A stretch of DNA of 64,000 nt from Methylosinus sp. C49 (GCF_009936375.1 NZ_AP022332.1:3380501-3444500), one strand, 5' to 3'; shown: positions 1 through 64,000, counted from the stretch's first letter. Notes: generated from the sequence alone by a model not told the origin. Made by a program: numbers and translations.

Positions 1-1
1 C

Positions 2-349
2 GCCTGGACGATCGAGGCGGGCCTAGACGAAACCTTCCAGGACTCCGCCTTGTCGACGGTCGGCAATACGACGGGAAGCGCGGCGCGCGCCACGTCCGCG
101 AATTTGAGGATCGGCTATAAGCTCGCCAGGAGCTGGTCAGCGACGGTCAATGGGCAATATACCGACATCGCCTACATCTCGGGCGGTCGTCATGATAGCC
201 GTTGGAATTCCGGCGCCACTCTGAACTATGAGATCTTGCGCAATCTAAATGCCACTTTCGAATATGCGTTCACACGCGTATTCTCCAACTCGGATGGCGC
301 GGCTTTCACGCGCAATGTCTTCACGCTCGGCGCGACCTACAAATATTGA
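2..349 (+). CDS. Outer-membrane beta-barrel protein, C-terminal part
   Basis: The reading frame is open from the left edge of the window and ends at 349, so only the last 115 or so residues are visible. They alternate polar and hydrophobic residues in short strands and finish with aromatic residues (…GATYKY), the usual end of an outer-membrane beta-barrel. The position beside a large exopolysaccharide cluster fits the BBP2-type barrel proteins often found with such loci, perhaps for polymer passage, but this is inference from context. The start lies outside the window. Confidence 0.7.
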   Translation, partial: AWTIEAGLDETFQDSALSTVGNTTGSAARATSANLRIGYKLARSWSATVNGQYTDIAYISGGRHDSRWNSGATLNYEILRNLNATFEYAFTRVFSNSDGAAFTRNVFTLGATYKY

Positions 350-371
350 GATTCCGACAGGAGCAACGAAA

Positions 372-902
372 ATGAAAAAGCTCTCGATTTTTGCGGCGAC
401 TGTCCTTTTGTGCGGGACGACGGCTGCGATGGCCGTCCCCAACGCCACCAACGGCGCTCGCAATCAGTCGCAGGGAACGACTAATCAGCAGACGATCGAT
501 TCGCGCGTCACGGCGATCTTCTCGAAATCTGCAAATGCGAATGGCGGCGCCGAAATGACCGCGGAACTGAAGGCGCTCCTCACGACCAATCCAGAACTCG
601 CGGCTGACGTTACGGCGGCGTCCAAGAAAGCCAATTTGGACCAGAAGGTCGCAGCCGGCAAAGCGCTCGCCCAGGCCGAACAAGCGCTGAAGGACGCGGG
701 AAATACGAACGGAGCCAACAAAATCAAGAGCGCTTCTGACGCGTCGGACGAACAAACGCTGGCCGCCTATCAAGCGGAGCGGAGCCAAGTGGTCGCTTCG
801 GACGAGGGAGGAGAAGGCGGTGGACGTGGCGGCCGCGGCGGCTTCGGCAACGGCGGCAATTACGGCGGGGGGTCGGGCGGCGGCAGTGTCAGCGGGCATT
901 GA
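372..902 (+). CDS. Small secreted glycine-rich protein
   Basis: 176 residues. The start at 372 is chosen because AGGAG lies about nine bases upstream and the protein then opens with a typical Sec signal peptide (MKKLSIFAATVLLCGTTAAMA). The mature part is Ala/Asn/Gln-rich and probably helical; the last 35 residues are almost all Gly with Ser, Arg and Asn, a low-complexity tail. It follows the barrel gene by 22 bases and is probably co-transcribed. I do not recognise a family. Location is expected to be periplasmic or extracellular; no enzymatic motif is visible. Confidence 0.75.
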   Translation: MKKLSIFAATVLLCGTTAAMAVPNATNGARNQSQGTTNQQTIDSRVTAIFSKSANANGGAEMTAELKALLTTNPELAADVTAASKKANLDQKVAAGKALAQAEQALKDAGNTNGANKIKSASDASDEQTLAAYQAERSQVVASDEGGEGGGRGGRGGFGNGGNYGGGSGGGSVSGH

Positions 903-1079
903 CGCGACCCGAGATTATTCCCTATGGCTGCACGCAATGAATGGGGTCCCTGCTTTCCGAGCGGAGCCTCCCTTCTTGCGGCAAGCGACAGCGAGACAGG
1001 GCCGACCAAGCCCATTGCGGTACATGTTTATCCCATGGATTGATGCCGTAATCTTCTCCTCAGTTTGGAGGGACGCAAT

Positions 1080-1160
1080 ATGGGCCGGTTTCTCCACGGA
1101 TGCGCGCCCACGTCTGACGAGGCCGACTGCTACGAACAGGAAACGGCGATAGCCGCATGA
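1080..1160 (+). pseudogene. Possible IS481-type transposase start, remnant
   Basis: A 26-codon frame beginning MGRFLHGCAPTS after a good Shine-Dalgarno (GGAGG, 1066-1070). Transposases of some IS481-like elements start with a similar MGRVLHG(S/C)A segment, and the similarity stops after about twelve residues. It would be a decayed insertion-sequence edge. The match is from memory and short, so confidence is low. Confidence 0.25.
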
Positions 1161-1170
1161 ACCGTCGCCT

Positions 1171-1228
1171 TTGATTTTGTCGCAGCTCTGGACGAGCTAA
1201 AGCCCACCCGCCGCCACGACAAAATCAA
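1171..1228. repeat. 12-bp inverted repeat
   Basis: TTGATTTTGTCG (1171-1182) is exactly repeated in inverted orientation as CGACAAAATCAA (1217-1228) with 34 bases between. It lies downstream of the minus-strand polysaccharide operon. It could be a weak terminator or the ends of a small mobile fragment; there is no T run, so I do not call a terminator. Confidence 0.5.
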
Positions 1229-1413
1229 GAATCCGCTTCATTGTCGCCGGGCGCGGTCCAGATCGGCGAGACCGCCGCTGTTCCCATTGGTCGCTTCGTT
1301 CGATCCCGAAGTCCATAAGGCGGATTTCTGTCCCTCCCTCAGCGAGGTCGACAGAAAGCCCGATCGGGCCAAAGATGCGCGGCCTATCCTGAACGGAACT
1401 TGCGCGCCCGTTT

Positions 1414-2406
1414 CTACATCAGCCTCGGCGCAAATTTCGTCCCGGCTTTCTTCCCGAATTTCGACCTCAGAAGCTGAACCGGCATCAGCGCCGCCGCATA
1501 GATGGCATAGCAAGGCGCGAATAGCGCGGGCGGCAGCCTCGCCTTCAGGCAGACGGATATGAAGTCCTTGTCCGAAGGCAGATGCATCAGTCCGGCGCGG
1601 CAAGCGCGCAGCAATCCAATCGGGCGATGCAGCGTCGGCGTGTTCCACCAACGAACGATTACGTTTTCGGAAGACAGCGTGGCGATCCGATGGCCATCGT
1701 CGATCATCTCGCAGAGCGCCGCCGACACTACGGCCTCGTCGCCCTGATGATGCAGGCTCTCTCTCCGCGCGACATAGTCGGGCCAGATTTTCGCGACGTA
1801 GTCGGAAAGCTCGCGATAAAACGCCGGCGTCCCCACCAGGAATTCTCCGCCGAACCAGATAGCAGTCTGGCCGCCGGAGAGAGCGCGGATATCGCCTTCG
1901 ACACGTTCCCGGCCGTAAGCGGCGAAGACCTGATCGCCAATGTCGTAGCCACAAGCTTCATTCGCTTCGATCGCGGCGGCGATCCGACGTCCCAGACGGG
2001 GATCGACGCAGACGACATCGACATCGAGGATCATATAGCGGCCGTGCTCGAAACTCTCGCCGATATATTTGAGGATTTCGAGCTTGTGGTGCGCCGAGCG
2101 AAAAGCCACGTCTGTCGGAACGTCGAGAGAAAAGTCGTAATTGACGACATTGGCCGCCGCGATTTGCGGGCAGCTCGCAATGACGGCGTCGCGGTTGTTG
2201 GTCACCACCGTTAGCGGTATGCCGGCGCGTTCAAGAGAGAGATGGAGATAGGCCGCGCAATATACATAGGTTTCGACCCCTCCGCGTCGGAGGTTCAAAT
2301 TCACCTCTAAGGCATCAGGCATGTATAACAGGCAAACTGCCGAGATTCCCAGAACATGCTCTACGGGCTGCATCTTCCAAAACGGAATGAAAGAGGGAAC
2401 TTGCAT
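1414..2406 (-). CDS. GT-A-like glycosyl/nucleotidyl-sugar transferase
   Basis: About 330 residues. The segment ILDVDVVCVD near residue 127 has the DxD pattern that binds metal and nucleotide sugar in GT-A fold transferases, preceded by a segment (LTVVTNNRDAV) consistent with the first strands of that fold. It is the last gene of the minus-strand polysaccharide series, so it probably adds a sugar to, or modifies, the repeat unit at the cytoplasmic face. The start is uncertain: ATGs at 2406 and 2322 are both possible and none has a convincing ribosome-binding site. The specific sugar cannot be read from sequence. Confidence 0.6.
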   Translation of the reverse strand: MQVPSFIPFWKMQPVEHVLGISAVCLLYMPDALEVNLNLRRGGVETYVYCAAYLHLSLERAGIPLTVVTNNRDAVIASCPQIAAANVVNYDFSLDVPTDVAFRSAHHKLEILKYIGESFEHGRYMILDVDVVCVDPRLGRRIAAAIEANEACGYDIGDQVFAAYGRERVEGDIRALSGGQTAIWFGGEFLVGTPAFYRELSDYVAKIWPDYVARRESLHHQGDEAVVSAALCEMIDDGHRIATLSSENVIVRWWNTPTLHRPIGLLRACRAGLMHLPSDKDFISVCLKARLPPALFAPCYAIYAAALMPVQLLRSKFGKKAGTKFAPRLM

Positions 2407-2439
2407 TGGCACACGTTGAATAGGATGATCTATTGGCCG

Positions 2440-3201
2440 CTATGTGTTAGAATCCAACGATGCTGACACCCGCAAAGATGGATTTACCCAGACACCGAGG
2501 TATCGGTCAGTGTCCTTATCGTCGCCATCATAAATCAGATGATCGGGCTCAGGCCAGTTAAATGGCTCGCAACAAATGTTGATTGGTCGATATTGTCCAA
2601 ACTCGATATCCGTATGAAACTTGACGCTCTTGAAATGCGTGGTAAGCAGGAATTTCACGTCCGATTTCTCAAACGCTTCCAGGACGCGAAATACTGCATC
2701 ATTAGGAAAGTGAAACAGCGCATCGCGACACAACCAAGCATCGCTGGGCTTTAACTTCATATTCAGTATATCTGCAACATCAAACTCATACTGCGGAAAC
2801 GCCAACCTATTATTTTCGACCAATTTTGGAACGATATCATAGCCAAAATAAATAATTTTAGTTGTTTTTATAACGTCGACAATCCAATTACAGTCACCAC
2901 ATGGAGCATCAATTAGCGTCCTTATGTTATGCGACTCGATAAACTTGACAAGTCCGTCACGGACCTGAGACGTCCGCGCCAACTCCGAACCACAGCCGCT
3001 AATACTTTCTGCGCTTCCCCACCAATTACGATCATAGATGTTAGAAAATGTTTCTGCGTAGCTTTCAGACTTAATCAACTCTTTGAACTTTTTCTGAGCA
3101 AAAGCATCACGCATTACTCGAGGGATAACAGCCCGCATTACATTTTTGAGTGCAGGTGCATTTTTGTTGATCCATTCGTTTAGCGTGACGACGACTGCCA
3201 T
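2440..3201 (-). CDS. SAM-dependent methyltransferase
   Basis: 253 residues. Class I methyltransferase: the glycine-rich motif I reads IDAPCGDCNW (about residues 97-106), followed by an acidic residue at the end of the next strand (YFGYD). The start at 3201 is set by a strong AAGGAGG six to seven bases upstream rather than the longer frame to 3219. Its neighbours make polysaccharide methylation (for example chain capping) or sugar-precursor methylation likely, but the substrate is unknown. The gene is distinctly AT-richer than the flanking glycosyltransferases, as is the next gene, suggesting they came together from another source. Confidence 0.75.
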   Translation of the reverse strand: MAVVVTLNEWINKNAPALKNVMRAVIPRVMRDAFAQKKFKELIKSESYAETFSNIYDRNWWGSAESISGCGSELARTSQVRDGLVKFIESHNIRTLIDAPCGDCNWIVDVIKTTKIIYFGYDIVPKLVENNRLAFPQYEFDVADILNMKLKPSDAWLCRDALFHFPNDAVFRVLEAFEKSDVKFLLTTHFKSVKFHTDIEFGQYRPINICCEPFNWPEPDHLIYDGDDKDTDRYLGVWVNPSLRVSASLDSNT

Positions 3202-3215
3202 GCTCTCCTCCTTCA

Positions 3216-4538
3216 TCATTTATGAACAGACGTTGCGCTTATACCCGCGTCATTTCTTGTTAATCGCATTATCATTCCCCACAACAGCACCGGAAGCAAA
3301 GTAAATGCCGACATTTTGAATGCACTTAGCAACAGCCCGTCACGAAAAACACCGATCGATAATGGCATAAATATACAGTACACAGCAACTTGGGCAGGAG
3401 ACTTCCTAGAAGAGCTAAATGAATTATATATTTTGCCATAGGCGTAGCCAAAAATATAACACCATGCTATAATACCAATCCAACCTAGTTGAGCCCAACC
3501 CTCGCCGGGCAAAGAGTTGGTCATTCCTATCGGATAGCCATAGTCGAACAAGCTATATAATTTGATTGGAGCGCCAACGGGCTTACCCGTCCATAATATT
3601 CTAGGTACTGGCTCGGTAAAAATCTGAAGATTGTTCACGAAGTAATTATATGTTCCTGTCTTGTTTGGTATAATGTGGACTAGGTATTCAAAAAATTCCA
3701 TATTTGCATAGTCCATTGACTCCAGGGGACGCAAATTGAAGATATCGACCTCAGCCGACGACTGCCCTCCGAAAACCGTTCGGAATAATTCGCCGCGATC
3801 CTGGCCGATTGCGGTAAATAGGACTCCGATAGCGGCCGTTCCAACTATCATCGAGGCAGTCAGCCATTTCTGACGCTTTTCAAACAGGTAAAATAGGCAC
3901 AATGAAAAAAAGGCCATGACAAACGGCCACCTGCTGCCACTCGCCGCCCGGAGACCCACCCCGCACAAAAACGGCACGAATGACCACCACCGAAACCGAA
4001 AAAGCCAAACAAGTATCACGAGCAAGGGCAGCAACATAAGCGCTGCATCGGTAAAATACCCGTTCCCCGTTGTGTTGATTGCATATCCCGTTGCATCGTC
4101 ACGCACCATCGACTCAATATCCGAGACCTTCTGCCCAATGATGCTGTAGGTCGAAAATACTGCGAATGGCAAGCACACAACAAGAACAGCAATGTATGTG
4201 TAAATGGTTTTTTTGCGGGAAAAAGATCCAGTGTTTTTTTCGAAATTCATAGCCCTCCCCCCGAAGCGGAGCGCAGATGCCATGAAAGCTATAAGCCCAA
4301 CGTCAGCCCCGGCCAACGCGGTGCACTTTGTCTGCAAATCAGGAAAAAACAGGTAAACTAAATAAATTGTATCGTAGCCATAATACCAAGCAAACAGAGG
4401 CCTAATCACAAATACAATACCGTGGACAATAAGATAATATGTTGCCGGATGGAAAAGAGACGCACACGGCCGCTTTATATAAAAAATAGATGCAGCAACC
4501 CAAATAACAACTCCAATAAACAACACAAACTCATACAC
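3216..4538 (-). CDS. Polytopic membrane protein, Wzy/O-antigen polymerase-like
   Basis: 440 residues with ten or more hydrophobic segments and a large loop in the second half (about residues 250-330), the layout of O-antigen/exopolysaccharide polymerases. GTG start at 4538 has GGAGA about eight bases upstream. It ends at the start of the methyltransferase gene and overlaps its longer frame. Wzy proteins are poorly conserved, so the call rests on topology and on the neighbours (flippase, glycosyltransferases). Base composition is strongly AT-rich for this window, typical of transferred polymerase genes. A second polymerase/ligase-like protein is at 15877-17421. Confidence 0.6.
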   Translation of the reverse strand: MYEFVLFIGVVIWVAASIFYIKRPCASLFHPATYYLIVHGIVFVIRPLFAWYYGYDTIYLVYLFFPDLQTKCTALAGADVGLIAFMASALRFGGRAMNFEKNTGSFSRKKTIYTYIAVLVVCLPFAVFSTYSIIGQKVSDIESMVRDDATGYAINTTGNGYFTDAALMLLPLLVILVWLFRFRWWSFVPFLCGVGLRAASGSRWPFVMAFFSLCLFYLFEKRQKWLTASMIVGTAAIGVLFTAIGQDRGELFRTVFGGQSSAEVDIFNLRPLESMDYANMEFFEYLVHIIPNKTGTYNYFVNNLQIFTEPVPRILWTGKPVGAPIKLYSLFDYGYPIGMTNSLPGEGWAQLGWIGIIAWCYIFGYAYGKIYNSFSSSRKSPAQVAVYCIFMPLSIGVFRDGLLLSAFKMSAFTLLPVLLWGMIMRLTRNDAGISATSVHK

Positions 4539-4593
4539 CGTCTACATCTCCAAGGCATTTAGCAAGCGAAGCATTTTTGATGAGAATCAATTA

Positions 4594-5862
4594 TTATATG
4601 ATATGCTCAGTCGTATTAAATATCTTTTTTCTGACAAGCGCCTCTATTCTTTTTGAGTAGCCAATAAATTGATACTTTCCCACGTTTGTTCGTGAATTTA
4701 ACTTCCATGTATCGACCTTTTTCGTGTTGTCTATTATACTGCACATCGCGCTATATAGACATTCAACCGTCAGTTCATCCAGCCTAATACCACAGTCATC
4801 TTTGACAACAATATCTCCGCTGCGTGACTGAATAATCCCAAGACCCACAGCGAGCGCTTCATAAAGGACCAGTCCAGCCCCCTCGAAATAGCTCGGGAAT
4901 AATAGGCAATCCGCCTCCGCCATGAACCGCGGGACATCGGAGCGCGCGACAGTCGAATGAACAGAGACGCGATCGGCAAAACGCCTGAACGTCGCGTCAG
5001 GAATCTGAATGTCGCCGAGAATTGTCAAGCTCGCCGCGCTCGGCGGGATACGCTCAATCGCCTCGAGCACGAGGTGAATGCCTTTGCGGGGCCCGGCCTG
5101 ACCACAAAAGAGGAACCGCACGGGCAGCTCGACCTTCTTGCGCGAGCTGTTGGCGGCGTCGGCGAAGAAAACGTCGTCGTAGCAGTACGGCAAAATGCTG
5201 ATCTTGTCCTCGAGGTCCGGCCTTGCGCAGGGATCGAGGATCGCGTCGCGGCAATGTTCGCTGCCGGCGAGGATGATGTCCGCGAGGTCGTATTCGCGGT
5301 CGGTTCGATCAATGACCGACTGATCGAGCTTGAAGTCGGGCGAACTGAAATAGGCCGGGAACTGCTCGTATACTTCGCTGATGATGCGGTTGTAAGTGCG
5401 CGGATCGCCGATCGTTTTGTCGAGAATACGGGGTATTCCCAATTGGGCCGCCGCCTCGAAGACCTCGAGACTTGCCGTGTCGAAACCCCAGACGATGTCC
5501 GGCCTCGTTTCCCGGATCAAATCCGCGACCTTGCGACCGAAATTTCTGTTGCTGGCGCGGCTCAGCGCGAGCGCCAGGCGCCGCTGGCCCATCCGCTGGG
5601 CGATACGGAACACCCATTCCAGCGCGCCGACGGTCAATACGCCTTCCGGCTTCAAGGCCGGGTGGTGGAAACGCATAAACTCGGCGTGCAGCCGGGATCG
5701 CAACGGCTCGGGCAGGTAGCGCTCGATCCGATATGGCCAACGATCCGGCGAATAGAAGATTTGCGTCGCATACCAGGCGAGTGCTTCGTTCTGCTGCAAG
5801 GCTCTCGCAACCTGCCAAGAATGTTGCGTGCCCGGATGGAAGACGCCGACGTTGCTCAACAT
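4594..5862 (-). CDS. Glycosyltransferase family 4
   Basis: 422 residues. The C-terminal half has GT4 (GT-B fold) features: PVRFLFCGQAGPRKGIHLVLEAI for the donor-binding strand-helix, then CLLFPSYFEGAGLVLYEALAVG, the E-x7-E-type motif region. The ATG at 5862 lies two bases from the flippase stop, indicating a tight operon; the same frame remains open far upstream but that part is antisense to nothing recognisable and overlaps the flippase. The 3' third is AT-rich like the next two genes while the 5' part is GC-rich, so the composition changes inside the gene. Sugar specificity unknown; expected to act at the inner membrane. Confidence 0.85.
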   Translation of the reverse strand: MLSNVGVFHPGTQHSWQVARALQQNEALAWYATQIFYSPDRWPYRIERYLPEPLRSRLHAEFMRFHHPALKPEGVLTVGALEWVFRIAQRMGQRRLALALSRASNRNFGRKVADLIRETRPDIVWGFDTASLEVFEAAAQLGIPRILDKTIGDPRTYNRIISEVYEQFPAYFSSPDFKLDQSVIDRTDREYDLADIILAGSEHCRDAILDPCARPDLEDKISILPYCYDDVFFADAANSSRKKVELPVRFLFCGQAGPRKGIHLVLEAIERIPPSAASLTILGDIQIPDATFRRFADRVSVHSTVARSDVPRFMAEADCLLFPSYFEGAGLVLYEALAVGLGIIQSRSGDIVVKDDCGIRLDELTVECLYSAMCSIIDNTKKVDTWKLNSRTNVGKYQFIGYSKRIEALVRKKIFNTTEHII

Positions 5863-5864
5863 GT

Positions 5865-7196
5865 CTACCCTACACTCCGACCCGCGTGAAAGCTCGATTT
5901 CAGAAACTCGACCGGCGAAGGCAACAGGAAAACTCGCCAGATCAAGGGCGCGACGAACGCCGTCATCGCCAGCTCTAGCATGAGCGTCGCGAGGCCAGCG
6001 CCGACATTCCCCATCCAGAGCGACATCGGATAGGCGCCAACGACCGCCATCAACGCGACGGCGAGGTAAACATAGGAATAGGCCGCTTGGCGGTTCACCG
6101 CGAGAAGCAGATTGGACAGCGGCTGCCACAATGCATAGACGAGCGCGTTCGCCGTGAGCACAAGGACGAGCTCGTTCGAGGGTTCGAGGGCGCCGCGCGT
6201 CCATAGCGTGACGATATGCTGGCCGAACAGTCCGAAGACGATCGCCGCCGGCGTCGCAATGGCGAGACTGCTCGCAATTGTTCCCCACACGAAAAATGCG
6301 AGCCCCTTCCGATCCTCGCGCGTGGCGACGACCGAAAATTCCGGCAAGATGGCATGGTTCACCATCCCCACCGCCTGAGTGATGAAACGCGTCATCGTTC
6401 GCACGGCGACGAAACTGGTCACGGCGGCGGTTGATCCAGCCATTGCGAGAACGAGCGTCGTTCCCTGCAGGAAGGCCGTTTGCGCCGCCGGAATCGGCAT
6501 TACCGCGATCGCCGGTCTGAAGAGTTCTTCGACCTCGGACCGGCTCGCCTCTCGAAAACCGAGCCAGAGCCACGGCGCCTTCGAGGATAGGATCGACCAA
6601 GTCGCAAATACGCCCGCCAGCCGGCAAACGAGATAAGCGACCGCCGCCTCGAGTAAGCCGCCGCCCGCCAGAACCGCGCCGGCGACGACTGCTCCTTCCA
6701 CCAGCCCTGTAATCGAATTGCACATAACGCCGGTCGCATACAATCCCGCCGACCGAAAGCCGGCCTGTAGAACGCCTCCCGGGATGAGCAGCAACCCGTA
6801 AAGCAGAAGCAGAAGCAGTATTACGCGCGCGTCCGAAGCAGACATGAAAGCGTTTGCGATAATATCGTCCGGAGCCAATGCGACAGCGGTCGCCGACAGA
6901 CATCCGATAAAGGCTGTGATGCAGAGAATTACGATCCAAACGCTTTGATAGACTGTTCTGGCTTGGGCATAGTCGCCCTGCGCGGCTTCGATTGTCATCC
7001 TTGTGGCGGCGGCTGTCGCGAAGCCGAAATCGCTTAGTCCCAGATAGGACGGAACTGTGAAATAGAGAGCCCAAACACCGTAAACGGCCGGACCCCATTT
7101 GTTGACCAGGATCGGGAGCACGGCGATCTGCACGACCGCGCCCGCGAATTGACCAAACGCATTCGCGCCTATGCCTCTCGCAAGACGCCTAAGCAC
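5865..7196 (-). CDS. Polysaccharide flippase (Wzx/MATE-like)
   Basis: 443 residues with about 12 to 14 hydrophobic helices. The N-terminus (ARGIGANAFGQFAGAVVQIAVLPILVNKWGPAVYGVW) matches the usual opening of Wzx/RfbX-type lipid-linked oligosaccharide flippases of the MOP superfamily. It would move the undecaprenyl-linked repeat unit across the inner membrane for polymerisation. GTG start at 7196. Flanked by glycosyltransferases on both sides, which supports the Wzx-Wzy pathway also implied by the Wzc-type kinase at 13556-15778. Confidence 0.85.
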   Translation of the reverse strand: MLRRLARGIGANAFGQFAGAVVQIAVLPILVNKWGPAVYGVWALYFTVPSYLGLSDFGFATAAATRMTIEAAQGDYAQARTVYQSVWIVILCITAFIGCLSATAVALAPDDIIANAFMSASDARVILLLLLLYGLLLIPGGVLQAGFRSAGLYATGVMCNSITGLVEGAVVAGAVLAGGGLLEAAVAYLVCRLAGVFATWSILSSKAPWLWLGFREASRSEVEELFRPAIAVMPIPAAQTAFLQGTTLVLAMAGSTAAVTSFVAVRTMTRFITQAVGMVNHAILPEFSVVATREDRKGLAFFVWGTIASSLAIATPAAIVFGLFGQHIVTLWTRGALEPSNELVLVLTANALVYALWQPLSNLLLAVNRQAAYSYVYLAVALMAVVGAYPMSLWMGNVGAGLATLMLELAMTAFVAPLIWRVFLLPSPVEFLKSSFHAGRSVG

Positions 7197-7211
7197 AATC
7201 GTATTCGCCCA

Positions 7212-8387
7212 TCATCGCTGACTGAGCGCCGCTTCCTGCGCGGTTCGCTCTGCAACACGTTCCAATCCCGCCACGATCGCCGACGCCGCTCGCTCCGGGG
7301 TGAAATTGCCCATCAATTGCACACATGCACGCGCAACCCCGTCATTAGCGAAGCCGGGCGCGAGCGCTGCGCGGAGCTTCGCTTCGAGACTGGCGACGTC
7401 GAAGGTCGAGAAACGAAAGCCCGTCGTGCCCTCCAGCACCAGATCCGGCGCGCAGCCGCAATGGTCGCTTACCACCACAGGGCAACCATAGCTGAGCGCC
7501 TCATTGACAACGAGCCCCCAAGGCTCGCTGGAGCTTGGAAGAACGAGGCACGCGGCGTTGACATACTCATCGAACAGCTGCTGTCCGCTCAGCCCGCCGG
7601 CAAACACCACCCGCGCCGACAGCGCCATGGATTCGGCGGCCAGTTCCAGCGCCTTGCGTTCAGGCCCCTCGCCGACGAGCTTCAAAGTCGAGCGCGGATC
7701 GTCTTTCGCGAGTGCGCCGAACGCTTGCAGCAGCAACGGCAGGTTCTTCTCCGGCGCCAAGCGGCCGACATACAGTATCACTGGATTCGCGCCACGACGA
7801 AGAGCCGCGATACGCCTGTCGAGCGCAATTTGCGGATCGTAGTCCTGCGTGAGCGCGGCCGCCTGACAGCGAAGGAAAATTTTATGCGTCGGCACGCCAT
7901 AACTCACCAAATACTGCATGCTACGTTGGCCATAGGAAAAGAATCCGTCACAATGTCGAAAGAAGGTCTTTTTCAGGAAATCTTTGATCGGATGGCGCGG
8001 ATTATCGAAGTAAGTCGAGTCACAAAACACCATGACCTTCTTGCGGACCAGACGGGCGGCGATAAGTTGCGCCCAATATTCGATTTTATGGTAGCCCGCG
8101 ATCACGACGAGATCTGCGTCGGATCGTAAAACGCGGAGGAACAGGTTCCCCACCAGCCGAAATATCGGGATATCCTGGTATGAGCCGTCCCATATCAAAT
8201 CATAGGGATATTTATGATAGCGACGATCAGCCTCCCCGAGACCGCGTCGATCGTTTTCTGTCTCCGCAATCTGGAAAAACCGCGCCTCGATTCCACGCCG
8301 AACGGCCTCGCGATGCACCTCGCCGAAAACGGCGCCCTTATATTTAGACCACAGTATATTGTGCCAGATGTCGACTTTGAATGTCAT
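7212..8387 (-). CDS. Glycosyltransferase family 4
   Basis: 391 residues. GT4 hallmarks are clear: VILYVGRLAPEKNLPLLLQAF in the donor domain, then LVGEGPERKAL, and LVLPSSSEPWGLVVNEALSYGCPVVVSD near residue 300 carrying the E-x7-E-type motif. Its start overlaps the stop of the upstream gene by four bases (ATGA), a coupled pair. Probably adds one hexose of the repeat unit at the cytoplasmic side of the inner membrane; linkage and donor are not readable. Confidence 0.88.
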   Translation of the reverse strand: MTFKVDIWHNILWSKYKGAVFGEVHREAVRRGIEARFFQIAETENDRRGLGEADRRYHKYPYDLIWDGSYQDIPIFRLVGNLFLRVLRSDADLVVIAGYHKIEYWAQLIAARLVRKKVMVFCDSTYFDNPRHPIKDFLKKTFFRHCDGFFSYGQRSMQYLVSYGVPTHKIFLRCQAAALTQDYDPQIALDRRIAALRRGANPVILYVGRLAPEKNLPLLLQAFGALAKDDPRSTLKLVGEGPERKALELAAESMALSARVVFAGGLSGQQLFDEYVNAACLVLPSSSEPWGLVVNEALSYGCPVVVSDHCGCAPDLVLEGTTGFRFSTFDVASLEAKLRAALAPGFANDGVARACVQLMGNFTPERAASAIVAGLERVAERTAQEAALSQR

Positions 8388-9502
8388 GCAGACACAGCGC
8401 CTTGCTTTCGAGGCATTACATGTTCTGGAAGAGCATCGAATAAATTGGCGATCACAACGTTGGACGCGTCGCGCTCTTTTTCGAACTGTTTCAGCGCGAG
8501 CGCGCGCATTCGGTCCAGGCTCTCCCGACTTTCATGCAGGCTTACAATAATGGCCAGCGCTTCGGTGACGAAGCTATCCTGGCTTGTCAGGATATAGCCA
8601 GCGGCGCCGATCTGATCGCTGATGCAACCGCGATGGCTTGCAATGACCGGCGTCCCATTAGCCAAAGCTTCGTACACAACAGTCGGCTGCGCCTCGTTAA
8701 CATAGTAACTCGGAAATACAAAAACATCGACATCTCGAAAAAATGCTTCCTTTGACTCGCCGTAAATCGCTCCTCGATAATCCAGAACGCCGCTCAACTC
8801 TTCTCTGAGCGATTCGAGAAGCAAATTGTCCGCGCTCTGCGTGATCGGCCCAGCCAATACCCCGACGATCGGCAGATTACGGAGTTTGGCCGCGCGAAGA
8901 ATCTCCAGAAATATGTAAAGACCTTTTTGAGCGTTGAGATTGCTGAGAAGGCCTATCCGAATCGCGTCATGTCGAGGCGCGTGCGAACAATCACTATTTA
9001 CAGAAATGAAGCCTGCGTTTGAAACGACAACCGCTTTCAAACGGGTCTGATAGGTTGCCGCCAGTTGTTCGCACATTCTCAAAGAGAGACATAAATGTAC
9101 GGCATCCGGCCCCGCGGCTCGCATAACGCCTGCCATAAGAGGCCGCCACTTGTTAATATAACTGTAGCTGTGATGGTGGAGGTAGATACGGTATCTCAAA
9201 AGCCGCGCAGAAACGACAAGAGCTAGAGTATACATAAGCCCAAGGCCGCCTTCTGCCGTTGAATAACAATGGTCGGCGCGCCTTGCCTGAAGCAACAGGC
9301 ACAAGATAGCCGCAAATGTCTTGATAGCTCTAGAAGCGTGGAATATAAAGCCTCGAGTCTTTACGCTGCTCGTTGTATTTTTGACAACAAGTCGATGGCC
9401 GCCGGCCTCGATACGTTGCGCGAGTTGCCTTGTAATGAATGTGAGTCCATTAACCGGCGGGGGTAGCTGACCGATAAATACAATATTTGTCATACTAGTC
9501 AT
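8384..9502 (-). CDS. Glycosyltransferase family 4
   Basis: About 372 residues. It opens MTSMTNIVFIGQLPPPVNGLTFITRQLA, the nucleotide-sugar transferase first strand with the common GQLPPPVNG segment, and later has IRIGLLSNLNAQKGLYIFLEIL and VFVFPSYYVNEAQPTVVYEALANGTPVIAS, the GT4 donor site. Starts at 9502 or 9493 are both possible; 9502 overlaps the previous stop by eight bases. Several poor-GC codons suggest a composition intermediate between neighbours. The role is repeat-unit assembly, donor unknown. Confidence 0.85.
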   Translation of the reverse strand: MTSMTNIVFIGQLPPPVNGLTFITRQLAQRIEAGGHRLVVKNTTSSVKTRGFIFHASRAIKTFAAILCLLLQARRADHCYSTAEGGLGLMYTLALVVSARLLRYRIYLHHHSYSYINKWRPLMAGVMRAAGPDAVHLCLSLRMCEQLAATYQTRLKAVVVSNAGFISVNSDCSHAPRHDAIRIGLLSNLNAQKGLYIFLEILRAAKLRNLPIVGVLAGPITQSADNLLLESLREELSGVLDYRGAIYGESKEAFFRDVDVFVFPSYYVNEAQPTVVYEALANGTPVIASHRGCISDQIGAAGYILTSQDSFVTEALAIIVSLHESRESLDRMRALALKQFEKERDASNVVIANLFDALPEHVMPRKQGAVSA

Positions 9503-10061
9503 CCCGCATGCGTTTTCCTCGTGGCATCGCCGGTGAACCGAACGCAATGGTCTCTTTGTCAATATTGCGTAAAACGGTGCTGCGCGCGCCGACGACCGCG
9601 GCTCTTCCAACGGTCACGCCTGGGCCAACAAACACATCACTCGCGATCCACGTCTGATCTTCTAGGACTATTGGAGAATTTTTATAGGAGAATGAGACAT
9701 CACGATGATCGTGCGACCCAGTACAAAGATAAGACCCCTGCGAAACGACGACATGGCACCCGATGGTGATGCAATCGAGACTATAAAGTTCAACGTGGTC
9801 GCCGATCCACGACCACTCGCCGATCTGGACCTTCCAAGGGTACGTCACACGAGCCGTGGGCCGCACCCTTACCTCGCTACCGACTTTTGCGCCGAAGAGA
9901 CGCAACAAAGTACGACGCCAAGCATAAAAGGGTTGTGGCGACATCCCGAACAAAGTTGCCTGAACGAGCTGCCAGAGCAGCACTACTAGACCGCCTCGCG
10001 CTCGATAGCCCGAAGGAACGCGAAAGCGTGACAGATCCTGAAACTCAGGCATCATATCCAT
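9495..10061 (-). CDS. WcaF-type sugar O-acetyltransferase
   Basis: 188 residues from the ATG at 10061, which has GGGGGT about ten bases upstream and places the start right before the conserved opening FQDLSRFRVPSGYRARG; a longer frame to 10148 would overlap the upstream gene by four bases. The rest is a left-handed beta-helix acyltransferase: hexapeptide-like repeats (IGEWSWIGDHVELYS, IGCHVVVSQGSYLCTGSHD, IASDVFVGPGVTVGRAAVVGA). The GSHD histidine is the expected catalytic residue. The pairing with a WcaI-like glycosyltransferase just upstream is the arrangement known from colanic-acid-type clusters. Acetylates the growing oligosaccharide, probably with acetyl-CoA. Confidence 0.85.
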   Translation of the reverse strand: MDMMPEFQDLSRFRVPSGYRARGGLVVLLWQLVQATLFGMSPQPFYAWRRTLLRLFGAKVGSEVRVRPTARVTYPWKVQIGEWSWIGDHVELYSLDCITIGCHVVVSQGSYLCTGSHDHRDVSFSYKNSPIVLEDQTWIASDVFVGPGVTVGRAAVVGARSTVLRNIDKETIAFGSPAMPRGKRMRDD

Positions 10062-10144
10062 ACCGTGCGCTACCCCCACAGCAATCGCAAATTCCCTTTG
10101 CCGCAACCAAAAGGTTGTTCGAGTGGCGTCGCGATCCATATAAG

Positions 10145-11467
10145 TCACCCACCGAAGAGCAATGCTTCATATTGCGGCAGCAGCGTTTGCGCGCTCATGG
10201 TTTCGACGAGGCGCAATCCTCTTTCAACGCGTCGCGTCCAATCGAGCTCGCGAGCAGCCAGTATGCCGTCGGCGAGCGCTTCACTATCGCCGGAGGGCGT
10301 CAACAGCGCGATGTCCGAAAGTAGGTCGTGCAACTCCGTATCGGGATCGGCGGTTGCGATGATAGGGCGGCCGCTCGCCAACATCCCGCCGAGCTTGGAT
10401 GGCAGGACGAGGTCGGCGGCCCCCTTCGACTGCGGCAACACATGCAAATCGGCGAGAGCGAGCAATTCATTCATTCTCTCTACCGGTTGAATTGGTAGGA
10501 AGCGAACATTGGGGAGGTCGGCAGATTGTCGTTGCAGCGCCTCACGCATAGGACCAGCGCCCGCGACGACGCAATATAGATCATGTTCCGATGCGAGCCT
10601 TCGCGCCGCCTCGATCAGGATCTCCAGCGCCTGTTTGGGACCCAGGTTGCCGGCGTAGAGCACGACGAAAGCGTTCGCCGGTAGAGCGAGTTCCTCACGA
10701 AAAGGACTACAAGCCTTGGGCGCGGGCGAAATAGCCGTGATGTCGACCCAATTCCGCAAAACCGATATTTTTTCCGACGATAGTCGTTTGACGACCAGCG
10801 CCTCGTTCATCTTGCGGGAAATCGTGATAATTTTGTCGAACCCGTCCAAGAGCCACCGCTCGACGCCATTTGCGAGCTTCCGAACGGCGCCGCCTTTCAG
10901 GGGACCGACCTCGAATGCCGCATCCACTTCGAGGTCTTGAACATGGAGCAGGCTACGCGCTCCGACGAGCTTTGCCGCCAACAGGGCCACCGGCGCGGAC
11001 ATCAGCGTCGGTTCGATACAAATCACGACATCCGGTCGGAAGGAAATGATCCGCCACGCGACCACCGGCGCCGCAGACACAGCGAAACTCAACGGAGCCA
11101 ATAGTCGCCACAGACCGGGAGCCCCTGCCCTCAACGCGATCGGACATCGCGTCACTCGGATAGACCCGACGAACTCCGTTGCATAAACGCCCCCACGGTA
11201 AGGCGCGCGCACGAACCAGCCAGGATAGTGAGGCGGAGCGGTGACGACCTCGATCTCGTGGCCTCTCGATTCGAGATACCGAGCCAACTCGGTCGTGTAT
11301 TTTCCACACCCAATCAATTCCGGCATGAAATTGATGGCATGGATCAAGATTTTTTGGGCAGATTCTCTATATTTAACATCATGGCAGCAAATACTATCGG
11401 ATAATCTGTCGTCAACTTCTGAATTTGAAGCGCCATTCCTTTCATAGTCCGCGCCAACCCCGCTCAT
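10145..11467 (-). CDS. WcaI-type glycosyltransferase
   Basis: 440 residues. The N-terminal domain ILIHAINFMPELIGCGKYTTELARYLESRGHEIEVVTAPPHYPGW is characteristic of the WcaI colanic-acid biosynthesis family; LLHVQDLEVDAAFEVG and VLYAGNLGPKQALEILIEAARRL follow. About 35 extra residues before the conserved part make the exact start uncertain. First gene of its minus-strand block; the 756 bases upstream have no gene, so the promoter of this block should lie there. Expected to transfer a sugar (fucose in the classical family) onto the lipid-linked intermediate. Confidence 0.85.
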   Translation of the reverse strand: MSGVGADYERNGASNSEVDDRLSDSICCHDVKYRESAQKILIHAINFMPELIGCGKYTTELARYLESRGHEIEVVTAPPHYPGWFVRAPYRGGVYATEFVGSIRVTRCPIALRAGAPGLWRLLAPLSFAVSAAPVVAWRIISFRPDVVICIEPTLMSAPVALLAAKLVGARSLLHVQDLEVDAAFEVGPLKGGAVRKLANGVERWLLDGFDKIITISRKMNEALVVKRLSSEKISVLRNWVDITAISPAPKACSPFREELALPANAFVVLYAGNLGPKQALEILIEAARRLASEHDLYCVVAGAGPMREALQRQSADLPNVRFLPIQPVERMNELLALADLHVLPQSKGAADLVLPSKLGGMLASGRPIIATADPDTELHDLLSDIALLTPSGDSEALADGILAARELDWTRRVERGLRLVETMSAQTLLPQYEALLFGG

Positions 11468-12223
11468 CGTACAGCTCTTCTATAAAATCAAAAGCGGAAA
11501 TTACCAAAGATCATTCGGGTTGTCCGACCGCCGAATTTTGGGCAGTCCAGAAAACTCTTATGTCTTTCTCGACGAAAGGGAACGGATAGCGTCCCTGCGC
11601 AGCTCATCCCTTGAATAGCTGCCGCACTTTGGGTGAATCTCTCGATTCGGCCCAAATTGAACGCGACGTCGGATATGCGCTCGCCGTCCGACCCAGATAA
11701 GCTACGCGTGCTCCTTATAAACACCTCTAACTTGGCCGACAAGACAAAGGTAGTCTTGCCTGCCATGCACAGTTAACGGCGGCAGCGATCGTCCCCGTAG
11801 AGAGAGTTCATTCCGTCGCTATCAGTTGTTTGCGACATCGGCTATGTTCTCGCTCGACCATCGCGACGGGTCGTGCCCCACCGGTGGCCGCCGCACGCCG
11901 CTCGCGCTACGGAGTTATGAAAAGCGCGCTTCGCGAGTGGCTTGCTCCTGAACTGCTACGCCACTGGTGGAGGCACGACCAAACGTGGACGCGTCCAGAA
12001 TGCACGGTCCTCGAAGCGGTGAAAAAGCCGAACGCCTCGCTGAGGTCCGCGCGCCGAACCGCCTGAAAACCCATCGTCACGAATAAGAACGGATAGAGGA
12101 ACACGAACTGATTTGGTTCCGAAAGGCGTATGCTGATCGCTCAGCGCTCAACGCCCTTTTTGAAATATTCGTCGCGTTGCTGGCCTTTCGAGAAATTGGC
12201 AGCGGCATCGATGCGAGCCCTGC
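11468..12223. other. Intergenic region upstream of glycosyltransferase block
   Basis: About 755 bases with no gene I can support. A minus-strand frame near 11930-12130 gives a short hydrophobic stretch (FVFLYPFLFVTMGFQAV) that could be a decayed membrane-protein piece. The region is the expected promoter/leader of the block ending at 1414 and would be the natural target of the NusG-like protein encoded next to it; I looked for an ops-like GGCGGTAG element and did not find one. Confidence 0.45.
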
Positions 12224-12772
12224 TCATCCGAGCGGTTCGACCTGTTCGCGTCTGAGCTTTGCGCGAACATGTCCGCCCATAATTTCGAGCAACACCTCTA
12301 TGCGACCCGAGTCGTCCAGGCGTTCGAGCAGGCCGAGCGCCTCGGAAAATGGACCGCTGATGAGCCTGACTTTTTGACCAAGCTGCAAATTATGTTCGAA
12401 GCGAAGCTGGCCGCGATCGTTGGAGGATTGGATCAGCGTTTCGACGACGCCGTAAGGCACGGGCAGCGGACGATCCTGCGCCATAAAGAGAGTCGCTATC
12501 CCGATCGTGCCGTTGACACTACGCCATCGGTCGCGATCGAGATCGAGCGCCACGAAAATGTAGCGCGGAAACACAGGCGCGAGCACATTGCGCATTCGTC
12601 GCGCATGACGAACTGTTTTGATCCGCCGCGGCATGAAATGACGAAACCCTTGCACTCTCAGGCGCTGCTCTACCGATGTCTCCTTATGCGGCAGCGTATG
12701 CGCGAGGTACCAGCGCTCTCCCGGAGCCAGCTCTATGTCTTCCCTGAGACGAGCTTTGTCGCCGCCATCCAT
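12224..12772 (-). CDS. NusG/RfaH-like transcription elongation factor
   Basis: 182 residues. The N-terminal NGN domain starts RWYLAHTLPHKETSVEQRLRVQGFRHFMPR and continues with the VFPRYIFVALDLDRDRWRSVNGTIGI segment; a KOW-type domain follows (LGQKVRLISGPFSEALGLLERLDDSGRIEVLLEIMGG). This is the arrangement of NusG paralogues (RfaH, UpxY, LoaP groups) that help RNA polymerase read through long polysaccharide operons. Being inside the locus, between the chain-length kinase and the glycosyltransferases, it probably serves this cluster. It is a specialised copy, as the housekeeping nusG sits beside secE and ribosomal genes in bacteria. Confidence 0.85.
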   Translation of the reverse strand: MDGGDKARLREDIELAPGERWYLAHTLPHKETSVEQRLRVQGFRHFMPRRIKTVRHARRMRNVLAPVFPRYIFVALDLDRDRWRSVNGTIGIATLFMAQDRPLPVPYGVVETLIQSSNDRGQLRFEHNLQLGQKVRLISGPFSEALGLLERLDDSGRIEVLLEIMGGHVRAKLRREQVEPLG

Positions 12773-12870
12773 TCAGAATACCCCACAAAAAAATTCACGA
12801 CCTGAACTTCATTCCGAGCACGAAGTAGCATGCAAGAAACGTCTCGAGCCCGGAGGACCGATCTCGATCA

Positions 12871-13545
12871 TTATAGCCCGAGCCCGATTGCGCGGATCCA
12901 GGCGGAGCCTGCAGCGCCACGCATCCGCAGATCATTGATGATCGCTTCCCGAGTCGCTTCCGGCTTCGTCCCGAGAACAACCACGAGTCGGCGACGAATA
13001 CGCTCATCTATTCGTCCATTGAGCTCGATCAACTGGCTGATGACCGCGCGTTTCCCTTCCGGCGGAAGAAACTCCCAAATCACACTCGAGAACAAAACTC
13101 GGCTTTCGATGATGCGCGCTTCATGCGGCGCTGTGACCTTCGACATCTCCAACGCCTCGAGCGTTCGTTCTAGAGGCGCGCCTTGCCTCCATCGTAATTT
13201 TGCGAGTTCCATCCACGCCTTTCCGGAAGTCGGAACCCGGTCGAGTAGATCGACCAGGCCGCCGGAAAAGCGATCGTCATCACCCGAATTTCCGAGCAGC
13301 GTCGCTCGGAGATCGAGCATTCTCGTCGCGACGCCATCCATGTCTCGGAACGCCGCGAGCTCGGCGAGCAGCTCTTCGTCGGCGTGCAGACGCGAAGCCT
13401 CGGGCTCCGAATGCGCCGTGGCTTCCGTGTGCTTGTCGAATTGGTCGACGACCCGCTCCGCCTCGAGGAGTATCAAACCCTGCCGGATGAGAAGAGCCGA
13501 AAGCGCCAACGCGCAGACGGATATTGCAATCGAACGGTACCGCAT
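12871..13545 (-). CDS. Membrane-anchored protein of unknown function
   Basis: 224 residues from MRYRSIAISVCALALSALLIRQG, a single N-terminal membrane anchor, followed by a mostly helical, charged periplasmic part containing a TPR-like stretch (GKAWMELAKLRWRQGAPLERTLEALEMS). It starts 11 bases after the autokinase stop and so belongs to the same operon. Such proteins are sometimes seen next to Wzy-Wzc modules, but I do not recognise a named family. A role in assembly of the export machinery is possible by context only. Confidence 0.7.
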   Translation of the reverse strand: MRYRSIAISVCALALSALLIRQGLILLEAERVVDQFDKHTEATAHSEPEASRLHADEELLAELAAFRDMDGVATRMLDLRATLLGNSGDDDRFSGGLVDLLDRVPTSGKAWMELAKLRWRQGAPLERTLEALEMSKVTAPHEARIIESRVLFSSVIWEFLPPEGKRAVISQLIELNGRIDERIRRRLVVVLGTKPEATREAIINDLRMRGAAGSAWIRAIGLGL

Positions 13546-13555
13546 GCCGCGAAAC

Positions 13556-15778
13556 TCAATTCTGGTAGTATTTCTTGTAATATTTCCCATAGTACTGACT
13601 ATAGGCGCCATATCTCGGCGCCTGACTCTCGTCCACTAGGCTCAAGGCGGCGCCGGCGAGCTTATGATGCTGCATAAAATATTGGATATGTTCCGCCACG
13701 GTCTCCCGCGGAGTCATTCGCCACCTTACGGAAAAGACCACCTTATCGGCGAGGCTGGCCAAGACCTTCGCATCGATGACCGGACCGACCGGCGGTGAAT
13801 CGACGACAATGTAGTCGAAGAGATCCCGCAGCTTTTCGCTGAGCTGGCGCATGCGCTCCGACCCTAGGAGATCCGGCGGATTCTGCGATTTCGAACCAGC
13901 CGGCAAAACCGTGAGGTCATCGAGACGAATGACAGCTTGCTCCAACGGAACGGCGCTCGTCAAGAAATCCACGAGTCCCGGCTTCGCCTCCGCGCCGAAC
14001 TGCTTGCTGATGGATGGATGGCGCAGATCCCCGTCGATCAGCATGACGCGCATTCCCGCTTTCACAGCGGACCAGGCGAGCGACTGGGCGAGCGTCGACT
14101 TCCCTTCGCTCGGGAAGGAGGAGGTCACGAGAATCACCTTGGCCGGATTGTCGACGTCGGCCATTTGTATGCCGACCCTTATGTTACGGATCGACTCGGC
14201 GTAGCGAGACAGCGGCTTGGCGATGACATAGCGCGCCGGCTCCAGAGTTTTTCCGTCCACTTCGCGATCCTTGGCGCTCAGCAATGGAAGTGACGCGAGG
14301 ACAGGCGTTCCGAGCTTTTCCTCGATCTCGCGCGACGAGAGGAATCCGGAATTCAGCATATCGAGAGCGACGGCGCCGCCGATCCCGATCAGAAGGCCGA
14401 CGACTCCTGCGAGAGACAGAACGAGCCCCTTTTTCGGAAAGGAAGGCGCTCCAGGCCTGATCGCCGGAGAAATGACCCTGGCCTCGTTCTCCTCGAATGT
14501 CGATTGCTCTTGAGTGATCTTGGCGCGGGACAAAAAATTCTCGAACAGCGTCTTGTTCGCGGCGTTTATTCGCTCGAGCTCGCGCAGCCTCACGCCGACG
14601 CCGCCGTCTATGCCCGTCTCGCCCGTGACCCGCTTCAAGCTCGCGTCGAGCGATTCCTCGCGGGATTTCGCGACGTCGTAATCATTCTTCAGATTCGTCA
14701 GAATACGCTGCACCTCCGCAGCGATCGAGCGCTCGATGTCCCGCTTTTCCGCGCGCGTGTTGATCAGCATCGGGTGCTGAACATCGTAGCGTGTGGAGAG
14801 ATCGGCCTCCTTCCTCGCGACCTCGGCCTGCTGCTTGCGAAGATCGGCGATCACGGTCGAACGGACGACGTCAGGGATGGCCTGCAAATTGCCGCCCTTC
14901 TGCATCACTTGAGCGACCTGCTCATATTTGGCGCGCTTCTCGGCGGTTTCGGCGCGAGCGGCAATGAGCTTTCCATTCAGTTCCGACAGTTGCTGCTCGG
15001 AAATAGTAACCTTGGCGTCCGCATTGGTGGTGACGAGATTATGCTCCTTGCGGAAGTCGGCGACCGCCTCTTCCGATTGTCGCAATGTTTCGCGCAACGA
15101 CTCCATGCGCTCGGTGAGCCAACTGGAGGCGCGTTTGGCGGCGTCGTAGCGTGCGTCGAGCCGATCGACGACGAAGGCGTCGGCGACGGCATTGGTCAAA
15201 CGAACCGCCTTTGCCGGATCCTCGGAGGTAACCGAAATAGAGAGGACAAAGGTCCTGTTGACGCGCTGGACCTCGAGCGCGTTCCGCAACCGTTGGATCG
15301 AGGCCAACACATCCGGAGGAATCTGATCGGCGGCTTGAGCCTCGACCTTGCCTGCCGGTTCGGAAGACGAAAAAAGTCCTGTGAGGAAGCCGAAAAGCCC
15401 CAACTTCTGCGACTGTCCGAACTCCTTATCCTGCGTCAGCTTCTCCTTCTCGACGACTCGTCGAAGCAGGTTGATCGACTGGATGACCGAGACCTGACTG
15501 TCGACATTGGAGGTCTCGAGATTGAGTTCCGGCAAGATTTGCTCCGCGCCGAAGATTTTCTCTTTCCGTGGCTCGAGAAGGATCTGCGCTGTCGCCGTGA
15601 AACGCGGCGTGACCATCAGCAGCGCGAGGAAGGCTACCGCCATCACGACGATGGCCGTCGCGACGACCACCTTCCAACGGCGCCAGAAAAAGTCCTGCAA
15701 TTGGCGCAGATCGATGGCGTCGCTCTCTCCGCCATCCGAGTTCACTTGCGTCAACGCCTTGGAAATCTGGCCATGCAT
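13556..15778 (-). CDS. Wzc/GumC-type chain-length regulator with tyrosine autokinase
   Basis: 740 residues. N-terminal Wzz domain with a membrane helix at about residues 38-57 and a long coiled coil (about 180-400), then a second helix (LVLSLAGVVGLLIGIGGAVALD). The cytoplasmic kinase has Walker A (SSFPSEGKSTL, about residue 550), Walker A' (MLIDGDLRHP) and Walker B (DYIVVDSPP). The C-terminus is a tyrosine cluster (YGAYSQYYGKYYKKYYQN) used for autophosphorylation. The ATG at 15778 is preferred over TTG at 15781 because GGGA lies about ten bases upstream. Controls polymer length and export in Wzy-dependent exopolysaccharide synthesis. Confidence 0.93.
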   Translation of the reverse strand: MHGQISKALTQVNSDGGESDAIDLRQLQDFFWRRWKVVVATAIVVMAVAFLALLMVTPRFTATAQILLEPRKEKIFGAEQILPELNLETSNVDSQVSVIQSINLLRRVVEKEKLTQDKEFGQSQKLGLFGFLTGLFSSSEPAGKVEAQAADQIPPDVLASIQRLRNALEVQRVNRTFVLSISVTSEDPAKAVRLTNAVADAFVVDRLDARYDAAKRASSWLTERMESLRETLRQSEEAVADFRKEHNLVTTNADAKVTISEQQLSELNGKLIAARAETAEKRAKYEQVAQVMQKGGNLQAIPDVVRSTVIADLRKQQAEVARKEADLSTRYDVQHPMLINTRAEKRDIERSIAAEVQRILTNLKNDYDVAKSREESLDASLKRVTGETGIDGGVGVRLRELERINAANKTLFENFLSRAKITQEQSTFEENEARVISPAIRPGAPSFPKKGLVLSLAGVVGLLIGIGGAVALDMLNSGFLSSREIEEKLGTPVLASLPLLSAKDREVDGKTLEPARYVIAKPLSRYAESIRNIRVGIQMADVDNPAKVILVTSSFPSEGKSTLAQSLAWSAVKAGMRVMLIDGDLRHPSISKQFGAEAKPGLVDFLTSAVPLEQAVIRLDDLTVLPAGSKSQNPPDLLGSERMRQLSEKLRDLFDYIVVDSPPVGPVIDAKVLASLADKVVFSVRWRMTPRETVAEHIQYFMQHHKLAGAALSLVDESQAPRYGAYSQYYGKYYKKYYQN

Positions 15779-15876
15779 CAATCGAATGTCCCTTTAGGGC
15801 CAAAGCAACGTTTTAGATGTTTCAAGTCACTAGCATATCTGCCGCGGATTGCGAAGCGGCTCGCGTCGAAACCGCC

Positions 15877-17421
15877 TCAACGATCCGTCGCGACCGATCC
15901 GCTCCAAGATTGCGCGACCCCGGCCCCCAGCAACGCGACCCAGGTCAGGGCGACGGCCTGCATCTGCACGCTGAAATCCACGAAGGCGTGGAGCGCCACG
16001 ACCACAGTGGCGGCGCAGGCGACCAGCGGGGCCGACGCCGCCCTTTGTCTCTCGATCGCGCCCAGAACGCAGCGCACGAACAGCACGCCCAAGCCGAGAA
16101 AGAACAGAACAGCGACGGGAACGCCCAAACCTTGCAGCGCTTCGAGATAGCTGTTGTGGGCCATGTCCCAGACCCCGAACGGACCGATGGTCCCGTCCCG
16201 ATACATCGGGAACACTTCCGAAAATGTTCCGTCGCCGAAGCCGAACAAAGGCGCATCGAGAATAGAACGCCATGTCAATCCATAGACGGCCAGACGGTCA
16301 TCGGACGCAAACCCGTTGACGGAGAGGCGATCGGCGAGAAAGTCGCCGTAATTGAACAGCGCCACGCCCGTGGCGAGGCCGGCAGTCAGCAGGCCGAAGC
16401 CGGCGCCGATCGCATTCTTGCGCCCGCGGACGCCGGCGAGCAGTAGGATCGTCAGCAGGCCGCCGAGGCTCGCTGACACGCCGCCGCGCGATCCGGTTAG
16501 GACCAGCGCCGCGCCGATGACCAGCACGACGCCGATCCAGACGGCCCCTCCTGCGACTGTCAGCGCTAACAGGCCAGCGAGGCGGCGCGAGATTGCCGCG
16601 GCCTTCCCCTCCCCCCGGGAAATATAGAAGTTCAATAGAATCCCGAGGGCGCTCATCAAGCCGAGGCCCGCATAGGTCGCATAGCTATTGCGGTTCACGA
16701 AGGTCGAGGTGAGGGAATCATTGTAGGTGACCTTGCCGAACCACAAGATCGTGTTCGGGAAGACGAAAAATGCGACGATTCCATAGGCTGCGTAAGCCGC
16801 CCCTGCCAGCGCCAAAAACCGCACGAGCGATTGCGCCCGCGCCGAGGAGCGGCAGAGTTGGAGCGCGAGCCAGAAGGCGGCGCAGCAGGTGAGGAAACGT
16901 GTCGCCGCGAGAACTGTGGCGTCCCGATTGACCGTGATGCTCCCCGCAATGTCGCTCCCCGAGGCCTCGCGCGCCATTTGCCAGATCGGATTGTGATAGC
17001 CGGCCGGGATCCAATGGGTGATCTGGATCAGCGTCCATCCGAAAACGACCGCACAGGCCGTAGCCGGAAACCAGATTCGGTAGAGCGCGACAGCGTGGCG
17101 CCGTCCAGAGACAATTCGAACCAGCTCGAAAGCGATCACCAGCCCGCCGACCCAGATCGCATTGACGCCCCATGCCAATGAGCGATCGGAAGCGAACCAG
17201 AAAGGCGCCCAGCCGAGAGCTGCGAGAAAGAGAAAGAAGATAAGGTCGTCCAGCGCCGCCGAGACGCGCGACAGACGCCGTTCGGATTCTTTCGGAGCCG
17301 CGATTTCTGGCAATGCTTCTTCGCCGTCACCCTCTTCCGGGGATGGCGCGAGCCAAGGGGTTCTCTCGCTTCGAGCCCTGCCCTGCTGGCCAGAAATTTT
17401 ATGATCGTGCCGATCCCGCAT
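15877..17421 (-). CDS. O-antigen ligase/polymerase family membrane protein
   Basis: 514 residues. After an acidic, probably cytoplasmic N-terminus of about 60 residues come ten or more hydrophobic helices. The large loop near the C-terminus contains MAHNSYLEALQGLGVPVAV, the conserved H-N-x-[YF]-L-E region of the Wzy_C/WaaL superfamily. It is the first gene of the minus-strand EPS operon and is followed by the autokinase 98 bases on. Either the main polymerase or a ligase-like enzyme; together with the protein at 3216-4538 the locus has two candidates for polymerisation. The N-terminal start could be shorter. Confidence 0.85.
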   Translation of the reverse strand: MRDRHDHKISGQQGRARSERTPWLAPSPEEGDGEEALPEIAAPKESERRLSRVSAALDDLIFFLFLAALGWAPFWFASDRSLAWGVNAIWVGGLVIAFELVRIVSGRRHAVALYRIWFPATACAVVFGWTLIQITHWIPAGYHNPIWQMAREASGSDIAGSITVNRDATVLAATRFLTCCAAFWLALQLCRSSARAQSLVRFLALAGAAYAAYGIVAFFVFPNTILWFGKVTYNDSLTSTFVNRNSYATYAGLGLMSALGILLNFYISRGEGKAAAISRRLAGLLALTVAGGAVWIGVVLVIGAALVLTGSRGGVSASLGGLLTILLLAGVRGRKNAIGAGFGLLTAGLATGVALFNYGDFLADRLSVNGFASDDRLAVYGLTWRSILDAPLFGFGDGTFSEVFPMYRDGTIGPFGVWDMAHNSYLEALQGLGVPVAVLFFLGLGVLFVRCVLGAIERQRAASAPLVACAATVVVALHAFVDFSVQMQAVALTWVALLGAGVAQSWSGSVATDR

Positions 17422-17475
17422 TTCGCTTCCGACGCGTCGGCTCGATCAACGAGACGATCGACCGCAACTAATTGC

Positions 17476-17495
17476 CGTTCAATTGTATTTGAACG
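17476..17495. promoter_or_regulatory. Operator-like dyad before the EPS operon
   Basis: CGTTCAA (17476-17482), six bases, TTGAACG (17489-17495): a perfect 7-bp dyad 55 bases upstream of the first EPS operon gene. The spacing and AT-rich centre resemble a dimeric repressor or activator site. The regulator is not identified. Confidence 0.45.
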
Positions 17496-17610
17496 AGCAA
17501 TATCGCAAAGGTCGAGTTGGCACAACCGACTTTCGGGTAAGACGGCTATAGGAAAAGCGCTTTGACTTTTCGGAAATCGGCCGATCGACATACGCTCCTC
17601 TCTCACGGAA

Positions 17611-17650
17611 AAGACGCGGCGTCGCGAGAGAGGGCGCGACGCCGCGTCTT
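17611..17650 (-). terminator. Rho-independent terminator
   Basis: A perfect 16-bp stem: AAGACGCGGCGTCGCG (17611-17626) and its complement (17635-17650) with an 8-base loop. Read on the minus strand the stem is followed by TTTTCC. It ends the transcript of the 17686-18261 gene and insulates it from the EPS operon promoter. Confidence 0.85.
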
Positions 17651-17685
17651 GCCGAGGCTGGGTCCTCGGCGAATGCCCCCGCGCC

Positions 17686-18261
17686 CTATGCGCAGGCGCG
17701 AATGCCGAGGCCGATCGCCTCGCGGCCGGACATATCGGTGAAGGCCAGATTGTCCAGAGCCTGATGACGACGCACCCAGGCTTGGATCGCCGGCGGATAG
17801 ACGCTCATCATCAACGTGTTGCCTCCCCAGGAGGTCTCCCCCTCGTTCGTGCGCGCCGAATGGAAACGCAGCGTCGCCTCCGGCGAAACGCAGGCATGGC
17901 GCGCGCCGAGCTTCATCGTGCAGGCCGAGGCGCAGTAGCCGTCGATGGCGACGGTCCGCCGCGTCACATTGGCCGAACGGACCTGCTCATAATAGTCGAG
18001 GACATTGCCGCCGCGGTCATAGCTCGAATAATCGGCGCGCGGCGTATAGCCGCCGGCGAGATCGGAGCGGCGCGAATAGCCGTGGCGGCTCGAGCTGGCT
18101 CCCCGGCTCGAATAGCCATTGTCGAAGGAGCCGAACAGATCGGAGAAGAGATCGGCCTTGGCGGGCGCCGAAGCGAAGGCGGCGAAGCCGGCGAGGCCGA
18201 GGATAGCGGCGCGCTTGGCGATGCGGGGAGCTATGAAGGCGCCGAGCGAAGCGGAGAACAT
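17686..18261 (-). CDS. Periplasmic ClpP-class-like protein (COG3904 type)
   Basis: 191 residues. Signal peptide ending about AKA (residue 36), then a Ser/Tyr/Arg-rich low-complexity stretch (about 45-80), then a small domain with TVAIDGYCASACTMKLGARHACVSPEATLRFHSAR. The GxCASACT segment and the following CVSPEA…FHSA are typical of small periplasmic proteins related to the ClpP/crotonase fold, where the Ser of SAC matches the nucleophile position and the later His could take part. Whether it is an active protease is unknown. A strong terminator follows; it is a single-gene unit. Confidence 0.7.
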   Translation of the reverse strand: MFSASLGAFIAPRIAKRAAILGLAGFAAFASAPAKADLFSDLFGSFDNGYSSRGASSSRHGYSRRSDLAGGYTPRADYSSYDRGGNVLDYYEQVRSANVTRRTVAIDGYCASACTMKLGARHACVSPEATLRFHSARTNEGETSWGGNTLMMSVYPPAIQAWVRRHQALDNLAFTDMSGREAIGLGIRACA

Positions 18262-19167
18262 GGGGTGATCCTCTCTCTGTGCTGACGAGGCGGCCCCTAT
18301 TGGTCGGGCTCGGCCTCGTCGGTGAGGATCAGATTGACGGCGACGCTCTAACGGCCATTAAGCCGCGGTAATGCAACTCGAGCGGCCGCGGCAAGGAAAC
18401 ATCAACCATGCGCAGGAGCGCCAAGCCAACATATTGAATACAAATCTATTATAAGGCCGTTTACCAAGCCGATGTAGAGAATTCTCAACCATATCGTCCA
18501 AAAGATTTTCAGCAAAATCGCGTAATCGAGAGAAGCTCGCCGCTGTGACGACGGCCGGCGGAATATCTGAATCGGCGGCTTACTATGACTGATCGAACCG
18601 CCTTGACCAAAACATGCTGGCTCGAAATGCTTCACAACATTCGCTCGACTGATCGAGCGAACAGCCTCGCAGGGAGTTGCAGCTCCCAAACGACGGCCTG
18701 ACCACATTGATCCTGAGAGGATCAAACATAGCTATCGACGTCACTTTCATGCCGCCGTCCCCGGCGGAATCCCCGCGCGCCGCGAACGAGCGCGCGCCCT
18801 CCCCATGCCCGTTCCAGGTCCGACGCGCTGGTTGATCGGTTGCGCCTGCCATCCGAACCTGAACATCGACGCCGATTGTCGCTGGCGCTCCTCGAGCAGG
18901 GCGTCGTCGTGACCGTGACGCCCTCCGAGTTCGCCGATCGCCGCCCCTCACCTTGGATTTCCCGCATGCGACGAAAATAGCCGCGAGTGGCGAAACCACG
19001 TCGATCTCGGCCGAGCATGTATGACGACCTGATATAGTATGGGCAAGTTCGCCGCGACGCTCGCGGGACACGCGGTGACGCCCCCATGCTTCTTCAGATT
19101 ACCGGCTGAAGGGACCGTGCAGCACTTCGCAGCCGTCAAAAAATAGCATCAAAGCCCGTCCCCTGCT
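18262..19167. other. Gene-poor stretch
   Basis: About 900 bases. The part at 18400-18560 is AT-richer. Open frames on both strands (for example minus 18402-18725 and 18722-19087) are short, Arg/Ser-rich and look like non-coding translations. A plus-strand stretch near 18815-18980 reads as a plausible helical peptide (RLSLALLEQGVVVTVTPSEFADR) without a start or family; it may be a gene fragment. I see no RNA gene. Confidence 0.4.
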
Positions 19168-19208
19168 TTGCAGAAAAGGCAGCGAGCGGTATACATCGAT
19201 ATGTCGAT
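19168..19208 (+). promoter_or_regulatory. Predicted arsC promoter with ArsR-type dyad
   Basis: TTGCAG (19168-19173) and TATACA (19190-19195) with 16-base spacing can serve as -35/-10. Overlapping the end of the -10 is the dyad ATCGA-TATG-TCGAT (19195-19208). The same TCGA-N4-TCGA plan occurs before the arsR-arsC fusion (20126-20139), which points to one shared regulator. Prediction only. Confidence 0.5.
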
Positions 19209-19244
19209 AGGTGTGGACATAACGACTCGTATCGGGAGAGGGCG

Positions 19245-19763
19245 ATGACGGAAGACAAAGTCTATAACGTGCTGTTTCTGTGCACCGGCAATTCCGCACG
19301 CTCGATCATCGCCGAGGCGATCCTCAATCGCGTGGGGGCAGGTCGATTCAAAGCCTATAGCGCGGGCTCCCGGCCAAAAGGCGAGGTCAATCCGTATACG
19401 GTGGCGGTGTTGGAGAAGTCCGGCTTCAAGGCGGATGGCTATCGCTCCAAGAGCTGGAGCGAATTCGCCGAGCCCGACGCTCCGCCGCTCGATTTCGTCT
19501 TCACCGTTTGTGACGACGCCGCGAAGGAAGAGTGCCCCTATTGGCCGGGCCAGCCGATGACCGCGCATTGGGGCTTGCCCGACCCCGCCGCTGTCGAAGG
19601 AACCGAGGTCGAGAAGCATCTGGCCTTCGCCGACGCATTCCGCATGCTCAACAACCGCATCTCGATCTTCGCCTCCCTTCCGATGAAGGGCCTCGACAAG
19701 CTCTCCTTGCAGAGGCGGCTCGAGGAGATCGGCAAGGCAAAGCCCGTCGACGGAGCCGCCTGA
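19245..19763 (+). CDS. arsC: Arsenate reductase, LMW-phosphatase (thioredoxin) family
   Basis: 172 residues. The catalytic loop is C-x5-R: LCTGNSARS with Cys13 and Arg19; two more Cys (Cys89 in FTVCDD and Cys97) match the relay cysteines of this family that carry the disulfide outward for thioredoxin. Asp in GLPDP is the general acid. Reduces As(V) to As(III) for the Acr3 pump encoded downstream. Shine-Dalgarno GGGAGAGGG just before the ATG. It has its own predicted promoter and is separated from the main ars operon by a pseudogene and the arsR-arsC fusion. Confidence 0.92.
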   Translation: MTEDKVYNVLFLCTGNSARSIIAEAILNRVGAGRFKAYSAGSRPKGEVNPYTVAVLEKSGFKADGYRSKSWSEFAEPDAPPLDFVFTVCDDAAKEECPYWPGQPMTAHWGLPDPAAVEGTEVEKHLAFADAFRMLNNRISIFASLPMKGLDKLSLQRRLEEIGKAKPVDGAA

Positions 19764-19824
19764 GCGCGTCGCGCGCGGAGGCGGACGGCTTGGGTCATGC
19801 TCGAAGCGCCGGACTTGCGATCTG

Positions 19825-20099
19825 ATGGAACCGGACGATCCGCTATCCGATTTGGATCCGCTGCTGTGCAAGGCTCTTTCATGGGTCGTCCGCTTGCTTT
19901 CGGGCGAAGCGACGCGCGTCGATCTCGACGAATTACAGCAATGGCGCGGGAGAGCGCTGAGCATGAGGAAGCCTTTCGCCGAGCCTCGTGGCTCTGGCGC
20001 GTCTGCCGTGAGGCGGCGCGCCAGCTGGCCGAGGAAGCCGCAGCCGCGACCGCCGCCGCGGATCCGCCTCCGGCGGGCGCTCGATGCGATCCGCTCTAG
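19825..20099 (+). pseudogene. Frameshifted FecR N-terminal (DUF4880) remnant
   Basis: The frame from 19825 reads LSWVVRLLSGEATRVDLDELQQWR, and the next frame continues ESAEHEEAFRRASWLWRVCREAARQLAEEA. Joined, this is a near-standard FecR N-terminal domain (W-x-x-R-L-x-S-G-E…L-x-x-W…H-x-x-A-F). A single-base loss near 19948-19951 separates the halves. The protein then ends at 20099 without the membrane helix or the C-terminal signalling domain, so it is both frameshifted and truncated. FecR proteins relay TonB-receptor signals to an ECF sigma factor; neither partner is near. A leftover of an earlier iron-uptake regulator. Confidence 0.65.
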
Positions 20100-20125
20100 A
20101 ACCATTTGTCGACAGGTAGTGACAC

Positions 20126-20139
20126 GTCGAAAAATCGAC
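20126..20139 (+). promoter_or_regulatory. ArsR-type operator dyad
   Basis: GTCGA-AAAA-TCGAC (20126-20139), 61 bases before the GTG of the arsR-arsC fusion; TTGTCG at 20107-20112 is a possible -35 with the dyad over the -10. Same layout as the dyad before arsC at 19195-19208, so the fusion protein may control both itself and the first arsC. Confidence 0.5.
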
Positions 20140-20200
20140 TATCCTCGCCAAAGGACCGCTGACGGTCCATGGAGGCCGGTCCAAGGAGGCGAGGAACAAA

Positions 20201-21082
20201 GTGGCGGAAGATCGGATCGCCGCAGCCGAGATCGTCGGCATTTTCGAGGCCTTGGCGCAAACGACGCGGCTCGAGGCCTATCGCTTGCTGCTGCGCTATC
20301 TTCCCTACGGCCTGCCGGTTGGCGACATCGCCCGCCTTCTCGCCGTGCCGCACAATACGCTCTCGACTCATATCGCCCATCTGGAACGCGCCGGACTCGT
20401 CCTCGGACGACGCGAGGGACGCTCGGTCATCTATGCCGCGAATTCGAGCAAATTGGGCCATGTGCTCACGACGATGCTCGCCGATCTCGGCGCGTCTCTC
20501 GACGATCTCCCTCTCGCGGCGCCCGCCTTTCCGCAGAAGCGTCCGAAATCGGCGGGCAAGCGGGTCCGCAATGTTTTGTTTCTCTGCTCCGGCAACGCCG
20601 CGCGCTCTATTCTGGCGGAGGCGATTCTGAACAGGGAGGGCGGCGACCGCTTCCGCGCTTTTTCCGCCGGCAGCCGCCCTGCCGAGCGGCCAGATCCGAT
20701 CGGCGTCGAACTGCTGTCTTCGCTCGGCTACGACACGCGCGCGTTTCGCTCCAAGAGCTGGAAGGAGTTTACGAAGCCCGACGCGCCGCGAATGGATTTC
20801 GTCATCACCCTCTGCGACGACATCTGCGAGCAGCCCTCGGGCCCCTGGCCGCGCAACGCGCTGCTGGCGCATTGGGGCGTCGCCGATCCGGCGATGGTGA
20901 AGGGCGACGACGTCCAGAAGCGCGCCGCCTTCATGGAAGCCTATCGGCGCCTCGGCGCGCGGCTGACGGCCTTCGTCAATCTGCCCTTCGAGTCGATGGA
21001 TCGGGCGGCTCTGAAGAGCCGTCTCGCCGATATTGCGATGATGGAAGGGGCGACGGAACTGGCGGTGAATAATGCCGTGTGA
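20201..21082 (+). CDS. ArsR-ArsC fusion: regulator joined to arsenate reductase
   Basis: 293 residues. Residues 1-100 are a winged-helix ArsR domain (helix-turn-helix LPVGDIARLLAVPHNTLSTHIAHLERAGLV, wing REGRSVIY). After a Pro/Lys linker, residues 123-280 are an LMW-phosphatase-type arsenate reductase with C-x5-R (LCSGNAARS, Cys129/Arg135) and Cys205/Cys209 as possible relay residues. GTG start with AAGGAGG eleven bases upstream. The ArsR part has no cysteine at all, so As(III) sensing through the usual ArsR thiols is impossible within that domain. Fusions of this kind are known from actinobacteria and some proteobacteria. Likely autoregulated through the upstream dyad. Confidence 0.88.
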   Translation: MAEDRIAAAEIVGIFEALAQTTRLEAYRLLLRYLPYGLPVGDIARLLAVPHNTLSTHIAHLERAGLVLGRREGRSVIYAANSSKLGHVLTTMLADLGASLDDLPLAAPAFPQKRPKSAGKRVRNVLFLCSGNAARSILAEAILNREGGDRFRAFSAGSRPAERPDPIGVELLSSLGYDTRAFRSKSWKEFTKPDAPRMDFVITLCDDICEQPSGPWPRNALLAHWGVADPAMVKGDDVQKRAAFMEAYRRLGARLTAFVNLPFESMDRAALKSRLADIAMMEGATELAVNNAV

Positions 21083-21157
21083 CGAGCCGCGGTAGCGGGT
21101 TTTCCGAGCCTCGAATTCGTCGCACCCATTCCGCGGCCACCAGACCTTGACTATCAC

Positions 21158-21172
21158 TATATTTCAAATATA
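21158..21172 (+). promoter_or_regulatory. ArsR operator-like dyad before arsR
   Basis: TATATTT-C-AAATATA, a perfect 7-bp dyad nine bases before the arsR ATG. It differs wholly from the TCGA-type dyads upstream, implying that this ArsR and the fusion protein recognise different sites. Position over the ribosome-binding region fits simple autorepression. Confidence 0.55.
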
Positions 21173-21180
21173 TTGGAATT

Positions 21181-21525
21181 ATGGAAAAGACATCCGCCAT
21201 CGCGGCCCTCGTCGCGCTCGCTCACGAGTCCCGCCTCGATATTTTCCGGCTGCTGATGCAAGCGGGCCCCAAGGGGCTTCCCGCTGGAAAAATCGGCGAG
21301 CGGCTCGGGCTTCCTGCGACGACGCTGTCTTTCCACCTCAATCAGCTCAAGCACGCCGATCTCGTGACGTTCCGTCGGGACGGCCGCTCGCTGATCTATT
21401 CGGCCGCCTATCCCGTCATGAATGCGCTGCTCGCCTATCTGACGGAGAATTGCTGCAAGGGCGACGCCGCCGCTTGCTGCGTCACGGAAGCCGATACGAC
21501 CTGCCAGACCGAGAGGGTTCCATGA
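21181..21525 (+). CDS. arsR: ArsR-family arsenic-responsive repressor
   Basis: 114 residues. Winged-helix: LPAGKIGERLGLPATTLSFHLNQLKHADLV with wing RRDGRSLIYSA. Sensing thiols are C-terminal: Cys91-Cys92 and Cys99-Cys100, with Cys108. This resembles the Acidithiobacillus ferrooxidans ArsR type, where a C-terminal pair plus a third Cys bind As(III), rather than the Cys-Val-Cys in the recognition helix of E. coli ArsR. First gene of a seven-gene operon; its stop overlaps arsI by four bases. Confidence 0.92.
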   Translation: MEKTSAIAALVALAHESRLDIFRLLMQAGPKGLPAGKIGERLGLPATTLSFHLNQLKHADLVTFRRDGRSLIYSAAYPVMNALLAYLTENCCKGDAAACCVTEADTTCQTERVP

Positions 21526-22034
21526 AGCGCCTGCATCTGCACGTGTCCGTCGACGATTTGCCGCGATCCATCCGATTCTACAGCGCGCTGTTCGCCGTCG
21601 CGCCGACCGTCGAGAAGCCCGATTACGCCAAATGGATGCTCGACGATCCGCGCGTGAATTTCGCTATTTCGGCGCGGGGCGGGTCGAGCCTCGGATTGGA
21701 GCATCTCGGCATTCAGGTCGAAACCACGGATGAGCTGCACGACGTCTATGGACGCCTGAGACAGGCTGGCGGGCGCATCTATGAAGAGGGCGCGACCACC
21801 TGCTGCTATGCGCAGTCGGAAAAATCCTGGATCGCCGATCCGCAAGGGCTGATGTGGGAGACCTTTCTCACGACGGGAGACAGCCCGGTCTATGGCGGCG
21901 ATCCGGCGCTGGACTCGCTGAAGGGCGAGGCTGGCGCCTGCTGCACGCCGACGACGCCGCAGGGCGAATGCTGTCCGCCGAAGCCGGAGCTTCCCGCAAA
22001 GGCGCCCTGCTGCGGCGCGAAGGAGCCGGCATGA
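21522..22034 (+). CDS. arsI: ArsI-type C-As lyase (VOC fold), Cys-rich tail
   Basis: 170 residues. Two vicinal-oxygen-chelate repeats; the segment EEGATTCCYAQSEKSWIADPQGLMWETF holds the ArsI signature vicinal Cys94-Cys95 that bind trivalent organoarsenicals. His61 and Glu113, with His5 or His7, are the likely Fe(II) ligands. It would split methyl-As(III) or aromatic arsenicals oxidatively to As(III). After residue 120 there is a tail with CC, CC and CC pairs (about residues 136-165), unusual metal-binding decoration. Coupled by four-base overlaps to both arsR and the next arsC. Confidence 0.88.
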   Translation: MKRLHLHVSVDDLPRSIRFYSALFAVAPTVEKPDYAKWMLDDPRVNFAISARGGSSLGLEHLGIQVETTDELHDVYGRLRQAGGRIYEEGATTCCYAQSEKSWIADPQGLMWETFLTTGDSPVYGGDPALDSLKGEAGACCTPTTPQGECCPPKPELPAKAPCCGAKEPA

Positions 22035-22468
22035 GCGCGTCCGATGTGATCATCTATCACAATCCCGATTGCGGAACCTCGCGCAACACGCTCGGCCTCA
22101 TCCGCAACGCCGGCATAGAGCCGCATGTGATCGAATATTTGAAGACGCCGCCGACGCGCGCGCTGCTGGCGCAGCTCATCGCGCGAATGGGAATTTCGAC
22201 GCGGGCGCTGCTGCGCGAAAAAGGGACGCCCTATCACGAGCTCGGCCTCGGCGATCCGACGCTCACCGACGAGGCGCTGCTCGATGCGATGATGGCGCAT
22301 CCTATCCTCATCAATCGGCCGATCGTCGTCACCTCCAAGGGCGTGAAGCTGTGCCGTCCGTCGGAGGCGGCGCTGGACATTCTGCCGCTGCCGCAGCGCG
22401 GCGCGTTTTACAAGGAGGACGGCGAGCTCATCGTCGATTCCGCCGGCCGGCGCGTGGCGACGGCATAG
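22031..22468 (+). CDS. arsC: Arsenate reductase, glutaredoxin family
   Basis: 145 residues. N-terminal IIYHNPDCGTSRNTLGLIRNAGIEPHVIEYLKTPP is the ArsC/Spx thioredoxin-fold opening with catalytic Cys14, and LINRPIVVTSKGVKLCRPSE carries the conserved arginines of R773-type ArsC. It uses glutathione/glutaredoxin, unlike the two LMW-phosphatase-type enzymes nearby, so the island holds reductases fed by two different thiol systems. Overlaps arsI by four bases. Confidence 0.92.
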   Translation: MSASDVIIYHNPDCGTSRNTLGLIRNAGIEPHVIEYLKTPPTRALLAQLIARMGISTRALLREKGTPYHELGLGDPTLTDEALLDAMMAHPILINRPIVVTSKGVKLCRPSEAALDILPLPQRGAFYKEDGELIVDSAGRRVATA

Positions 22469-22486
22469 CAATCGAGGGAGACGGAT

Positions 22487-22843
22487 ATGACGACAATCGA
22501 AATCTATGACCCGGCGCTCTGCTGCAGCACGGGCGTGTGCGGAACCGAGGTCGATCAGGCGCTGGTGAGCTTTGCGGCCGATGTCGATTGGGCCAAGCAG
22601 AACGGCGGCCGCATCGAGCGTTTCAATCTGGCGCAGCAGCCGCTCGCCTTCGCCAAGAATGCGATCGTGAAAGGCTTTCTCGAGCGTTCCGGGCAGGAGG
22701 CGCTGCCTCTGGTGCTGGTCGCGGGCGAGGTCGCTCTCGCCGGGCGCTATCCGAGCCGCAGCGAGCTCGCGCGCTGGGCCGGCCTCGTCGAGACCGCGCC
22801 GGAGCCGAAGCAGAGCGGATGCTGCGGCGGCGGCAGCTGCTGA
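22487..22843 (+). CDS. arsD: ArsD arsenite metallochaperone
   Basis: 118 residues. The N-terminus TTIEIYDPALCCSTGVCGTEVD places Cys12, Cys13 and Cys18 exactly as in the characterised ArsD, the As(III)-binding set. The C-terminus GCCGGGSC adds further thiols. It collects cytosolic As(III) and hands it to ArsA, encoded 10 bases downstream. Confidence 0.93.
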   Translation: MTTIEIYDPALCCSTGVCGTEVDQALVSFAADVDWAKQNGGRIERFNLAQQPLAFAKNAIVKGFLERSGQEALPLVLVAGEVALAGRYPSRSELARWAGLVETAPEPKQSGCCGGGSC

Positions 22844-22853
22844 AGAGGTGGCG

Positions 22854-24623
22854 ATGAAATTCCTCGAGCAGCCGCCGCGCTTCCTGTTCTTCACCGGCAA
22901 AGGCGGGGTCGGCAAGACGTCGATCGCCTGCGCGACGGCAATCGCGCTCGGCGAGGCCGGGCGGCGCGTGCTGCTGGTCAGCACCGATCCGGCGTCCAAT
23001 GTGGCGCAAGTGTTCGGCACGCTCATCGGCAATCGGATCACCGACATTCTCGGCGCGCCGGGCCTGTCGGCGCTGGAGATCGATCCGCAGGCCGCTGCGC
23101 AGGCCTATCGCGATCGTATCGTCGGCCCGGTGCGCGGCGTGCTTCCAGACGCTGTGGTGAAGGGGATCGAGGAGCAGCTATCGGGCGCCTGCACGACGGA
23201 AATCGCCGCCTTCGATGAATTCACTGCGCTGCTGGTCGATTCCGCTCTCACCGCGAATTACGATCACATCGTCTTCGACACGGCGCCGACGGGGCATACG
23301 ATCCGTCTGCTGCAATTGCCCGGCGCGTGGAACAGCTTTCTCGAATCCGGCACGGGCGACGCCTCTTGCCTCGGGCCGCTGGCGGGGCTGGACAAGCAGC
23401 GCGCGCAATATGGCCGCGCCGTCGCGGCGCTGGCCGACGCCGAACGCACGCGCCTCGTGCTGGTCGCCCGCGCGCAGCGATCGGCGCTGAACGAAATCGC
23501 CCGCACGCATAAGGAGCTGGCGGCGATCGGCATCGCGCAGCAATATCTCGTCATCAACGGCTTGCTGCCGGAAGAAGAGGCGACGCAGGATTCGCTCGCC
23601 GCCGCCATTTATCAGCGCGAGCAGGCGGCGTTGCGCGCGCTTCCCGCCGAGCTCGCTGCTTTGCCTTGTGATCGCGTCGCGCTGCGGCCGTTCAATCTGG
23701 TCGGGCTCGACGCCTTGCGGCAATTGCTCGGCGCGACGCCGTCGCCGGTGAACGCGAGCGACGACGCGCCGATCGCGCTCGCTGCGCCGAGTCTGTCGGA
23801 GCTGGTCGACGCAATAGCGGCGGACGGTCATGGCCTCGTTATGCTGATGGGTAAAGGCGGCGTCGGCAAGACGACTCTGGCGGCCGCCGTCGCCGTGGAG
23901 CTCGCGCGCCGCGGGCAGCCCGTGCATCTCACCACCTCCGATCCGGCTGCGCATCTTTCCGAAACGCTCCATGGCTCATTGGAGCATCTGAAAGTGAGCC
24001 GCATCGATCCGCATGCGGAAACGGAGCGCTATCGTCGCGAGATACTCGCCGCCAAGGGCGCCGAGCTGGACGCCGCGGGCCGCGCGCTGCTGGAAGAAGA
24101 TTTGCGCTCTCCCTGCACCGAGGAGATCGCCGTGTTTCAAGCCTTCTCGCGCATCATCCGCGAGGCGGGCGAGAGTTTCGTGGTGATGGACACGGCGCCG
24201 ACCGGCCATACACTGCTGCTGCTGGACGCGACGGGCGCCTATCATCGCGAGGTCGCGCGCCAATTGGACGCCAAAGGCGCGCATTACACGACGCCGATGA
24301 TGCAATTGCAGAATCCGAGGCAGACCAAGGTTCTGCTGGCGACGCTCGCCGAGACGACTCCCGTACTGGAGGCGGCCAGCCTTCAGGCTGATTTGCGGCG
24401 CGCCGGAATAGAGCCTTGGGCGTGGATCATCAACAATAGCGTCGCCGCCGCGCATCCGCTTTCGCCGCTGCTGCGTCAGCGCGCGCGCAATGAGATACGC
24501 GAGATCGACGCCGTCGCCGCCACATTTGCGCGGCGCTATGCGATCGTCCCGCTGCTGAAGGAAGAGCCGGTCGGCGTTACTCGCCTTCTGGAATTGGCAG
24601 GCCGCGCCGTCGAAGCCGCCTGA
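22854..24623 (+). CDS. arsA: ArsA arsenite-stimulated ATPase
   Basis: 589 residues in two homologous halves. Deviant P-loops GKGGVGKTS (about residue 15) and GKGGVGKTT (about 332); each half has the DTAPTGHT signal-transduction motif and a Cys in the SGACTTEI / SPCTEEI segments, the As(III)-binding positions. ATG at 22854 is preferred to GTG at 22848 because AAGAGG lies just upstream. It energises arsenite export; here the partner would be the Acr3 protein encoded next, a pairing that is less common than ArsA with ArsB. Confidence 0.94.
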   Translation: MKFLEQPPRFLFFTGKGGVGKTSIACATAIALGEAGRRVLLVSTDPASNVAQVFGTLIGNRITDILGAPGLSALEIDPQAAAQAYRDRIVGPVRGVLPDAVVKGIEEQLSGACTTEIAAFDEFTALLVDSALTANYDHIVFDTAPTGHTIRLLQLPGAWNSFLESGTGDASCLGPLAGLDKQRAQYGRAVAALADAERTRLVLVARAQRSALNEIARTHKELAAIGIAQQYLVINGLLPEEEATQDSLAAAIYQREQAALRALPAELAALPCDRVALRPFNLVGLDALRQLLGATPSPVNASDDAPIALAAPSLSELVDAIAADGHGLVMLMGKGGVGKTTLAAAVAVELARRGQPVHLTTSDPAAHLSETLHGSLEHLKVSRIDPHAETERYRREILAAKGAELDAAGRALLEEDLRSPCTEEIAVFQAFSRIIREAGESFVVMDTAPTGHTLLLLDATGAYHREVARQLDAKGAHYTTPMMQLQNPRQTKVLLATLAETTPVLEAASLQADLRRAGIEPWAWIINNSVAAAHPLSPLLRQRARNEIREIDAVAATFARRYAIVPLLKEEPVGVTRLLELAGRAVEAA

Positions 24624-24645
24624 TATTTCACCAAAAGGAAAACCG

Positions 24646-25752
24646 ATGGAACTGCGCGCAACTCCGGTCGCCAAGGAGCGGGATAGTAGCAAAGCATCCG
24701 CCGCGCCCGCCATGGGCGTCTTTGAGCGTTATCTGACCCTATGGGTCGCGCTCTGCATCCTCGTCGGCATCGCGCTCGGTCAAGCGGCGCCTTCCGTCTT
24801 CCACGCCGTTGGCGAGGCGACGGTCGCGCAAGTGAATCTCCCGGTCGCGGCGCTGGTGTGGCTGATGATCATCCCCATGCTGTTGAAGATCGACCTCGCG
24901 GCGCTCGGCCAGGTACGCCAGCATTGGCGTGGCATCGCCGTCACGGTCGGCATCAATTGGCTGGTGAAACCGTTCTCGATGGCGCTGCTCGGCTGGCTGT
25001 TCATCGCGCATCTGTTCCGGCCTTATCTGCCGGCCGATCAGATCGACGCCTATATCGCCGGCCTCATTCTGCTGGCCGCGGCTCCCTGCACGGCGATGGT
25101 ATTCGTGTGGTCCAATCTCGTCGACGGCGAGCCGCATTTCACTCTTTCGCAAGTCGCGCTCAACGACACGATCATGATCGTCGCCTTCGCGCCGCTGGTC
25201 GCACTGCTGCTCGGTCTGTCCTCCATCACCGTGCCCTGGGGCACGCTACTGCTGTCGGTCGGCCTCTATATCGTCGCGCCGGTGATCGCATCGCAGCTGT
25301 GGCGGCGCGCGCTGCTGGCGAAGGGCGGCGCGGCCGCGCTGGCCGCGACGCTGCGCGTGCTCGGCCCGCTCTCGCTCGTCGCGCTGCTGCTCACTCTCGT
25401 CATTCTGTTCGGCTTGCAGGGCGAAGAGATCATACGTCAGCCGCTGGTCATCGCGCTCTTGGCGACGCCGATTCTTATCCAGGTCTATTTCAACGCCGGC
25501 CTCGCCTATCTCGTCAATCGCCGCCTCGGCGTCGACTGGTGCGTCGCCGGCCCTTCGGCGTTGATCGGCGCCAGCAATTTCTTCGAGCTAGCCGTCGCGA
25601 CGGCCATCGCCCTCTTCGGCTTCCAATCGGGCGCGGCGCTCGCGACCGTCGTCGGCGTTCTGGTCGAGGTGCCCGTCATGCTCTCCGTCGTCCATATCGT
25701 CCGTCGGTCGCGCCCATGGTACGAAGGCGCTGGCGCGGCCTCGCGCGCCTGA
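24646..25752 (+). CDS. acr3: Acr3-family arsenite efflux permease
   Basis: 368 residues with about ten hydrophobic helices. Acr3 hallmarks: VWLMIIPMLLKIDL, GINWLVKPFSMALLGWLF, and LLAAAPCTAMVFVWS with the essential Cys in the fourth helix. About 24 polar residues precede the first helix. Exports As(OH)3 across the inner membrane and lies 22 bases after arsA. Confidence 0.94.
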   Translation: MELRATPVAKERDSSKASAAPAMGVFERYLTLWVALCILVGIALGQAAPSVFHAVGEATVAQVNLPVAALVWLMIIPMLLKIDLAALGQVRQHWRGIAVTVGINWLVKPFSMALLGWLFIAHLFRPYLPADQIDAYIAGLILLAAAPCTAMVFVWSNLVDGEPHFTLSQVALNDTIMIVAFAPLVALLLGLSSITVPWGTLLLSVGLYIVAPVIASQLWRRALLAKGGAAALAATLRVLGPLSLVALLLTLVILFGLQGEEIIRQPLVIALLATPILIQVYFNAGLAYLVNRRLGVDWCVAGPSALIGASNFFELAVATAIALFGFQSGAALATVVGVLVEVPVMLSVVHIVRRSRPWYEGAGAASRA

Positions 25753-25778
25753 CCAGATAGCGAGATCAGGAAGATCTG

Positions 25779-26609
25779 ATGAACGAGCTGGAAGCCGCAA
25801 AAGCGAAAGCCGCCGCCGCCTACAATGCCGCCGCTGACTATTTCGACCATCCCGTCAGCTCGTTCTGGCATCGCTTCGGACGAGAGACCGTTGATCGTCT
25901 CGACCTTCGTCCCGGCGAATGCGTGCTCGATGTCTGCTGCGGCAGCGGCGGCTCGGCCTTGCCGGCCGCGGAGCGCGTCGGGCCGAAGGGTAGAGTGATC
26001 GCCGTCGATCTCGCCGAACGCTTGATCGCATTGGCCGCGGCTAAGGCGCAGGGCAAAGGTCTCGACAATATCGAATTCCGCGTCGCCGACATGCTCGCCC
26101 TCGGCTACCCGGACGGCGCATTCGATACGGTCATTTGCGTGTTCGGCGTCTTTTTCGTGCCCGATATGACCGCGGCCGTCCGGGAGCTGTGGCGCATGGT
26201 GCGTCCGGGCGGCCGGCTCGCCATCACCACTTGGGGACCCGATCTGTTCGAGCCCGCGAACGGCGCCTTCTGGAACGCGATACGGCAGGAGCGCCCTGAT
26301 CTCTATCGGGGCTTCAATCCATGGGACCGCATTTCCCAACCGGCGGGTCTGCGCGAAATGCTGAGCGCCGCAGGCGTGAGCGGCGCCGAAATAGTGTCGG
26401 AAGCAGGCCGTCATCCCCTCCAGTCGCCGGATGATTGGTGGGTGATCGCGATGGGCAGTGGCTATCGCGGGACGCTCGCGCAACTCGATCCCGAAACATT
26501 TTCACGTGTCAGAGAGACAAATCTGTCTCTCCTGCGCGCGAGCGGCGCGACTTCGATCGAGACGAAGGTCCTTTATGCCCTAGCCGCCAAAAAATCGTCT
26601 CCCGAGTAA
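25779..26609 (+). CDS. SAM-dependent methyltransferase, ars operon
   Basis: 276 residues. Motif I VLDVCCGSGGSALP (about residue 49), acidic end of the next strand IAVDLAERL, and a UbiE/COQ5-like layout. Arsenite methyltransferases (ArsM) carry three or four conserved cysteines with a CYC or CVCG-type site; here the only cysteines near the active site are the CC of motif I and one in VICVFGVFF, so ArsM activity is doubtful. It closes the ars operon (26 bases after acr3), and may act on an arsenical, a lipid or another substrate. Confidence 0.75.
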   Translation: MNELEAAKAKAAAAYNAAADYFDHPVSSFWHRFGRETVDRLDLRPGECVLDVCCGSGGSALPAAERVGPKGRVIAVDLAERLIALAAAKAQGKGLDNIEFRVADMLALGYPDGAFDTVICVFGVFFVPDMTAAVRELWRMVRPGGRLAITTWGPDLFEPANGAFWNAIRQERPDLYRGFNPWDRISQPAGLREMLSAAGVSGAEIVSEAGRHPLQSPDDWWVIAMGSGYRGTLAQLDPETFSRVRETNLSLLRASGATSIETKVLYALAAKKSSPE

Positions 26610-26986
26610 CGCTCGTATCCAGGGAAGTGCAGACCCGTGACTGTTTTGCTCGGCGATCCGGGGGCGACGCAATTTATGCGACGACTATTCTCGATACCTA
26701 TGGGCGCGCTTAGACAATACTCCCTGGGATAAGCTATGTTCTGCCGATCGACGGATGAAAGGTTCCGGCGTCGACCGATCCTATGCGGAGCTGCTGGTCG
26801 AGGCGCATCATCGTCTTCGCCATGCGCGCGTGTTGGACGGGCCGATATATGCGACGTCGAGCACATCGGCTTTTCTACGGCTGCGGAGCAAATGCGCCTG
26901 TGGGCGCCCGGCGACACGCGTGACGATCGACGAGACACGCGATCCGACGCTCATGATGAACCGGCGACTGTGACGGAGCCAATGTG
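26610..26986. other. Intergenic region between ars and kdp operons
   Basis: About 380 bases between convergent operons. Overlapping short frames (26736-26987 plus) are not protein-like. A plus-strand ATG at 26757 gives a short helical stretch (SYAELLVEAHHRLRHARVL) without a family. Nothing firm. Confidence 0.4.
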
Positions 26987-27022
26987 AAAAATGCGCGAGG
27001 CGCGACAAGCCGTCGCGCCTCG
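26987..27022 (-). terminator. Rho-independent terminator of kdpFABC
   Basis: 11-bp stem CGAGGCGCGAC / GTCGCGCCTCG (26996-27022) with a 5-base loop; on the minus strand it is followed shortly by TTTTT. Located 26 bases after the kdpC stop. Confidence 0.85.
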
Positions 27023-27047
27023 AATAGACGAATCTCGGCAGCTGCCG

Positions 27048-27647
27048 TCAGCGCAACTCGTCCAAGGCCAGATTGAGCTCCAGCACATTGACGCGCGGTT
27101 CGCCGATAAAGCCGGCGGCGCGCTGCTCGATCCGGCTTTCGACCAAGGCGCGCACGCGACTTTCCGGAAGCTTGCGCGCCGCAGCGACGGCGGGCGCCTG
27201 CGCCAATGCATATTGCGGCGAGATGTGCGGATCGAGACCGGAGGCCGATGTCGTCACCGCATCCGCCGCGACCACATCGATGCGCCCGGCGGCGAACTCC
27301 GCCTCGATCGCCGCATTCACGCGATCGACGAGCTTTTGCGAGGTCGGGCCGAGATTGGAGCCGCCGGAATTCGCCGCATTGTAAGGCGCGTCGATCGTCT
27401 TGCTCGCATCATTGGGATCTGGCGCGCTCGTCGCCGAAGGACGGCCATGGAAGTAATGATCGGCCGCGAAGCTTTGACCGATCAGACGCGAGCCGACGAC
27501 GACGCCCTCGCGCTCGATGAGGCTGCCATTGGCCGCGTCGTGGAAAGCGAGCTGCGCCAATCCGGTGATCGCCAGAGGATAGGCGAGGCCGGTGAGAAGG
27601 GTGAAGAGAACGATCATCACGATCGCAGGACGAATTTGGGAGAGCAT
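27048..27647 (-). CDS. kdpC: Potassium-transporting ATPase subunit C
   Basis: 199 residues from MLSQIRPAIVMIVLFTLLTGLAYPLAITG, the family's standard opening with one membrane helix; AAGGAG six bases before the ATG at 27647 decides the start over a GTG at 27662. Conserved SLIGQSF, YFHGRPSAT and DPHISPQYALAQAPAVA segments are present. It joins KdpA and KdpB in the periplasm-facing assembly of the high-affinity K+ pump. Confidence 0.95.
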   Translation of the reverse strand: MLSQIRPAIVMIVLFTLLTGLAYPLAITGLAQLAFHDAANGSLIEREGVVVGSRLIGQSFAADHYFHGRPSATSAPDPNDASKTIDAPYNAANSGGSNLGPTSQKLVDRVNAAIEAEFAAGRIDVVAADAVTTSASGLDPHISPQYALAQAPAVAAARKLPESRVRALVESRIEQRAAGFIGEPRVNVLELNLALDELR

Positions 27648-27658
27648 GAGAAGCTCCT

Positions 27659-29776
27659 TCACGCGAGATGCAGGATCGACAGGATCATGTCGATCAGCTT
27701 GATGCCGACGAAGGGAATAATGACGCCGCCGAGGCCGTAGATCAGCAGATTCCGCCGCAGCAAGGCGGCGGCGCCGATCGGCCGATAGGCGACGCCTTTC
27801 AGAGCCAGCGGGATCAGCGCGACGATGATCAGCGCGTTGAAGATCACCGCGGAGAGGATAGCCGATTGCGGCGAGACGAGCTTCATCACATTGAGCGCGC
27901 CGAGCTCTGGATAGGTCACGACGAACAGCGCCGGGATGATGGCGAAATATTTGGCGACGTCATTGGCGATGGAGAAGGTCGTCAGCGAGCCGCGCGTCAT
28001 CAGCAGCTGCTTGCCGATGGCGACGATCTCGATGAGCTTGGTCGGATCGCTGTCGAGATCGACCATATTGCCCGCCTCGCGCGCCGCTTGCGTGCCGGTC
28101 TGCATGGCGACGCCGACATCGGCCTGCGCGAGCGCCGGCGCGTCATTGGTGCCGTCGCCGCACATTGCGATGAGGCGGCCGCCCTGCTGCTCCTTGCGAA
28201 TATAGGTGAGCTTGTCCTCCGGCGTCGCCTGCGCGATGAAGTCGTCGACGCCCGCTTCCGAGGCGATGGCCGCCGCCGTGACCGGATTGTCGCCCGTCAC
28301 CATCACCGTCTTTATCCCCATGGCGCGCAGCTCGGCGAAGCGCGCCTTTATGTCGGGCTTAATGATGTCCTTCAAATGCACGACTCCGAGCAGACGGCCG
28401 TTCTCGCTGACCGCAAGCGGCGTGCCGCCGGCACGCGAGATGCGCTCCACCGCGCGCGTGAAATCCTCCGGCGCGCGTATTGGCGAGAGGGCGGCGCGCT
28501 GGAGAATTTCGGCGGCCGCGCCGCTCGCCCCTGCGCCTCCGATATCGGCGTGGTCCACGATCGATTGGGTTTGCGCGAGAATTGCGTCGACGGCGCCCTT
28601 GCGCAGCGAGCGGCCCGGCAGATCGAGGCCGGAGATTCGCGTATGCGCCGAGAAGGGAACAACGCGCGCGTCGACGCCGGTATCGGGAGCGGCGAGGCCA
28701 TAGCGGCTCTTGGCGAGCGCGACGATGGAGCGTCCCTCGGGCGTCTCATCGGCGAGAGAGGCGAGCAGCACGGCCTCCGCGAGCTCGTGCTCGCCGACGC
28801 CGCCGACGGGAATGAGCTCATCCGCCATGCGATTGCCGAATGTGATCGTGCCTGTCTTGTCGAGCAGCAACGTGTCCACGTCGCCCGCCGCCTCCACCGC
28901 GCGACCGGACGTCGCGATGACATTGAAGCGGATGAGGCGATCCATTCCTGCAATGCCGATCGCCGACAGGAGGCCGCCGATCGTCGTCGGTATCAGGCAG
29001 ACGAGCAGAGCGATGAGCACGGTGAGCGACAGCACGGTTCCCGAGTAATTGGCGAGCGGCCACAGCGTCGTGCAGACGATCAGAAAGATGATCGTCAAGC
29101 CCGACAGCAGGATCGACAGAGCGAGCTCGTTCGGAGTCTTCTGCCGCTCGGCGCCTTCGACGAGCGCGATCATGCGATCGATGAAGGTGGAGCCGGGCGC
29201 GGCGGTGATCTTCACGCGCACCCAATCGGACAGCACGGTCGTGCCGCCGGTGACGGCGGAACGATCGCCGCCCGCCTCGCGAATGACCGGCGCCGACTCG
29301 CCGGTGATCGCCGACTCGTTGACGGAAGCGACGCCTTCGACGACCTCCCCGTCGCCGGGAATGAGGTCTCCAGCTTCGACGAGCACGACGTCGCCGATCC
29401 TCAGCTCCAGCGCGGAGACGAGGTCATAGTCGTGCGATCCGCCTTTGGTTCGCTTGGCTTTCGTGTCCGTGCGCGTACGACGCAGCGCATCGGCCTGCGC
29501 CTTGCCGCGGCCTTCCGCCACGGCCTCCGCAAAATTGGCGAAGAGGACTGTGAACCACAGCCAAGCCGCGATCTGCCCAGAGAAGAGCGCGGTTCCGTCA
29601 TGCGCGAAAAGATCGCGCACGAATAAGAGCGTGACGACGGCCGAGACGGCCTCGGTGACGAAAATCACCGGATTGCGCGCCAGCTGACGCGGATCGAGCT
29701 TGATGAGAGCGTCGATCGCCGCGCGGCCGATAATGGCCCGATCGAGCAGACCAGGAGCAGCGACTTTGGACGACAT
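27659..29776 (-). CDS. kdpB: Potassium-transporting ATPase subunit B
   Basis: 705 residues, P-type ATPase. Phosphorylation site [13 protein letters not shown] (about residue 307), actuator motif TGESAP, and hinge [18 protein letters not shown]; membrane helices in the usual 2+2+3 pattern. About 25 residues longer than the E. coli protein, mostly at the N-terminus. Hydrolyses ATP to drive K+ movement through KdpA. Confidence 0.96.
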
Positions 29777-29794
29777 TTGCGTTGATCTCCAAGA

Positions 29795-31504
29795 TCAGAA
29801 GGTCTTGCCGGCGGCGAGCAGCAGATGCTCGACCACGGGACCGAGCGCGAGCGCCGGGAAATATTGCAACAGATAGAGCACGACGATGACGCCGAGCAGC
29901 AGGCCGACGAACAGCGGCCCATGTGTCGGGAAGGTCCCGCGCGACGCCGGCGCCTTTTTCTTCGCGGCGAAGGAGCCGGCCATCGCCAGCACGGGAATGA
30001 CATAGGCGAAGCGGCCGAGCGTCATCGCAATGCCGAGCGTCGTGTTGTACCAAGGCGTGTTGCCGGAAAGGCCCGCGAAGGCCGAGCCATTATTGTCGGT
30101 CGTCGAGGCGAAGGCGTAGACGATCTCCGACAGTCCGTGCGGGCCAGCGTTGTTCAAGCTCGTGAGCGCGCCCGGCAGCAGCGTGGAAGCCGCGGAGAAT
30201 CCGAGCACGCAGAGCGGATAGATCAGCACGGCGAGCATGGCGAGCTTCATCTCGCGGGCCTCGATCTTCTTGCCGAGATATTCCGGCGTGCGTCCGACCA
30301 TGAGACCGGCGACGAAGACCGCGACGACCGCGAGCACGAGGAAGCCATAGAGGCCGGCGCCGACGCCGCCCGGCGCGATTGAGCCCATCAGCATGTTGAA
30401 CAAGGGCACGAGGCCGCCGATCGGCATGAAGGAATCATGCATCGAATTGACGGCGCCGGTGCTTGTGCCTGTCGTCGCTGCGGCGAAGAGCGCGCTGGTG
30501 GCGACGCCGAAGCGCACCTCCTTGCCTTCCATATTGCCGGGCGACGGATCGACGCCGATCGACGTCAGCAGCGGATTGCCGGCGGCCTCCGCCCAATAGG
30601 CGATGAGCACGCCGCAGACGAGCACGATGAGCATAGCGATGGCGATCGCGCGGCCTTGCCGAAAATCCAGCACCGCGCGGCCGAAGGCGAAGGCGAGCGC
30701 GAAGGGAATGACGAGCAGCGCCCATATTTCGAGAATATTGGAAATCGCGTTCGGGCTTTCGAATGGATGCGCCGAATTGGCGTTGAAGAAGCCGCCGCCA
30801 TTGGTGCCGAGCTCCTTGATCGCCTCCTGGCTCGCGACCGGGCCGATCGAGATCACCTGCTTGGCGCCCTCGAGCGTCGTCGCCTCGACAGAGCCGAGAA
30901 GCGTCTGCGGAACGCCGAGCGCCACGAGCGCGAGCGCGAAGACGATCGACAGCGGCAGCAGCACATAGAGCGTTCCGCGTGTGAGATCGACCCAGAAATT
31001 GCCGACTGTCGGCGATTCCGCGCGCGCGAAGCCGCGCACCAGCGCGAAAGCCATTGCGAGGCCGGTCGCAGCGGAGAGAAAGTTGTGAACGGTGAGCCCG
31101 AGCATCTGCACGAGATGGCTCATCGTCGTCTCGCCGGAGTAGTTCTGCCAATTGGTGTTGGTGATGAAGCTGATCGACGTGTTGAAGGCGAGATCGGCCG
31201 GGACGGGATCGAAGCCCTGCGGATCGAGCGGCAACAAATTCTGCAGGCGTTCCAGCGCATAGAGCGATGCAAAGCCGACGACGCTGAAGGCGAGCATGGC
31301 GCTCGTATAGACGAGCCAGCTCTGCTCACGCGCCGGATCGACGCCGGCGAGCTTGTAGAAGACGCGCTCCACGGGAAGCAGAACGAGCGTCAGAACATTG
31401 CGCTCGCCGGCGAGCACGCGGGCGATGAAGGCGCTGAGCGGCACGGCGCCGAAGACGACGGCTGCCAGCACGACGGCGATTTGCGCCAAGCCAATGGCGT
31501 TCAT
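29795..31504 (-). CDS. kdpA: Potassium-transporting ATPase subunit A
   Basis: 569 residues with ten membrane helices. Selectivity-filter type segments are present, such as [48 protein letters not shown] and [13 protein letters not shown]. It is the K+-binding, channel-derived subunit of the Kdp complex in the inner membrane. Starts at 31504, 33 bases after the kdpF stop. Confidence 0.96.
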
Positions 31505-31537
31505 GATGATTTCCTTTGCGGAGCCCGAGATGTGGTC

Positions 31538-31624
31538 TCAGAATTTCTCGGGATGAAGCAGCGTGTAGAGGAGATAGGCGCCGAGCAGCACGGCGACGCT
31601 CAGGCCGATGATCGGTTCGGACAT
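31538..31624 (-). CDS. kdpF: Potassium-transporting ATPase subunit F
   Basis: 28 residues: one hydrophobic helix (IIGLSVAVLLGAYLLYTLL) ending HPEKF, the standard KdpF ending. AAGGA lies about seven bases before the ATG. It stabilises the Kdp complex in the membrane. Too short for routine gene calling but unmistakable in place and sequence. Confidence 0.93.
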   Translation of the reverse strand: MSEPIIGLSVAVLLGAYLLYTLLHPEKF

Positions 31625-31636
31625 TTCGTTTCCTTC

Positions 31637-31720
31637 TCAAAGCCGCTTGCAGATGCGCGCATAAAGGCCCATCAGCGCGAAGAGAAAGGCGCCGAGGCCG
31701 AGATAGACGAGGTCGAGCAT
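31637..31720 (-). CDS. 27-residue membrane peptide upstream of kdpF
   Basis: Reads MLDLVYLGLGAFLFALMGLY then ARICKRL; GGGAG lies eight bases before the ATG and the stop is 12 bases from kdpF. One hydrophobic helix with a positively charged end. Similar tiny ORFs sit ahead of kdpF in other alphaproteobacteria as far as I recall, but I know no assigned function. It may be another small subunit of the Kdp pump. Confidence 0.8.
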   Translation of the reverse strand: MLDLVYLGLGAFLFALMGLYARICKRL

Positions 31721-32184
31721 GGTCAGTCTCCCTATCGACAATGCTCGGGATATGCCTGCAGAGCGCGTAAGGAGGCTATTCGGATTTGCCCCGTCGGGCG
31801 TAAGGGCCGCATAAGTAGCCGCTCACGCGGCGCGCAGCGCCAATGCGACGACGTCCGAGGAAGCGGTCGAAAAAGGACGGAAACTGTCGTATCGAGGCGT
31901 CGCAGAATGCGCGCACAGCCGCCACGGCCTAGAGACCAGGATGATATCGACAATAAATCAAGAAATTAAATTCTCCCTGGCGCCCATGATGGACTGGACT
32001 AAAATATTTGTAATTTCAAATAGATAATATGCGCTGTGTGCACACCTTGTGCAGGGATTGTTCTCTTTTTCTTCCTGCTCGCCAGGCCGCGCTGGAACAC
32101 GCAGTTCCTCTCCTTGGCGCGAATTTCGGGCTCCCATCGGCATGCGATTTCGCCAGCCGACTGCCGCTCACTCCTCGTGGCCAC
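31721..32184. other. Intergenic region, kdp promoter side
   Basis: About 460 bases. The 31940-32060 part is AT-rich and includes TATA-like stretches, the likely region for the kdp promoter on the minus strand and the tail of the toxin gene's neighbour. Open frames here are not protein-like. No kdpD or kdpE is present. Confidence 0.4.
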
Positions 32185-32667
32185 TCATTCGAATAGCCGC
32201 TTTATGTCCGCCATCGTCCGAAACAGCTTCATGGGCTGTTCGGGGAACAGCAGAAAACTCTCTCGTTCGTAGAAGCGGCGGGCGCTATCGTCCTTCGCAT
32301 CCACGATCAGCGCGAACGAGGCGATCTCGCTCCGGGCCGATCGGTAGAGAGCGTCGGCGAGTAGAAACCGGCCGTATCCCTTCCCTTGTAGCCGCCGATC
32401 GACCGCGAGCCGGCCCATGAGCGTCGCCGGCACGCGCGGATATTTCGGCAGCTTCCGCAGGGTCTGCTCCGGCAGCTCGACAAGTTGCACGGAGGTCGAT
32501 GAAAGCGTGTAGTAGCCCGCGATCGTCCCCTCGGGCAGCGCCAGAACGAAGGGCGCGGCCATGTTCTTTCGCGCGTCCTGACCGGCCTGTGTCCGAAAAT
32601 ATCGGTCGAGCAGCTCCACGCCGCTCTCGAATCCCGATCTGTCATGGCCAGAAGCCAGCGGCTCCAC
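32185..32667 (-). CDS. GNAT acetyltransferase, TacT-type toxin
   Basis: 160 residues. Opens EPLASGHDRSGFESGVELLDRYFRTQAGQDARKN, the usual start of TacT/AtaT-type toxins, and has the acetyl-CoA loop RRLQGKGYGRFLL (R/Q-x-x-G-x-G/A) and the catalytic-tyrosine region FYERESF. Such toxins acetylate the amino acid on charged tRNA and stop translation. GTG start at 32667; an earlier non-ATG start cannot be excluded. Downstream of its antitoxin by about 30 bases. Confidence 0.88.
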   Translation of the reverse strand: MEPLASGHDRSGFESGVELLDRYFRTQAGQDARKNMAAPFVLALPEGTIAGYYTLSSTSVQLVELPEQTLRKLPKYPRVPATLMGRLAVDRRLQGKGYGRFLLADALYRSARSEIASFALIVDAKDDSARRFYERESFLLFPEQPMKLFRTMADIKRLFE

Positions 32668-32700
32668 GTAGAGCTTCTCGTCTTTTCCGGCAGGCAGGCG

Positions 32701-33003
32701 TCAAAAGCCGGTTCGCTCGCGATAGCGGCGTACCGTATCGCGAAGACGATCATTGACCGGCTTCGGGTTGAGCAGCGCATCGACGAATGCTTCGCTGTCA
32801 CGAACCGAGAGCGACAGCTGATTATGTTCCTCGATAGCTCTCCGGGCGGCGTCCTGGACGCTGGTCAGCACGAAATCGGTGACGCTCCGCCCTTGCAGGG
32901 CCGCCGCCCGCTCGATCAGGCTTTTTTGCTCGGCGGTGATACGGGCCTCCAATCGCTCTGCTCGGGTGCGTCTCCCACCAGGTCTGGATGCGGCGTCCGT
33001 CAT
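32701..33003 (-). CDS. DUF1778 ribbon-helix-helix antitoxin
   Basis: 100 residues from MTDAASRPGGRRTRAERLEARITAEQKSLIERAAALQGRSVTDFVLTSVQDAARRAIEE: a ribbon-helix-helix DNA-binding fold of the TacA/DUF1778 type, with a C-terminal segment (VNDRLRDTVRRYRERTGF) that would wrap the GNAT toxin. ATG at 33003 chosen over a longer frame. Expected to repress its own operon together with the toxin. The pair sits directly beside an insertion element, a common place for such modules. Confidence 0.88.
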   Translation of the reverse strand: MTDAASRPGGRRTRAERLEARITAEQKSLIERAAALQGRSVTDFVLTSVQDAARRAIEEHNQLSLSVRDSEAFVDALLNPKPVNDRLRDTVRRYRERTGF

Positions 33004-33150
33004 GACCTTTTTCTCCTCGCCACAATGTACGGCCAATTGCCGGCCAATTCAAGACCGGCGACATTGGATTGCTCCGCTGGCTACGCCAAACGCGGCACGC
33101 AACCTGGTCAAGATTGGGTCGAGGGGTCAAATCCTTCGTCCGTTCAAAAA

Positions 33151-33951
33151 GGAATTGTCGCAAATTTTGTTTATGGACGCGATGAACGTGTGAGAGTGAC
33201 GCGGTTCACGTTGCGAGGGCATAGAACTGCTGGGCTGGACCCAATTCGCCCCTGGTCTGCAACTGGTCCTTGCGGATCATATGCATGAGCTCGATCCCAG
33301 AGAGTGTCGCGGCAGCCGATCGAAATGATTTGAAACCCAACATCGGCCGCGTTACTCGCTGCACCGCTCGATGGTTCTGTTCGACGATATTATTGAGATA
33401 TTTGATGCGGCGGATTTCGATGTCCGCTTCATGCTCCGCATTGTAGGTTTCGATCGCCGCCGTGTTAGCGCCGCTCTTGTCGATCGTGATCTTCTCCGGC
33501 TCGCCATGCTGGCCGATCGCCTTGCGCAAGACGCGCAACGCGGCTTTGCGGCCCCTCTTCGCCGTCAGCAGGAAATCCACCGTCGCGCCTGCCTTGTCCA
33601 CCGCCCGATACAGATATTTCCAGCGGCCTTTGACTTTCACGTAGGTCTCATCGAGACGCCAGCTGGATCCGATCATACGTTTGCGAGCACGGAACTGTTT
33701 CTCCAGCAAAGGCGCATATTTGACGACCCAGCGGTTGAGCGTGGAATGGTCGACTTCGACGCCTCGCTCTTCCATCATTTCGTCGAGTTGACGATAGCTC
33801 ATCGGATACGCCACATACCAGCGGACGCCTCAAAGGATCACGTCGCGTTCAAAATGGCTGCCCTTGAAATCGATCATCGAACTATTCCGCCTGCCCCGCG
33901 CCCGGCGATCATAGCCCCAACCGACCCGCGAGAAAAATTTGCGACAGAGCC
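33151..33951 (-). mobile_element. IS6-family insertion element, copy 1
   Basis: Bounded by GGAATTGTCGCAAATTTT at 33151 and, at the other end, the complement of GGCTCTGTCGCAAATTTTTC ending 33951; these are IS6-type terminal repeats (GG…TGTCGCAAA). It holds one transposase pseudogene. The 8-bp flanks (TTCAAAAA and AGTGCGAG) do not match, so no target duplication is left. A second, inverted copy lies at 49375-50159. Confidence 0.85.
33206..33877 (-). pseudogene. IS6-family transposase, nonsense mutation
   Basis: From the ATG at 33877 the frame reads MIDFKGSHFERDVIL, then TGA at 33830-33832 where the second copy has TGG, then continues GVRWYVAYPMSYRQLDEMMEERG to 33206. The DDE catalytic residues remain (LDETYVKVKGRW, IDKSGANTAAI, NNIVEQNHR). 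The stop falls in the N-terminal helix-turn-helix; restart at a later GTG or ATG would give about 200 residues without that start. Probably inactive, though a residual product is possible. Confidence 0.8.
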
Positions 33952-33980
33952 AGTGCGAGGCGCCGGCGCCGATCACGACC

Positions 33981-35375
33981 TCACCAGCCGCCGCCCAGCG
34001 AGCGATAGAGTTGGATCGTCATGGCGGATTGCGCCATCTGGGTTTCCAGCAAATCGTTCTCGCGCTCGAAGACGTCGAGCTCTGCATTCAGCACGTCTCC
34101 GAAAGTCTTACGTCCGCCTTCGTATAGCCCTCTCGATATTTGATGATTGCGTCGCGCGCCGACGAGCGCGACGGAAAGATGCTCGCTGCGGCGATCCAAT
34201 CCGCGGCGTCTGCCATAGGCGTTCTCGACATCCTCGAGCGCATGCAGGACGGATTTGTCGTAATCGGCGACAGCCGCTTCGAGGCGCGCGTCATTCGCCG
34301 CTATATTGGCTTCGATGCGCCCGGCGGTGAAAATCGGCAAATGCGCGGTGAGGCCGACTAGGCCGCCCGTGCCTTGAAGTCCAGGGATTCCCTGAAAATG
34401 CAGCCGGCCGTCCTGGCCGAGGAATTCGATCTGGAAGCGCGGCAGCAGATCCGTCTTCGCGCTGGTCAGGCTGGCGACGCGTGCGCGCACGGCGTCGGCG
34501 CGTGCGCGCACGTCGGGACGACGCTCCAGCACCTCGCTCGGGAGCTGTCCTTGCGGAGGCCGCGGGCCGAAGAAAGGCCCGGGCGTCGGCAGCGGGACGG
34601 GTGGCTCCGGCGGGCGGCCGGTCAAGACCGCGAGCCGGCGTTGTCGCGTCTCGAGCGCGGAAAGGAAATCCGGTCGCTTGCTTCGCTGGGTTTCCAATCG
34701 TTCGCGAACCAGCGTCACGTCATAGGCGACCGCCTGCCCGGCGTGGTAACGAGCCTCCACATAGCGGAGAAGATTGCCGAGAGTCTCTATGGAATGGTCG
34801 AGAACGAGAAGCCGCCGCTGCAGCCCTCTGGCGTCCTGATAGTTTTGGGCTACCTCGGACACGACGATCATTCGCGCGCCGTTCGACTGCTCCTCGACTC
34901 CAGCGGCATTGGCGCGCGCGGTTTCTGCGTCATAGCTGCGGCCGCCGAAAATATCCGGCTCCCAGCTCGCCGTGAGGCCACCGATATGGGCGTCGACGCG
35001 GCGCGCTTTGCCGGGGATGAAATCGACGACCGGATTGCGCCATTTCACATCCGCTTCCCACAGACCGGCGTCGGCGCCGAGCGTCGGATAGAGAGCCGAT
35101 TCCGCGACCGAGACCAGGGCGCGCGCCTCCTCGACTCGCGCCTTCGCAATGCGCAGATCGGGATTGCCGGCGAGCGCCGCATCGATCATGCGGTCGAGCA
35201 GCGGATCGCGCCAGACTGTCCACCAATGAGAGAGGATGGGGGAAGCGGAGGGAGCGCCGATCGACGACGTCTCGTCGAATGATGGCGGGGCGACGACGGT
35301 CGGCGCCGGCGGCGTGACGTCGAGCTCGCGACAGCCGACGACGAGAAGGGACATGACGATGGCGGCGCGCTTCAT
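33981..35375 (-). CDS. NodT-type outer-membrane factor lipoprotein
   Basis: 464 residues. Lipoprotein signal MKRAAIVMSLLVVGCRE with Cys15 as lipidation site; then two TolC-like repeats: WWTVWRDPLLDRMIDAALAGNPDLRIAKARVEEARA, and a second half beginning LTSAKTDLLPRFQIEFLGQ. ATG at 35375 overlaps the ABC permease stop by four bases. It provides the outer-membrane channel for the ABC exporter encoded upstream in the same operon. Ends 30 bases from the IS6 copy. Confidence 0.9.
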   Translation of the reverse strand: MKRAAIVMSLLVVGCRELDVTPPAPTVVAPPSFDETSSIGAPSASPILSHWWTVWRDPLLDRMIDAALAGNPDLRIAKARVEEARALVSVAESALYPTLGADAGLWEADVKWRNPVVDFIPGKARRVDAHIGGLTASWEPDIFGGRSYDAETARANAAGVEEQSNGARMIVVSEVAQNYQDARGLQRRLLVLDHSIETLGNLLRYVEARYHAGQAVAYDVTLVRERLETQRSKRPDFLSALETRQRRLAVLTGRPPEPPVPLPTPGPFFGPRPPQGQLPSEVLERRPDVRARADAVRARVASLTSAKTDLLPRFQIEFLGQDGRLHFQGIPGLQGTGGLVGLTAHLPIFTAGRIEANIAANDARLEAAVADYDKSVLHALEDVENAYGRRRGLDRRSEHLSVALVGARRNHQISRGLYEGGRKTFGDVLNAELDVFERENDLLETQMAQSAMTIQLYRSLGGGW

Positions 35376-36499
35376 CCCTGCCTCGCCAGCATGGAGCGGA
35401 AGCGCGACAGAGCGAGCGACAGAAACATCGCCCCCGAGGCGATCACCACCGCGATCTGCGGCCAGACCGTATCGAGCCCGGCGCTGCGATAGAGGACCGC
35501 CTGGGTCATCGAGACAAATTGCGTGGTCGGCGCGAATCTCACGATCGCCTGCACCGCCTCCGGCATGCTCTCGACTGGGGTCGCGGCGCCCGAGAGAAGA
35601 TAGGCGATGGCGTAGACCGGGACAGAGAGCAGGCCGAATTGCGGCATCGTCGGAGCGAGCGTCGCCAGCCACATGCCGAGCGAGGTGACGGAGAAGAGAT
35701 AGAGCAGCGCGCCGAAGGCGAAGAGGCCGATGGAGCCTGCGATCGGCACGCCCAGCCATTTCTGCACGACGAGCCAGAGGGAGAGCATCGTCGCCGCGAG
35801 AATGACGAGGCCATTGGTCATGATCTTCGCGATGGCGATCTCGCTCGCCCGCACCGGCATCACGAGCAGATGCTCGATCGTCCCATGCTCGCGCTCGCGG
35901 ATCACGGCGGCGCCGACCAGGATGATCGACAGAACGGTCAGATTGACGACGATCTGCATCACGGAGGTGAACCAGAAGGAATCGGTGTTGGGGTTGAATT
36001 CTATGCGGCTGACGACGCGGATCGGCAAGCTCGACTCTATGCTCCTCGCGCCGAGGAATTTTTGCGTCTCGACGACGAAGATCTCGTTCAGATAGCCGGC
36101 GCCGAGACCGGCTTGCGTCATCGCCGTGGCGTCGACCAGCACCTGCACGGCGGGCTTGCGCCCTGCGAGGACGTCGGCCTCGAAGCGCGGGGGAATCTCG
36201 ATCACGAAAATATAGCGGCTCTGGTTCATCGCGGCCGCGACATCCTCCCGCGCAATCTCTTCGGGCGCGATGAAATAGGGGGGAAGGATCGCGTCGCGCA
36301 GCCGTCGCGACAATTCCGAATGATCGCCGTCCATCATGGCGACGGAGGCGTGCGAGACCTCCGCCTTCACGCCTTCGGACATCAGCTGAACGGCGGCGGT
36401 GAAGGCGAAGACGATGAGCGCCATCAGCGTCACATCCTGCAGCAGGCTGCGGAACTCTTTTCCGCTGAGCAGAGCGACATTGACGAGCCAGCGTCCCAT
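35372..36499 (-). CDS. ABC-2 type transporter permease (YhhJ-like)
   Basis: 375 residues. One N-terminal helix, a periplasmic domain of about 150 residues (SHASVAMMDGDHSELSRRLRDAI…), then about five helices with VIREREHGTIEHLLVMPVRASEIAIAKI, the conserved ABC-2 permease coupling segment. The layout matches YhhJ, partner of the RbbA/YhiH fusion encoded just upstream. Together with the HlyD protein and the outer-membrane factor it forms a tripartite exporter. Substrate unknown. Confidence 0.88.
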   Translation of the reverse strand: MGRWLVNVALLSGKEFRSLLQDVTLMALIVFAFTAAVQLMSEGVKAEVSHASVAMMDGDHSELSRRLRDAILPPYFIAPEEIAREDVAAAMNQSRYIFVIEIPPRFEADVLAGRKPAVQVLVDATAMTQAGLGAGYLNEIFVVETQKFLGARSIESSLPIRVVSRIEFNPNTDSFWFTSVMQIVVNLTVLSIILVGAAVIREREHGTIEHLLVMPVRASEIAIAKIMTNGLVILAATMLSLWLVVQKWLGVPIAGSIGLFAFGALLYLFSVTSLGMWLATLAPTMPQFGLLSVPVYAIAYLLSGAATPVESMPEAVQAIVRFAPTTQFVSMTQAVLYRSAGLDTVWPQIAVVIASGAMFLSLALSRFRSMLARQG

Positions 36500-36505
36500 G
36501 GATCG

Positions 36506-39265
36506 CTACGCCTCCTGCTTGCGGAGCAGAAGCCGCGCGCCGATGAGATACAGCGCCGCAAAGCCGCCGAGCGCGAGATAGTTCGAAGCAAAGCTCGAAA
36601 GGCCGAGTCCCTTTGTGAAGCAGCCGAGGCTCACGATCTGAAACCAGGAGGAAGGGAAGCCGACGCCGACGGCGTAGGCGCCGCCGGTGAGCGTCGAGAT
36701 CGGATAGAGAAGGCCGGAGAAATTCACCGAGGGGATGAGGCAGATGATCGCCGTGCCGAATATCGCTGCGACCTGCGAGCGAACGAAGGCCGATATCAAG
36801 AGCCCGAGCGCCGTCACCGCGAGAATGAAGAGCAGCGCGCCGAGCGTGAGCGCGAGAAAGGAGCCGTGCAGCGGCACGCGGAGGATGAAGATGGTGATGA
36901 GCGTCAGGCTCAGATAGGAGACCATCGCCACGCCGACATAGGGCAATTGCTTGCCGACGAGAAACTCGCCGATCGTGGCGGGCGAGGCGTAGAGATTGAC
37001 GATGGAGCCGATCTCCTTCTCGCGGACGACGCCGAGCGCCGTCAGCATCGTCGGGATCAGAATCAGCGCCAGCATGACGACGCCGGGCGTGATCGCATAA
37101 ATGCTGCGGAACTCCTGATTGTAGATGAAGCGAGGCTCGACGGAGATCGGCAGCGAGCTCGCGGTTCTCGCGCGATCGAGGCTCGTGACATATTCGAGGA
37201 CGACGCCCGTCGCATAGGCGCGAATGTTCGAGGCGGTGAAAGGCGCGGCTCCATCGATGAAGAAGCCGACCTCGGGCTGGCGGCCGGCTTCGAGGTCGCG
37301 GCCGAATGAGGGCGGTATCTCTATGGCGAGCTGGGCCTCGTGGCTGCGCAGACGCGCCTCCATCTCCGCAGGACTGCGCGAGGGCGCCATCTCGACGAAA
37401 TAGCGCGAGCCCGCGAAGCCGCGCAGAAATTCCCGGCTGGCGAAGGTCTGGTCGCTGTCGAAATTCGTGAAGCGAATATTCTCGACATCGAAGGAGATGC
37501 TGTAAGCGGAGACCAAGAGAAGAACGATCGGGCCGAGCAGCGCGAAGGCGAGGCGAGCTGGATCGCGCGCGAGCTCCATCGTCTCGCGACGCGCAAAGGC
37601 GAGAATGCGTCCCGCCCAGCCGGTCGCACGATCGTCGAACATATCGGTCGGCTCCGGCTCGCACGGCGATGCTTCGTTCGGCGATGGCGCGAGGCGCGGA
37701 GCTGCGGCCGAGGCGCTCGCCTCCGCCTGCTCGAGATAGAGGATGAATGCGTCCTCCAATGTCGTCGCGTCCTTCTCGCGCCGCAACTCGTCCGGCGCGC
37801 CGACGGCGAGAACCTTTCCGCGATGCATGAGCGATATTCGATCGCAGCGCTCCGCCTCGTTCATGAAATGCGTCGAAAGGAAGATCGTCACCTGCTTCTC
37901 GCGCGAGAGGCGGATGAGATGACGCCAGAACATATCGCGCGCGCCGGGATCGACGCCGGACGTCGGCTCGTCGAGGATCAGCACCTCGGGCGAATGCAGG
38001 CAGGCGGCGGCAAGCTGAAGCCGCTGGCGAATGCCGAGCGGCAGAGACGCGGGCGAATGGTCCGCATGTTCCGCGAGCGCGAAATCGATCAGCGCGGCGT
38101 CGACGAGCGACTGCGCGCGATCACCACCGACGCGATAGAGCCGCGCGTGCAGCGTCAAATTCTGCCGCACCGTCAATTCTTCGTAGAGGGAGAAAGATTG
38201 CGACATATAGCCGACGCGCAGCCGCGTCTGCATGTCGCCGGCGTCGATCGTTCGGCCGAGCAGCTTCGCCGTCCCGCTCGTGGCGTCCAGCAGGCCGGTC
38301 AGCATTTTCATCGTCGTCGATTTGCCGCAGCCATTGGAGCCCAGAAAGCCGAATATCTCGCCGCGACCGATGCGAAAGCTCACATTGTCGACGGCGACGA
38401 AATCGCCGAAACGACGGGTCAGCGCCTCCGCCTCTATCGCCGGCGCGCCGCCGGGGTCGCGATAGGGCGGGATCTCGACGCCCGACGCCTGCGCGCGTCG
38501 GCTCTCCGGCAGCAGCGAGACATAGGCCTTCTCGAGCGTCGCCGCGCCCGTACGGGCGAGCACATCCGCCTTGGCGTCCGCGATGAGAACGCGCCCATTA
38601 TCCATCGCCACGAGATATTCGAAGCGCTCCGCTTCCTCCATATAGGCGGTGGCGACGATCACCGTCATCTGGTCGCTCTCGCTGCGCAGCTCGTCCACGA
38701 GTTCCCAGAACTGACGACGCGACAGCGGATCGACGCCGGTCGTCGGCTCGTCCAGGATCAGGAGCTGCGGATCATGCACGAGCGCGCAGCAGAGCGCGAG
38801 CTTCTGCTTCATGCCGCCCGAGAGCTTTCCCGCGGGGCGATCGGGAAATGGATCGAGGCCCGTCGCTCGCAGCAGCCTGCGAATGCGCGCGTCGCGCCGC
38901 CCTGCGCCGAGGCCGAAGAGACGGCCGAAGAAGTCGATGTTCTCATAGACAGACAGCGTCGGATAGAGATTGCGGCCGAGCCCCTGCGGCATGAAGGCGA
39001 CATGGGGGAGGAACGCCTCCCTCTCCCGTCGCTCGCGCAGATCGGCCCCCAAGACGTGGACCGCTCCCGTCTGAATCTTCTTCACCCCCGCGATGACGCC
39101 GAGCAGCGTCGACTTGCCGACGCCGTCCGGGCCGATCATCGCGATCGTCGCGCGCGCCGGCAAGGACAGTGAGACATTCTCGAGCCCGCGAACATCGCCA
39201 TAGTCGTGGTAGAGGCCCGAGATTTGGAAGGCGGCCGGCGCCTTCGTCTCCTCGGCGGCGGTCAT
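36506..39265 (-). CDS. RbbA/YhiH-type ABC exporter: two ATPases fused to a permease
   Basis: 919 residues. Two ATP-binding domains, each with Walker A (GPDGVGKST near residue 45; GSNGCGKST near 310) and signature and Walker B segments (KLSGGMKQKLALCCALVHDPQLLILDEP; PLGIRQRLQLAAACLHSPEVLILDEP, whose signature is degenerate). Residues beyond about 540 are an ABC-2 permease with a large periplasmic domain and six helices. Start at 39265 overlaps the adaptor gene by four bases; the frame further upstream is not used. Same architecture as RbbA/YhiH. Confidence 0.9.
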   Translation of the reverse strand: MTAAEETKAPAAFQISGLYHDYGDVRGLENVSLSLPARATIAMIGPDGVGKSTLLGVIAGVKKIQTGAVHVLGADLRERREREAFLPHVAFMPQGLGRNLYPTLSVYENIDFFGRLFGLGAGRRDARIRRLLRATGLDPFPDRPAGKLSGGMKQKLALCCALVHDPQLLILDEPTTGVDPLSRRQFWELVDELRSESDQMTVIVATAYMEEAERFEYLVAMDNGRVLIADAKADVLARTGAATLEKAYVSLLPESRRAQASGVEIPPYRDPGGAPAIEAEALTRRFGDFVAVDNVSFRIGRGEIFGFLGSNGCGKSTTMKMLTGLLDATSGTAKLLGRTIDAGDMQTRLRVGYMSQSFSLYEELTVRQNLTLHARLYRVGGDRAQSLVDAALIDFALAEHADHSPASLPLGIRQRLQLAAACLHSPEVLILDEPTSGVDPGARDMFWRHLIRLSREKQVTIFLSTHFMNEAERCDRISLMHRGKVLAVGAPDELRREKDATTLEDAFILYLEQAEASASAAAPRLAPSPNEASPCEPEPTDMFDDRATGWAGRILAFARRETMELARDPARLAFALLGPIVLLLVSAYSISFDVENIRFTNFDSDQTFASREFLRGFAGSRYFVEMAPSRSPAEMEARLRSHEAQLAIEIPPSFGRDLEAGRQPEVGFFIDGAAPFTASNIRAYATGVVLEYVTSLDRARTASSLPISVEPRFIYNQEFRSIYAITPGVVMLALILIPTMLTALGVVREKEIGSIVNLYASPATIGEFLVGKQLPYVGVAMVSYLSLTLITIFILRVPLHGSFLALTLGALLFILAVTALGLLISAFVRSQVAAIFGTAIICLIPSVNFSGLLYPISTLTGGAYAVGVGFPSSWFQIVSLGCFTKGLGLSSFASNYLALGGFAALYLIGARLLLRKQEA

Positions 39266-40245
39266 TTGGCGTGTCCGAAAGCGAGCGAGGACGGCCAATG
39301 GCCCGTCGGGTCGATGCGCACATAGCCATTGCCGGTCATGCCGGCCTTCAGCCTGCCGTCGAGCCGACGGGCCGCCTCGACCGGAATTCTCAGCTTCACG
39401 CGATAGACGAGCTTCTCGCGCTCGCTGGCTGTCTCCACATATTTCGGGGTGAATTGCGCTTCGGCCGCGACGAAGGAGATGGTCGCCGGCAATGGCGGTC
39501 CGTCGAACGCGTCCAGGGCGACGCGCGCCTCGTCGCCGATCGTCAGCCGGCCCGCCACCGCCATGGGAAAGAAGACGGTCATATAGACGTCGTCCGTCTC
39601 CAGCAGCGAGGCGATCCGCCCGCCGGAGGGAAGCACCGCATCCTTCTCCACAATTCGATATTCGATGCGCCCGTTCACTGGGGCGCGTATCGTCGTCTCG
39701 TCGAGAATGACCGTCAATCGGGCGATTCGCGCCTCGGCCTCCGAGAGCGCGTTGCGGGCCTCCTTCACGGCGGCCTCGGCGGCGGCGGCGCCGGCTGTCT
39801 CCGCATCCTTGGCGATACGCCGCCGGTCTAGCTCGACCTGCGAGACGAGCGCCTTGCCGCGCATTGTCGCGGTCTCAGTCATCTCGAGGCCGGCGAGCCG
39901 CAGATTGTTGCGGCGGACGTCGAGCTCCGCCTCGGCGCGTCCTATGGCGCTGATGGCGCGCTGACGCTGCGCTTCGGCTCCAGCGATCTGCGCTTTGATC
40001 TCTGCCGTATCCTGCCGAGCCAACACTGACCCCGGACGCACGACATCGCCCTCACGGATTGGCAGATCGATGATGCGCCCCGCATATTTGACGGCAATGT
40101 CGATGCGCGTCATCTCCAACCGCCCGTTCGCTCGCGAGACATAGGCTGGCAGAGCCGGCGTACGGCTGCGCCACCACCAATAGCCCGCCGAAGCCGCGCC
40201 GATGATTAGCAGAGCCAAGACAATTCGGGCGATCCTGCGGTTCAT
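39262..40245 (-). CDS. HlyD-family membrane fusion protein (YhiI-like)
   Basis: 327 residues. N-terminal anchor (IVLALLIIGAASAGYWWW), then lipoyl half ANGRLEMTRIDIAVKYAGRIIDLPIREGDVVRPGSVLARQDTAEIKAQ, a coiled-coil hairpin (about 90-180) and the second lipoyl half and beta-barrel (RAPVNGRIEYRIVEKDAVLPSGGRI). Links the ABC exporter to the outer-membrane factor. First gene of a four-gene operon ending at 33981, each joined by four-base overlaps or a few bases. Confidence 0.9.
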   Translation of the reverse strand: MNRRIARIVLALLIIGAASAGYWWWRSRTPALPAYVSRANGRLEMTRIDIAVKYAGRIIDLPIREGDVVRPGSVLARQDTAEIKAQIAGAEAQRQRAISAIGRAEAELDVRRNNLRLAGLEMTETATMRGKALVSQVELDRRRIAKDAETAGAAAAEAAVKEARNALSEAEARIARLTVILDETTIRAPVNGRIEYRIVEKDAVLPSGGRIASLLETDDVYMTVFFPMAVAGRLTIGDEARVALDAFDGPPLPATISFVAAEAQFTPKYVETASEREKLVYRVKLRIPVEAARRLDGRLKAGMTGNGYVRIDPTGHWPSSLAFGHAK

Positions 40246-40501
40246 CGAGAGTATCTCAACCGTTCCTCCGGTGGCCGGGCGGCCTCATGGTAGAGCCCGG
40301 CGCCTCTCGATGAAACCTGCGGCCCGGCTCTGCGCCACGCATCGGTATATTCATGTCCACACAATGATTTCGAGCATAGCGGGAGACCGGAGGGAAGGCG
40401 TCTGACGGACGTTGGCCGAAATTCCTGTGGACGCCAGAGGGCTCTGGCGTAGACGGCGTTTCAGCAATCGCCGAGCCGTTTTCTCTGACGATTCATCGCG
40501 C
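40246..40501. other. Intergenic region
   Basis: 256 bases between the ABC exporter operon start and the histidine kinase stop; should hold the exporter promoter (minus strand). No clear dyad or promoter was recognised. Confidence 0.4.
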
Positions 40502-42046
40502 TCACCCAGTTGCTTCCAAAGGAAGTGAAACAAAAAAGATCGAGCCTTTTCCCTCACGGCTTCTCACTTTAATGACGCCACCGTGCAATTCCACAACTAT
40601 CTTTGCCAGGTAGAGGCCGACGCCGGTGCCCGTGATACTGGAAACATTGCTTGCCCGATAGTATCTCGAAAAGATACTATCGACATCACGGCGCGGGATC
40701 CCTATTCCACTATCCGTGACAAAAACTTGCAAGGCAGTCTGTCTGCCGCGGACCTCCACTCGCACCGCACCTCCAGGAGAGGAGTATTTGATCGCATTTC
40801 CGATCAAGTTGCTGAATACCTGACAAATAAGATTCCTGTCCCCATAAAATGGCAGTTTTTCAGCGCTGTATTTTTCGAGCACCGAGACGTTGGACGAAAT
40901 TTCGCGATGCAGATCGCAAACTTCCTTCAGCACTGCGGACATGTCGAGATCGGTCGGATGGAAGTAGAGACTCGGACTCTCGATCACACGACTGGTTTGC
41001 AACAGTCCTTCGATCATGACGCTCATCCGCCTTACGGCGGCGCGGATCTTGTTGGCTCGCTCGATAACCACGTCGTCCCGAGGCGCAGGACGAGCGTTCA
41101 ACAAACGCTGAGCATGCCCATCGATGATCGTCATTGGCGTTCGAAACTCATGCGACACCATCGAGATGAAATTGCGCTGATTTTCGCTCAGACGCCGCTC
41201 ATGCTCCAATTTCTCCTCGAGCATGGAGGCTTCGGTCGCAAGGGCCTGCTGATTGACCTGAAGTTCGATCGCATTATCGCGAAAGACCACGACGGAGCGC
41301 GCCATTTCTCCAAGTTCATCGTGTCGCTCAGTGCTCCGGATCTGAAGATCGGTTTCATTCCTCGACAGACGCCGCATGCTGGCGGCGAGTTCCAATAGAG
41401 GGTCGGTTATCTGTCGAGTTACGTAAAGCATGATCCCGAGGGCCATAGACACGCCGAGAAAGGCGGCGGCGATAATCAATGCGCGAGCTTCTCGAATGGC
41501 GTGGTCGGAGCGCTCGCTCGCCAGGCGAGCCTGCGTGTTGGTTCGGTCAGAAATCCTCCCGAGGGCCTCGCTCGTCGAAGCAAATGCATCCCTGGAGGCC
41601 GACATGAAGAGATATCCCGCCGCAGTCTTGTCTCCCTTCGTCATGACCTCGAGAGTGTGTTTCGCTTCAGCATGATATAATTTCCAATTCTTCTCGAAGA
41701 GCCGGTAATCCGCCAATTCGATCTCGTCGTGAAGGATGCTCTCATATCCTCTCTGCGCTTTCGAAATCGCCTCGTCGAGGGACTCCATCTCTCGTTCTAT
41801 GTCGATGGCGTCGACATCTCTCGCCGCTATGAGAAAAGCGCCCTCTGCTGCGCGGAAATCCGATGTGAAATTATCGAGGTCGCCGATATATCGTGTGCTC
41901 TTCAACCAACGATCACGGATGTCGGACCATTCGTGATTGACTCGTTCGAGACGAATCAACCCGAAGATGCTGATGCTCGCGATCGTAGCGAACAAGAGCC
42001 ACAAGGATGCGACCATACGGAATTTTATCGATTGCGTCAGTTTCAT
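40502..42046 (-). CDS. Sensor histidine kinase
   Basis: 514 residues. A membrane helix (about 10-28), a periplasmic four-helix-bundle sensor (about 30-185), a second helix, a HAMP domain (TRQITDPLLELAASMRRLSRNE), then HisKA with H-box FISMVSHEFRTPMTIIDGHAQR and an ATPase domain with N-box (FSNLIGNAIKYSS), G1 (FVTDSGIGIP) and G2 (GTGVGLYLAKIVVELHGG). Starts six bases after the response regulator stop. Placed between the ABC and RND efflux operons, it may control one or both. Confidence 0.93.
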   Translation of the reverse strand: MKLTQSIKFRMVASLWLLFATIASISIFGLIRLERVNHEWSDIRDRWLKSTRYIGDLDNFTSDFRAAEGAFLIAARDVDAIDIEREMESLDEAISKAQRGYESILHDEIELADYRLFEKNWKLYHAEAKHTLEVMTKGDKTAAGYLFMSASRDAFASTSEALGRISDRTNTQARLASERSDHAIREARALIIAAAFLGVSMALGIMLYVTRQITDPLLELAASMRRLSRNETDLQIRSTERHDELGEMARSVVVFRDNAIELQVNQQALATEASMLEEKLEHERRLSENQRNFISMVSHEFRTPMTIIDGHAQRLLNARPAPRDDVVIERANKIRAAVRRMSVMIEGLLQTSRVIESPSLYFHPTDLDMSAVLKEVCDLHREISSNVSVLEKYSAEKLPFYGDRNLICQVFSNLIGNAIKYSSPGGAVRVEVRGRQTALQVFVTDSGIGIPRRDVDSIFSRYYRASNVSSITGTGVGLYLAKIVVELHGGVIKVRSREGKGSIFFVSLPLEATG

Positions 42047-42052
42047 CTCGTT

Positions 42053-42667
42053 CTAAGGCTCGATCAATCTGACGAGCGTGGCTTTGACCGCCGCCTCGAT
42101 CCGAGTCGCGACGCCGAGCTTGTTGCGTGCGTTGTCGAGATGATAATCGACGGTTCGCTTCGTGATGCTCATGATCGATGCGATCTCGTCGGATGTCTTG
42201 CCGCGCGCCGCCCACAGCAAAGTCTCGACTTCTCTTTCATTGAGCTCGTGCAGTGGAGCTTCTGATACGAAAAATCGCACGCCACCTCTCAGTCTGGCGT
42301 CGATGATCGCATGCAGCAGATCGAAGTCGATCGGTTTGGAAACATAATCATCGGCGCCGAGTCTTCTTCCTTTGAGCTCGGTCTCGCGGTCGCTCATGGC
42401 GGTCAAGAACACGAACGGCGTTCTCGCGATATGCGGGGCCGATCGCGCGAAATTTTCCAGGACTTCGAAACCCGACATCGACGGCATGCTGATATCCGAA
42501 AGAACGAGATCCGGCCGAAGGTCTGGCAGAAGCGACAACGCCTGCTGGCCGCTGCTCGCGAGAACGACTTTGAAGCCGCGGTCCTCGAGCTCTTCGGCGA
42601 TCAAAGAAGAGGTCTCGAAATCGTCGTCGATGCAGAGGATCGTCGCCCGGCCGTCGGTCGCAGACAT
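42053..42667 (-). CDS. Response regulator, receiver plus LuxR-type HTH
   Basis: 204 residues. Receiver: ILCIDDDFETS (acidic pair), phospho-acceptor Asp in LVLSDISMPSMSGFE, conserved Thr/Ser (FLTAMS) and Lys (YVSKPID). Output: LNEREVETLLWAARGKTSDEIASIMSITKRTVDYHLDNARNKLGV, a GerE/LuxR helix-turn-helix. Precedes the kinase gene in one operon. Targets are unknown; the dyad at 44781-44808 is one candidate to test. Confidence 0.93.
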   Translation of the reverse strand: MSATDGRATILCIDDDFETSSLIAEELEDRGFKVVLASSGQQALSLLPDLRPDLVLSDISMPSMSGFEVLENFARSAPHIARTPFVFLTAMSDRETELKGRRLGADDYVSKPIDFDLLHAIIDARLRGGVRFFVSEAPLHELNEREVETLLWAARGKTSDEIASIMSITKRTVDYHLDNARNKLGVATRIEAAVKATLVRLIEP

Positions 42668-43028
42668 ATTTGGTCTCCGAATTCTCGCTCTCTCTGAGAG
42701 TCGGCATTATAGGCTGGAACGCATCGCCGTTCCACCGCAGTCCGGCAATGCGCGCGCGCACAACGGGCTGTAAATACGGCATAAACATGGACGCCGTCTT
42801 GAGCGGACTCTGTTTCGGCCTCCTCCGAGCCCACAACGCCGTCAAAGGCCGGCCAGGAACGCGAGATCGCTTTTTCGTTGATCGAGCCCCACCAGTGCAA
42901 TCTCTAGAGTTCCTCTGGGCGGCGTCCGATCGGCGGGGCTCCGATGGTGAGCGCTGACGCTTTGCGAGCGGACGAATGACACGACATCGAAGCGCGTTTC
43001 ATGTCGCTGCTCGATCACTCGTCATCGC
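42668..43028. other. Intergenic region
   Basis: 361 bases between the stop of the RND outer-membrane factor and the start of the two-component operon. It should contain the promoter of the latter on the minus strand. The small frames here are not convincing as genes. Confidence 0.45.
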
Positions 43029-44645
43029 TCAATCGAATGTCGGCAACAGGCTGCCGTTTGCCGGCGTGCTCAACTTCTCGATCTGCTCATTGGTCGGGCC
43101 GTCTGGTCCGTTCGGCGGGAGGTCCCGCAGATTTTCGTCTTTCCAACCGCCGCCCAGAGCGATGAACAGCCCGGCGGTGTCCGATAGGCGGTTGCCATCG
43201 GCGACGACGCGCGCCACCGAGGCGACCAGATAGGTGTTCTCTGCATTCAAAAGCGAGAGCACATTGACGGCCCCGAGACGCAGCTCGGCGCGCACGATGT
43301 CGAGGCTCTTCTTTGCCGTCGCTTCGCCGTAGGCCGCGGCTTTCACGGCTTTGGCGTCCGCCTCGAGCGCGCGCAACGCATCGGCGACATTCTGGAATGC
43401 GACAATGACGGTCGAGCGATATTGCGCGTCCGCCTGGAGGACGCTCGCCTCCGCCGCCCTCTGCTTGTTGAGAAGCGAAAAGCCGTCGAAGATCGTATGT
43501 GTGACAGCCGCGGACGCCGTATAGAGCTCAGTGCCGGGCGTGAAGAGTTGTGCGAGCCTATAGGCGCTGTATCCGCCATTCGCGCTCAATGTGACATTCG
43601 GAAGCCGCGCCGCGACGGCTACGCCGACTTGCGCGGTCGCTTCGTGCACATTGGCCTCGGCCGCCCGAATGTCGGGCCGCTGCCGGACGAGTTTCGATGG
43701 CAGGCTGAGCGGCAGTTCGTGCGGCGACGAAAGTGAACCGAGATGAAAAGTCTCGGCGATCTCGTCCGGCGCATATCGGCCCGCGAGCGCTGTCAGCAGA
43801 TCGCGTTGCTGCGACAATTGCTTTTCGAGCGGCGGCAAGAGCTGCAGCGCCTGCGCGAGAGCCGCTTCCTGGGTAAGCACATCGGCCTGCGCGGCGTAGC
43901 CGGCCTCGAACTGCTTGCGCAGCAGTCCCAGCATCTCCCTTTCTATCGCGATCGATCTGCGGACTGCCTCGATCTGTCCCCGTAGCGCGGCTTCTTGGAT
44001 CGCCGCCGTCACCACATTGCCAGTCAAAGCCAGATAGGCGGCCTCCAGCTGGTAGCGCTGCTGATCCGTCTGCGCCTCCGCCGCTTCGACGCTTCTGAGA
44101 TTCTGCCCCCAGATGTCGAGCGTGTAGGCGACGGTGAGCTGCTTCAACAACAAGCCATAGGGCGAATTCGGCGGACCGATGTTGGTGGTCGGCGAAGTCA
44201 TGGCCTGGTTGAAGAGGCTTTGATTGATCGTTTCGAGCGATCGATTATTGGACTGGAGATTGAGACTGTCCGTGGAGTTGAAAATGGCGGTCGGGAGAAA
44301 CGCGCCCTTTTGCGCCTCGGCGTTGTGATAGGCGACCCTTATCGCAGCTTCAGCGGACTGCAAGGTCGGATTGCTTTCGATCGAGGCTTCGATCAGCCGA
44401 TCGAGGCCTCGGTTGTGGAAAACCTGCCACCAGCGCTTCGGGATTTCGGCGCCCGGGACGAATCTTGGTCCTCCGGCGAGAACCGGAACCTTGTTCGACG
44501 TTGATTTTTCTATCGGCGGCGGGGAAGGCGATACGAAGTCAGGCCCGACCGCGCAACCCGCCAGCGCGGAAAACATCGGCAGGAGCGTGAGGAAAATCCG
44601 GTGCCCGCAGTGAGCTTTGGAAGTGGACGAGCCGAAGATTTGCAT
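43029..44645 (-). CDS. NodT-type outer-membrane factor of RND efflux
   Basis: 538 residues. Lipobox LAGC at about residues 28-31, then VGPDFVSPSPP, and WWQVFHNRGLDRLIEASIESNPTLQSAEAAIRVA, the canonical opening of efflux outer-membrane lipoproteins; second repeat from RQRPDIRAAEANVHEATAQVGVAVAARLPNV. Longer than average because of a 30-residue insert early in the first repeat. Divergent from the adaptor-pump pair and probably controlled with it through the shared 250-bp region. Confidence 0.9.
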   Translation of the reverse strand: MQIFGSSTSKAHCGHRIFLTLLPMFSALAGCAVGPDFVSPSPPPIEKSTSNKVPVLAGGPRFVPGAEIPKRWWQVFHNRGLDRLIEASIESNPTLQSAEAAIRVAYHNAEAQKGAFLPTAIFNSTDSLNLQSNNRSLETINQSLFNQAMTSPTTNIGPPNSPYGLLLKQLTVAYTLDIWGQNLRSVEAAEAQTDQQRYQLEAAYLALTGNVVTAAIQEAALRGQIEAVRRSIAIEREMLGLLRKQFEAGYAAQADVLTQEAALAQALQLLPPLEKQLSQQRDLLTALAGRYAPDEIAETFHLGSLSSPHELPLSLPSKLVRQRPDIRAAEANVHEATAQVGVAVAARLPNVTLSANGGYSAYRLAQLFTPGTELYTASAAVTHTIFDGFSLLNKQRAAEASVLQADAQYRSTVIVAFQNVADALRALEADAKAVKAAAYGEATAKKSLDIVRAELRLGAVNVLSLLNAENTYLVASVARVVADGNRLSDTAGLFIALGGGWKDENLRDLPPNGPDGPTNEQIEKLSTPANGSLLPTFD

Positions 44646-44780
44646 CTCTATCCGAGTTTCTTTTCCGCGAGCATGCTCTAATCGAACGTCTTCGTTCGCT
44701 CCTGGCGCTTCGTGATAATGGGAAGACAGGAGCGCTCGGACCGCGTGACTTCATAGTTAGGTAGTTCTCCTGCCGTCCAG

Positions 44781-44808
44781 GGTCTACTGTTATAAATCAC
44801 AGTAGACC
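44781..44808. promoter_or_regulatory. Long operator dyad in divergent RND promoter
   Basis: GGTCTACTGT (44781-44790), eight AT-rich bases, ACAGTAGACC (44799-44808): a perfect 10-bp dyad. It lies 136 bases from the outer-membrane factor start and 90 from the adaptor start. Its length and position suggest a dimeric regulator governing both directions. No regulator gene of the MerR or TetR type is adjacent; the nearest is the LuxR-type response regulator. Confidence 0.6.
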
Positions 44809-44898
44809 GATCGACTGCCGAGCCTCATAGAAAGACTGGGATGATTGGAAACGAGACACGCCTCTCGGTCCCGAGAGACCGTTTCACAAGGCCGTCGA

Positions 44899-46083
44899 AT
44901 GCGTCTGGGCAAAAAACTCATCGAAGCGAGCGCCTTCGCTGCGGCGGTCCTCGTCGCCCTCGCCCTCGCGAATTGGGCGTTCCGTCAGCAGGACGACGGA
45001 GATCCACGTCCGAAGGCGAGAGCTTCGACCGAAACCGAAATCGGACTGAACGATAAGCAGGCCGGCGCGCTTGAGATCGAAAAGGTGGACGAGCGCATTT
45101 TCGGCGACGAACGACGAGCCGTCGGGAGCATCGATTTCAACCAGAACCGCCTCGTTCAGGTCTTCACGCCCTATCAGGGACGGATCATCGACGCCTATTT
45201 CAATATCGGAGACCGTGTCGAAAAGGATCAGGTCCTCTTCACCATCGATAGCCCGGACCTATTGCAGGCGGGGTCCAATCTGATCGCCGCGTCTGGCGTG
45301 CTCACGCTCCAGACGCGCTCGCTCAGCCGCGTCAAATCGCTGGTGAAGATCGGCGGCGTTTCGCAGCAGGCGGTCGACCAGACGATCTCCGATCAGCAGA
45401 CGGCCGATGGGGCTCTGAAGTCGGCGCGGGACGCGGTTCGCATCTTCGGCAAGACCGAGGAAGAGATCGACAAGATCGTCGCAGAGCGGCGCGCGGATCC
45501 GCGCCTCATCGTGAAGAGTCCGCTCGCTGGCTATGTCACGGCGCGTGCCGCGACGCCGGGCCTCTTCGTCCAGCCCGGCGTCGCCCCGGCGCCTTATGCA
45601 GTCGCCGATACGTCGACCATGTGGATGCTGGCGAATGTGGTGGAGAGCGACGCCCCGCTGCTGCGTGTCGGACAGGACGTTCATGTCAGCGTCGCCGCTT
45701 ATCCCGATCGAGAGTTCCATGGAGCCATCACCGTGCTCGGACCCTCTGTCGATCCGACCACCCGGCGCATGTTCGTGCGCTCGGAGATCAAGGATCCCGA
45801 TCATCTGCTTCGCGCCGGAATGTTCGCGAATTTCGTCATTCGCGTCGGGGCGCCGTTTCGCGCGCCGGCGGCTCCCGAAAGCGCAATCGTCCGCAAAAGC
45901 GACGGGACCATGACCGCCTGGGTCACGCAGGATCGCCGACGCTTCGAGCAGAGGACCGTCAAGATCGGCTTGCGCCAGAAGGGTTTCGACCAAATTGAGG
46001 AAGGCCTTTCCGTCGGCGAGCTCATCGTCTCGAAAGGCGCTGTCTTTCTCGAGAACCTCGCCGCGATCGGCGCGGCTGAATAG
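44899..46083 (+). CDS. RND periplasmic adaptor, CusB/CzcB type
   Basis: 394 residues from MRLGKKLIEASAFAAAVLVALALANWAF (anchor). Then IGLNDKQAGALEIEKVDERIF and VGSIDFNQNRLVQVFTPYQGRIIDAYFNIGDRVEKDQVLFTIDSPDLLQA, the CzcB/CusB lipoyl region, a coiled-coil hairpin, and RSPLAGYVTARAATPGLFVQPG-type second half. The frame is open further upstream (TTG at 44845) but the ATG gives a proper anchor. Bridges the pump and outer-membrane channel; heavy-metal type by similarity of the pump. Confidence 0.9.
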   Translation: MRLGKKLIEASAFAAAVLVALALANWAFRQQDDGDPRPKARASTETEIGLNDKQAGALEIEKVDERIFGDERRAVGSIDFNQNRLVQVFTPYQGRIIDAYFNIGDRVEKDQVLFTIDSPDLLQAGSNLIAASGVLTLQTRSLSRVKSLVKIGGVSQQAVDQTISDQQTADGALKSARDAVRIFGKTEEEIDKIVAERRADPRLIVKSPLAGYVTARAATPGLFVQPGVAPAPYAVADTSTMWMLANVVESDAPLLRVGQDVHVSVAAYPDREFHGAITVLGPSVDPTTRRMFVRSEIKDPDHLLRAGMFANFVIRVGAPFRAPAAPESAIVRKSDGTMTAWVTQDRRRFEQRTVKIGLRQKGFDQIEEGLSVGELIVSKGAVFLENLAAIGAAE

Positions 46084-46111
46084 CGCGCCGCTGATCGAAC
46101 GAGGTTGCCCC

Positions 46112-49100
46112 GTGCTGAAATCCATTCTCGAATTCGGGCTGACGCGTCGCGCGGTCGTCGTTCTCGCGGTCGGCGTGTTCATTGTCGCCGGCGTGACGGC
46201 GTTTACGCGGCTCAATATAGAAGCCTACCCGAATCCGGCTCCCGTGATCCTGGAGATCACCGCGCAGGCGCCGGGCCTCTCCGCCGAGGAGATGGAAAAA
46301 TATTACACTATGCCGATGGAGATCGCGCTCTACCCGACGCCGCGCGTGACGAACATTCGTTCGACCTCCTTCTATGGCCTGAGCTTCGTTCGCGTCACTT
46401 TCGAATATGGGACGGATTATCATTTCGCCTATGCGCAGGCGGCGATCGCGCTGCAGCAAGGCGCATCGCTTCCGAACAATGTCTCGCCCGTCATTCAGCA
46501 GTCGAGCCTCGTCGGCGAGATTTTCCGCTATCAGCTGGTCGGGCCGCCGCATTTCACCTTGACCGATCTTCGGACTGTTCAGGACTGGATCGCCGCGCGG
46601 CGTCTGCTCACCATCCCTGGCGTCGTTCAGATCAATTCCTGGGGCGGCACGACGAAGCAGTTCGGCGTCGAGGTCGATCTCGGCAAGCTCGAGGCCTATA
46701 ATGTCACCATTCCACAGGTCATCGCGGCTCTCGGCAACGCAAATGTCAATGTCGGCGGGCGGGAGATCGAGCTCGGCCAGCAATCGGTGAATATTCGCGG
46801 CGTCGGCCTCATCGACGACGGCGGCAATGACGATCTGACGAAAGGCTACCGAACGGACGACATAGAGAATGTCGTTCTCACGCAATCGAACGGCGTGCCT
46901 GTTCAAATCAAGGATGTCGCGAAGGTCACTGTCGGACATGTTCCGCGTCTCGGCATACTCGGACGCGACCAAGACGACGACGTCGCTGCGGCGATCGTCG
47001 TCATGGGCCGCACGCAGCACACCAATGAGATTCTGCCGAAGGTCGCGGCCGAGGTCGAAAAAATCAACTCCGACGGGTCTCTTCCGCCCGGCGTGAAGCT
47101 CGTTCCTTTCTACGATCGCGGCTCGCTCGTCGCGGTCACCACGCATACCGTCCTTCACAATCTCGTGTTCGGTTGCCTGCTGGTCTTCTTCATCCAGTGG
47201 ATTTTTCTCGGCGATCTGCGCAGCGCGATCATCGTCGGCGTGAATATTCCCTTCGCCCTGTTCTTCGCGATCATTCTGCTCGTGGCGCAGGGAGAGGACG
47301 CCAACCTCCTGTCGCTCGGGGCGGTCGATTTCGGAATCATCGTCGATTCCGCCGTCATCCTCGTCGAGAACATCTTTCGTAATTTCCAGGCGGATGGTCC
47401 GGCGCGCAATCGTCTCCTGCAACATTTCACGGAAGGCTTCTGGGGTCCCGATCCCACCGCGTCGACCGGCAGTCACGGCAGCGTGCGCCGCTGGACCAAT
47501 CGGCTCCGGCTCATTTTCATCAGCGCGTTACAGGTCGACAAAGCGGTCTTCTTCACAGCGGCGATCACAGTCACCGCCTTTCTGCCGCTGTTCACTATGA
47601 CGGGCGTCGAAGGGCAGATCTTCGGACCGATGGCGAGAACCTACGCCTATGCGCTGGCCGGCGCGCTGCTCGCGACCTTCACTGTGACTCCCGTGCTCGC
47701 GTCGATCGTCCTTCCCCCACGCGTCGCGGAGACAGAGACGATCATCGTTCGGCGGCTGCGTGGGGCCTATACTCCGATGCTGCGATGGGCGCTCGACAAT
47801 GTCGGGCTCGCAATCGGCGCCGGCGCGCTGTTCCTCGCGCTCGGTCTGTTTCTGGCGACACGTCTCGGTAGTGAATTCCTGCCCGCGCTCGAGGAGGGCA
47901 ATTACTGGATTCGCGCCTCTCTTCCTTCGACCATGTCGCTCGAATCCGGCGTCGAATCGACCCGCAAGATGCGCGAGATTCTTATGCGCCATCCCGAGAT
48001 CGTCACGGTCGTGACGCAACATGGGCGTCCCGACAATGGCAGCGACGCGTCGGCATTCTCGGACGTGCAGATTTTTGCGCCGTTGAAACCATTCGATGAA
48101 TGGCCGCGCGGTTTCACGAAAGAAAAGCTCACAGCGGAGCTCCAGAAGGAGTTCGAAGAAGAGCTGCCCGGCGTCGTCTTCGGCTTCTCGCAATATATTC
48201 AGGACAATGTCGACGAGGCTCTATCCGGCGTGAAGGGCGCCAATTCGGTGAAAGTCGTCGGCTCGGATCTCGCGACTCTCGAAAAGCTGGCCGAGAAGGT
48301 GCGCGAGCAGATCCGAACCGTCGCGGGTGTCGAGGATCTCGAGCTTCTCCACACGCTCGGGCAGCCCAATCTCAATATCAAAGTCGACCGTCAGCGCGCA
48401 GCGCGCTACGGACTCAACTCGGGCGACGTCAACACGATCGTGCAAGCCGCAATGGGCGGGACGATTGCAACCACCGTGCTCGAGGGCGATAGGCAGTTCG
48501 CGGTCGCTGTGCGCCTCGCGCCGCAATATCGGACGACGCTCGCTGCGATTGGAGACATAAAGGTCGGCTACACGCCGCCGGGAAGCGCGACGAACGCCTA
48601 TGTTCCGCTGCGCGAGCTCGCGGCCATCTCCCTCGATACCGGCGCATCTTTCATCTATCGCGAACGGAGCCGCCGCTACGTCCCACTGAAATTCAACATC
48701 CGTGGCCGCGATCTCGCGTCCACTGTGGCGGAGGCGCAAGCGAAGGTCGCGAGCTCGGTCGCGCTTCCGCCGGGCTACCAAATTCTCTGGGCCGGCGAAT
48801 TCGGCAATCTGCAACAGGCCAAGACGCGCCTCGCCATCGTCGTGCCTTTGTCCTTCCTGCTCATCTTCTCGCTTCTCTACAGTCTGTTCAATTCACTTCG
48901 CGACAGCCTGCTGGCGCTCGCGGGCATTCCCTTCGCGATCGTCGGCGGCGTGATCGCCCTCTATGTCTCCGGTGAGAACTTCAGCGTCTCGGCGGCGATC
49001 GGCTTCATTTCCCTGTTCGGCGTCGCCGTGATGGACGGAATATTGAACATCACTTATTTCCGTGAGCTGACGATCCAGGGAATGGAATTCCGAGAAGCGA

Positions 49101-49360
49101 TTTTTCATGGCGCGGAGCAACGCATGAGGCCGCTGCTGATGACTGCGTTATCGGCGGGCGTCGGCCTCTTTCCCGCCGCCGTTTCGAATGGCATCGGCTC
49201 ACAGGTACAGCGGCCGTTGGCGACTGTCGTCGTCGGCGGCATGCTGCTCGGACCGATCATGCTGCTCGTCGTCGCGCCGGCGCTTCGTCAGAAGTTCTCG
49301 AGGGCTTATCGTCCAGCGAGGGAGTCTCGAAATGTCGACGAAATGCATCTCGACGCTTAG
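46112..49360 (+). CDS. RND efflux pump, heavy-metal (CzcA/CusA) type
   Basis: 1082 residues. GTG start at 46112 with GAGG nine bases upstream. N-terminal LKSILEFGLTRRAVVVLAVGVFIVAGVTAFTRLNIEAYPNPAPVILEITAQ, then helix 4 with GAVDFGIIVDSAVILVEN: Asp, Asp and Glu of the proton-relay set of CzcA-type pumps (DFG-x-x-x-D-x-A-x-x-x-VEN). Inner-membrane trimer driven by proton motive force. The cation is not readable; the LEAYP and GAVDFG forms are typical of HME-RND. The IS6 copy 2 begins 14 bases after the stop. Confidence 0.93.
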   Translation: MLKSILEFGLTRRAVVVLAVGVFIVAGVTAFTRLNIEAYPNPAPVILEITAQAPGLSAEEMEKYYTMPMEIALYPTPRVTNIRSTSFYGLSFVRVTFEYGTDYHFAYAQAAIALQQGASLPNNVSPVIQQSSLVGEIFRYQLVGPPHFTLTDLRTVQDWIAARRLLTIPGVVQINSWGGTTKQFGVEVDLGKLEAYNVTIPQVIAALGNANVNVGGREIELGQQSVNIRGVGLIDDGGNDDLTKGYRTDDIENVVLTQSNGVPVQIKDVAKVTVGHVPRLGILGRDQDDDVAAAIVVMGRTQHTNEILPKVAAEVEKINSDGSLPPGVKLVPFYDRGSLVAVTTHTVLHNLVFGCLLVFFIQWIFLGDLRSAIIVGVNIPFALFFAIILLVAQGEDANLLSLGAVDFGIIVDSAVILVENIFRNFQADGPARNRLLQHFTEGFWGPDPTASTGSHGSVRRWTNRLRLIFISALQVDKAVFFTAAITVTAFLPLFTMTGVEGQIFGPMARTYAYALAGALLATFTVTPVLASIVLPPRVAETETIIVRRLRGAYTPMLRWALDNVGLAIGAGALFLALGLFLATRLGSEFLPALEEGNYWIRASLPSTMSLESGVESTRKMREILMRHPEIVTVVTQHGRPDNGSDASAFSDVQIFAPLKPFDEWPRGFTKEKLTAELQKEFEEELPGVVFGFSQYIQDNVDEALSGVKGANSVKVVGSDLATLEKLAEKVREQIRTVAGVEDLELLHTLGQPNLNIKVDRQRAARYGLNSGDVNTIVQAAMGGTIATTVLEGDRQFAVAVRLAPQYRTTLAAIGDIKVGYTPPGSATNAYVPLRELAAISLDTGASFIYRERSRRYVPLKFNIRGRDLASTVAEAQAKVASSVALPPGYQILWAGEFGNLQQAKTRLAIVVPLSFLLIFSLLYSLFNSLRDSLLALAGIPFAIVGGVIALYVSGENFSVSAAIGFISLFGVAVMDGILNITYFRELTIQGMEFREAIFHGAEQRMRPLLMTALSAGVGLFPAAVSNGIGSQVQRPLATVVVGGMLLGPIMLLVVAPALRQKFSRAYRPARESRNVDEMHLDA

Positions 49361-49374
49361 CAGGCGAAATTCCG

Positions 49375-50159
49375 GGCTCTGGCGGGTCCGTTGGGGCTAT
49401 GATCGCCGAGCGTGGGGCTGGCGGAATAGTACAATGATCGATTTCAAGGGCAGCCATTTTGAACGCGACGTGATTCTGTGGGGCGTCCGGTGGTATGTGG
49501 CGTATCCGATGAGCTATCGCCAACTCGAGGAATGATGGAAGAGCGAGGGGTCGATGTCGACCATTCCACGCTCAACCGCTGGGTCGTCAAATATGCGCCT
49601 TTGCTGGAGAAACAGTTCCGTGCCCGCAAGCGCGCGATCGGAGCCAGCTGGCGTCTCGATGAGACCTATGTGAAAGTCAAAGGCTGCTGGAAATATCACT
49701 AACGGGACGTCGTCAAGGCACGCGCGACGGTGGATTTCCTGCTGACGGCGAAGAGGGGCCGCAAAGCCGCGTTGCGCGTCTTGCGCAAGGCGATCGGCCA
49801 GCATGGCGAGCCGGAGAAGATCACGATCGACAAGAGCGGCGCTAACACGGCGGCGATCGAAACCTACAATGCGGAGCATGAAGCGGACATCGAAATCCGC
49901 CGCATCAAATATCTCAATAATATCGTCGAACAGAACCATCGAGCGGTGCAGCGAGTAACGCGGCCGATGTTGGGTTTCAAATCATTTCGATCGGCTGCCG
50001 CGACACTCTCTGGGATCGAGCTCATGCATATGATCCGCAAGGACCAGTTGCAGACCAGGGGCGAATTGGGTCCAGCCCAGCAGTTCTATGCCCTCGCAAC
50101 GTGAACCGCGTCACTCTCACACGTTCATCGCGTCCATAAACAAAATTTGCGACAATTCC
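49375..50159 (+). mobile_element. IS6-family insertion element, copy 2
   Basis: Nearly identical to copy 1 but inverted. The left end keeps GGCTCT at 49375 and then lacks about 16 bases (the TGTCGCAAATTTTT part of the terminal repeat); the right end, complement of GGAATTGTCGCAAATTTTG, ends at 50159 and is intact. Flanks (AAATTCCG, GATGAATT) do not match each other or the flanks of copy 1. Unable to transpose by itself. Confidence 0.85.
49434..50104 (+). pseudogene. IS6-family transposase, frameshift plus nonsense
   Basis: Starts MIDFKGSHFERDVILWGVRWYVAYPMSYRQLEE, then a one-base loss (GAAATGATGG in copy 1, GAATGATGG here, near 49530) shifts the frame. A later stretch has TAA at 49700-49702 within WKYH, amid several other changes compared with WKYLYRAVDKAG of copy 1. 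From 49730 to 50104 the protein is again identical to copy 1. Inactive. Confidence 0.88.
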
Positions 50160-50528
50160 GATGAATTTCTCTTCGAAATCGAGCCTCGCAATCGATCCAC
50201 CGCCGCTTGCGGTCTCGACAAATTCGAATGATATGATCCGTCGTGAATTTCCACCACATGGCGATTTTCAGGCTGAGGCCAGCGCCTCGCCGGCTTGCTG
50301 GGTGTAATCGGCCAATGACCAGCGAGTGCGCGTCTGAACAGCACCCCAGCAGCGAGTGGGCAGCACGGAAAGTGAGAATCACCCCAGACAACAACAAAGC
50401 GGCGATTGTAATGATAGACGTAGAAAGCCCGACAATGAGATTGTTAATAACTCGTTAATTGGACACCATCTATATGGTTTCAAAGGAGGGTCGCGAGGTC
50501 CCTTCATTACGGTGGAAAAGGCCGATCC
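50160..50528. other. Intergenic region right of IS6 copy 2
   Basis: About 370 bases. No gene supported; minus-strand frames run from here into the insertion element and are not protein-like. AT-rich 50390-50480 could hold the promoter of the next gene (plus strand). Confidence 0.4.
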
Positions 50529-50936
50529 ATGAAATGGACACAAGCGATTGTCGTCGGGTTGATCGTAACGATGGCCCCTACTCTGGCACGCGCCCAAGAG
50601 GAAGAGGAGGACCGCCGAAGAGACTATATGCATCGCCTTCACGAGGATTGCGAGCATGGCGACGAAGAAGCTTGCGCCCGTCTCGACGAGATGCGCGAGG
50701 AATGGCGCGAGCGACACCGCCGGCGCGAGTATGAAGAGTGGCGCCGAAGCCAAGAAGGGCCGCGTGATTATGATGAAGACCAAAATAGGCGCCGCTTCGT
50801 CCCGCAGGCTGACCCCAAAGTCGCATTGTGCCTGGCGATCGAAACGAATTACAACAATTGCATGAGGCAGCACGGCGGACGTCAGAACGAGTGCGCCGCC
50901 TGGGTCTACGAGCTGAAGGCGAACAAATGCTTCTGA
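50529..50936 (+). CDS. Small secreted charged protein
   Basis: 135 residues. Signal peptide MKWTQAIVVGLIVTMAPTLARAQ, then a very charged helical stretch (Glu/Arg-rich, about 24-90) with CEHGDEEACARL, and a C-terminal part with four Cys (ALCLAIETNYNNCMRQHGG…ECAAW…KCF) that could form two disulfides. I do not recognise the family. Single gene between the IS and a set of gene remnants. Confidence 0.7.
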   Translation: MKWTQAIVVGLIVTMAPTLARAQEEEEDRRRDYMHRLHEDCEHGDEEACARLDEMREEWRERHRRREYEEWRRSQEGPRDYDEDQNRRRFVPQADPKVALCLAIETNYNNCMRQHGGRQNECAAWVYELKANKCF

Positions 50937-50942
50937 GCGCCG

Positions 50943-51638
50943 TCATGCGGGCAGTGTGATGATCGCCTGAAATCCATGAGGGCTCCGCGTTCCAAAGCGA
51001 ATTTGCCCGCCATAGGCGTCGACGATGTCCGAAGAGATGGATAGCCCGAGCCCAGTGCCCTCAGTCTTTTCGTCGAGGCGAACGCCAGGTTGCCCGAGCT
51101 CGACGAGCTTCTCGGGGGGAACTCCTGGGCCATCGTCGTCGTCGAGGATCGACAACACGCGTTCGCGCTCCGCCGAAACATGGACTTCCGTGGCCGCCCA
51201 TTTGACCGCATTTTCTAGGAGCGCGCCAAACAGCTCCGTGGCTTCTTCGACGCCCATGCCGATTGTCACATCCGCAGGAATGTCCAATCGCCAGGACAGA
51301 GCGCCGCCACGCGGCGTTCGCATGAACGCTCTCGTCAAGCTTTCCACCACGTTTCGAAGAGACGTCGCTTGGACAGGCGAGCCGGCGAGCGACTGCAACC
51401 GCGCTCGCGACAGCTCTCCATTTATGTGACGCCGCATGCCGAACGCGAGTTCCTGGAGCTCGTCGGCGATTTCATCTCGACCGTCCTTTCGGAGCCGTTC
51501 CGCATCCGTCGCGAGAATGGCGAGAGGCGTCTTCAGGGCGTGCGCCAGATTGGCGGCGCGCGCCTTGGCGCTTTCGACCGCTTTCGCTTTCGCTTCCAGC
51601 AGGGAGTTCACTTCGGCCACCAAAGGCATGATCTCCTC
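50943..51638 (-). pseudogene. 5'-truncated sensor histidine kinase
   Basis: Begins inside a kinase: EEIMPLVAEVNSLLEAKAKAVESAKARAANLAHALKTPLAILATDAERL holds the HisKA H-box with LAHALKTPL, and the ATPase domain follows (ALLENAVKWA, LDDDDGPGVP, GTGLGLSISSDIVDAYGG). Sensor, membrane helices and HAMP are missing: the homology stops at about 51638 where a fragment of a CzcA gene on the other strand starts. Without a membrane sensor it could at most be a soluble leftover. The PhoQ/QseC-like sequence suggests that it once controlled a metal-efflux system. Confidence 0.75.
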
Positions 51639-52072
51639 GGGGCGATATCGCCGTCAAGACATTCGCGGAGGACTTCGACGTCAGGCTGAAAGCCGCCAAT
51701 CAGATCGCCGCGATCCTGAGAGAGATCGACGGCGCCAAAGACGTCAAGGTCGAGCAGGTCGGAGGTCTTCCGTTTCGTGAGATCAATGTCGACAAGCGGG
51801 AAATCGCTCGTCTGGGGCTGAGTCTCGCAGAAGTGCAGGATGTCATCGGCGTCGCCGTCGGCGGACAGCGCGCTGGGGTGGTCTTCGAAGGAGATCGGCG
51901 CTTTCCGATTTTGGTGCGGCTCGACGACAGGCGGCGCGAGAACATGCGTGCGATCGAAAATATACCTATCTCGCTGCCATCCGATCGCGGTGATCGGCGA
52001 GAGACGATTCAACTCAAGCAGGTCGCATCGATTTCCTTCATCGAAGGACAAAATCAGATTTCACGCGACGAT
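51638..52072 (+). pseudogene. Internal fragment of a CzcA-type RND pump
   Basis: The frame reads RGDIAVKTFAEDFDVRLKAANQIAAILREIDGAKDVKVEQVGGLPFREINVDKREIARLGLSLAEVQDVIGVAVGG and on to VASISFIEGQNQISRDD, a contiguous periplasmic-loop piece of a CzcA-type pump (roughly residues 680-820 of such proteins). No start or end: it is cut by the kinase at the left and by another remnant at the right. Not derived from the intact pump at 46112, whose matching segment (VKVVGSDLATLEKLAEKVREQI) differs. Confidence 0.8.
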
Positions 52073-52335
52073 GAAGCTCGGCAAGAGAAAGCCCGCGGCG
52101 CCGGCCAATTTCGGGAGAACGCCTTTCGCGTTTCGCAGAGACGGAGGCCGCAGCAAAACTGCAAATATTATGAGACAGATAAGCGCGATATTGGCCGCGA
52201 GAGAGACATTCACGAGAAGTCCTTCGGACCAGCCCATCATCTGAGACGAGCCATAAATTCCGAGGGAGAACCATGAGATCACGGGGCTCGTAAAAATGAG
52301 GTCGAGCAGCTTCGCTTTCACGTATGATCGCCTCA
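52061..52335 (-). pseudogene. N-terminal fragment of a membrane protein
   Basis: From an ATG at 52335 (GAAGG just upstream): MRRSYVKAKLLDLIFTSPVISWFSLG, a second helix ANIALICLIIFAVLLRPPSLRN and GAAGFLLPSF, then the sequence runs into the CzcA fragment and stops at 52061. It resembles the start of isoprenylcysteine-methyltransferase-type membrane proteins, but this is a weak memory match. Truncated at the 3' end. Confidence 0.5.
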
Positions 52336-52790
52336 TTCGACCTTCCGTCATCGCTTCGCAACATGTCGCGATCCGGCGAACGCCCCACTGTCTCGGCTTA
52401 GCCGATCGATCCCGCGCTTGTCGACGCGACCGGATGCGAGCCTCGCACATTCTCCGAGCGCGCTCCCTCGGCTTCTCGCTTCATCGATTGGTAATCGCTG
52501 TCGCGCTACCCTGCGATTTGTGCTTGACAACTACAGCTTCGGGACCGATATCGCCCTCGGATGGCTGGGCTTCGCCCCCGCCGTCGACTCCGACAACCCA
52601 AGAAAGAAACATGGGCAGTAGCCGCTTCGGCGCCGCGCCCGCAGCCTCGTCTGCGCTCACGACGCCACTCGACATCGTAACCATCCGCGATCTCGGAGAC
52701 CGCGTGAGAGGCGTCGCGAGGGCCTGAAGGCTCCTGCCTGCCGCTCATGCTCCGGGCCGTGGATCACAACGGCCAAAAAGGAGATGAGCG
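52336..52790. other. Intergenic region
   Basis: About 455 bases without a supported gene. It lies between the remnant mosaic and the next intact unit and should hold the promoter of the 52791 gene. Confidence 0.45.
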
Positions 52791-53027
52791 ATGAACAAGC
52801 TCACCGCAATCGCATTCGCGCGCCCGTTCGCTCGAAGCGCGCCTTCGTTCCGTGCCGAGACGCAGATCGTCGCGTTTCGCCGTCGCGCGCGGCGGGCGCC
52901 GCATTGCGTCTGGACGCTCGACGCCGCCTCGGGGCGTCTTCTGTGCGTGTGGACCGACGAGTTGCACGCCGACGCTCGCCTCACGCAGGACAATGGCGAG
53001 CGGCCCCCTTCGCGCCTCGCCGCCTGA
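52791..53027 (+). CDS. Small basic protein of unknown function
   Basis: 78 residues after a good AAGGAG (seven bases upstream). N-terminal part is basic and Ala/Phe-rich (FARPFARSAPSFRAE…AFRRRARRAPHC), the middle VWTLDAASGRLLCVWTDE looks like a small beta hairpin. I do not recognise a named family; short proteins of this look occur near transporters in alphaproteobacteria. It precedes the NRAMP leader region by 13 bases and may share its transcript. Confidence 0.65.
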   Translation: MNKLTAIAFARPFARSAPSFRAETQIVAFRRRARRAPHCVWTLDAASGRLLCVWTDELHADARLTQDNGERPPSRLAA

Positions 53028-53040
53028 TCGGAGAGAGTAA

Positions 53041-53151
53041 ATGAACCCCGGCCCAACCAGGCCCGCCGGCGAGCGCGAGCTCCGCCCGGCGGGCCCGTCG
53101 AAATCCATCCCGATCCGAATTTGCCCCGGCGCGAGAGCGCGAGCGGTCTAG
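53041..53151 (+). CDS. Proline-rich upstream reading frame (leader peptide?)
   Basis: 36 codons starting MNPGPTRPAGERELRPAGPS, five Pro in the first 18 residues, preceded by GGAGAGAG about four bases from the ATG. It begins 13 bases after the previous gene's stop and ends 51 bases before the NRAMP start. Its codons lie over the first predicted hairpin. Proline-rich leaders control Mg2+ transporter genes in enterobacteria (mgtA leader); by analogy this could be regulatory, but nothing here proves translation. Confidence 0.4.
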   Translation: MNPGPTRPAGERELRPAGPSKSIPIRICPGARARAV

Positions 53152-53202
53152 AGGGCGCGAGCTCTCGCGAAGGCTCGCCTGCCGCCGGAGACGAGGCGAG
53201 CC
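53060..53202 (+). promoter_or_regulatory. Structured leader of the NRAMP gene, three hairpins
   Basis: Three perfect inverted repeats stand in line: GGCCCGCCGG (53060-53069) with CCGGCGGGCC (53086-53095); CGCGAGAGC (53130-53138) with GCTCTCGCG (53161-53169); GGCTCGCCT (53172-53180) with AGGCGAGCC (53194-53202). The last ends on the base before the ATG at 53203, and its loop contains the ribosome-binding GGAG (53187-53190). This looks like an RNA control element for translation. I could not match it to a known riboswitch. Confidence 0.5.
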
Positions 53203-54843
53203 ATGACGCTGCATCTCAACCCATCCGAGACCACCGAGAGCGCCGTTCTCGACGAGGCCCATATCGGCCATATTCGCGGCGCGCTGGGCACGATCCATCA
53301 TGCCGATCACGGCCCGCGCATCGGCTTCAAGCGCCGTCTCCAGACTCTTCTCGCCATTCTCGGTCCCGGCCTCATCGTCATGGTCGGCGACAATGACGCG
53401 GGCGCCTTCGGAACTTACACTCAGGCGGGCCAGAACTACGGCACGAGCCTGCTGTGGACGCTGCTGCTGCTCGTTCCGGTTCTCTACGTCAATCAGGAGA
53501 TGGTGTTGCGGCTCGGCGCCGTCGCCGGCGTCGGACACGCAAGGCTCATCGTCGAGCGCTTCGGCAAGTTCTGGGGCGCCTTCAGCGTCATCGATCTCTT
53601 CCTGCTCAACGCGCTGACCATCGTCACCGAATTCATCGGCATATCCCTCGCGCTCTCCTATCTCGGCGTCTCGCGGGAGCTCGGCGTCGCGCTGTCGGCC
53701 GTCGTCATCATGGCGGCGGTCGGCACGGGCGACTTCCGGCGCTTCGAGCGCTTCGCTCTGATGCTTTGCGCGGGAAGCCTCGTTCTCGTTCCGATCTTCG
53801 TGATGATTCATCCGCCGATGGCGGAGGTCGCGCACGACATGTTCGTCGTGCAGCTTCCGAAGGACGGCAAGCTCAGCGAAGTGATGCTGCTGGTCATAGC
53901 GATTGTCGGCACGACCATCGCGCCCTGGCAACTCTTCTTCCAGCAGAGCTATGTGATCGACAAGCGCATCACCCCGCGCTTCATTCGTTATGAGCGCGTC
54001 GATCTCTGGCTCGGCATAGCGCTCGTCGTCATCGGCGCGGCGGCGATGACGACCTTCACGGCGGCGGTCTTCGCCGGACGTCCAGAAGCCGGCAACTTCA
54101 CCGACGCCGGCGCCGTGGCGGAGGGCTTGGGCCGATACGCCGGGCGCCTGCCGGGCATATTATTCGCTCTGGCGCTGATCGACGCGAGCGTCATCGGCGC
54201 CGCGGCGGTGTCGCTGTCCACGGCCTATGCGCTCGGCGACGTGCTGTCGCTTAAACATTCGCTGCATCGCAAGCCGTCCGACGCCAAGGGCTTCTATGGC
54301 GTCTATTTCGCGCTCATCGTCGTTTCGGCGGGCCTCGTGCTGACGCCGGGCGCGCCGCTCGGCCTGCTGACCAACGCCGTGCAGACGCTCGCCGGCGTCC
54401 TGCTGCCGAGCGCGACCGTGTTTCTGCTGCTTCTCTGCAATGACGAGGCGGTCCTCGGCCCCTGGGTCAATGGCTGGGGCATGAATCTCTTCACTGGCGC
54501 GATCGTCGCGATTCTCGTGATGCTATCGATCATTTTGACTGCTTCCGTCTTGTTTCCAGAGCAGACGAACGAGACCGTAATTCTGTGGATCCTCGGCGGC
54601 GGCTCGATCGCGACCGCGGCCATCGCCGTCGCGACGGGCAGGCTCGATACGAAGCGGCGCATAGCGCATGGCGCGATCGGCCGTCACGCCCGCGACAGCT
54701 GGCGCATGCCGCCGCTGCACAGCCTGCCGCCGGCGAAGCTCTCCATGGCGAGCCGCATATGGATGAGCGTGCTGCGCTGCTATCTTCTGCTCGCCGCAGG
54801 GCTCGTTCTCGCGCGCATCGTCACGCTCGCGGTCACACACTGA
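53203..54843 (+). CDS. NRAMP-family metal transporter, divergent type
   Basis: 546 residues, about eleven helices. Helix 1 reads GPGLIVMVGDNDAGAFGTYTQAGQNYG (Asp63-Asn64-Asp65) where typical manganese/iron NRAMPs have DPGN. Helix 6 reads TTIAPWQLFFQQS (about 238-250) where they have A-M-P-H-N, so the metal-coordinating Met is absent. This fits the NRAMP-related branch whose known members carry Mg2+ or other hard ions rather than Mn2+. N-terminus is a 45-residue polar extension; the C-terminal 45 residues are basic. Directly followed by the DMT gene with no gap. Confidence 0.85.
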   Translation: MTLHLNPSETTESAVLDEAHIGHIRGALGTIHHADHGPRIGFKRRLQTLLAILGPGLIVMVGDNDAGAFGTYTQAGQNYGTSLLWTLLLLVPVLYVNQEMVLRLGAVAGVGHARLIVERFGKFWGAFSVIDLFLLNALTIVTEFIGISLALSYLGVSRELGVALSAVVIMAAVGTGDFRRFERFALMLCAGSLVLVPIFVMIHPPMAEVAHDMFVVQLPKDGKLSEVMLLVIAIVGTTIAPWQLFFQQSYVIDKRITPRFIRYERVDLWLGIALVVIGAAAMTTFTAAVFAGRPEAGNFTDAGAVAEGLGRYAGRLPGILFALALIDASVIGAAAVSLSTAYALGDVLSLKHSLHRKPSDAKGFYGVYFALIVVSAGLVLTPGAPLGLLTNAVQTLAGVLLPSATVFLLLLCNDEAVLGPWVNGWGMNLFTGAIVAILVMLSIILTASVLFPEQTNETVILWILGGGSIATAAIAVATGRLDTKRRIAHGAIGRHARDSWRMPPLHSLPPAKLSMASRIWMSVLRCYLLLAAGLVLARIVTLAVTH

Positions 54844-55914
54844 ATGTCTGCGCCAAACATGAAAGCAAAAGCCATATCCTACGCGCTGCTCTCGGCGGCT
54901 CTGTTCGGGGTCTCGACGCCGGCCGCCAAGCTGCTTCTCGCGGACATAGATCAGCGCATCCTCGCCGGCCTGCTCTATTGCGGCGCCGGCGTCGGCGTCG
55001 CTCTGCTGCGCCGTCTCCCGCTTCGGCTCGGCTTCGCCATCCGCGCGGAAGAGGCGACGCTCGCCGGGTCGGATTGGGCGTGGATGGGAGCGGCGACTCT
55101 GGCGGGCGGCGTCGCCGGCCCTTTGCTGCTGATGTTCGGCCTCGCCCATTCGGAAGCCGCGACGGCCTCATTGCTGCTCACGCTCGAGGGCGTCTTCACC
55201 GCGGCCATCGCATGGTTCGTGTTTCGCGAGCCTTTCGATCGTCGCATCGCCCTCGGCATGGCTTTCATCGTCGCAGGATCGCTCTGCCTCGCCTGGTCGG
55301 GAGCGCCGAGCCTCTCCGGCGCACTCGGGCCTCTCGCGATCGCGGCGGCCTGCCTCGCCTGGGCGGTCGACAACAACCTCACACGAAGAGTCTCTCTCTC
55401 CGATCCGCTGCAAATCGTCGAGATCAAGGGTATGGTCGGCGGCGCGGTCAATCTCGGACTTGGGTTATTCGCCGGCGCTCATCTGCCTGCCATCCCGCTG
55501 ATCGGCGCGGCGAGCGTCGTCGGCTTCCTCGGCTATGGCCTCAGCCTGGCGCTGTTCGTTCTGGCCCTCCGCCATCTCGGCACGGCGCGCACCGGCGCCT
55601 ATTTCTCCACGGCTCCCTTTCTCGGCGCCGCGGTCTCCGTCGCGGCGCTCGGCGACCCCTTGACGATGGAACTCGCCGCCGGAGCGGCGCTGATGGGCGC
55701 GGGCGTCTGGCTGCATCTGACCGAAAGCCACGAGCACGAGCATTTGCACCAAGCCGTCGAACATTCGCATTCGCATGTTCATGACGGACATCATCGGCAT
55801 GGAGACCACTCCGATCATGAGAACGGCCAGCCGCACATACATTGGCACGCGCACGAGCCGCTGCTGCACGCGCATCCTCATATGCCCGACACGCATCACC
55901 GACACGATCATTGA
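54844..55914 (+). CDS. DMT/EamA permease with histidine-rich tail
   Basis: 356 residues. Ten helices in two EamA repeats (ALLSAALFGVSTPAAKLLL near the start). From about residue 298 the tail is packed with His, Glu and Asp (HEHEHLHQAVEHSHSHVHDGHHRHGDH…), some 25 His in 60 residues, expected in the cytoplasm or periplasm as a metal store. The ATG follows the NRAMP stop directly. His-rich tails are known in Ni/Co/Zn transporters and chaperones, so a metal or metal-complex exporter is likely, but the DMT family usually handles metabolites. Confidence 0.85.
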   Translation: MSAPNMKAKAISYALLSAALFGVSTPAAKLLLADIDQRILAGLLYCGAGVGVALLRRLPLRLGFAIRAEEATLAGSDWAWMGAATLAGGVAGPLLLMFGLAHSEAATASLLLTLEGVFTAAIAWFVFREPFDRRIALGMAFIVAGSLCLAWSGAPSLSGALGPLAIAAACLAWAVDNNLTRRVSLSDPLQIVEIKGMVGGAVNLGLGLFAGAHLPAIPLIGAASVVGFLGYGLSLALFVLALRHLGTARTGAYFSTAPFLGAAVSVAALGDPLTMELAAGAALMGAGVWLHLTESHEHEHLHQAVEHSHSHVHDGHHRHGDHSDHENGQPHIHWHAHEPLLHAHPHMPDTHHRHDH

Positions 55915-55974
55915 CCGAAGACCGAACCTCGCCGCCGCTTCTCGCGCGTCGATGGTGTCGAGAGCGGAACGAGG

Positions 55975-58900
55975 ATGAGTTCGACGGCAAAGGGGCGAAT
56001 CTGGCGCCGGATGCTGATCCTGCTCGCCTCCGCCGCTCTCGCGGCGGGGCTTTGCGCCGCCTTTTTCGGCCGCCCGGATCTGGCCCGATGGACTTGGGCG
56101 GCGGGCACGGTTCCGGTCGCTGCGAGCCTCGCTGTCTCGATCGCCCGTGATTTGCTCGCCGGGCGAGCCGGCGTCGACGTGATCGCGCTTCTCTCCATGT
56201 CGGCGGCGCTGGCGCTCGGCGAAGCTTTGGCGGCGGCGATCGTCGCGGTAATGTACGCGGGCGGCAGCGTCATCGAAGATCTGGCGGTCGGTCGCGCCGA
56301 ACGCGACCTGAAAGCGCTGATCGATCGCGCACCGCGCATCGCTCACCGCCGGATCGACGACAGGATCGAGGACGTCCCGATCGATAATGTCGCAGTCGGG
56401 GATCTTCTGCTGGTCCGAGCCGGCGAGGTCGTGCCGACGGATGGCCGGATCGTCGGAGCGAATGCGCTGCTCGACGAGTCGGCGGTGACAGGCGAGCCGC
56501 TTCCGGTCGTGAGACGCAATGGAGAAGCGGCCTCGAGCGGAACGGTCAACGCCGGCGAGACATTCGAGATGGAGGCGACCGCCGCACCGGGCGAAAGCGC
56601 CTATGCCGGGATCGTCGAGCTCGCGACCGCCGCGCAGACAGCGAAAGCTCCGTTCATCAGAATGGCGGATCGCTATGCGCTGCTGTTCTTGCCCGTGACC
56701 CTGCTGGCGGCGGGCGCCGCCTGGGCGCTTTCGCAGGATCCTATTCGCGGCTTGGCGGTGCTGGTCGCCGCCACGCCCTGTCCTTTGATTCTCGCGGCGC
56801 CGGCGGCCTTCGTCGCTGGCGCCTCGCGCGCCGCGCGACGCGGCGTCCTGATCAAAGGCGGCGGGCCGCTGGAGGCGCTCGCGCGAACGCATACGGTGAT
56901 GTTCGACAAGACCGGCACGCTCACGGTCGGCGGCGCACGTCTCGTCGCGATAGAAACGGGGCCGGACCATGACGCGAACGAAGCCTTGCGGCTCGCCGCA
57001 TCGCTCGAGCAGGCGTCCCATCATGTCGTCGCCGCCGCCATCGTCGCCGCGGCGTCGGAGAGAGGCCTCTCTCTGCACATTCCGACCGAGGTCCGCGAGA
57101 CGTTCGGAACCGGGATCGCGGGAAAGGTCGACGGGCGCGACATTCGCGTCGGCGCTCTGCAATTCGTGCAGGGCGACGAAGAACTCGAGGATTGGGCCGC
57201 GCGCGCCGCCCGCCGCGCGTCCTGGCGCTCCGCGCTCACCGTCTTCGTCTCGTCGAACGGGCGCCTCATCGCCGTCCTCCTTCTCGCCGACGCGCTTCGG
57301 CGCGAGACGCCGCGCGCAATCCAGGCGCTACGCGATGCGGGCGTCGATCGAATCGTCATGGTCACAGGCGATCGCGCCGACGCCGCCGAAACGATCGGCG
57401 CGGCGCTCGATCTCGACGCGGTCCTCGCCGACCGAATCCCTTCCGACAAGGTGGACGCCGTCGCGATCGAGCGACGCCTCCATCCGACGCTGATGGTCGG
57501 CGACGGAATTAATGACGCTCCGGCTCTGGCCGCCGCGGATGTCGGCGTCGCCATGGGCGCGCGCGGCGCGAGCGCGTCCTCCGAGGCGGCGGATGTCGTC
57601 ATTCTCGTCGATCGGCTGGATCGCGTCTCGGAGGCAGTGGCGATCGCGCGCCGAACCCGCCTCATCGCGCTGCAGAGCATCATCGCCGGAATGACTCTGT
57701 CCTTCGCGACGATGGGAGCGGCGGCCTTCGGCTGGATCGGCCCTGTGGGCGGCGCGCTGATACAAGAGGCGATCGACATCGCCGTCATCCTGAACGCTCT
57801 GCGGGCGCTCGGCGGCGGCTCGACCTTGCTTCGGCGTCCTCTGCCAGAGACGGCGACGCGGGCGTTGCGCGAAGATCACGAGAAGATCGAGCAGAGCCTC
57901 GATCGCCTGCGGCAGATCGCCGATGCGTTGGACGCGGCCTCACCGCGACGCGCATCCGAACATATAGACGAAGCCGATCGTCTGGTCGCGGACGTCATAT
58001 TGGTGCACGAGCGCGACGACGAGAGCGACATTTATCCGCGCATCTCGCATTATCTTCCGAGCGGGCAAGGGCTCGGCGCCATGAGCCGTGCGCATCGAGA
58101 GATCCACCATCAGGCAAGGCTGCTGGCGCGCCTCGCCGAGGGGCTGCGCTCGCACGAGCCGGACAAATATCTGATCCGCGACGCGCAGAGGATCATCGAA
58201 GCGATCGAGACTCTCGTTCGAGTCCATAATGCGCAGGAGGAGGACGTCTATGAGCAGGCCGCGTCGGAATTCAGCGGGAGCGGATCGCTCCGAAAGCTGC
58301 AGACGCGCAAATCCGAAGCGGCTTCCGCTTTTGATCGCGCCATAGGCTCGGCGTCTCGCGCAAGAGGCGTTGGACGAACGGCTTTCGCGACGCTGGCGGC
58401 TCTCGCAATCCTCCTCGGAGGCGGATGGCTCCACTTCCGATGGGAGCGCAATGCGCCGCGAGACGGCGTGACGGCCACAGGCGTTGTAGAGGCGACGAAC
58501 GCCACGCCGATCTCCACACGCTTATCGGGGACCATCCGAGCCGTCTATTGTGACGTCGGCACAAAAGTGACGGCGGGCCAGATTTGCTCCGAGATCGATC
58601 CGCAGCCTTACCGCGCCGCCGTCGAGCAAGCAAAAGCCGATCTCGCTCTCGCCGACGTCCGCCTCGAAACGGCCAGAGCCGCCCTCGCCCGGATGGAAAA
58701 GCGGCTCGAGCGCCAACGAGCCGAGGCGGATCATGGAGCCTTGTCGAAAAAGACGCTCGCCCGATCCGAGGTCGCTCTTTCCCGCGCGCGAGCGCGAGCG
58801 GATCAGGAAGAAGCCTCGCGCACTTTGCGCCGAACTCAGTTGAGCGAAGCCGAAGAGTATTTGGCGCAGACCGCCGTGGCTGTGACAGTCGACGGGATGG

Positions 58901-59250
58901 TGATCGCGCGCGAGGCGAAAGTCGGCCATACGATCGACGCGCGAGAGACGCCTGCGCGACTGTTCACGATCGCGACCGATCTCAGCGTCGTCGAGATCAT
59001 CGTCACTATACATTCCAGCGAACTGCGACAACCGAGGATCGGCAGTCAGGTCGCTTTCAGCGTCGTTTCTCTGCCAGGGCGCGCATTCTCGGGAATCGTC
59101 GAGCAAGTTTCACGTTCGACCCCGGATGCCGACCACGCTTCGACGTATCGTGTCGTCATAGAAGCGTTCAATCCCGATCTGCTGCTGCGACCGGGCATGG
59201 TCGCGACGCTCATGATCCACGATTTCGTCGCCGTAATGACGCCCAGGTAA
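55975..59250 (+). CDS. Fusion: P1B-5-type ATPase, hemerythrin domain, membrane-fusion domain
   Basis: 1091 residues in one uninterrupted frame. (1) About 1-620: P1B ATPase without an N-terminal metal-binding domain; TPCP in the ion-path helix (267-270), DKTGT (311-315), GDGIND (from 509) and QEAIDIAVILNALR in the last helix, the pattern of subgroup P1B-5 (Nia of Sinorhizobium). The usual HP dipeptide reads SHHVVA. (2) About 631-760: HHE hemerythrin domain (EDHEKIEQ, VHERDDESDIYP, AHREIHHQ, VHNAQEEDVYEQ). (3) About 804-1091: a new membrane helix and a HlyD/MacA-type adaptor (VTATGVVEATNATPISTRLSGTIRAVYCDVG, coiled coil, beta-barrel). Parts 1 and 2 are known together; part 3 is, to my knowledge, not. 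Ni/Fe is likely for the metal. Confidence 0.9.
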   Translation: MSSTAKGRIWRRMLILLASAALAAGLCAAFFGRPDLARWTWAAGTVPVAASLAVSIARDLLAGRAGVDVIALLSMSAALALGEALAAAIVAVMYAGGSVIEDLAVGRAERDLKALIDRAPRIAHRRIDDRIEDVPIDNVAVGDLLLVRAGEVVPTDGRIVGANALLDESAVTGEPLPVVRRNGEAASSGTVNAGETFEMEATAAPGESAYAGIVELATAAQTAKAPFIRMADRYALLFLPVTLLAAGAAWALSQDPIRGLAVLVAATPCPLILAAPAAFVAGASRAARRGVLIKGGGPLEALARTHTVMFDKTGTLTVGGARLVAIETGPDHDANEALRLAASLEQASHHVVAAAIVAAASERGLSLHIPTEVRETFGTGIAGKVDGRDIRVGALQFVQGDEELEDWAARAARRASWRSALTVFVSSNGRLIAVLLLADALRRETPRAIQALRDAGVDRIVMVTGDRADAAETIGAALDLDAVLADRIPSDKVDAVAIERRLHPTLMVGDGINDAPALAAADVGVAMGARGASASSEAADVVILVDRLDRVSEAVAIARRTRLIALQSIIAGMTLSFATMGAAAFGWIGPVGGALIQEAIDIAVILNALRALGGGSTLLRRPLPETATRALREDHEKIEQSLDRLRQIADALDAASPRRASEHIDEADRLVADVILVHERDDESDIYPRISHYLPSGQGLGAMSRAHREIHHQARLLARLAEGLRSHEPDKYLIRDAQRIIEAIETLVRVHNAQEEDVYEQAASEFSGSGSLRKLQTRKSEAASAFDRAIGSASRARGVGRTAFATLAALAILLGGGWLHFRWERNAPRDGVTATGVVEATNATPISTRLSGTIRAVYCDVGTKVTAGQICSEIDPQPYRAAVEQAKADLALADVRLETARAALARMEKRLERQRAEADHGALSKKTLARSEVALSRARARADQEEASRTLRRTQLSEAEEYLAQTAVAVTVDGMVIAREAKVGHTIDARETPARLFTIATDLSVVEIIVTIHSSELRQPRIGSQVAFSVVSLPGRAFSGIVEQVSRSTPDADHASTYRVVIEAFNPDLLLRPGMVATLMIHDFVAVMTPR

Positions 59251-59382
59251 TTGTATATCGTCGACTGCTCGGATGCGCCCGCGTTCCGCGGGAATCATTA
59301 GACTTCCGACGCCGTCTAGAACGCCGCGGCAATTCGAGCAGAGCGCGCTGCCGGAGCTGCCTCCGAACGAAAGGAAATCCTC

Positions 59383-60123
59383 ATGAAAAAAATCAAGTTC
59401 CGGATGAACGGCGACGATCTCGCGCCCCGCCGCACGCGCATGGAAATCCCCGGCTGGGCGGGGCAGCCGGAGAAGCGCACGGATGGCTCGCATGAACACG
59501 CTTGGCACTGCGTGCCGTTTTCCGAATACGCCAAATATGGCGTCGAAATTTTCTACCCCTACAAGAATGAGCTGCGCGTCTCGAGGAAGGATGGCCGGCT
59601 GATGCTCGATGGCGACTTCGGCGCTCCACCGAGTCCCGGCCGCAGCTGGCCGCCTTTTCGTGATTTTGGGGGCAGTTTCTACACCTATCAGCTCTTGCTC
59701 GATCTCAAGCCCGAACCCGGCTATGCGATCAAGGTCGAGACGCATCCGAGCTTTTATACCGACAGCGCCGGCGCCGCGCCGATCGCAGTGCCGGCTATCA
59801 TCCGCGAATGGTGGCCGATGATCTATTTTCTCGTTTTCAAATCGCCGATGGAAGGACAAACGCATATCTTCCGAACCGGCACGCCGATGGCTCAGTTCAC
59901 CATGATTCCGGCGGAAAGCGATATCGACCTCGAGCCGATGAGCTTCGACGAGGCGGCCGAACGTGAATTGCAGTCGCGACGCATCCATGCGAGCCGAGAG
60001 ACGCTCGGCGTCGACTCGCAATGGCTATCGACGAGCGACACGGTTTTCGACGGCACCTATCGCCACATCCATGGCGCGGCGCGTTCGGCCGAGGAAAAGC
60101 AGAAAAAGCCGCGTCTCGAATGA
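59383..60123 (+). CDS. Protein of unknown function, DUF6065-like
   Basis: 246 residues, no signal peptide and no membrane helices. It contains WHCVPFSEYAKYGVEIFYPY and GTPMAQFTMIPAE, and near the middle GYAIKVETHPSFY and WWPMIYFLVFKSP. This matches my memory of small DUF6065-type soluble proteins, not certain. Good Shine-Dalgarno (AAAGGAAA) before the ATG at 59383. It stands 132 bases after the fusion ATPase and is probably a separate unit. Confidence 0.65.
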   Translation: MKKIKFRMNGDDLAPRRTRMEIPGWAGQPEKRTDGSHEHAWHCVPFSEYAKYGVEIFYPYKNELRVSRKDGRLMLDGDFGAPPSPGRSWPPFRDFGGSFYTYQLLLDLKPEPGYAIKVETHPSFYTDSAGAAPIAVPAIIREWWPMIYFLVFKSPMEGQTHIFRTGTPMAQFTMIPAESDIDLEPMSFDEAAERELQSRRIHASRETLGVDSQWLSTSDTVFDGTYRHIHGAARSAEEKQKKPRLE

Positions 60124-60135
60124 CAGGCGCGGCTT
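60106..60135 (-). terminator. Terminator of the poly-His gene
   Basis: 8-bp stem AAGCCGCG / CGCGGCTT; on the minus strand it is followed by TTTTT. It overlaps the 3' end of the facing 59383-60123 gene. Confidence 0.7.
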
Positions 60136-60141
60136 GTGCTC

Positions 60142-60543
60142 CTACCAGCGCCAATCATTCCAGTGATGGTGATGGTGGTGATGATGGTGGTGGTGGTGAT
60201 AATAGCGCGGCGGGCCGTAGTAGCCCCAGCCGCCCCAACCCCAGCCATGATGATGATGATGGTGGTGGTGATGATGGCGCCACCGTCGGGACGGATAGTA
60301 GGTGTAACCGTCGTAGTAAGGATTGCCATAATATTGCGCCATCTGGATGCGCGGCTCGGATTGTGTCGCCTTCCGCGCCTCGGCCTCCCGCAGGAGCGCC
60401 GTGGCATTCGGTATCGGTTGCAGAAGTTCCGCATAGGAACGGGGTGACATCACTTGATCGAGCGTTCGCGCGTCGGCCGTGGGCGCCGCAGCGAGCGGCA
60501 ACGCCGAAATTACGCCGACCAACCCGACGGTCTTCTTGTCCAT
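60142..60543 (-). CDS. Secreted poly-histidine protein
   Basis: 133 residues. The start at 60543 is favoured by GGGGGAG nine bases upstream; signal peptide MDKKTVGLVGVISALPLAAAPTADA. Mature part begins RTLDQVMSPRSYAELLQPIPNATALLREAEA, a segment I have seen in rhizobial small periplasmic proteins, then Tyr-rich and two runs of 10 and 12 His separated by GWGWGGWGYYGPP. Likely binds Ni, Zn or Cu in the periplasm. Located between metal transporter genes. The His runs make a low-complexity DNA tract at about 60150-60290. Confidence 0.82.
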   Translation of the reverse strand: MDKKTVGLVGVISALPLAAAPTADARTLDQVMSPRSYAELLQPIPNATALLREAEARKATQSEPRIQMAQYYGNPYYDGYTYYPSRRWRHHHHHHHHHHGWGWGGWGYYGPPRYYHHHHHHHHHHHHWNDWRW

Positions 60544-60908
60544 GGACATTCTCCCCCGCATTACGGTCACGCGCGTCTCGCTACTCCATCATGCGGACAT
60601 GCTCGACCCGGCGACGATACGAGCCAGCATCGCGCTCCGCAGATGAACGGCTCATGAATCTTTAAGCCCTACACACGTGAGACGCAGCGGCGCGATCATC
60701 GCGGCCCGATTTCCGTGGCGCGACATGGGTTGCCCGAGTAATGCTCGTCACGTCGAGTGTGACTTCGCTCGCCACCTGCCGAGTCATGCAGCTCCGGCGC
60801 CGGAACGACGCCCCCGGTCGCCGCCGCGGAAACTGGCCGCGGCTTGTCCAACCTCGGCCCGTCGCCCAAAACCGGTCCGGTTATCCGTAACCGACCGAGA
60901 GTCCGAAT
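60544..60908. other. Intergenic region
   Basis: About 365 bases between divergent genes. No gene supported; expected to contain promoters for both directions. Minus-strand small frames are not protein-like. Confidence 0.45.
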
Positions 60909-61208
60909 ATGCGTGAGAAGCATCTGGGTCACGCCGTCTCATTGGCGACGATTTTGTTGAGCACACGCGAGCAGTTGGCTCGCGCGCTGCGTGATGCTGC
61001 GATGGCGAGCATCAGAGCGAGGTCGAGAGGCGCGGGTTTCGACCAGCCGATCATCTCCCGCTACTTCCTCGAATCACACGTCGACGACGCTCTCTATCTG
61101 ATCGGCAGAGACGGGCTCGACGCGCTCGAGAGCAATGTCCGCTTCGCGGTCGACGAAATGATCCGAGAGGCATTGGAAAACGTGAGAATGCGGAGAACGG
61201 ATAATTAG
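60909..61208 (+). CDS. Small helical protein of unknown function
   Basis: 99 residues: MREKHLGHAVSLATILLSTREQLARALRDAAMAS followed by an amphipathic helical second half (DDALYLIGRDGLDALESNVRFAVDEMIREALENV). No motif recognised and no strong ribosome-binding site. Codon use is normal for the window, so it may be real. Confidence 0.5.
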   Translation: MREKHLGHAVSLATILLSTREQLARALRDAAMASIRARSRGAGFDQPIISRYFLESHVDDALYLIGRDGLDALESNVRFAVDEMIREALENVRMRRTDN

Positions 61209-61338
61209 GCGATCGCGCTTTCGGTGCGCCGGCCAAGGCGTGCGCATTGCGCTTGCGCCATCAGGGGCCGACGTTTTCTGACCAGAAGCATGATCGACGT
61301 TGATCAAATTTCAGGGATTTTGTTTTGGGAGCATTGTC

Positions 61339-61575
61339 GTGGAAAGACGAATAACTCTCACTGACATAGACCGCCCTGGAGAGGCGCTCGAAGTCGCCAT
61401 CATCGCCGCCGACGAAACGTCTTTTACACTGGCGGTGCCGAGCACATCCGTGCAATTTCGATTATTCCGCCGCAACCGCCAGGCTCCCTACGAAGGGTCG
61501 TTGGGCGGCCGGAGTTTCTGCTTCGTTCCGTATGCTGTCGAACCAAAAAAGACTGTCACGAAATTGAGAAAATAA
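61339..61575 (+). CDS. Small hypothetical protein
   Basis: 78 residues from a GTG at 61339 with GGGAG eight bases upstream: VERRITLTDIDRPGEALEVAIIAADETSFTLAVPSTSVQFRLFRRN, a probable small beta protein. No family recognised. A longer frame to TTG 61300 is less likely. Confidence 0.45.
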   Translation: MERRITLTDIDRPGEALEVAIIAADETSFTLAVPSTSVQFRLFRRNRQAPYEGSLGGRSFCFVPYAVEPKKTVTKLRK

Positions 61576-61890
61576 AGCGTCCGACACATAAATCGTCGCC
61601 AGACGTGGCGTGCGACGCGATGGACGGTTCGAACGTGACGTTGCCACCCGACACGCGGGCCGGTTCTTCTGCCGCTTCCCGGAAGCAAGGGGCCTCGGCT
61701 GTTCACGTCGAGAATACCTCTCGCGCGGGATTCTGGCGCACTGGCCCAGCTGAAGATTGATGAGCCAAGTTCATAGCCCCATGCTGATTTTTTGCCATAA
61801 CCAACAGAAAGCAAGCGCATTACTTTGCTCTCGCTCAGGCTCGTCCCAACGGACGCCCTCGAGGCGACGCCTCACAATGAAGAAACCTCT
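61576..61890. other. Intergenic region before RND operon
   Basis: About 315 bases. Expected promoter of the RND operon on the plus strand; no regulator gene, no clear dyad seen. Confidence 0.4.
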
Positions 61891-63096
61891 ATGCGAGAGA
61901 TGTTTTTCCCCAGGCGGCCTCGAACGGCCGCGATAATTCTGGTCGCCGCAGCGCTCGCGCTCTACGCGTTCGGTTTCGGCGTGACGAGACCGAATCAAAC
62001 GTTGGAAACGCCCAAGCCGCGCGTCGTGGCGACGAAGCCCACTGTCAGGACGATCGTCGAATGGGACCGATACACTGGGAGATTCAGCGCAGTGGAAAGC
62101 GTCCAGGTGCGCGCTCGCGTGAGCGGCTATCTGACCGATATCCATTTCGCCGACGGCCAGCTGGTGAAGGAGGGAGATCGCCTGTTCACGATCGATCGCC
62201 GCCCCTTCGAATTGGCCGTGTCCGCGGCTGACGCGGAACGCAGAGTCGCCGAATCAGCGGTGGCGCTCGCGCGTCAGGAGCTCTCGCGCGCGCAATCTCT
62301 ACGAAAAATCGGGGTGGCCGAAGAAGTATACGAGCAGAGAATGGCCGCTCTTCGACAGGCGGAGGCGCGTCTCGCCGCCACAGGCGCCGCCCTGGATCGC
62401 GCTAAGCTCGATCTCGAATTCACGAATGTCCGGGCGCCGATCGCCGGCCGGATCGACGCTCATAGCGTCAGCGTCGGAAATCTCGTCAGCGGCGGCGATT
62501 CGAACGCGACGCTTCTCACGAATATCGTCTCTCTCGATCCGATCCGCGTCACATTCGACGTCGATCAAGAGGCCTATCTCCGATACATCCGCGGCGGATC
62601 GGATGGCGGAAGGCCGAGCCTGCGCGACACTCCGAATTCGGTCCGCATCGCGCTGTCCGGAGATGCCGACTTCACCCGGTCGGGAGAGCTGGATTTCGTC
62701 TCGAACCAGATCGACCGCGACAGCGCCACGATCAGGCTGCGCGCCATCGTCGATAATAAGGATCTGTCTCTCGTTCCAGGCCTTTTCGCCAGAATCGAGC
62801 TCGCAGGAAGCGGCGCGCATCCCGCCGTGATGATCCCGGACGAGGCGATATCCGTCGATCAGGCGTCCCATGTCGTGTTCGTCGTGGACCGAGGAACTGC
62901 GGAGCGAAGGACTGTCACGCTCGGACCGATCGTCGAGGGTCTGCGCGTCGTGCGAAGCGGAGTCGGCCCGGACGATTTCGTCGTGACATCGGGCTCGCAG
63001 AACATACGGGCGGGGCAAGCCGTCGCGATTCTCGACGCCGCGCCAGCGCCTGTCTCGAAGCGCGCCGCCGCCGACATAGGAAGACTCTCACGATGA
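61891..63096 (+). CDS. RND adaptor, AcrA/MexE family
   Basis: 401 residues. Anchor PRTAAIILVAAALALYAFGFG, then VRTIVEWDRYTGRFSAVESVQVRARVSGYLTDIHFADGQLVKEGDRLFTIDRRPFE, the AcrA-type lipoyl half; coiled-coil hairpin; DLEFTNVRAPIAGRIDAHSVSVGNLVSGG second half; beta-barrel. The ATG at 61891 precedes the anchor. Stop overlaps the pump gene by four bases. Forms an inner-membrane/periplasm bridge for drug or solvent efflux. Confidence 0.92.
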   Translation: MREMFFPRRPRTAAIILVAAALALYAFGFGVTRPNQTLETPKPRVVATKPTVRTIVEWDRYTGRFSAVESVQVRARVSGYLTDIHFADGQLVKEGDRLFTIDRRPFELAVSAADAERRVAESAVALARQELSRAQSLRKIGVAEEVYEQRMAALRQAEARLAATGAALDRAKLDLEFTNVRAPIAGRIDAHSVSVGNLVSGGDSNATLLTNIVSLDPIRVTFDVDQEAYLRYIRGGSDGGRPSLRDTPNSVRIALSGDADFTRSGELDFVSNQIDRDSATIRLRAIVDNKDLSLVPGLFARIELAGSGAHPAVMIPDEAISVDQASHVVFVVDRGTAERRTVTLGPIVEGLRVVRSGVGPDDFVVTSGSQNIRAGQAVAILDAAPAPVSKRAAADIGRLSR

Positions 63097-64000
63097 ATCT
63101 CGGGCGCTTTTTCATCGACCGTCCCGTCTTTGCGATCGCTTTGTCGATCACGCTGCTGATCGTCGGCGGCGTCTCTGCGAGCAGATTGCCGATCTCGCAA
63201 TATCCGGAGGTGATTCCGCCGACTGTGACGGTTACGGCGCAATATCCCGGCGCCGGCGCGCAAACCATCGCCGACACCGTGGCGACGCCGATCGAGCAAG
63301 AGGTCAACGGCGTCGACGACATGATCTACATGCAGTCGCAATCCACCAGGGACGGTCGATTCAGCCTCACCGTGACGTTTCGAACCGGAGCGGACCTCGA
63401 CAAGGCGCAGGTGCTGGTCCAGAACCGCGTTGCGCTCGCCGAGCCCCGCTTGCCGGACGTCGTCCGCCGGATCGGCGTGAGCGTCAACAAGAACGCGCCC
63501 GACTTTCTGCTCGTCGTGCAGTTGATCTCTCCAGATCGCACGCGCGACGCCCTTTATTTGTCGAACTATGCGGCGCAGCAGATCGTTCCTGTGCTTCGTC
63601 GGCTTCCGGGCGTCGGAAGCGCCGAAATCCTCGCCGAGCGCGAATATGCGATGCGCATCTGGCTCGACCCCGACAGAATCGCGGAACTCGGACTATCCGT
63701 CGGCGATGTCGTCGATGCGTTGCGATCTCAGAACGCCCAGGTGGCGAGCGGCGCTCTGGCGCAGCCCCCGATTCCGGGCCACCGGGCCTTTCAGCCGTCT
63801 ATTTCCGTGCAAGGGCGCTTCAAGGAGCCGACGGCCTTCGAACAGATGATCGTCAAGCGCGGCGTCGACGGGCGCATCGTGCGCGTGAAGGACATTGGAC
63901 GGGCCGAGCTCGGCGCCCGCGAATATGGAACCAACGCCTATATCAACGACACGGCGGCGACGGCGATGCTCGTCTACCAGCGGCCGGGAACCAATGCGCT
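63093..64000 (+). CDS. RND efflux pump, AcrB/HAE-1 type, 5' part
   Basis: About 302 residues visible, cut by the window edge. MNLGRFFIDRPVFAIALSITLLIVGGVSASRLPISQYPEVIPPTVTVTAQYPGAGAQTIADTVATPIEQEVNGVDDMIYMQS is the standard AcrB opening, with the QYPE/PP and porter-domain segments. Hydrophobe/amphiphile efflux type rather than metal type: there is VNGVDDMIYM and no CzcA-like LEAYP. Its outer-membrane partner, if linked, would be to the right of the window. Confidence 0.93.
   Translation, partial: MNLGRFFIDRPVFAIALSITLLIVGGVSASRLPISQYPEVIPPTVTVTAQYPGAGAQTIADTVATPIEQEVNGVDDMIYMQSQSTRDGRFSLTVTFRTGADLDKAQVLVQNRVALAEPRLPDVVRRIGVSVNKNAPDFLLVVQLISPDRTRDALYLSNYAAQQIVPVLRRLPGVGSAEILAEREYAMRIWLDPDRIAELGLSVGDVVDALRSQNAQVASGALAQPPIPGHRAFQPSISVQGRFKEPTAFEQMIVKRGVDGRIVRVKDIGRAELGAREYGTNAYINDTAATAMLVYQRPGTNA

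Follow-up and report, generated by a model that had tools for sequence, protein, structure and literature searches.

The locus raises the question of what a periplasmic adaptor is doing at the end of a metal-transporting P-type ATPase. The window, which is the whole 64,000-nucleotide stretch of Methylosinus sp. C49 DNA that was analysed, carries at 55975-59250 (+ strand) a single uninterrupted frame of 1091 amino acids running from an ATG start to a stop codon. The original prediction had placed an ATPase, a hemerythrin (HHE) domain, an extra helix and an adaptor in this one frame, and domain searches agree. Using hmmscan, the E1-E2 ATPase domain (Pfam, residues 119-289, 4e-43), a HAD hydrolase domain, hemerythrin (PF01814, residues 627-760, 3e-10, above cut-off) and HlyD_D23 (residues 832-1077, 1e-14) were found in this order along the translated chain, and the NCBIfam heavy-metal P-type ATPase model TIGR01525 matched residues 67-610 with 501 bits against a cut-off of 346. 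A predicted structure of the whole chain (mean pLDDT 77.9) displays the ATPase, a four-helix bundle (625-763), a low-confidence linker (765-797), a helix (798-821) and the adaptor from residue 831. The domain order of P1B-5 ATPase, hemerythrin domain, extra membrane helix and MacA-type periplasmic adaptor is close to certain, with the parts located as follows:

55975..59250, + strand: whole fusion gene, ATG-to-stop open frame, 1091 codons plus stop
55975..57810, + strand: P1B-5 ATPase part, residues 1-612 (TIGR01525, Pfam, predicted model)
57847..58266, + strand: hemerythrin (HHE) domain, residues 625-764 (Pfam, alignment, four-helix bundle in the model)
58267..58365, + strand: flexible linker, residues 765-797 (pLDDT below 50)
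58366..58437, + strand: extra transmembrane helix, residues 798-821 (hydrophobic stretch, model), aligning with the N-terminal helix region of MacA
58465..59220, + strand: MacA-type adaptor (lipoyl, hairpin, beta-barrel), residues 831-1082 (Pfam; PDB sequence and fold matches to MacA)

The pump was assigned to the P1B-5 group as it contains both the P-type core (DKTGT, TGE loop, GDGxND) and the TPCP, QE..D and N.LR signatures. In an alignment with 26 relatives, TPCP, DKTGT, GDGIND (residues 509-514), QEAID and NALR are all invariant or nearly so:

56773..56784, + strand: TPCP metal-site motif, residues 267-270, invariant in the 26 relatives
56905..56919, + strand: DKTGT phosphorylation motif, residues 311-315
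57763..57804, + strand: QEAID (597-601) to NALR (607-610), last transmembrane helix of the pump

The replacement of the HP dipeptide by HH, as first described, was placed one position off: the dipeptide is indeed altered, but its His (H350) is invariant and it is the Pro that has become Val (V351), a change found throughout the subfamily, with H349 aligning to the position of a Glu in other P1B pumps. Genes on Sinorhizobium meliloti pSymA, presumably Nia, match residues 32-765 at 48.5% identity, and this match and the TPCP, DKTGT, QEAID and NALR motifs support the identification of the protein as a P1B-5/Nia-type pump with a cytoplasmic hemerythrin domain. The hemerythrin residues H635, H678, H707-x-E709, H751 and E755 are invariant in the same alignment; the HxE spacing matches that reported for P1B-5 hemerythrins, with the ligand spacing at H678 and H751 slightly off the published H-HxxxE-HxE-HxxxxD-like pattern (PMC9388753). 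Nia is reported to take part in the transport of Ni and Fe, with the choice between iron and oxygen sensing by hemerythrin left undecided (PMC9388753). P1B-5 ATPases such as S. meliloti Nia share with the window's protein the pump type, motifs, hemerythrin part and HxE diiron spacing; however, they end after hemerythrin, whereas the window's protein continues with a helix and a periplasmic adaptor. A second P-type ATPase in the window (about 27998-29551, - strand, open frame of 711 aa) is 31-38% identical to this pump.

The whole three-part frame recurs without stops in five copies from four other genomes of the same genus (Methylosinus-like; 96, 91, 69, 68 and 60% identity) and, at about 61% identity, in Methylocapsa acidiphila B2, Methylocapsa aurea KYG and a Methylocapsa MAG, with more copies of the fusion frame in Methylocapsa (L136) and Methylocystis (L140, L142 and L114). 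Chance joining with a neighbouring frame is ruled out by this recurrence in three genera. It is extremely improbable that a sequencing or assembly error near 58300-58400 fused two genes: the junction is open in independent genomes from the three genera, and RefSeq annotates a 1172-codon P2A fusion of Methylocystis rosea GW6 as one protein (WP_245434982.1). Nothing in support of such an error was found, the one frameshift, on a Methylocapsa polymorpha plasmid, lying inside the ATPase and away from the junction. The intact orthologues thus refute an error at the junction at the sequence level, and the frame across 58250-58450, which had been singled out for confirmation, is uninterrupted. Orthologues in Bradyrhizobium, Hyphomicrobium, Methylocella, Rhodovulum and others end past the hemerythrin domain at about residue 765, as do the Sinorhizobium matches, indicating that a Nia-type pump gained the adaptor within this family.

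The adaptor is not confined to this pump, which the original prediction could not see; a profile search combined with host classification revealed several hosts. The adaptor profile was searched against 298 genomes of Beijerinckiaceae (43 genera), a few candidates per genome being scored, and the matches listed include at the least many open frames of 850-1630 residues with the adaptor. The hosts, classed by Pfam, NCBIfam and motifs (partly by motifs alone, with representatives checked against profiles), are P1B-5 ATPases with hemerythrin, P2A (Ca-type) and P3A (H+) ATPases, the alpha subunit of an alternate F1Fo-ATPase and CyoD of cytochrome bo3; P3A hosts score above the H+-ATPase cut-off and F1 alpha hosts above their own. 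The 58 fused adaptors used for tree building comprise 28 on P2A, 14 on P1B-5, 8 on CyoD, 3 on P3A, 2 on F1 alpha, 2 on four-helix proteins and 1 on AHSA1. The window's genome itself encodes a second fusion, a P2A-type ATPase with an adaptor (1251 aa), and the two adaptors are 40% identical over 250 residues. Representative loci are:

L009:4459-8214 (own contig C1, about 2278458-2282213): P2A-type ATPase-adaptor fusion of the window's genome, 1251 aa, downstream of a two-component system
L104:8233-10743 and L138:6294-8864: alternate F1Fo-ATPase alpha, membrane helix and adaptor, with gamma directly downstream in the alternate ATPase operon
L143:5785-7143, L148:4940-6508, L121:7784-9646, L159:5626-6906 and L160:5603-7066: CyoD (bo3 oxidase subunit IV)-adaptor fusions
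L145:1211-2656 and L146:5383-6930: four-helix membrane protein-adaptor fusions, first part without a Pfam match
L156:5097-6560: AHSA1 (SRPBCC) domain-adaptor fusion, adjoined by an ABC transporter gene
L217:8899-12473: one of the 14 P1B-5 cases, on Methylocapsa polymorpha pRX1, frameshifted inside the ATPase, with the adaptor part alone annotated

The P2A, P3A, N-type F1Fo-ATPase and bo3 oxidase hosts of Methylocystis, Methylosinus and Methylocapsa carry the same C-terminal module on one subunit, but belong to other pump families and move substrates other than transition metals. The C-terminus is cytoplasmic in P-type ATPases and in F1 alpha, and that of CyoD is periplasmic in E. coli. A hydrophobic helix precedes the adaptor in the P-type ATPase and F1 alpha fusions checked; in the CyoD fusions, which contain a COX4_pro domain and are adjoined by COX1, the adaptor follows directly behind the third helix with no helix added. 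By this topology logic the adaptor would lie on the periplasmic side in these hosts, because a helix is added only where the host C-terminus is cytoplasmic.

A tree of 76 adaptors, built by a quick method and with several long branches, placed nearly all fused adaptors on one branch (SH-aLRT 92), beside MacB-linked MacA of the Cys type, with one long-branched P3A fused adaptor outside it, and 14 host changes were counted on the adaptor tree. On a single contig of one Methylocapsa genome, a P2A and a P1B-5 pump have 1,162 bp in common at 98.2% identity:

L135:8946-10107 and L136:9338-10499: helix-plus-adaptor cassette copies with sharp ends, 98.2% identity

The block starts just ahead of the helix, and its far end lies inside the P2A stop codon; lacking that stop, the P1B-5 gene reads 18 residues further, and no similarity between the two loci was found outside the 1,162 bp. 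The module therefore moves as a cassette, and the fused adaptors are of common MacA origin.

Among the matches listed, all long fused frames fall in 3 of the 43 Beijerinckiaceae genera sampled, and matches to pmoA (PF02461; 40 of the 298 genomes) fall in exactly the same three; at least 30 genomes have the fusion, 29 of them with a pmoA match, although three genera represent few independent events. Methylocella lacks pMMO (PMC7660913), and at the Methylocella loci seen the pump is present and the module absent. Outside the family, setting aside two frames at phylum level (931 and 971 residues), no adaptor fusion of this kind was found at E <= 1e-40 among 397 genomes of the order and 398 of the phylum, a search that scored few candidates per genome and that rare cases could escape; likewise no P1B-5 pump with an adaptor was found among 385 class genomes, where few candidates were scored per genome and rare cases could again escape. 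Adaptor matches outside the family lie at G942:C3:699472-700239 (L195), in a 971-aa frame, and at G891:C1:2758308-2759213, in a 931-aa frame.

The module is MacA both by sequence profile (E 3e-51) and by fold in PDB comparisons, with the lipoyl, hairpin and beta-barrel arrangement, and the Methylocapsa copies carry an extra C-terminal stretch that the Methylosinus copies do not. It has the sequence profile, fold, hairpin and N-terminal membrane helix in common with MacA of MacAB-TolC, but it is fused behind a pump, has no adjoining MacB and its docking tip is degenerate. No ABC gene was seen beside the fusion genes at the loci inspected, and no free copy of the adaptor subfamily was found in the window's genome at E <= 1e-20, which weakens, for this genome, the idea that the fused module joins a free MacA. 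Two features within the adaptor bear on its function:

58549..58587, + strand: codons of Cys859 and Cys871, the lipoyl-domain Cys pair
58603..58866, + strand: helical hairpin, residues 877-964; tip RQRAEADHGALS degenerate, with Glu replacing the docking Leu

The original prediction had the pump handing its metal through the adaptor to an outer-membrane channel, as a P-type tripartite exporter. In favour of this, the adaptor resembles MacA and has a hairpin, roughly a dozen outer-membrane factors encoded elsewhere in the genome could act in trans, and the window's tip RQRAEADHGALS keeps the R and S of the docking motif; most of the evidence nevertheless makes this conduit unlikely. TolC docking by MacA, AcrA and HlyD requires the tip motif RxxxLxxxxxxS/T (PMC3391258), and in the window's tip the Leu is gone. 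The docking Arg and Leu are kept together in 44 of 46 MacB-linked adaptors (11/12 of the Cys type and 33/34 of the others) but in only 8 of 57 fused modules, 17 of which have gaps at the tip, and the full motif is still present in 4/57 fused tips. The loss of Arg and Leu within the Cys type gives a Fisher p of 4e-7, a statistic that ignores relatedness, and as the fused adaptors share most of their ancestry this is one contrast on the tree.

Selection on the parts points the same way. In close pairs (the window against its two closest copies, and L043 against L044), dN/dS ranges over 0.06-0.17 in the ATPase and 0.09-0.16 in hemerythrin, against 0.28-0.38 in lipoyl plus barrel and 0.46-1.1 in the hairpin, which is the least constrained part in these close comparisons. 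In the most distant pair, the window against L044, the values are 0.19, 0.14, 0.41 and 0.39, respectively, the hairpin not being distinct where its synonymous sites are near saturation. No outer-membrane factor was recognised beside the gene in 14 loci (neighbours clustered and read by eye), and the conduit is further weakened because the module is also built into proton pumps, F1Fo and an oxidase, and on proton pumps and F1 alpha an outer-membrane conduit makes little sense. The genes that do precede the fusion are:

53203..54843, + strand: Nramp-type metal transporter, upstream, kept in three genomes
54844..55914, + strand: EamA/DMT transporter, directly upstream, with an unusually His-rich C-terminal tail of ~60 residues, kept in three genomes

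The pair of Nramp and His-rich DMT transporters fits divalent-metal handling.

Because constraint on the adaptor module is lower than on the pump, the module may play a minor part. At the extreme, it would be a recombining MacA cassette that hitch-hikes on membrane proteins with a tolerant C-terminus and has little or no function, a picture that the variety of its hosts, its recent copying from pump to pump, its fast evolution and its variable tips might suggest. We regard this as quite improbable, since lipoyl plus barrel are under purifying selection over all pairs (dN/dS 0.28-0.41), the frame has been kept across deep divergence, and most hosts are primary ion pumps of three genera, not membrane proteins at large.

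The Cys pair offers another reading, in which the lipoyl domain and its cysteines would sense redox state or metal in the periplasm, or would dock a periplasmic metallochaperone, giving feedback on each pump. Cys859 and Cys871, on neighbouring strands in the predicted model, are present in 58/58 fused adaptors, and all fused hosts are membrane or energy proteins. The nearest free relatives, which adjoin MacB-like ABC transporters, already carry the pair, however, so that its arising with the fusion is ruled out, and other metal ligands do not stand out; we consider a sensor or docking site unlikely.

The reading we prefer, with a probability of about 0.5, is a P1B-5 pump with a cytoplasmic diiron sensor and a grafted MacA-derived cassette acting as an oligomerising periplasmic platform that clusters or regulates pumps. 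The ATPase would move Fe/Ni/Co-type ions, as predicted from its family, into the periplasm, and the cytoplasmic diiron hemerythrin domain would gate it by iron or oxygen. MacA is a hexamer. The periplasmic lipoyl and beta-barrel part would oligomerise and, instead of docking to TolC, gather pumps into clusters at the surface of the membrane or tune them, a role suggested because the ring-forming part of MacA is conserved and the TolC-touching part lost; taken alone, the platform role has about one chance in three. More tentatively, and as a possibility we rate lower, in pMMO-bearing alphaproteobacterial methanotrophs one MacA-derived module may couple unrelated primary ion pumps (P-type, F-type and heme-copper oxidase) into mixed assemblies in the periplasm, which would organise the energised (possibly intracytoplasmic) membrane or co-regulate it, with recombination keeping the module circulating.

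Adaptors of the MacA class are known to work with ABC, RND and MFS exporters. The accessible part of a large 2021 review makes no mention of P-type ATPases as adaptor partners, and no description of the adaptor-ATPase fusion or of the shared module was found in the open-access papers searched. Database labels cover single domains: the 1172-codon Methylocystis rosea GW6 fusion is named 'HAD-IC family P-type ATPase', and the distal part of the Methylocapsa polymorpha pRX1 copy 'efflux RND transporter periplasmic adaptor subunit'. Every part is known singly; it is the three-part combination, and the module shared across pumps, that were not found described. For P1B-5 pumps the fusion raises the question of what a periplasmic appendage does for a metal exporter, and the copying of the cassette between pumps offers a recent and clear-cut case of domain grafting in nature. 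A module shared across pump superfamilies may, if functional, deserve more than the status of a variant. Its presence in metal, Ca-type and H+-ATPases, F1 alpha and a quinol oxidase suggests a job for the adaptor fold beyond the joining of pumps to TolC, and its restriction to three genera, all of them pmoA-bearing, may point to a tie with methane oxidation or with the membrane system that serves it.
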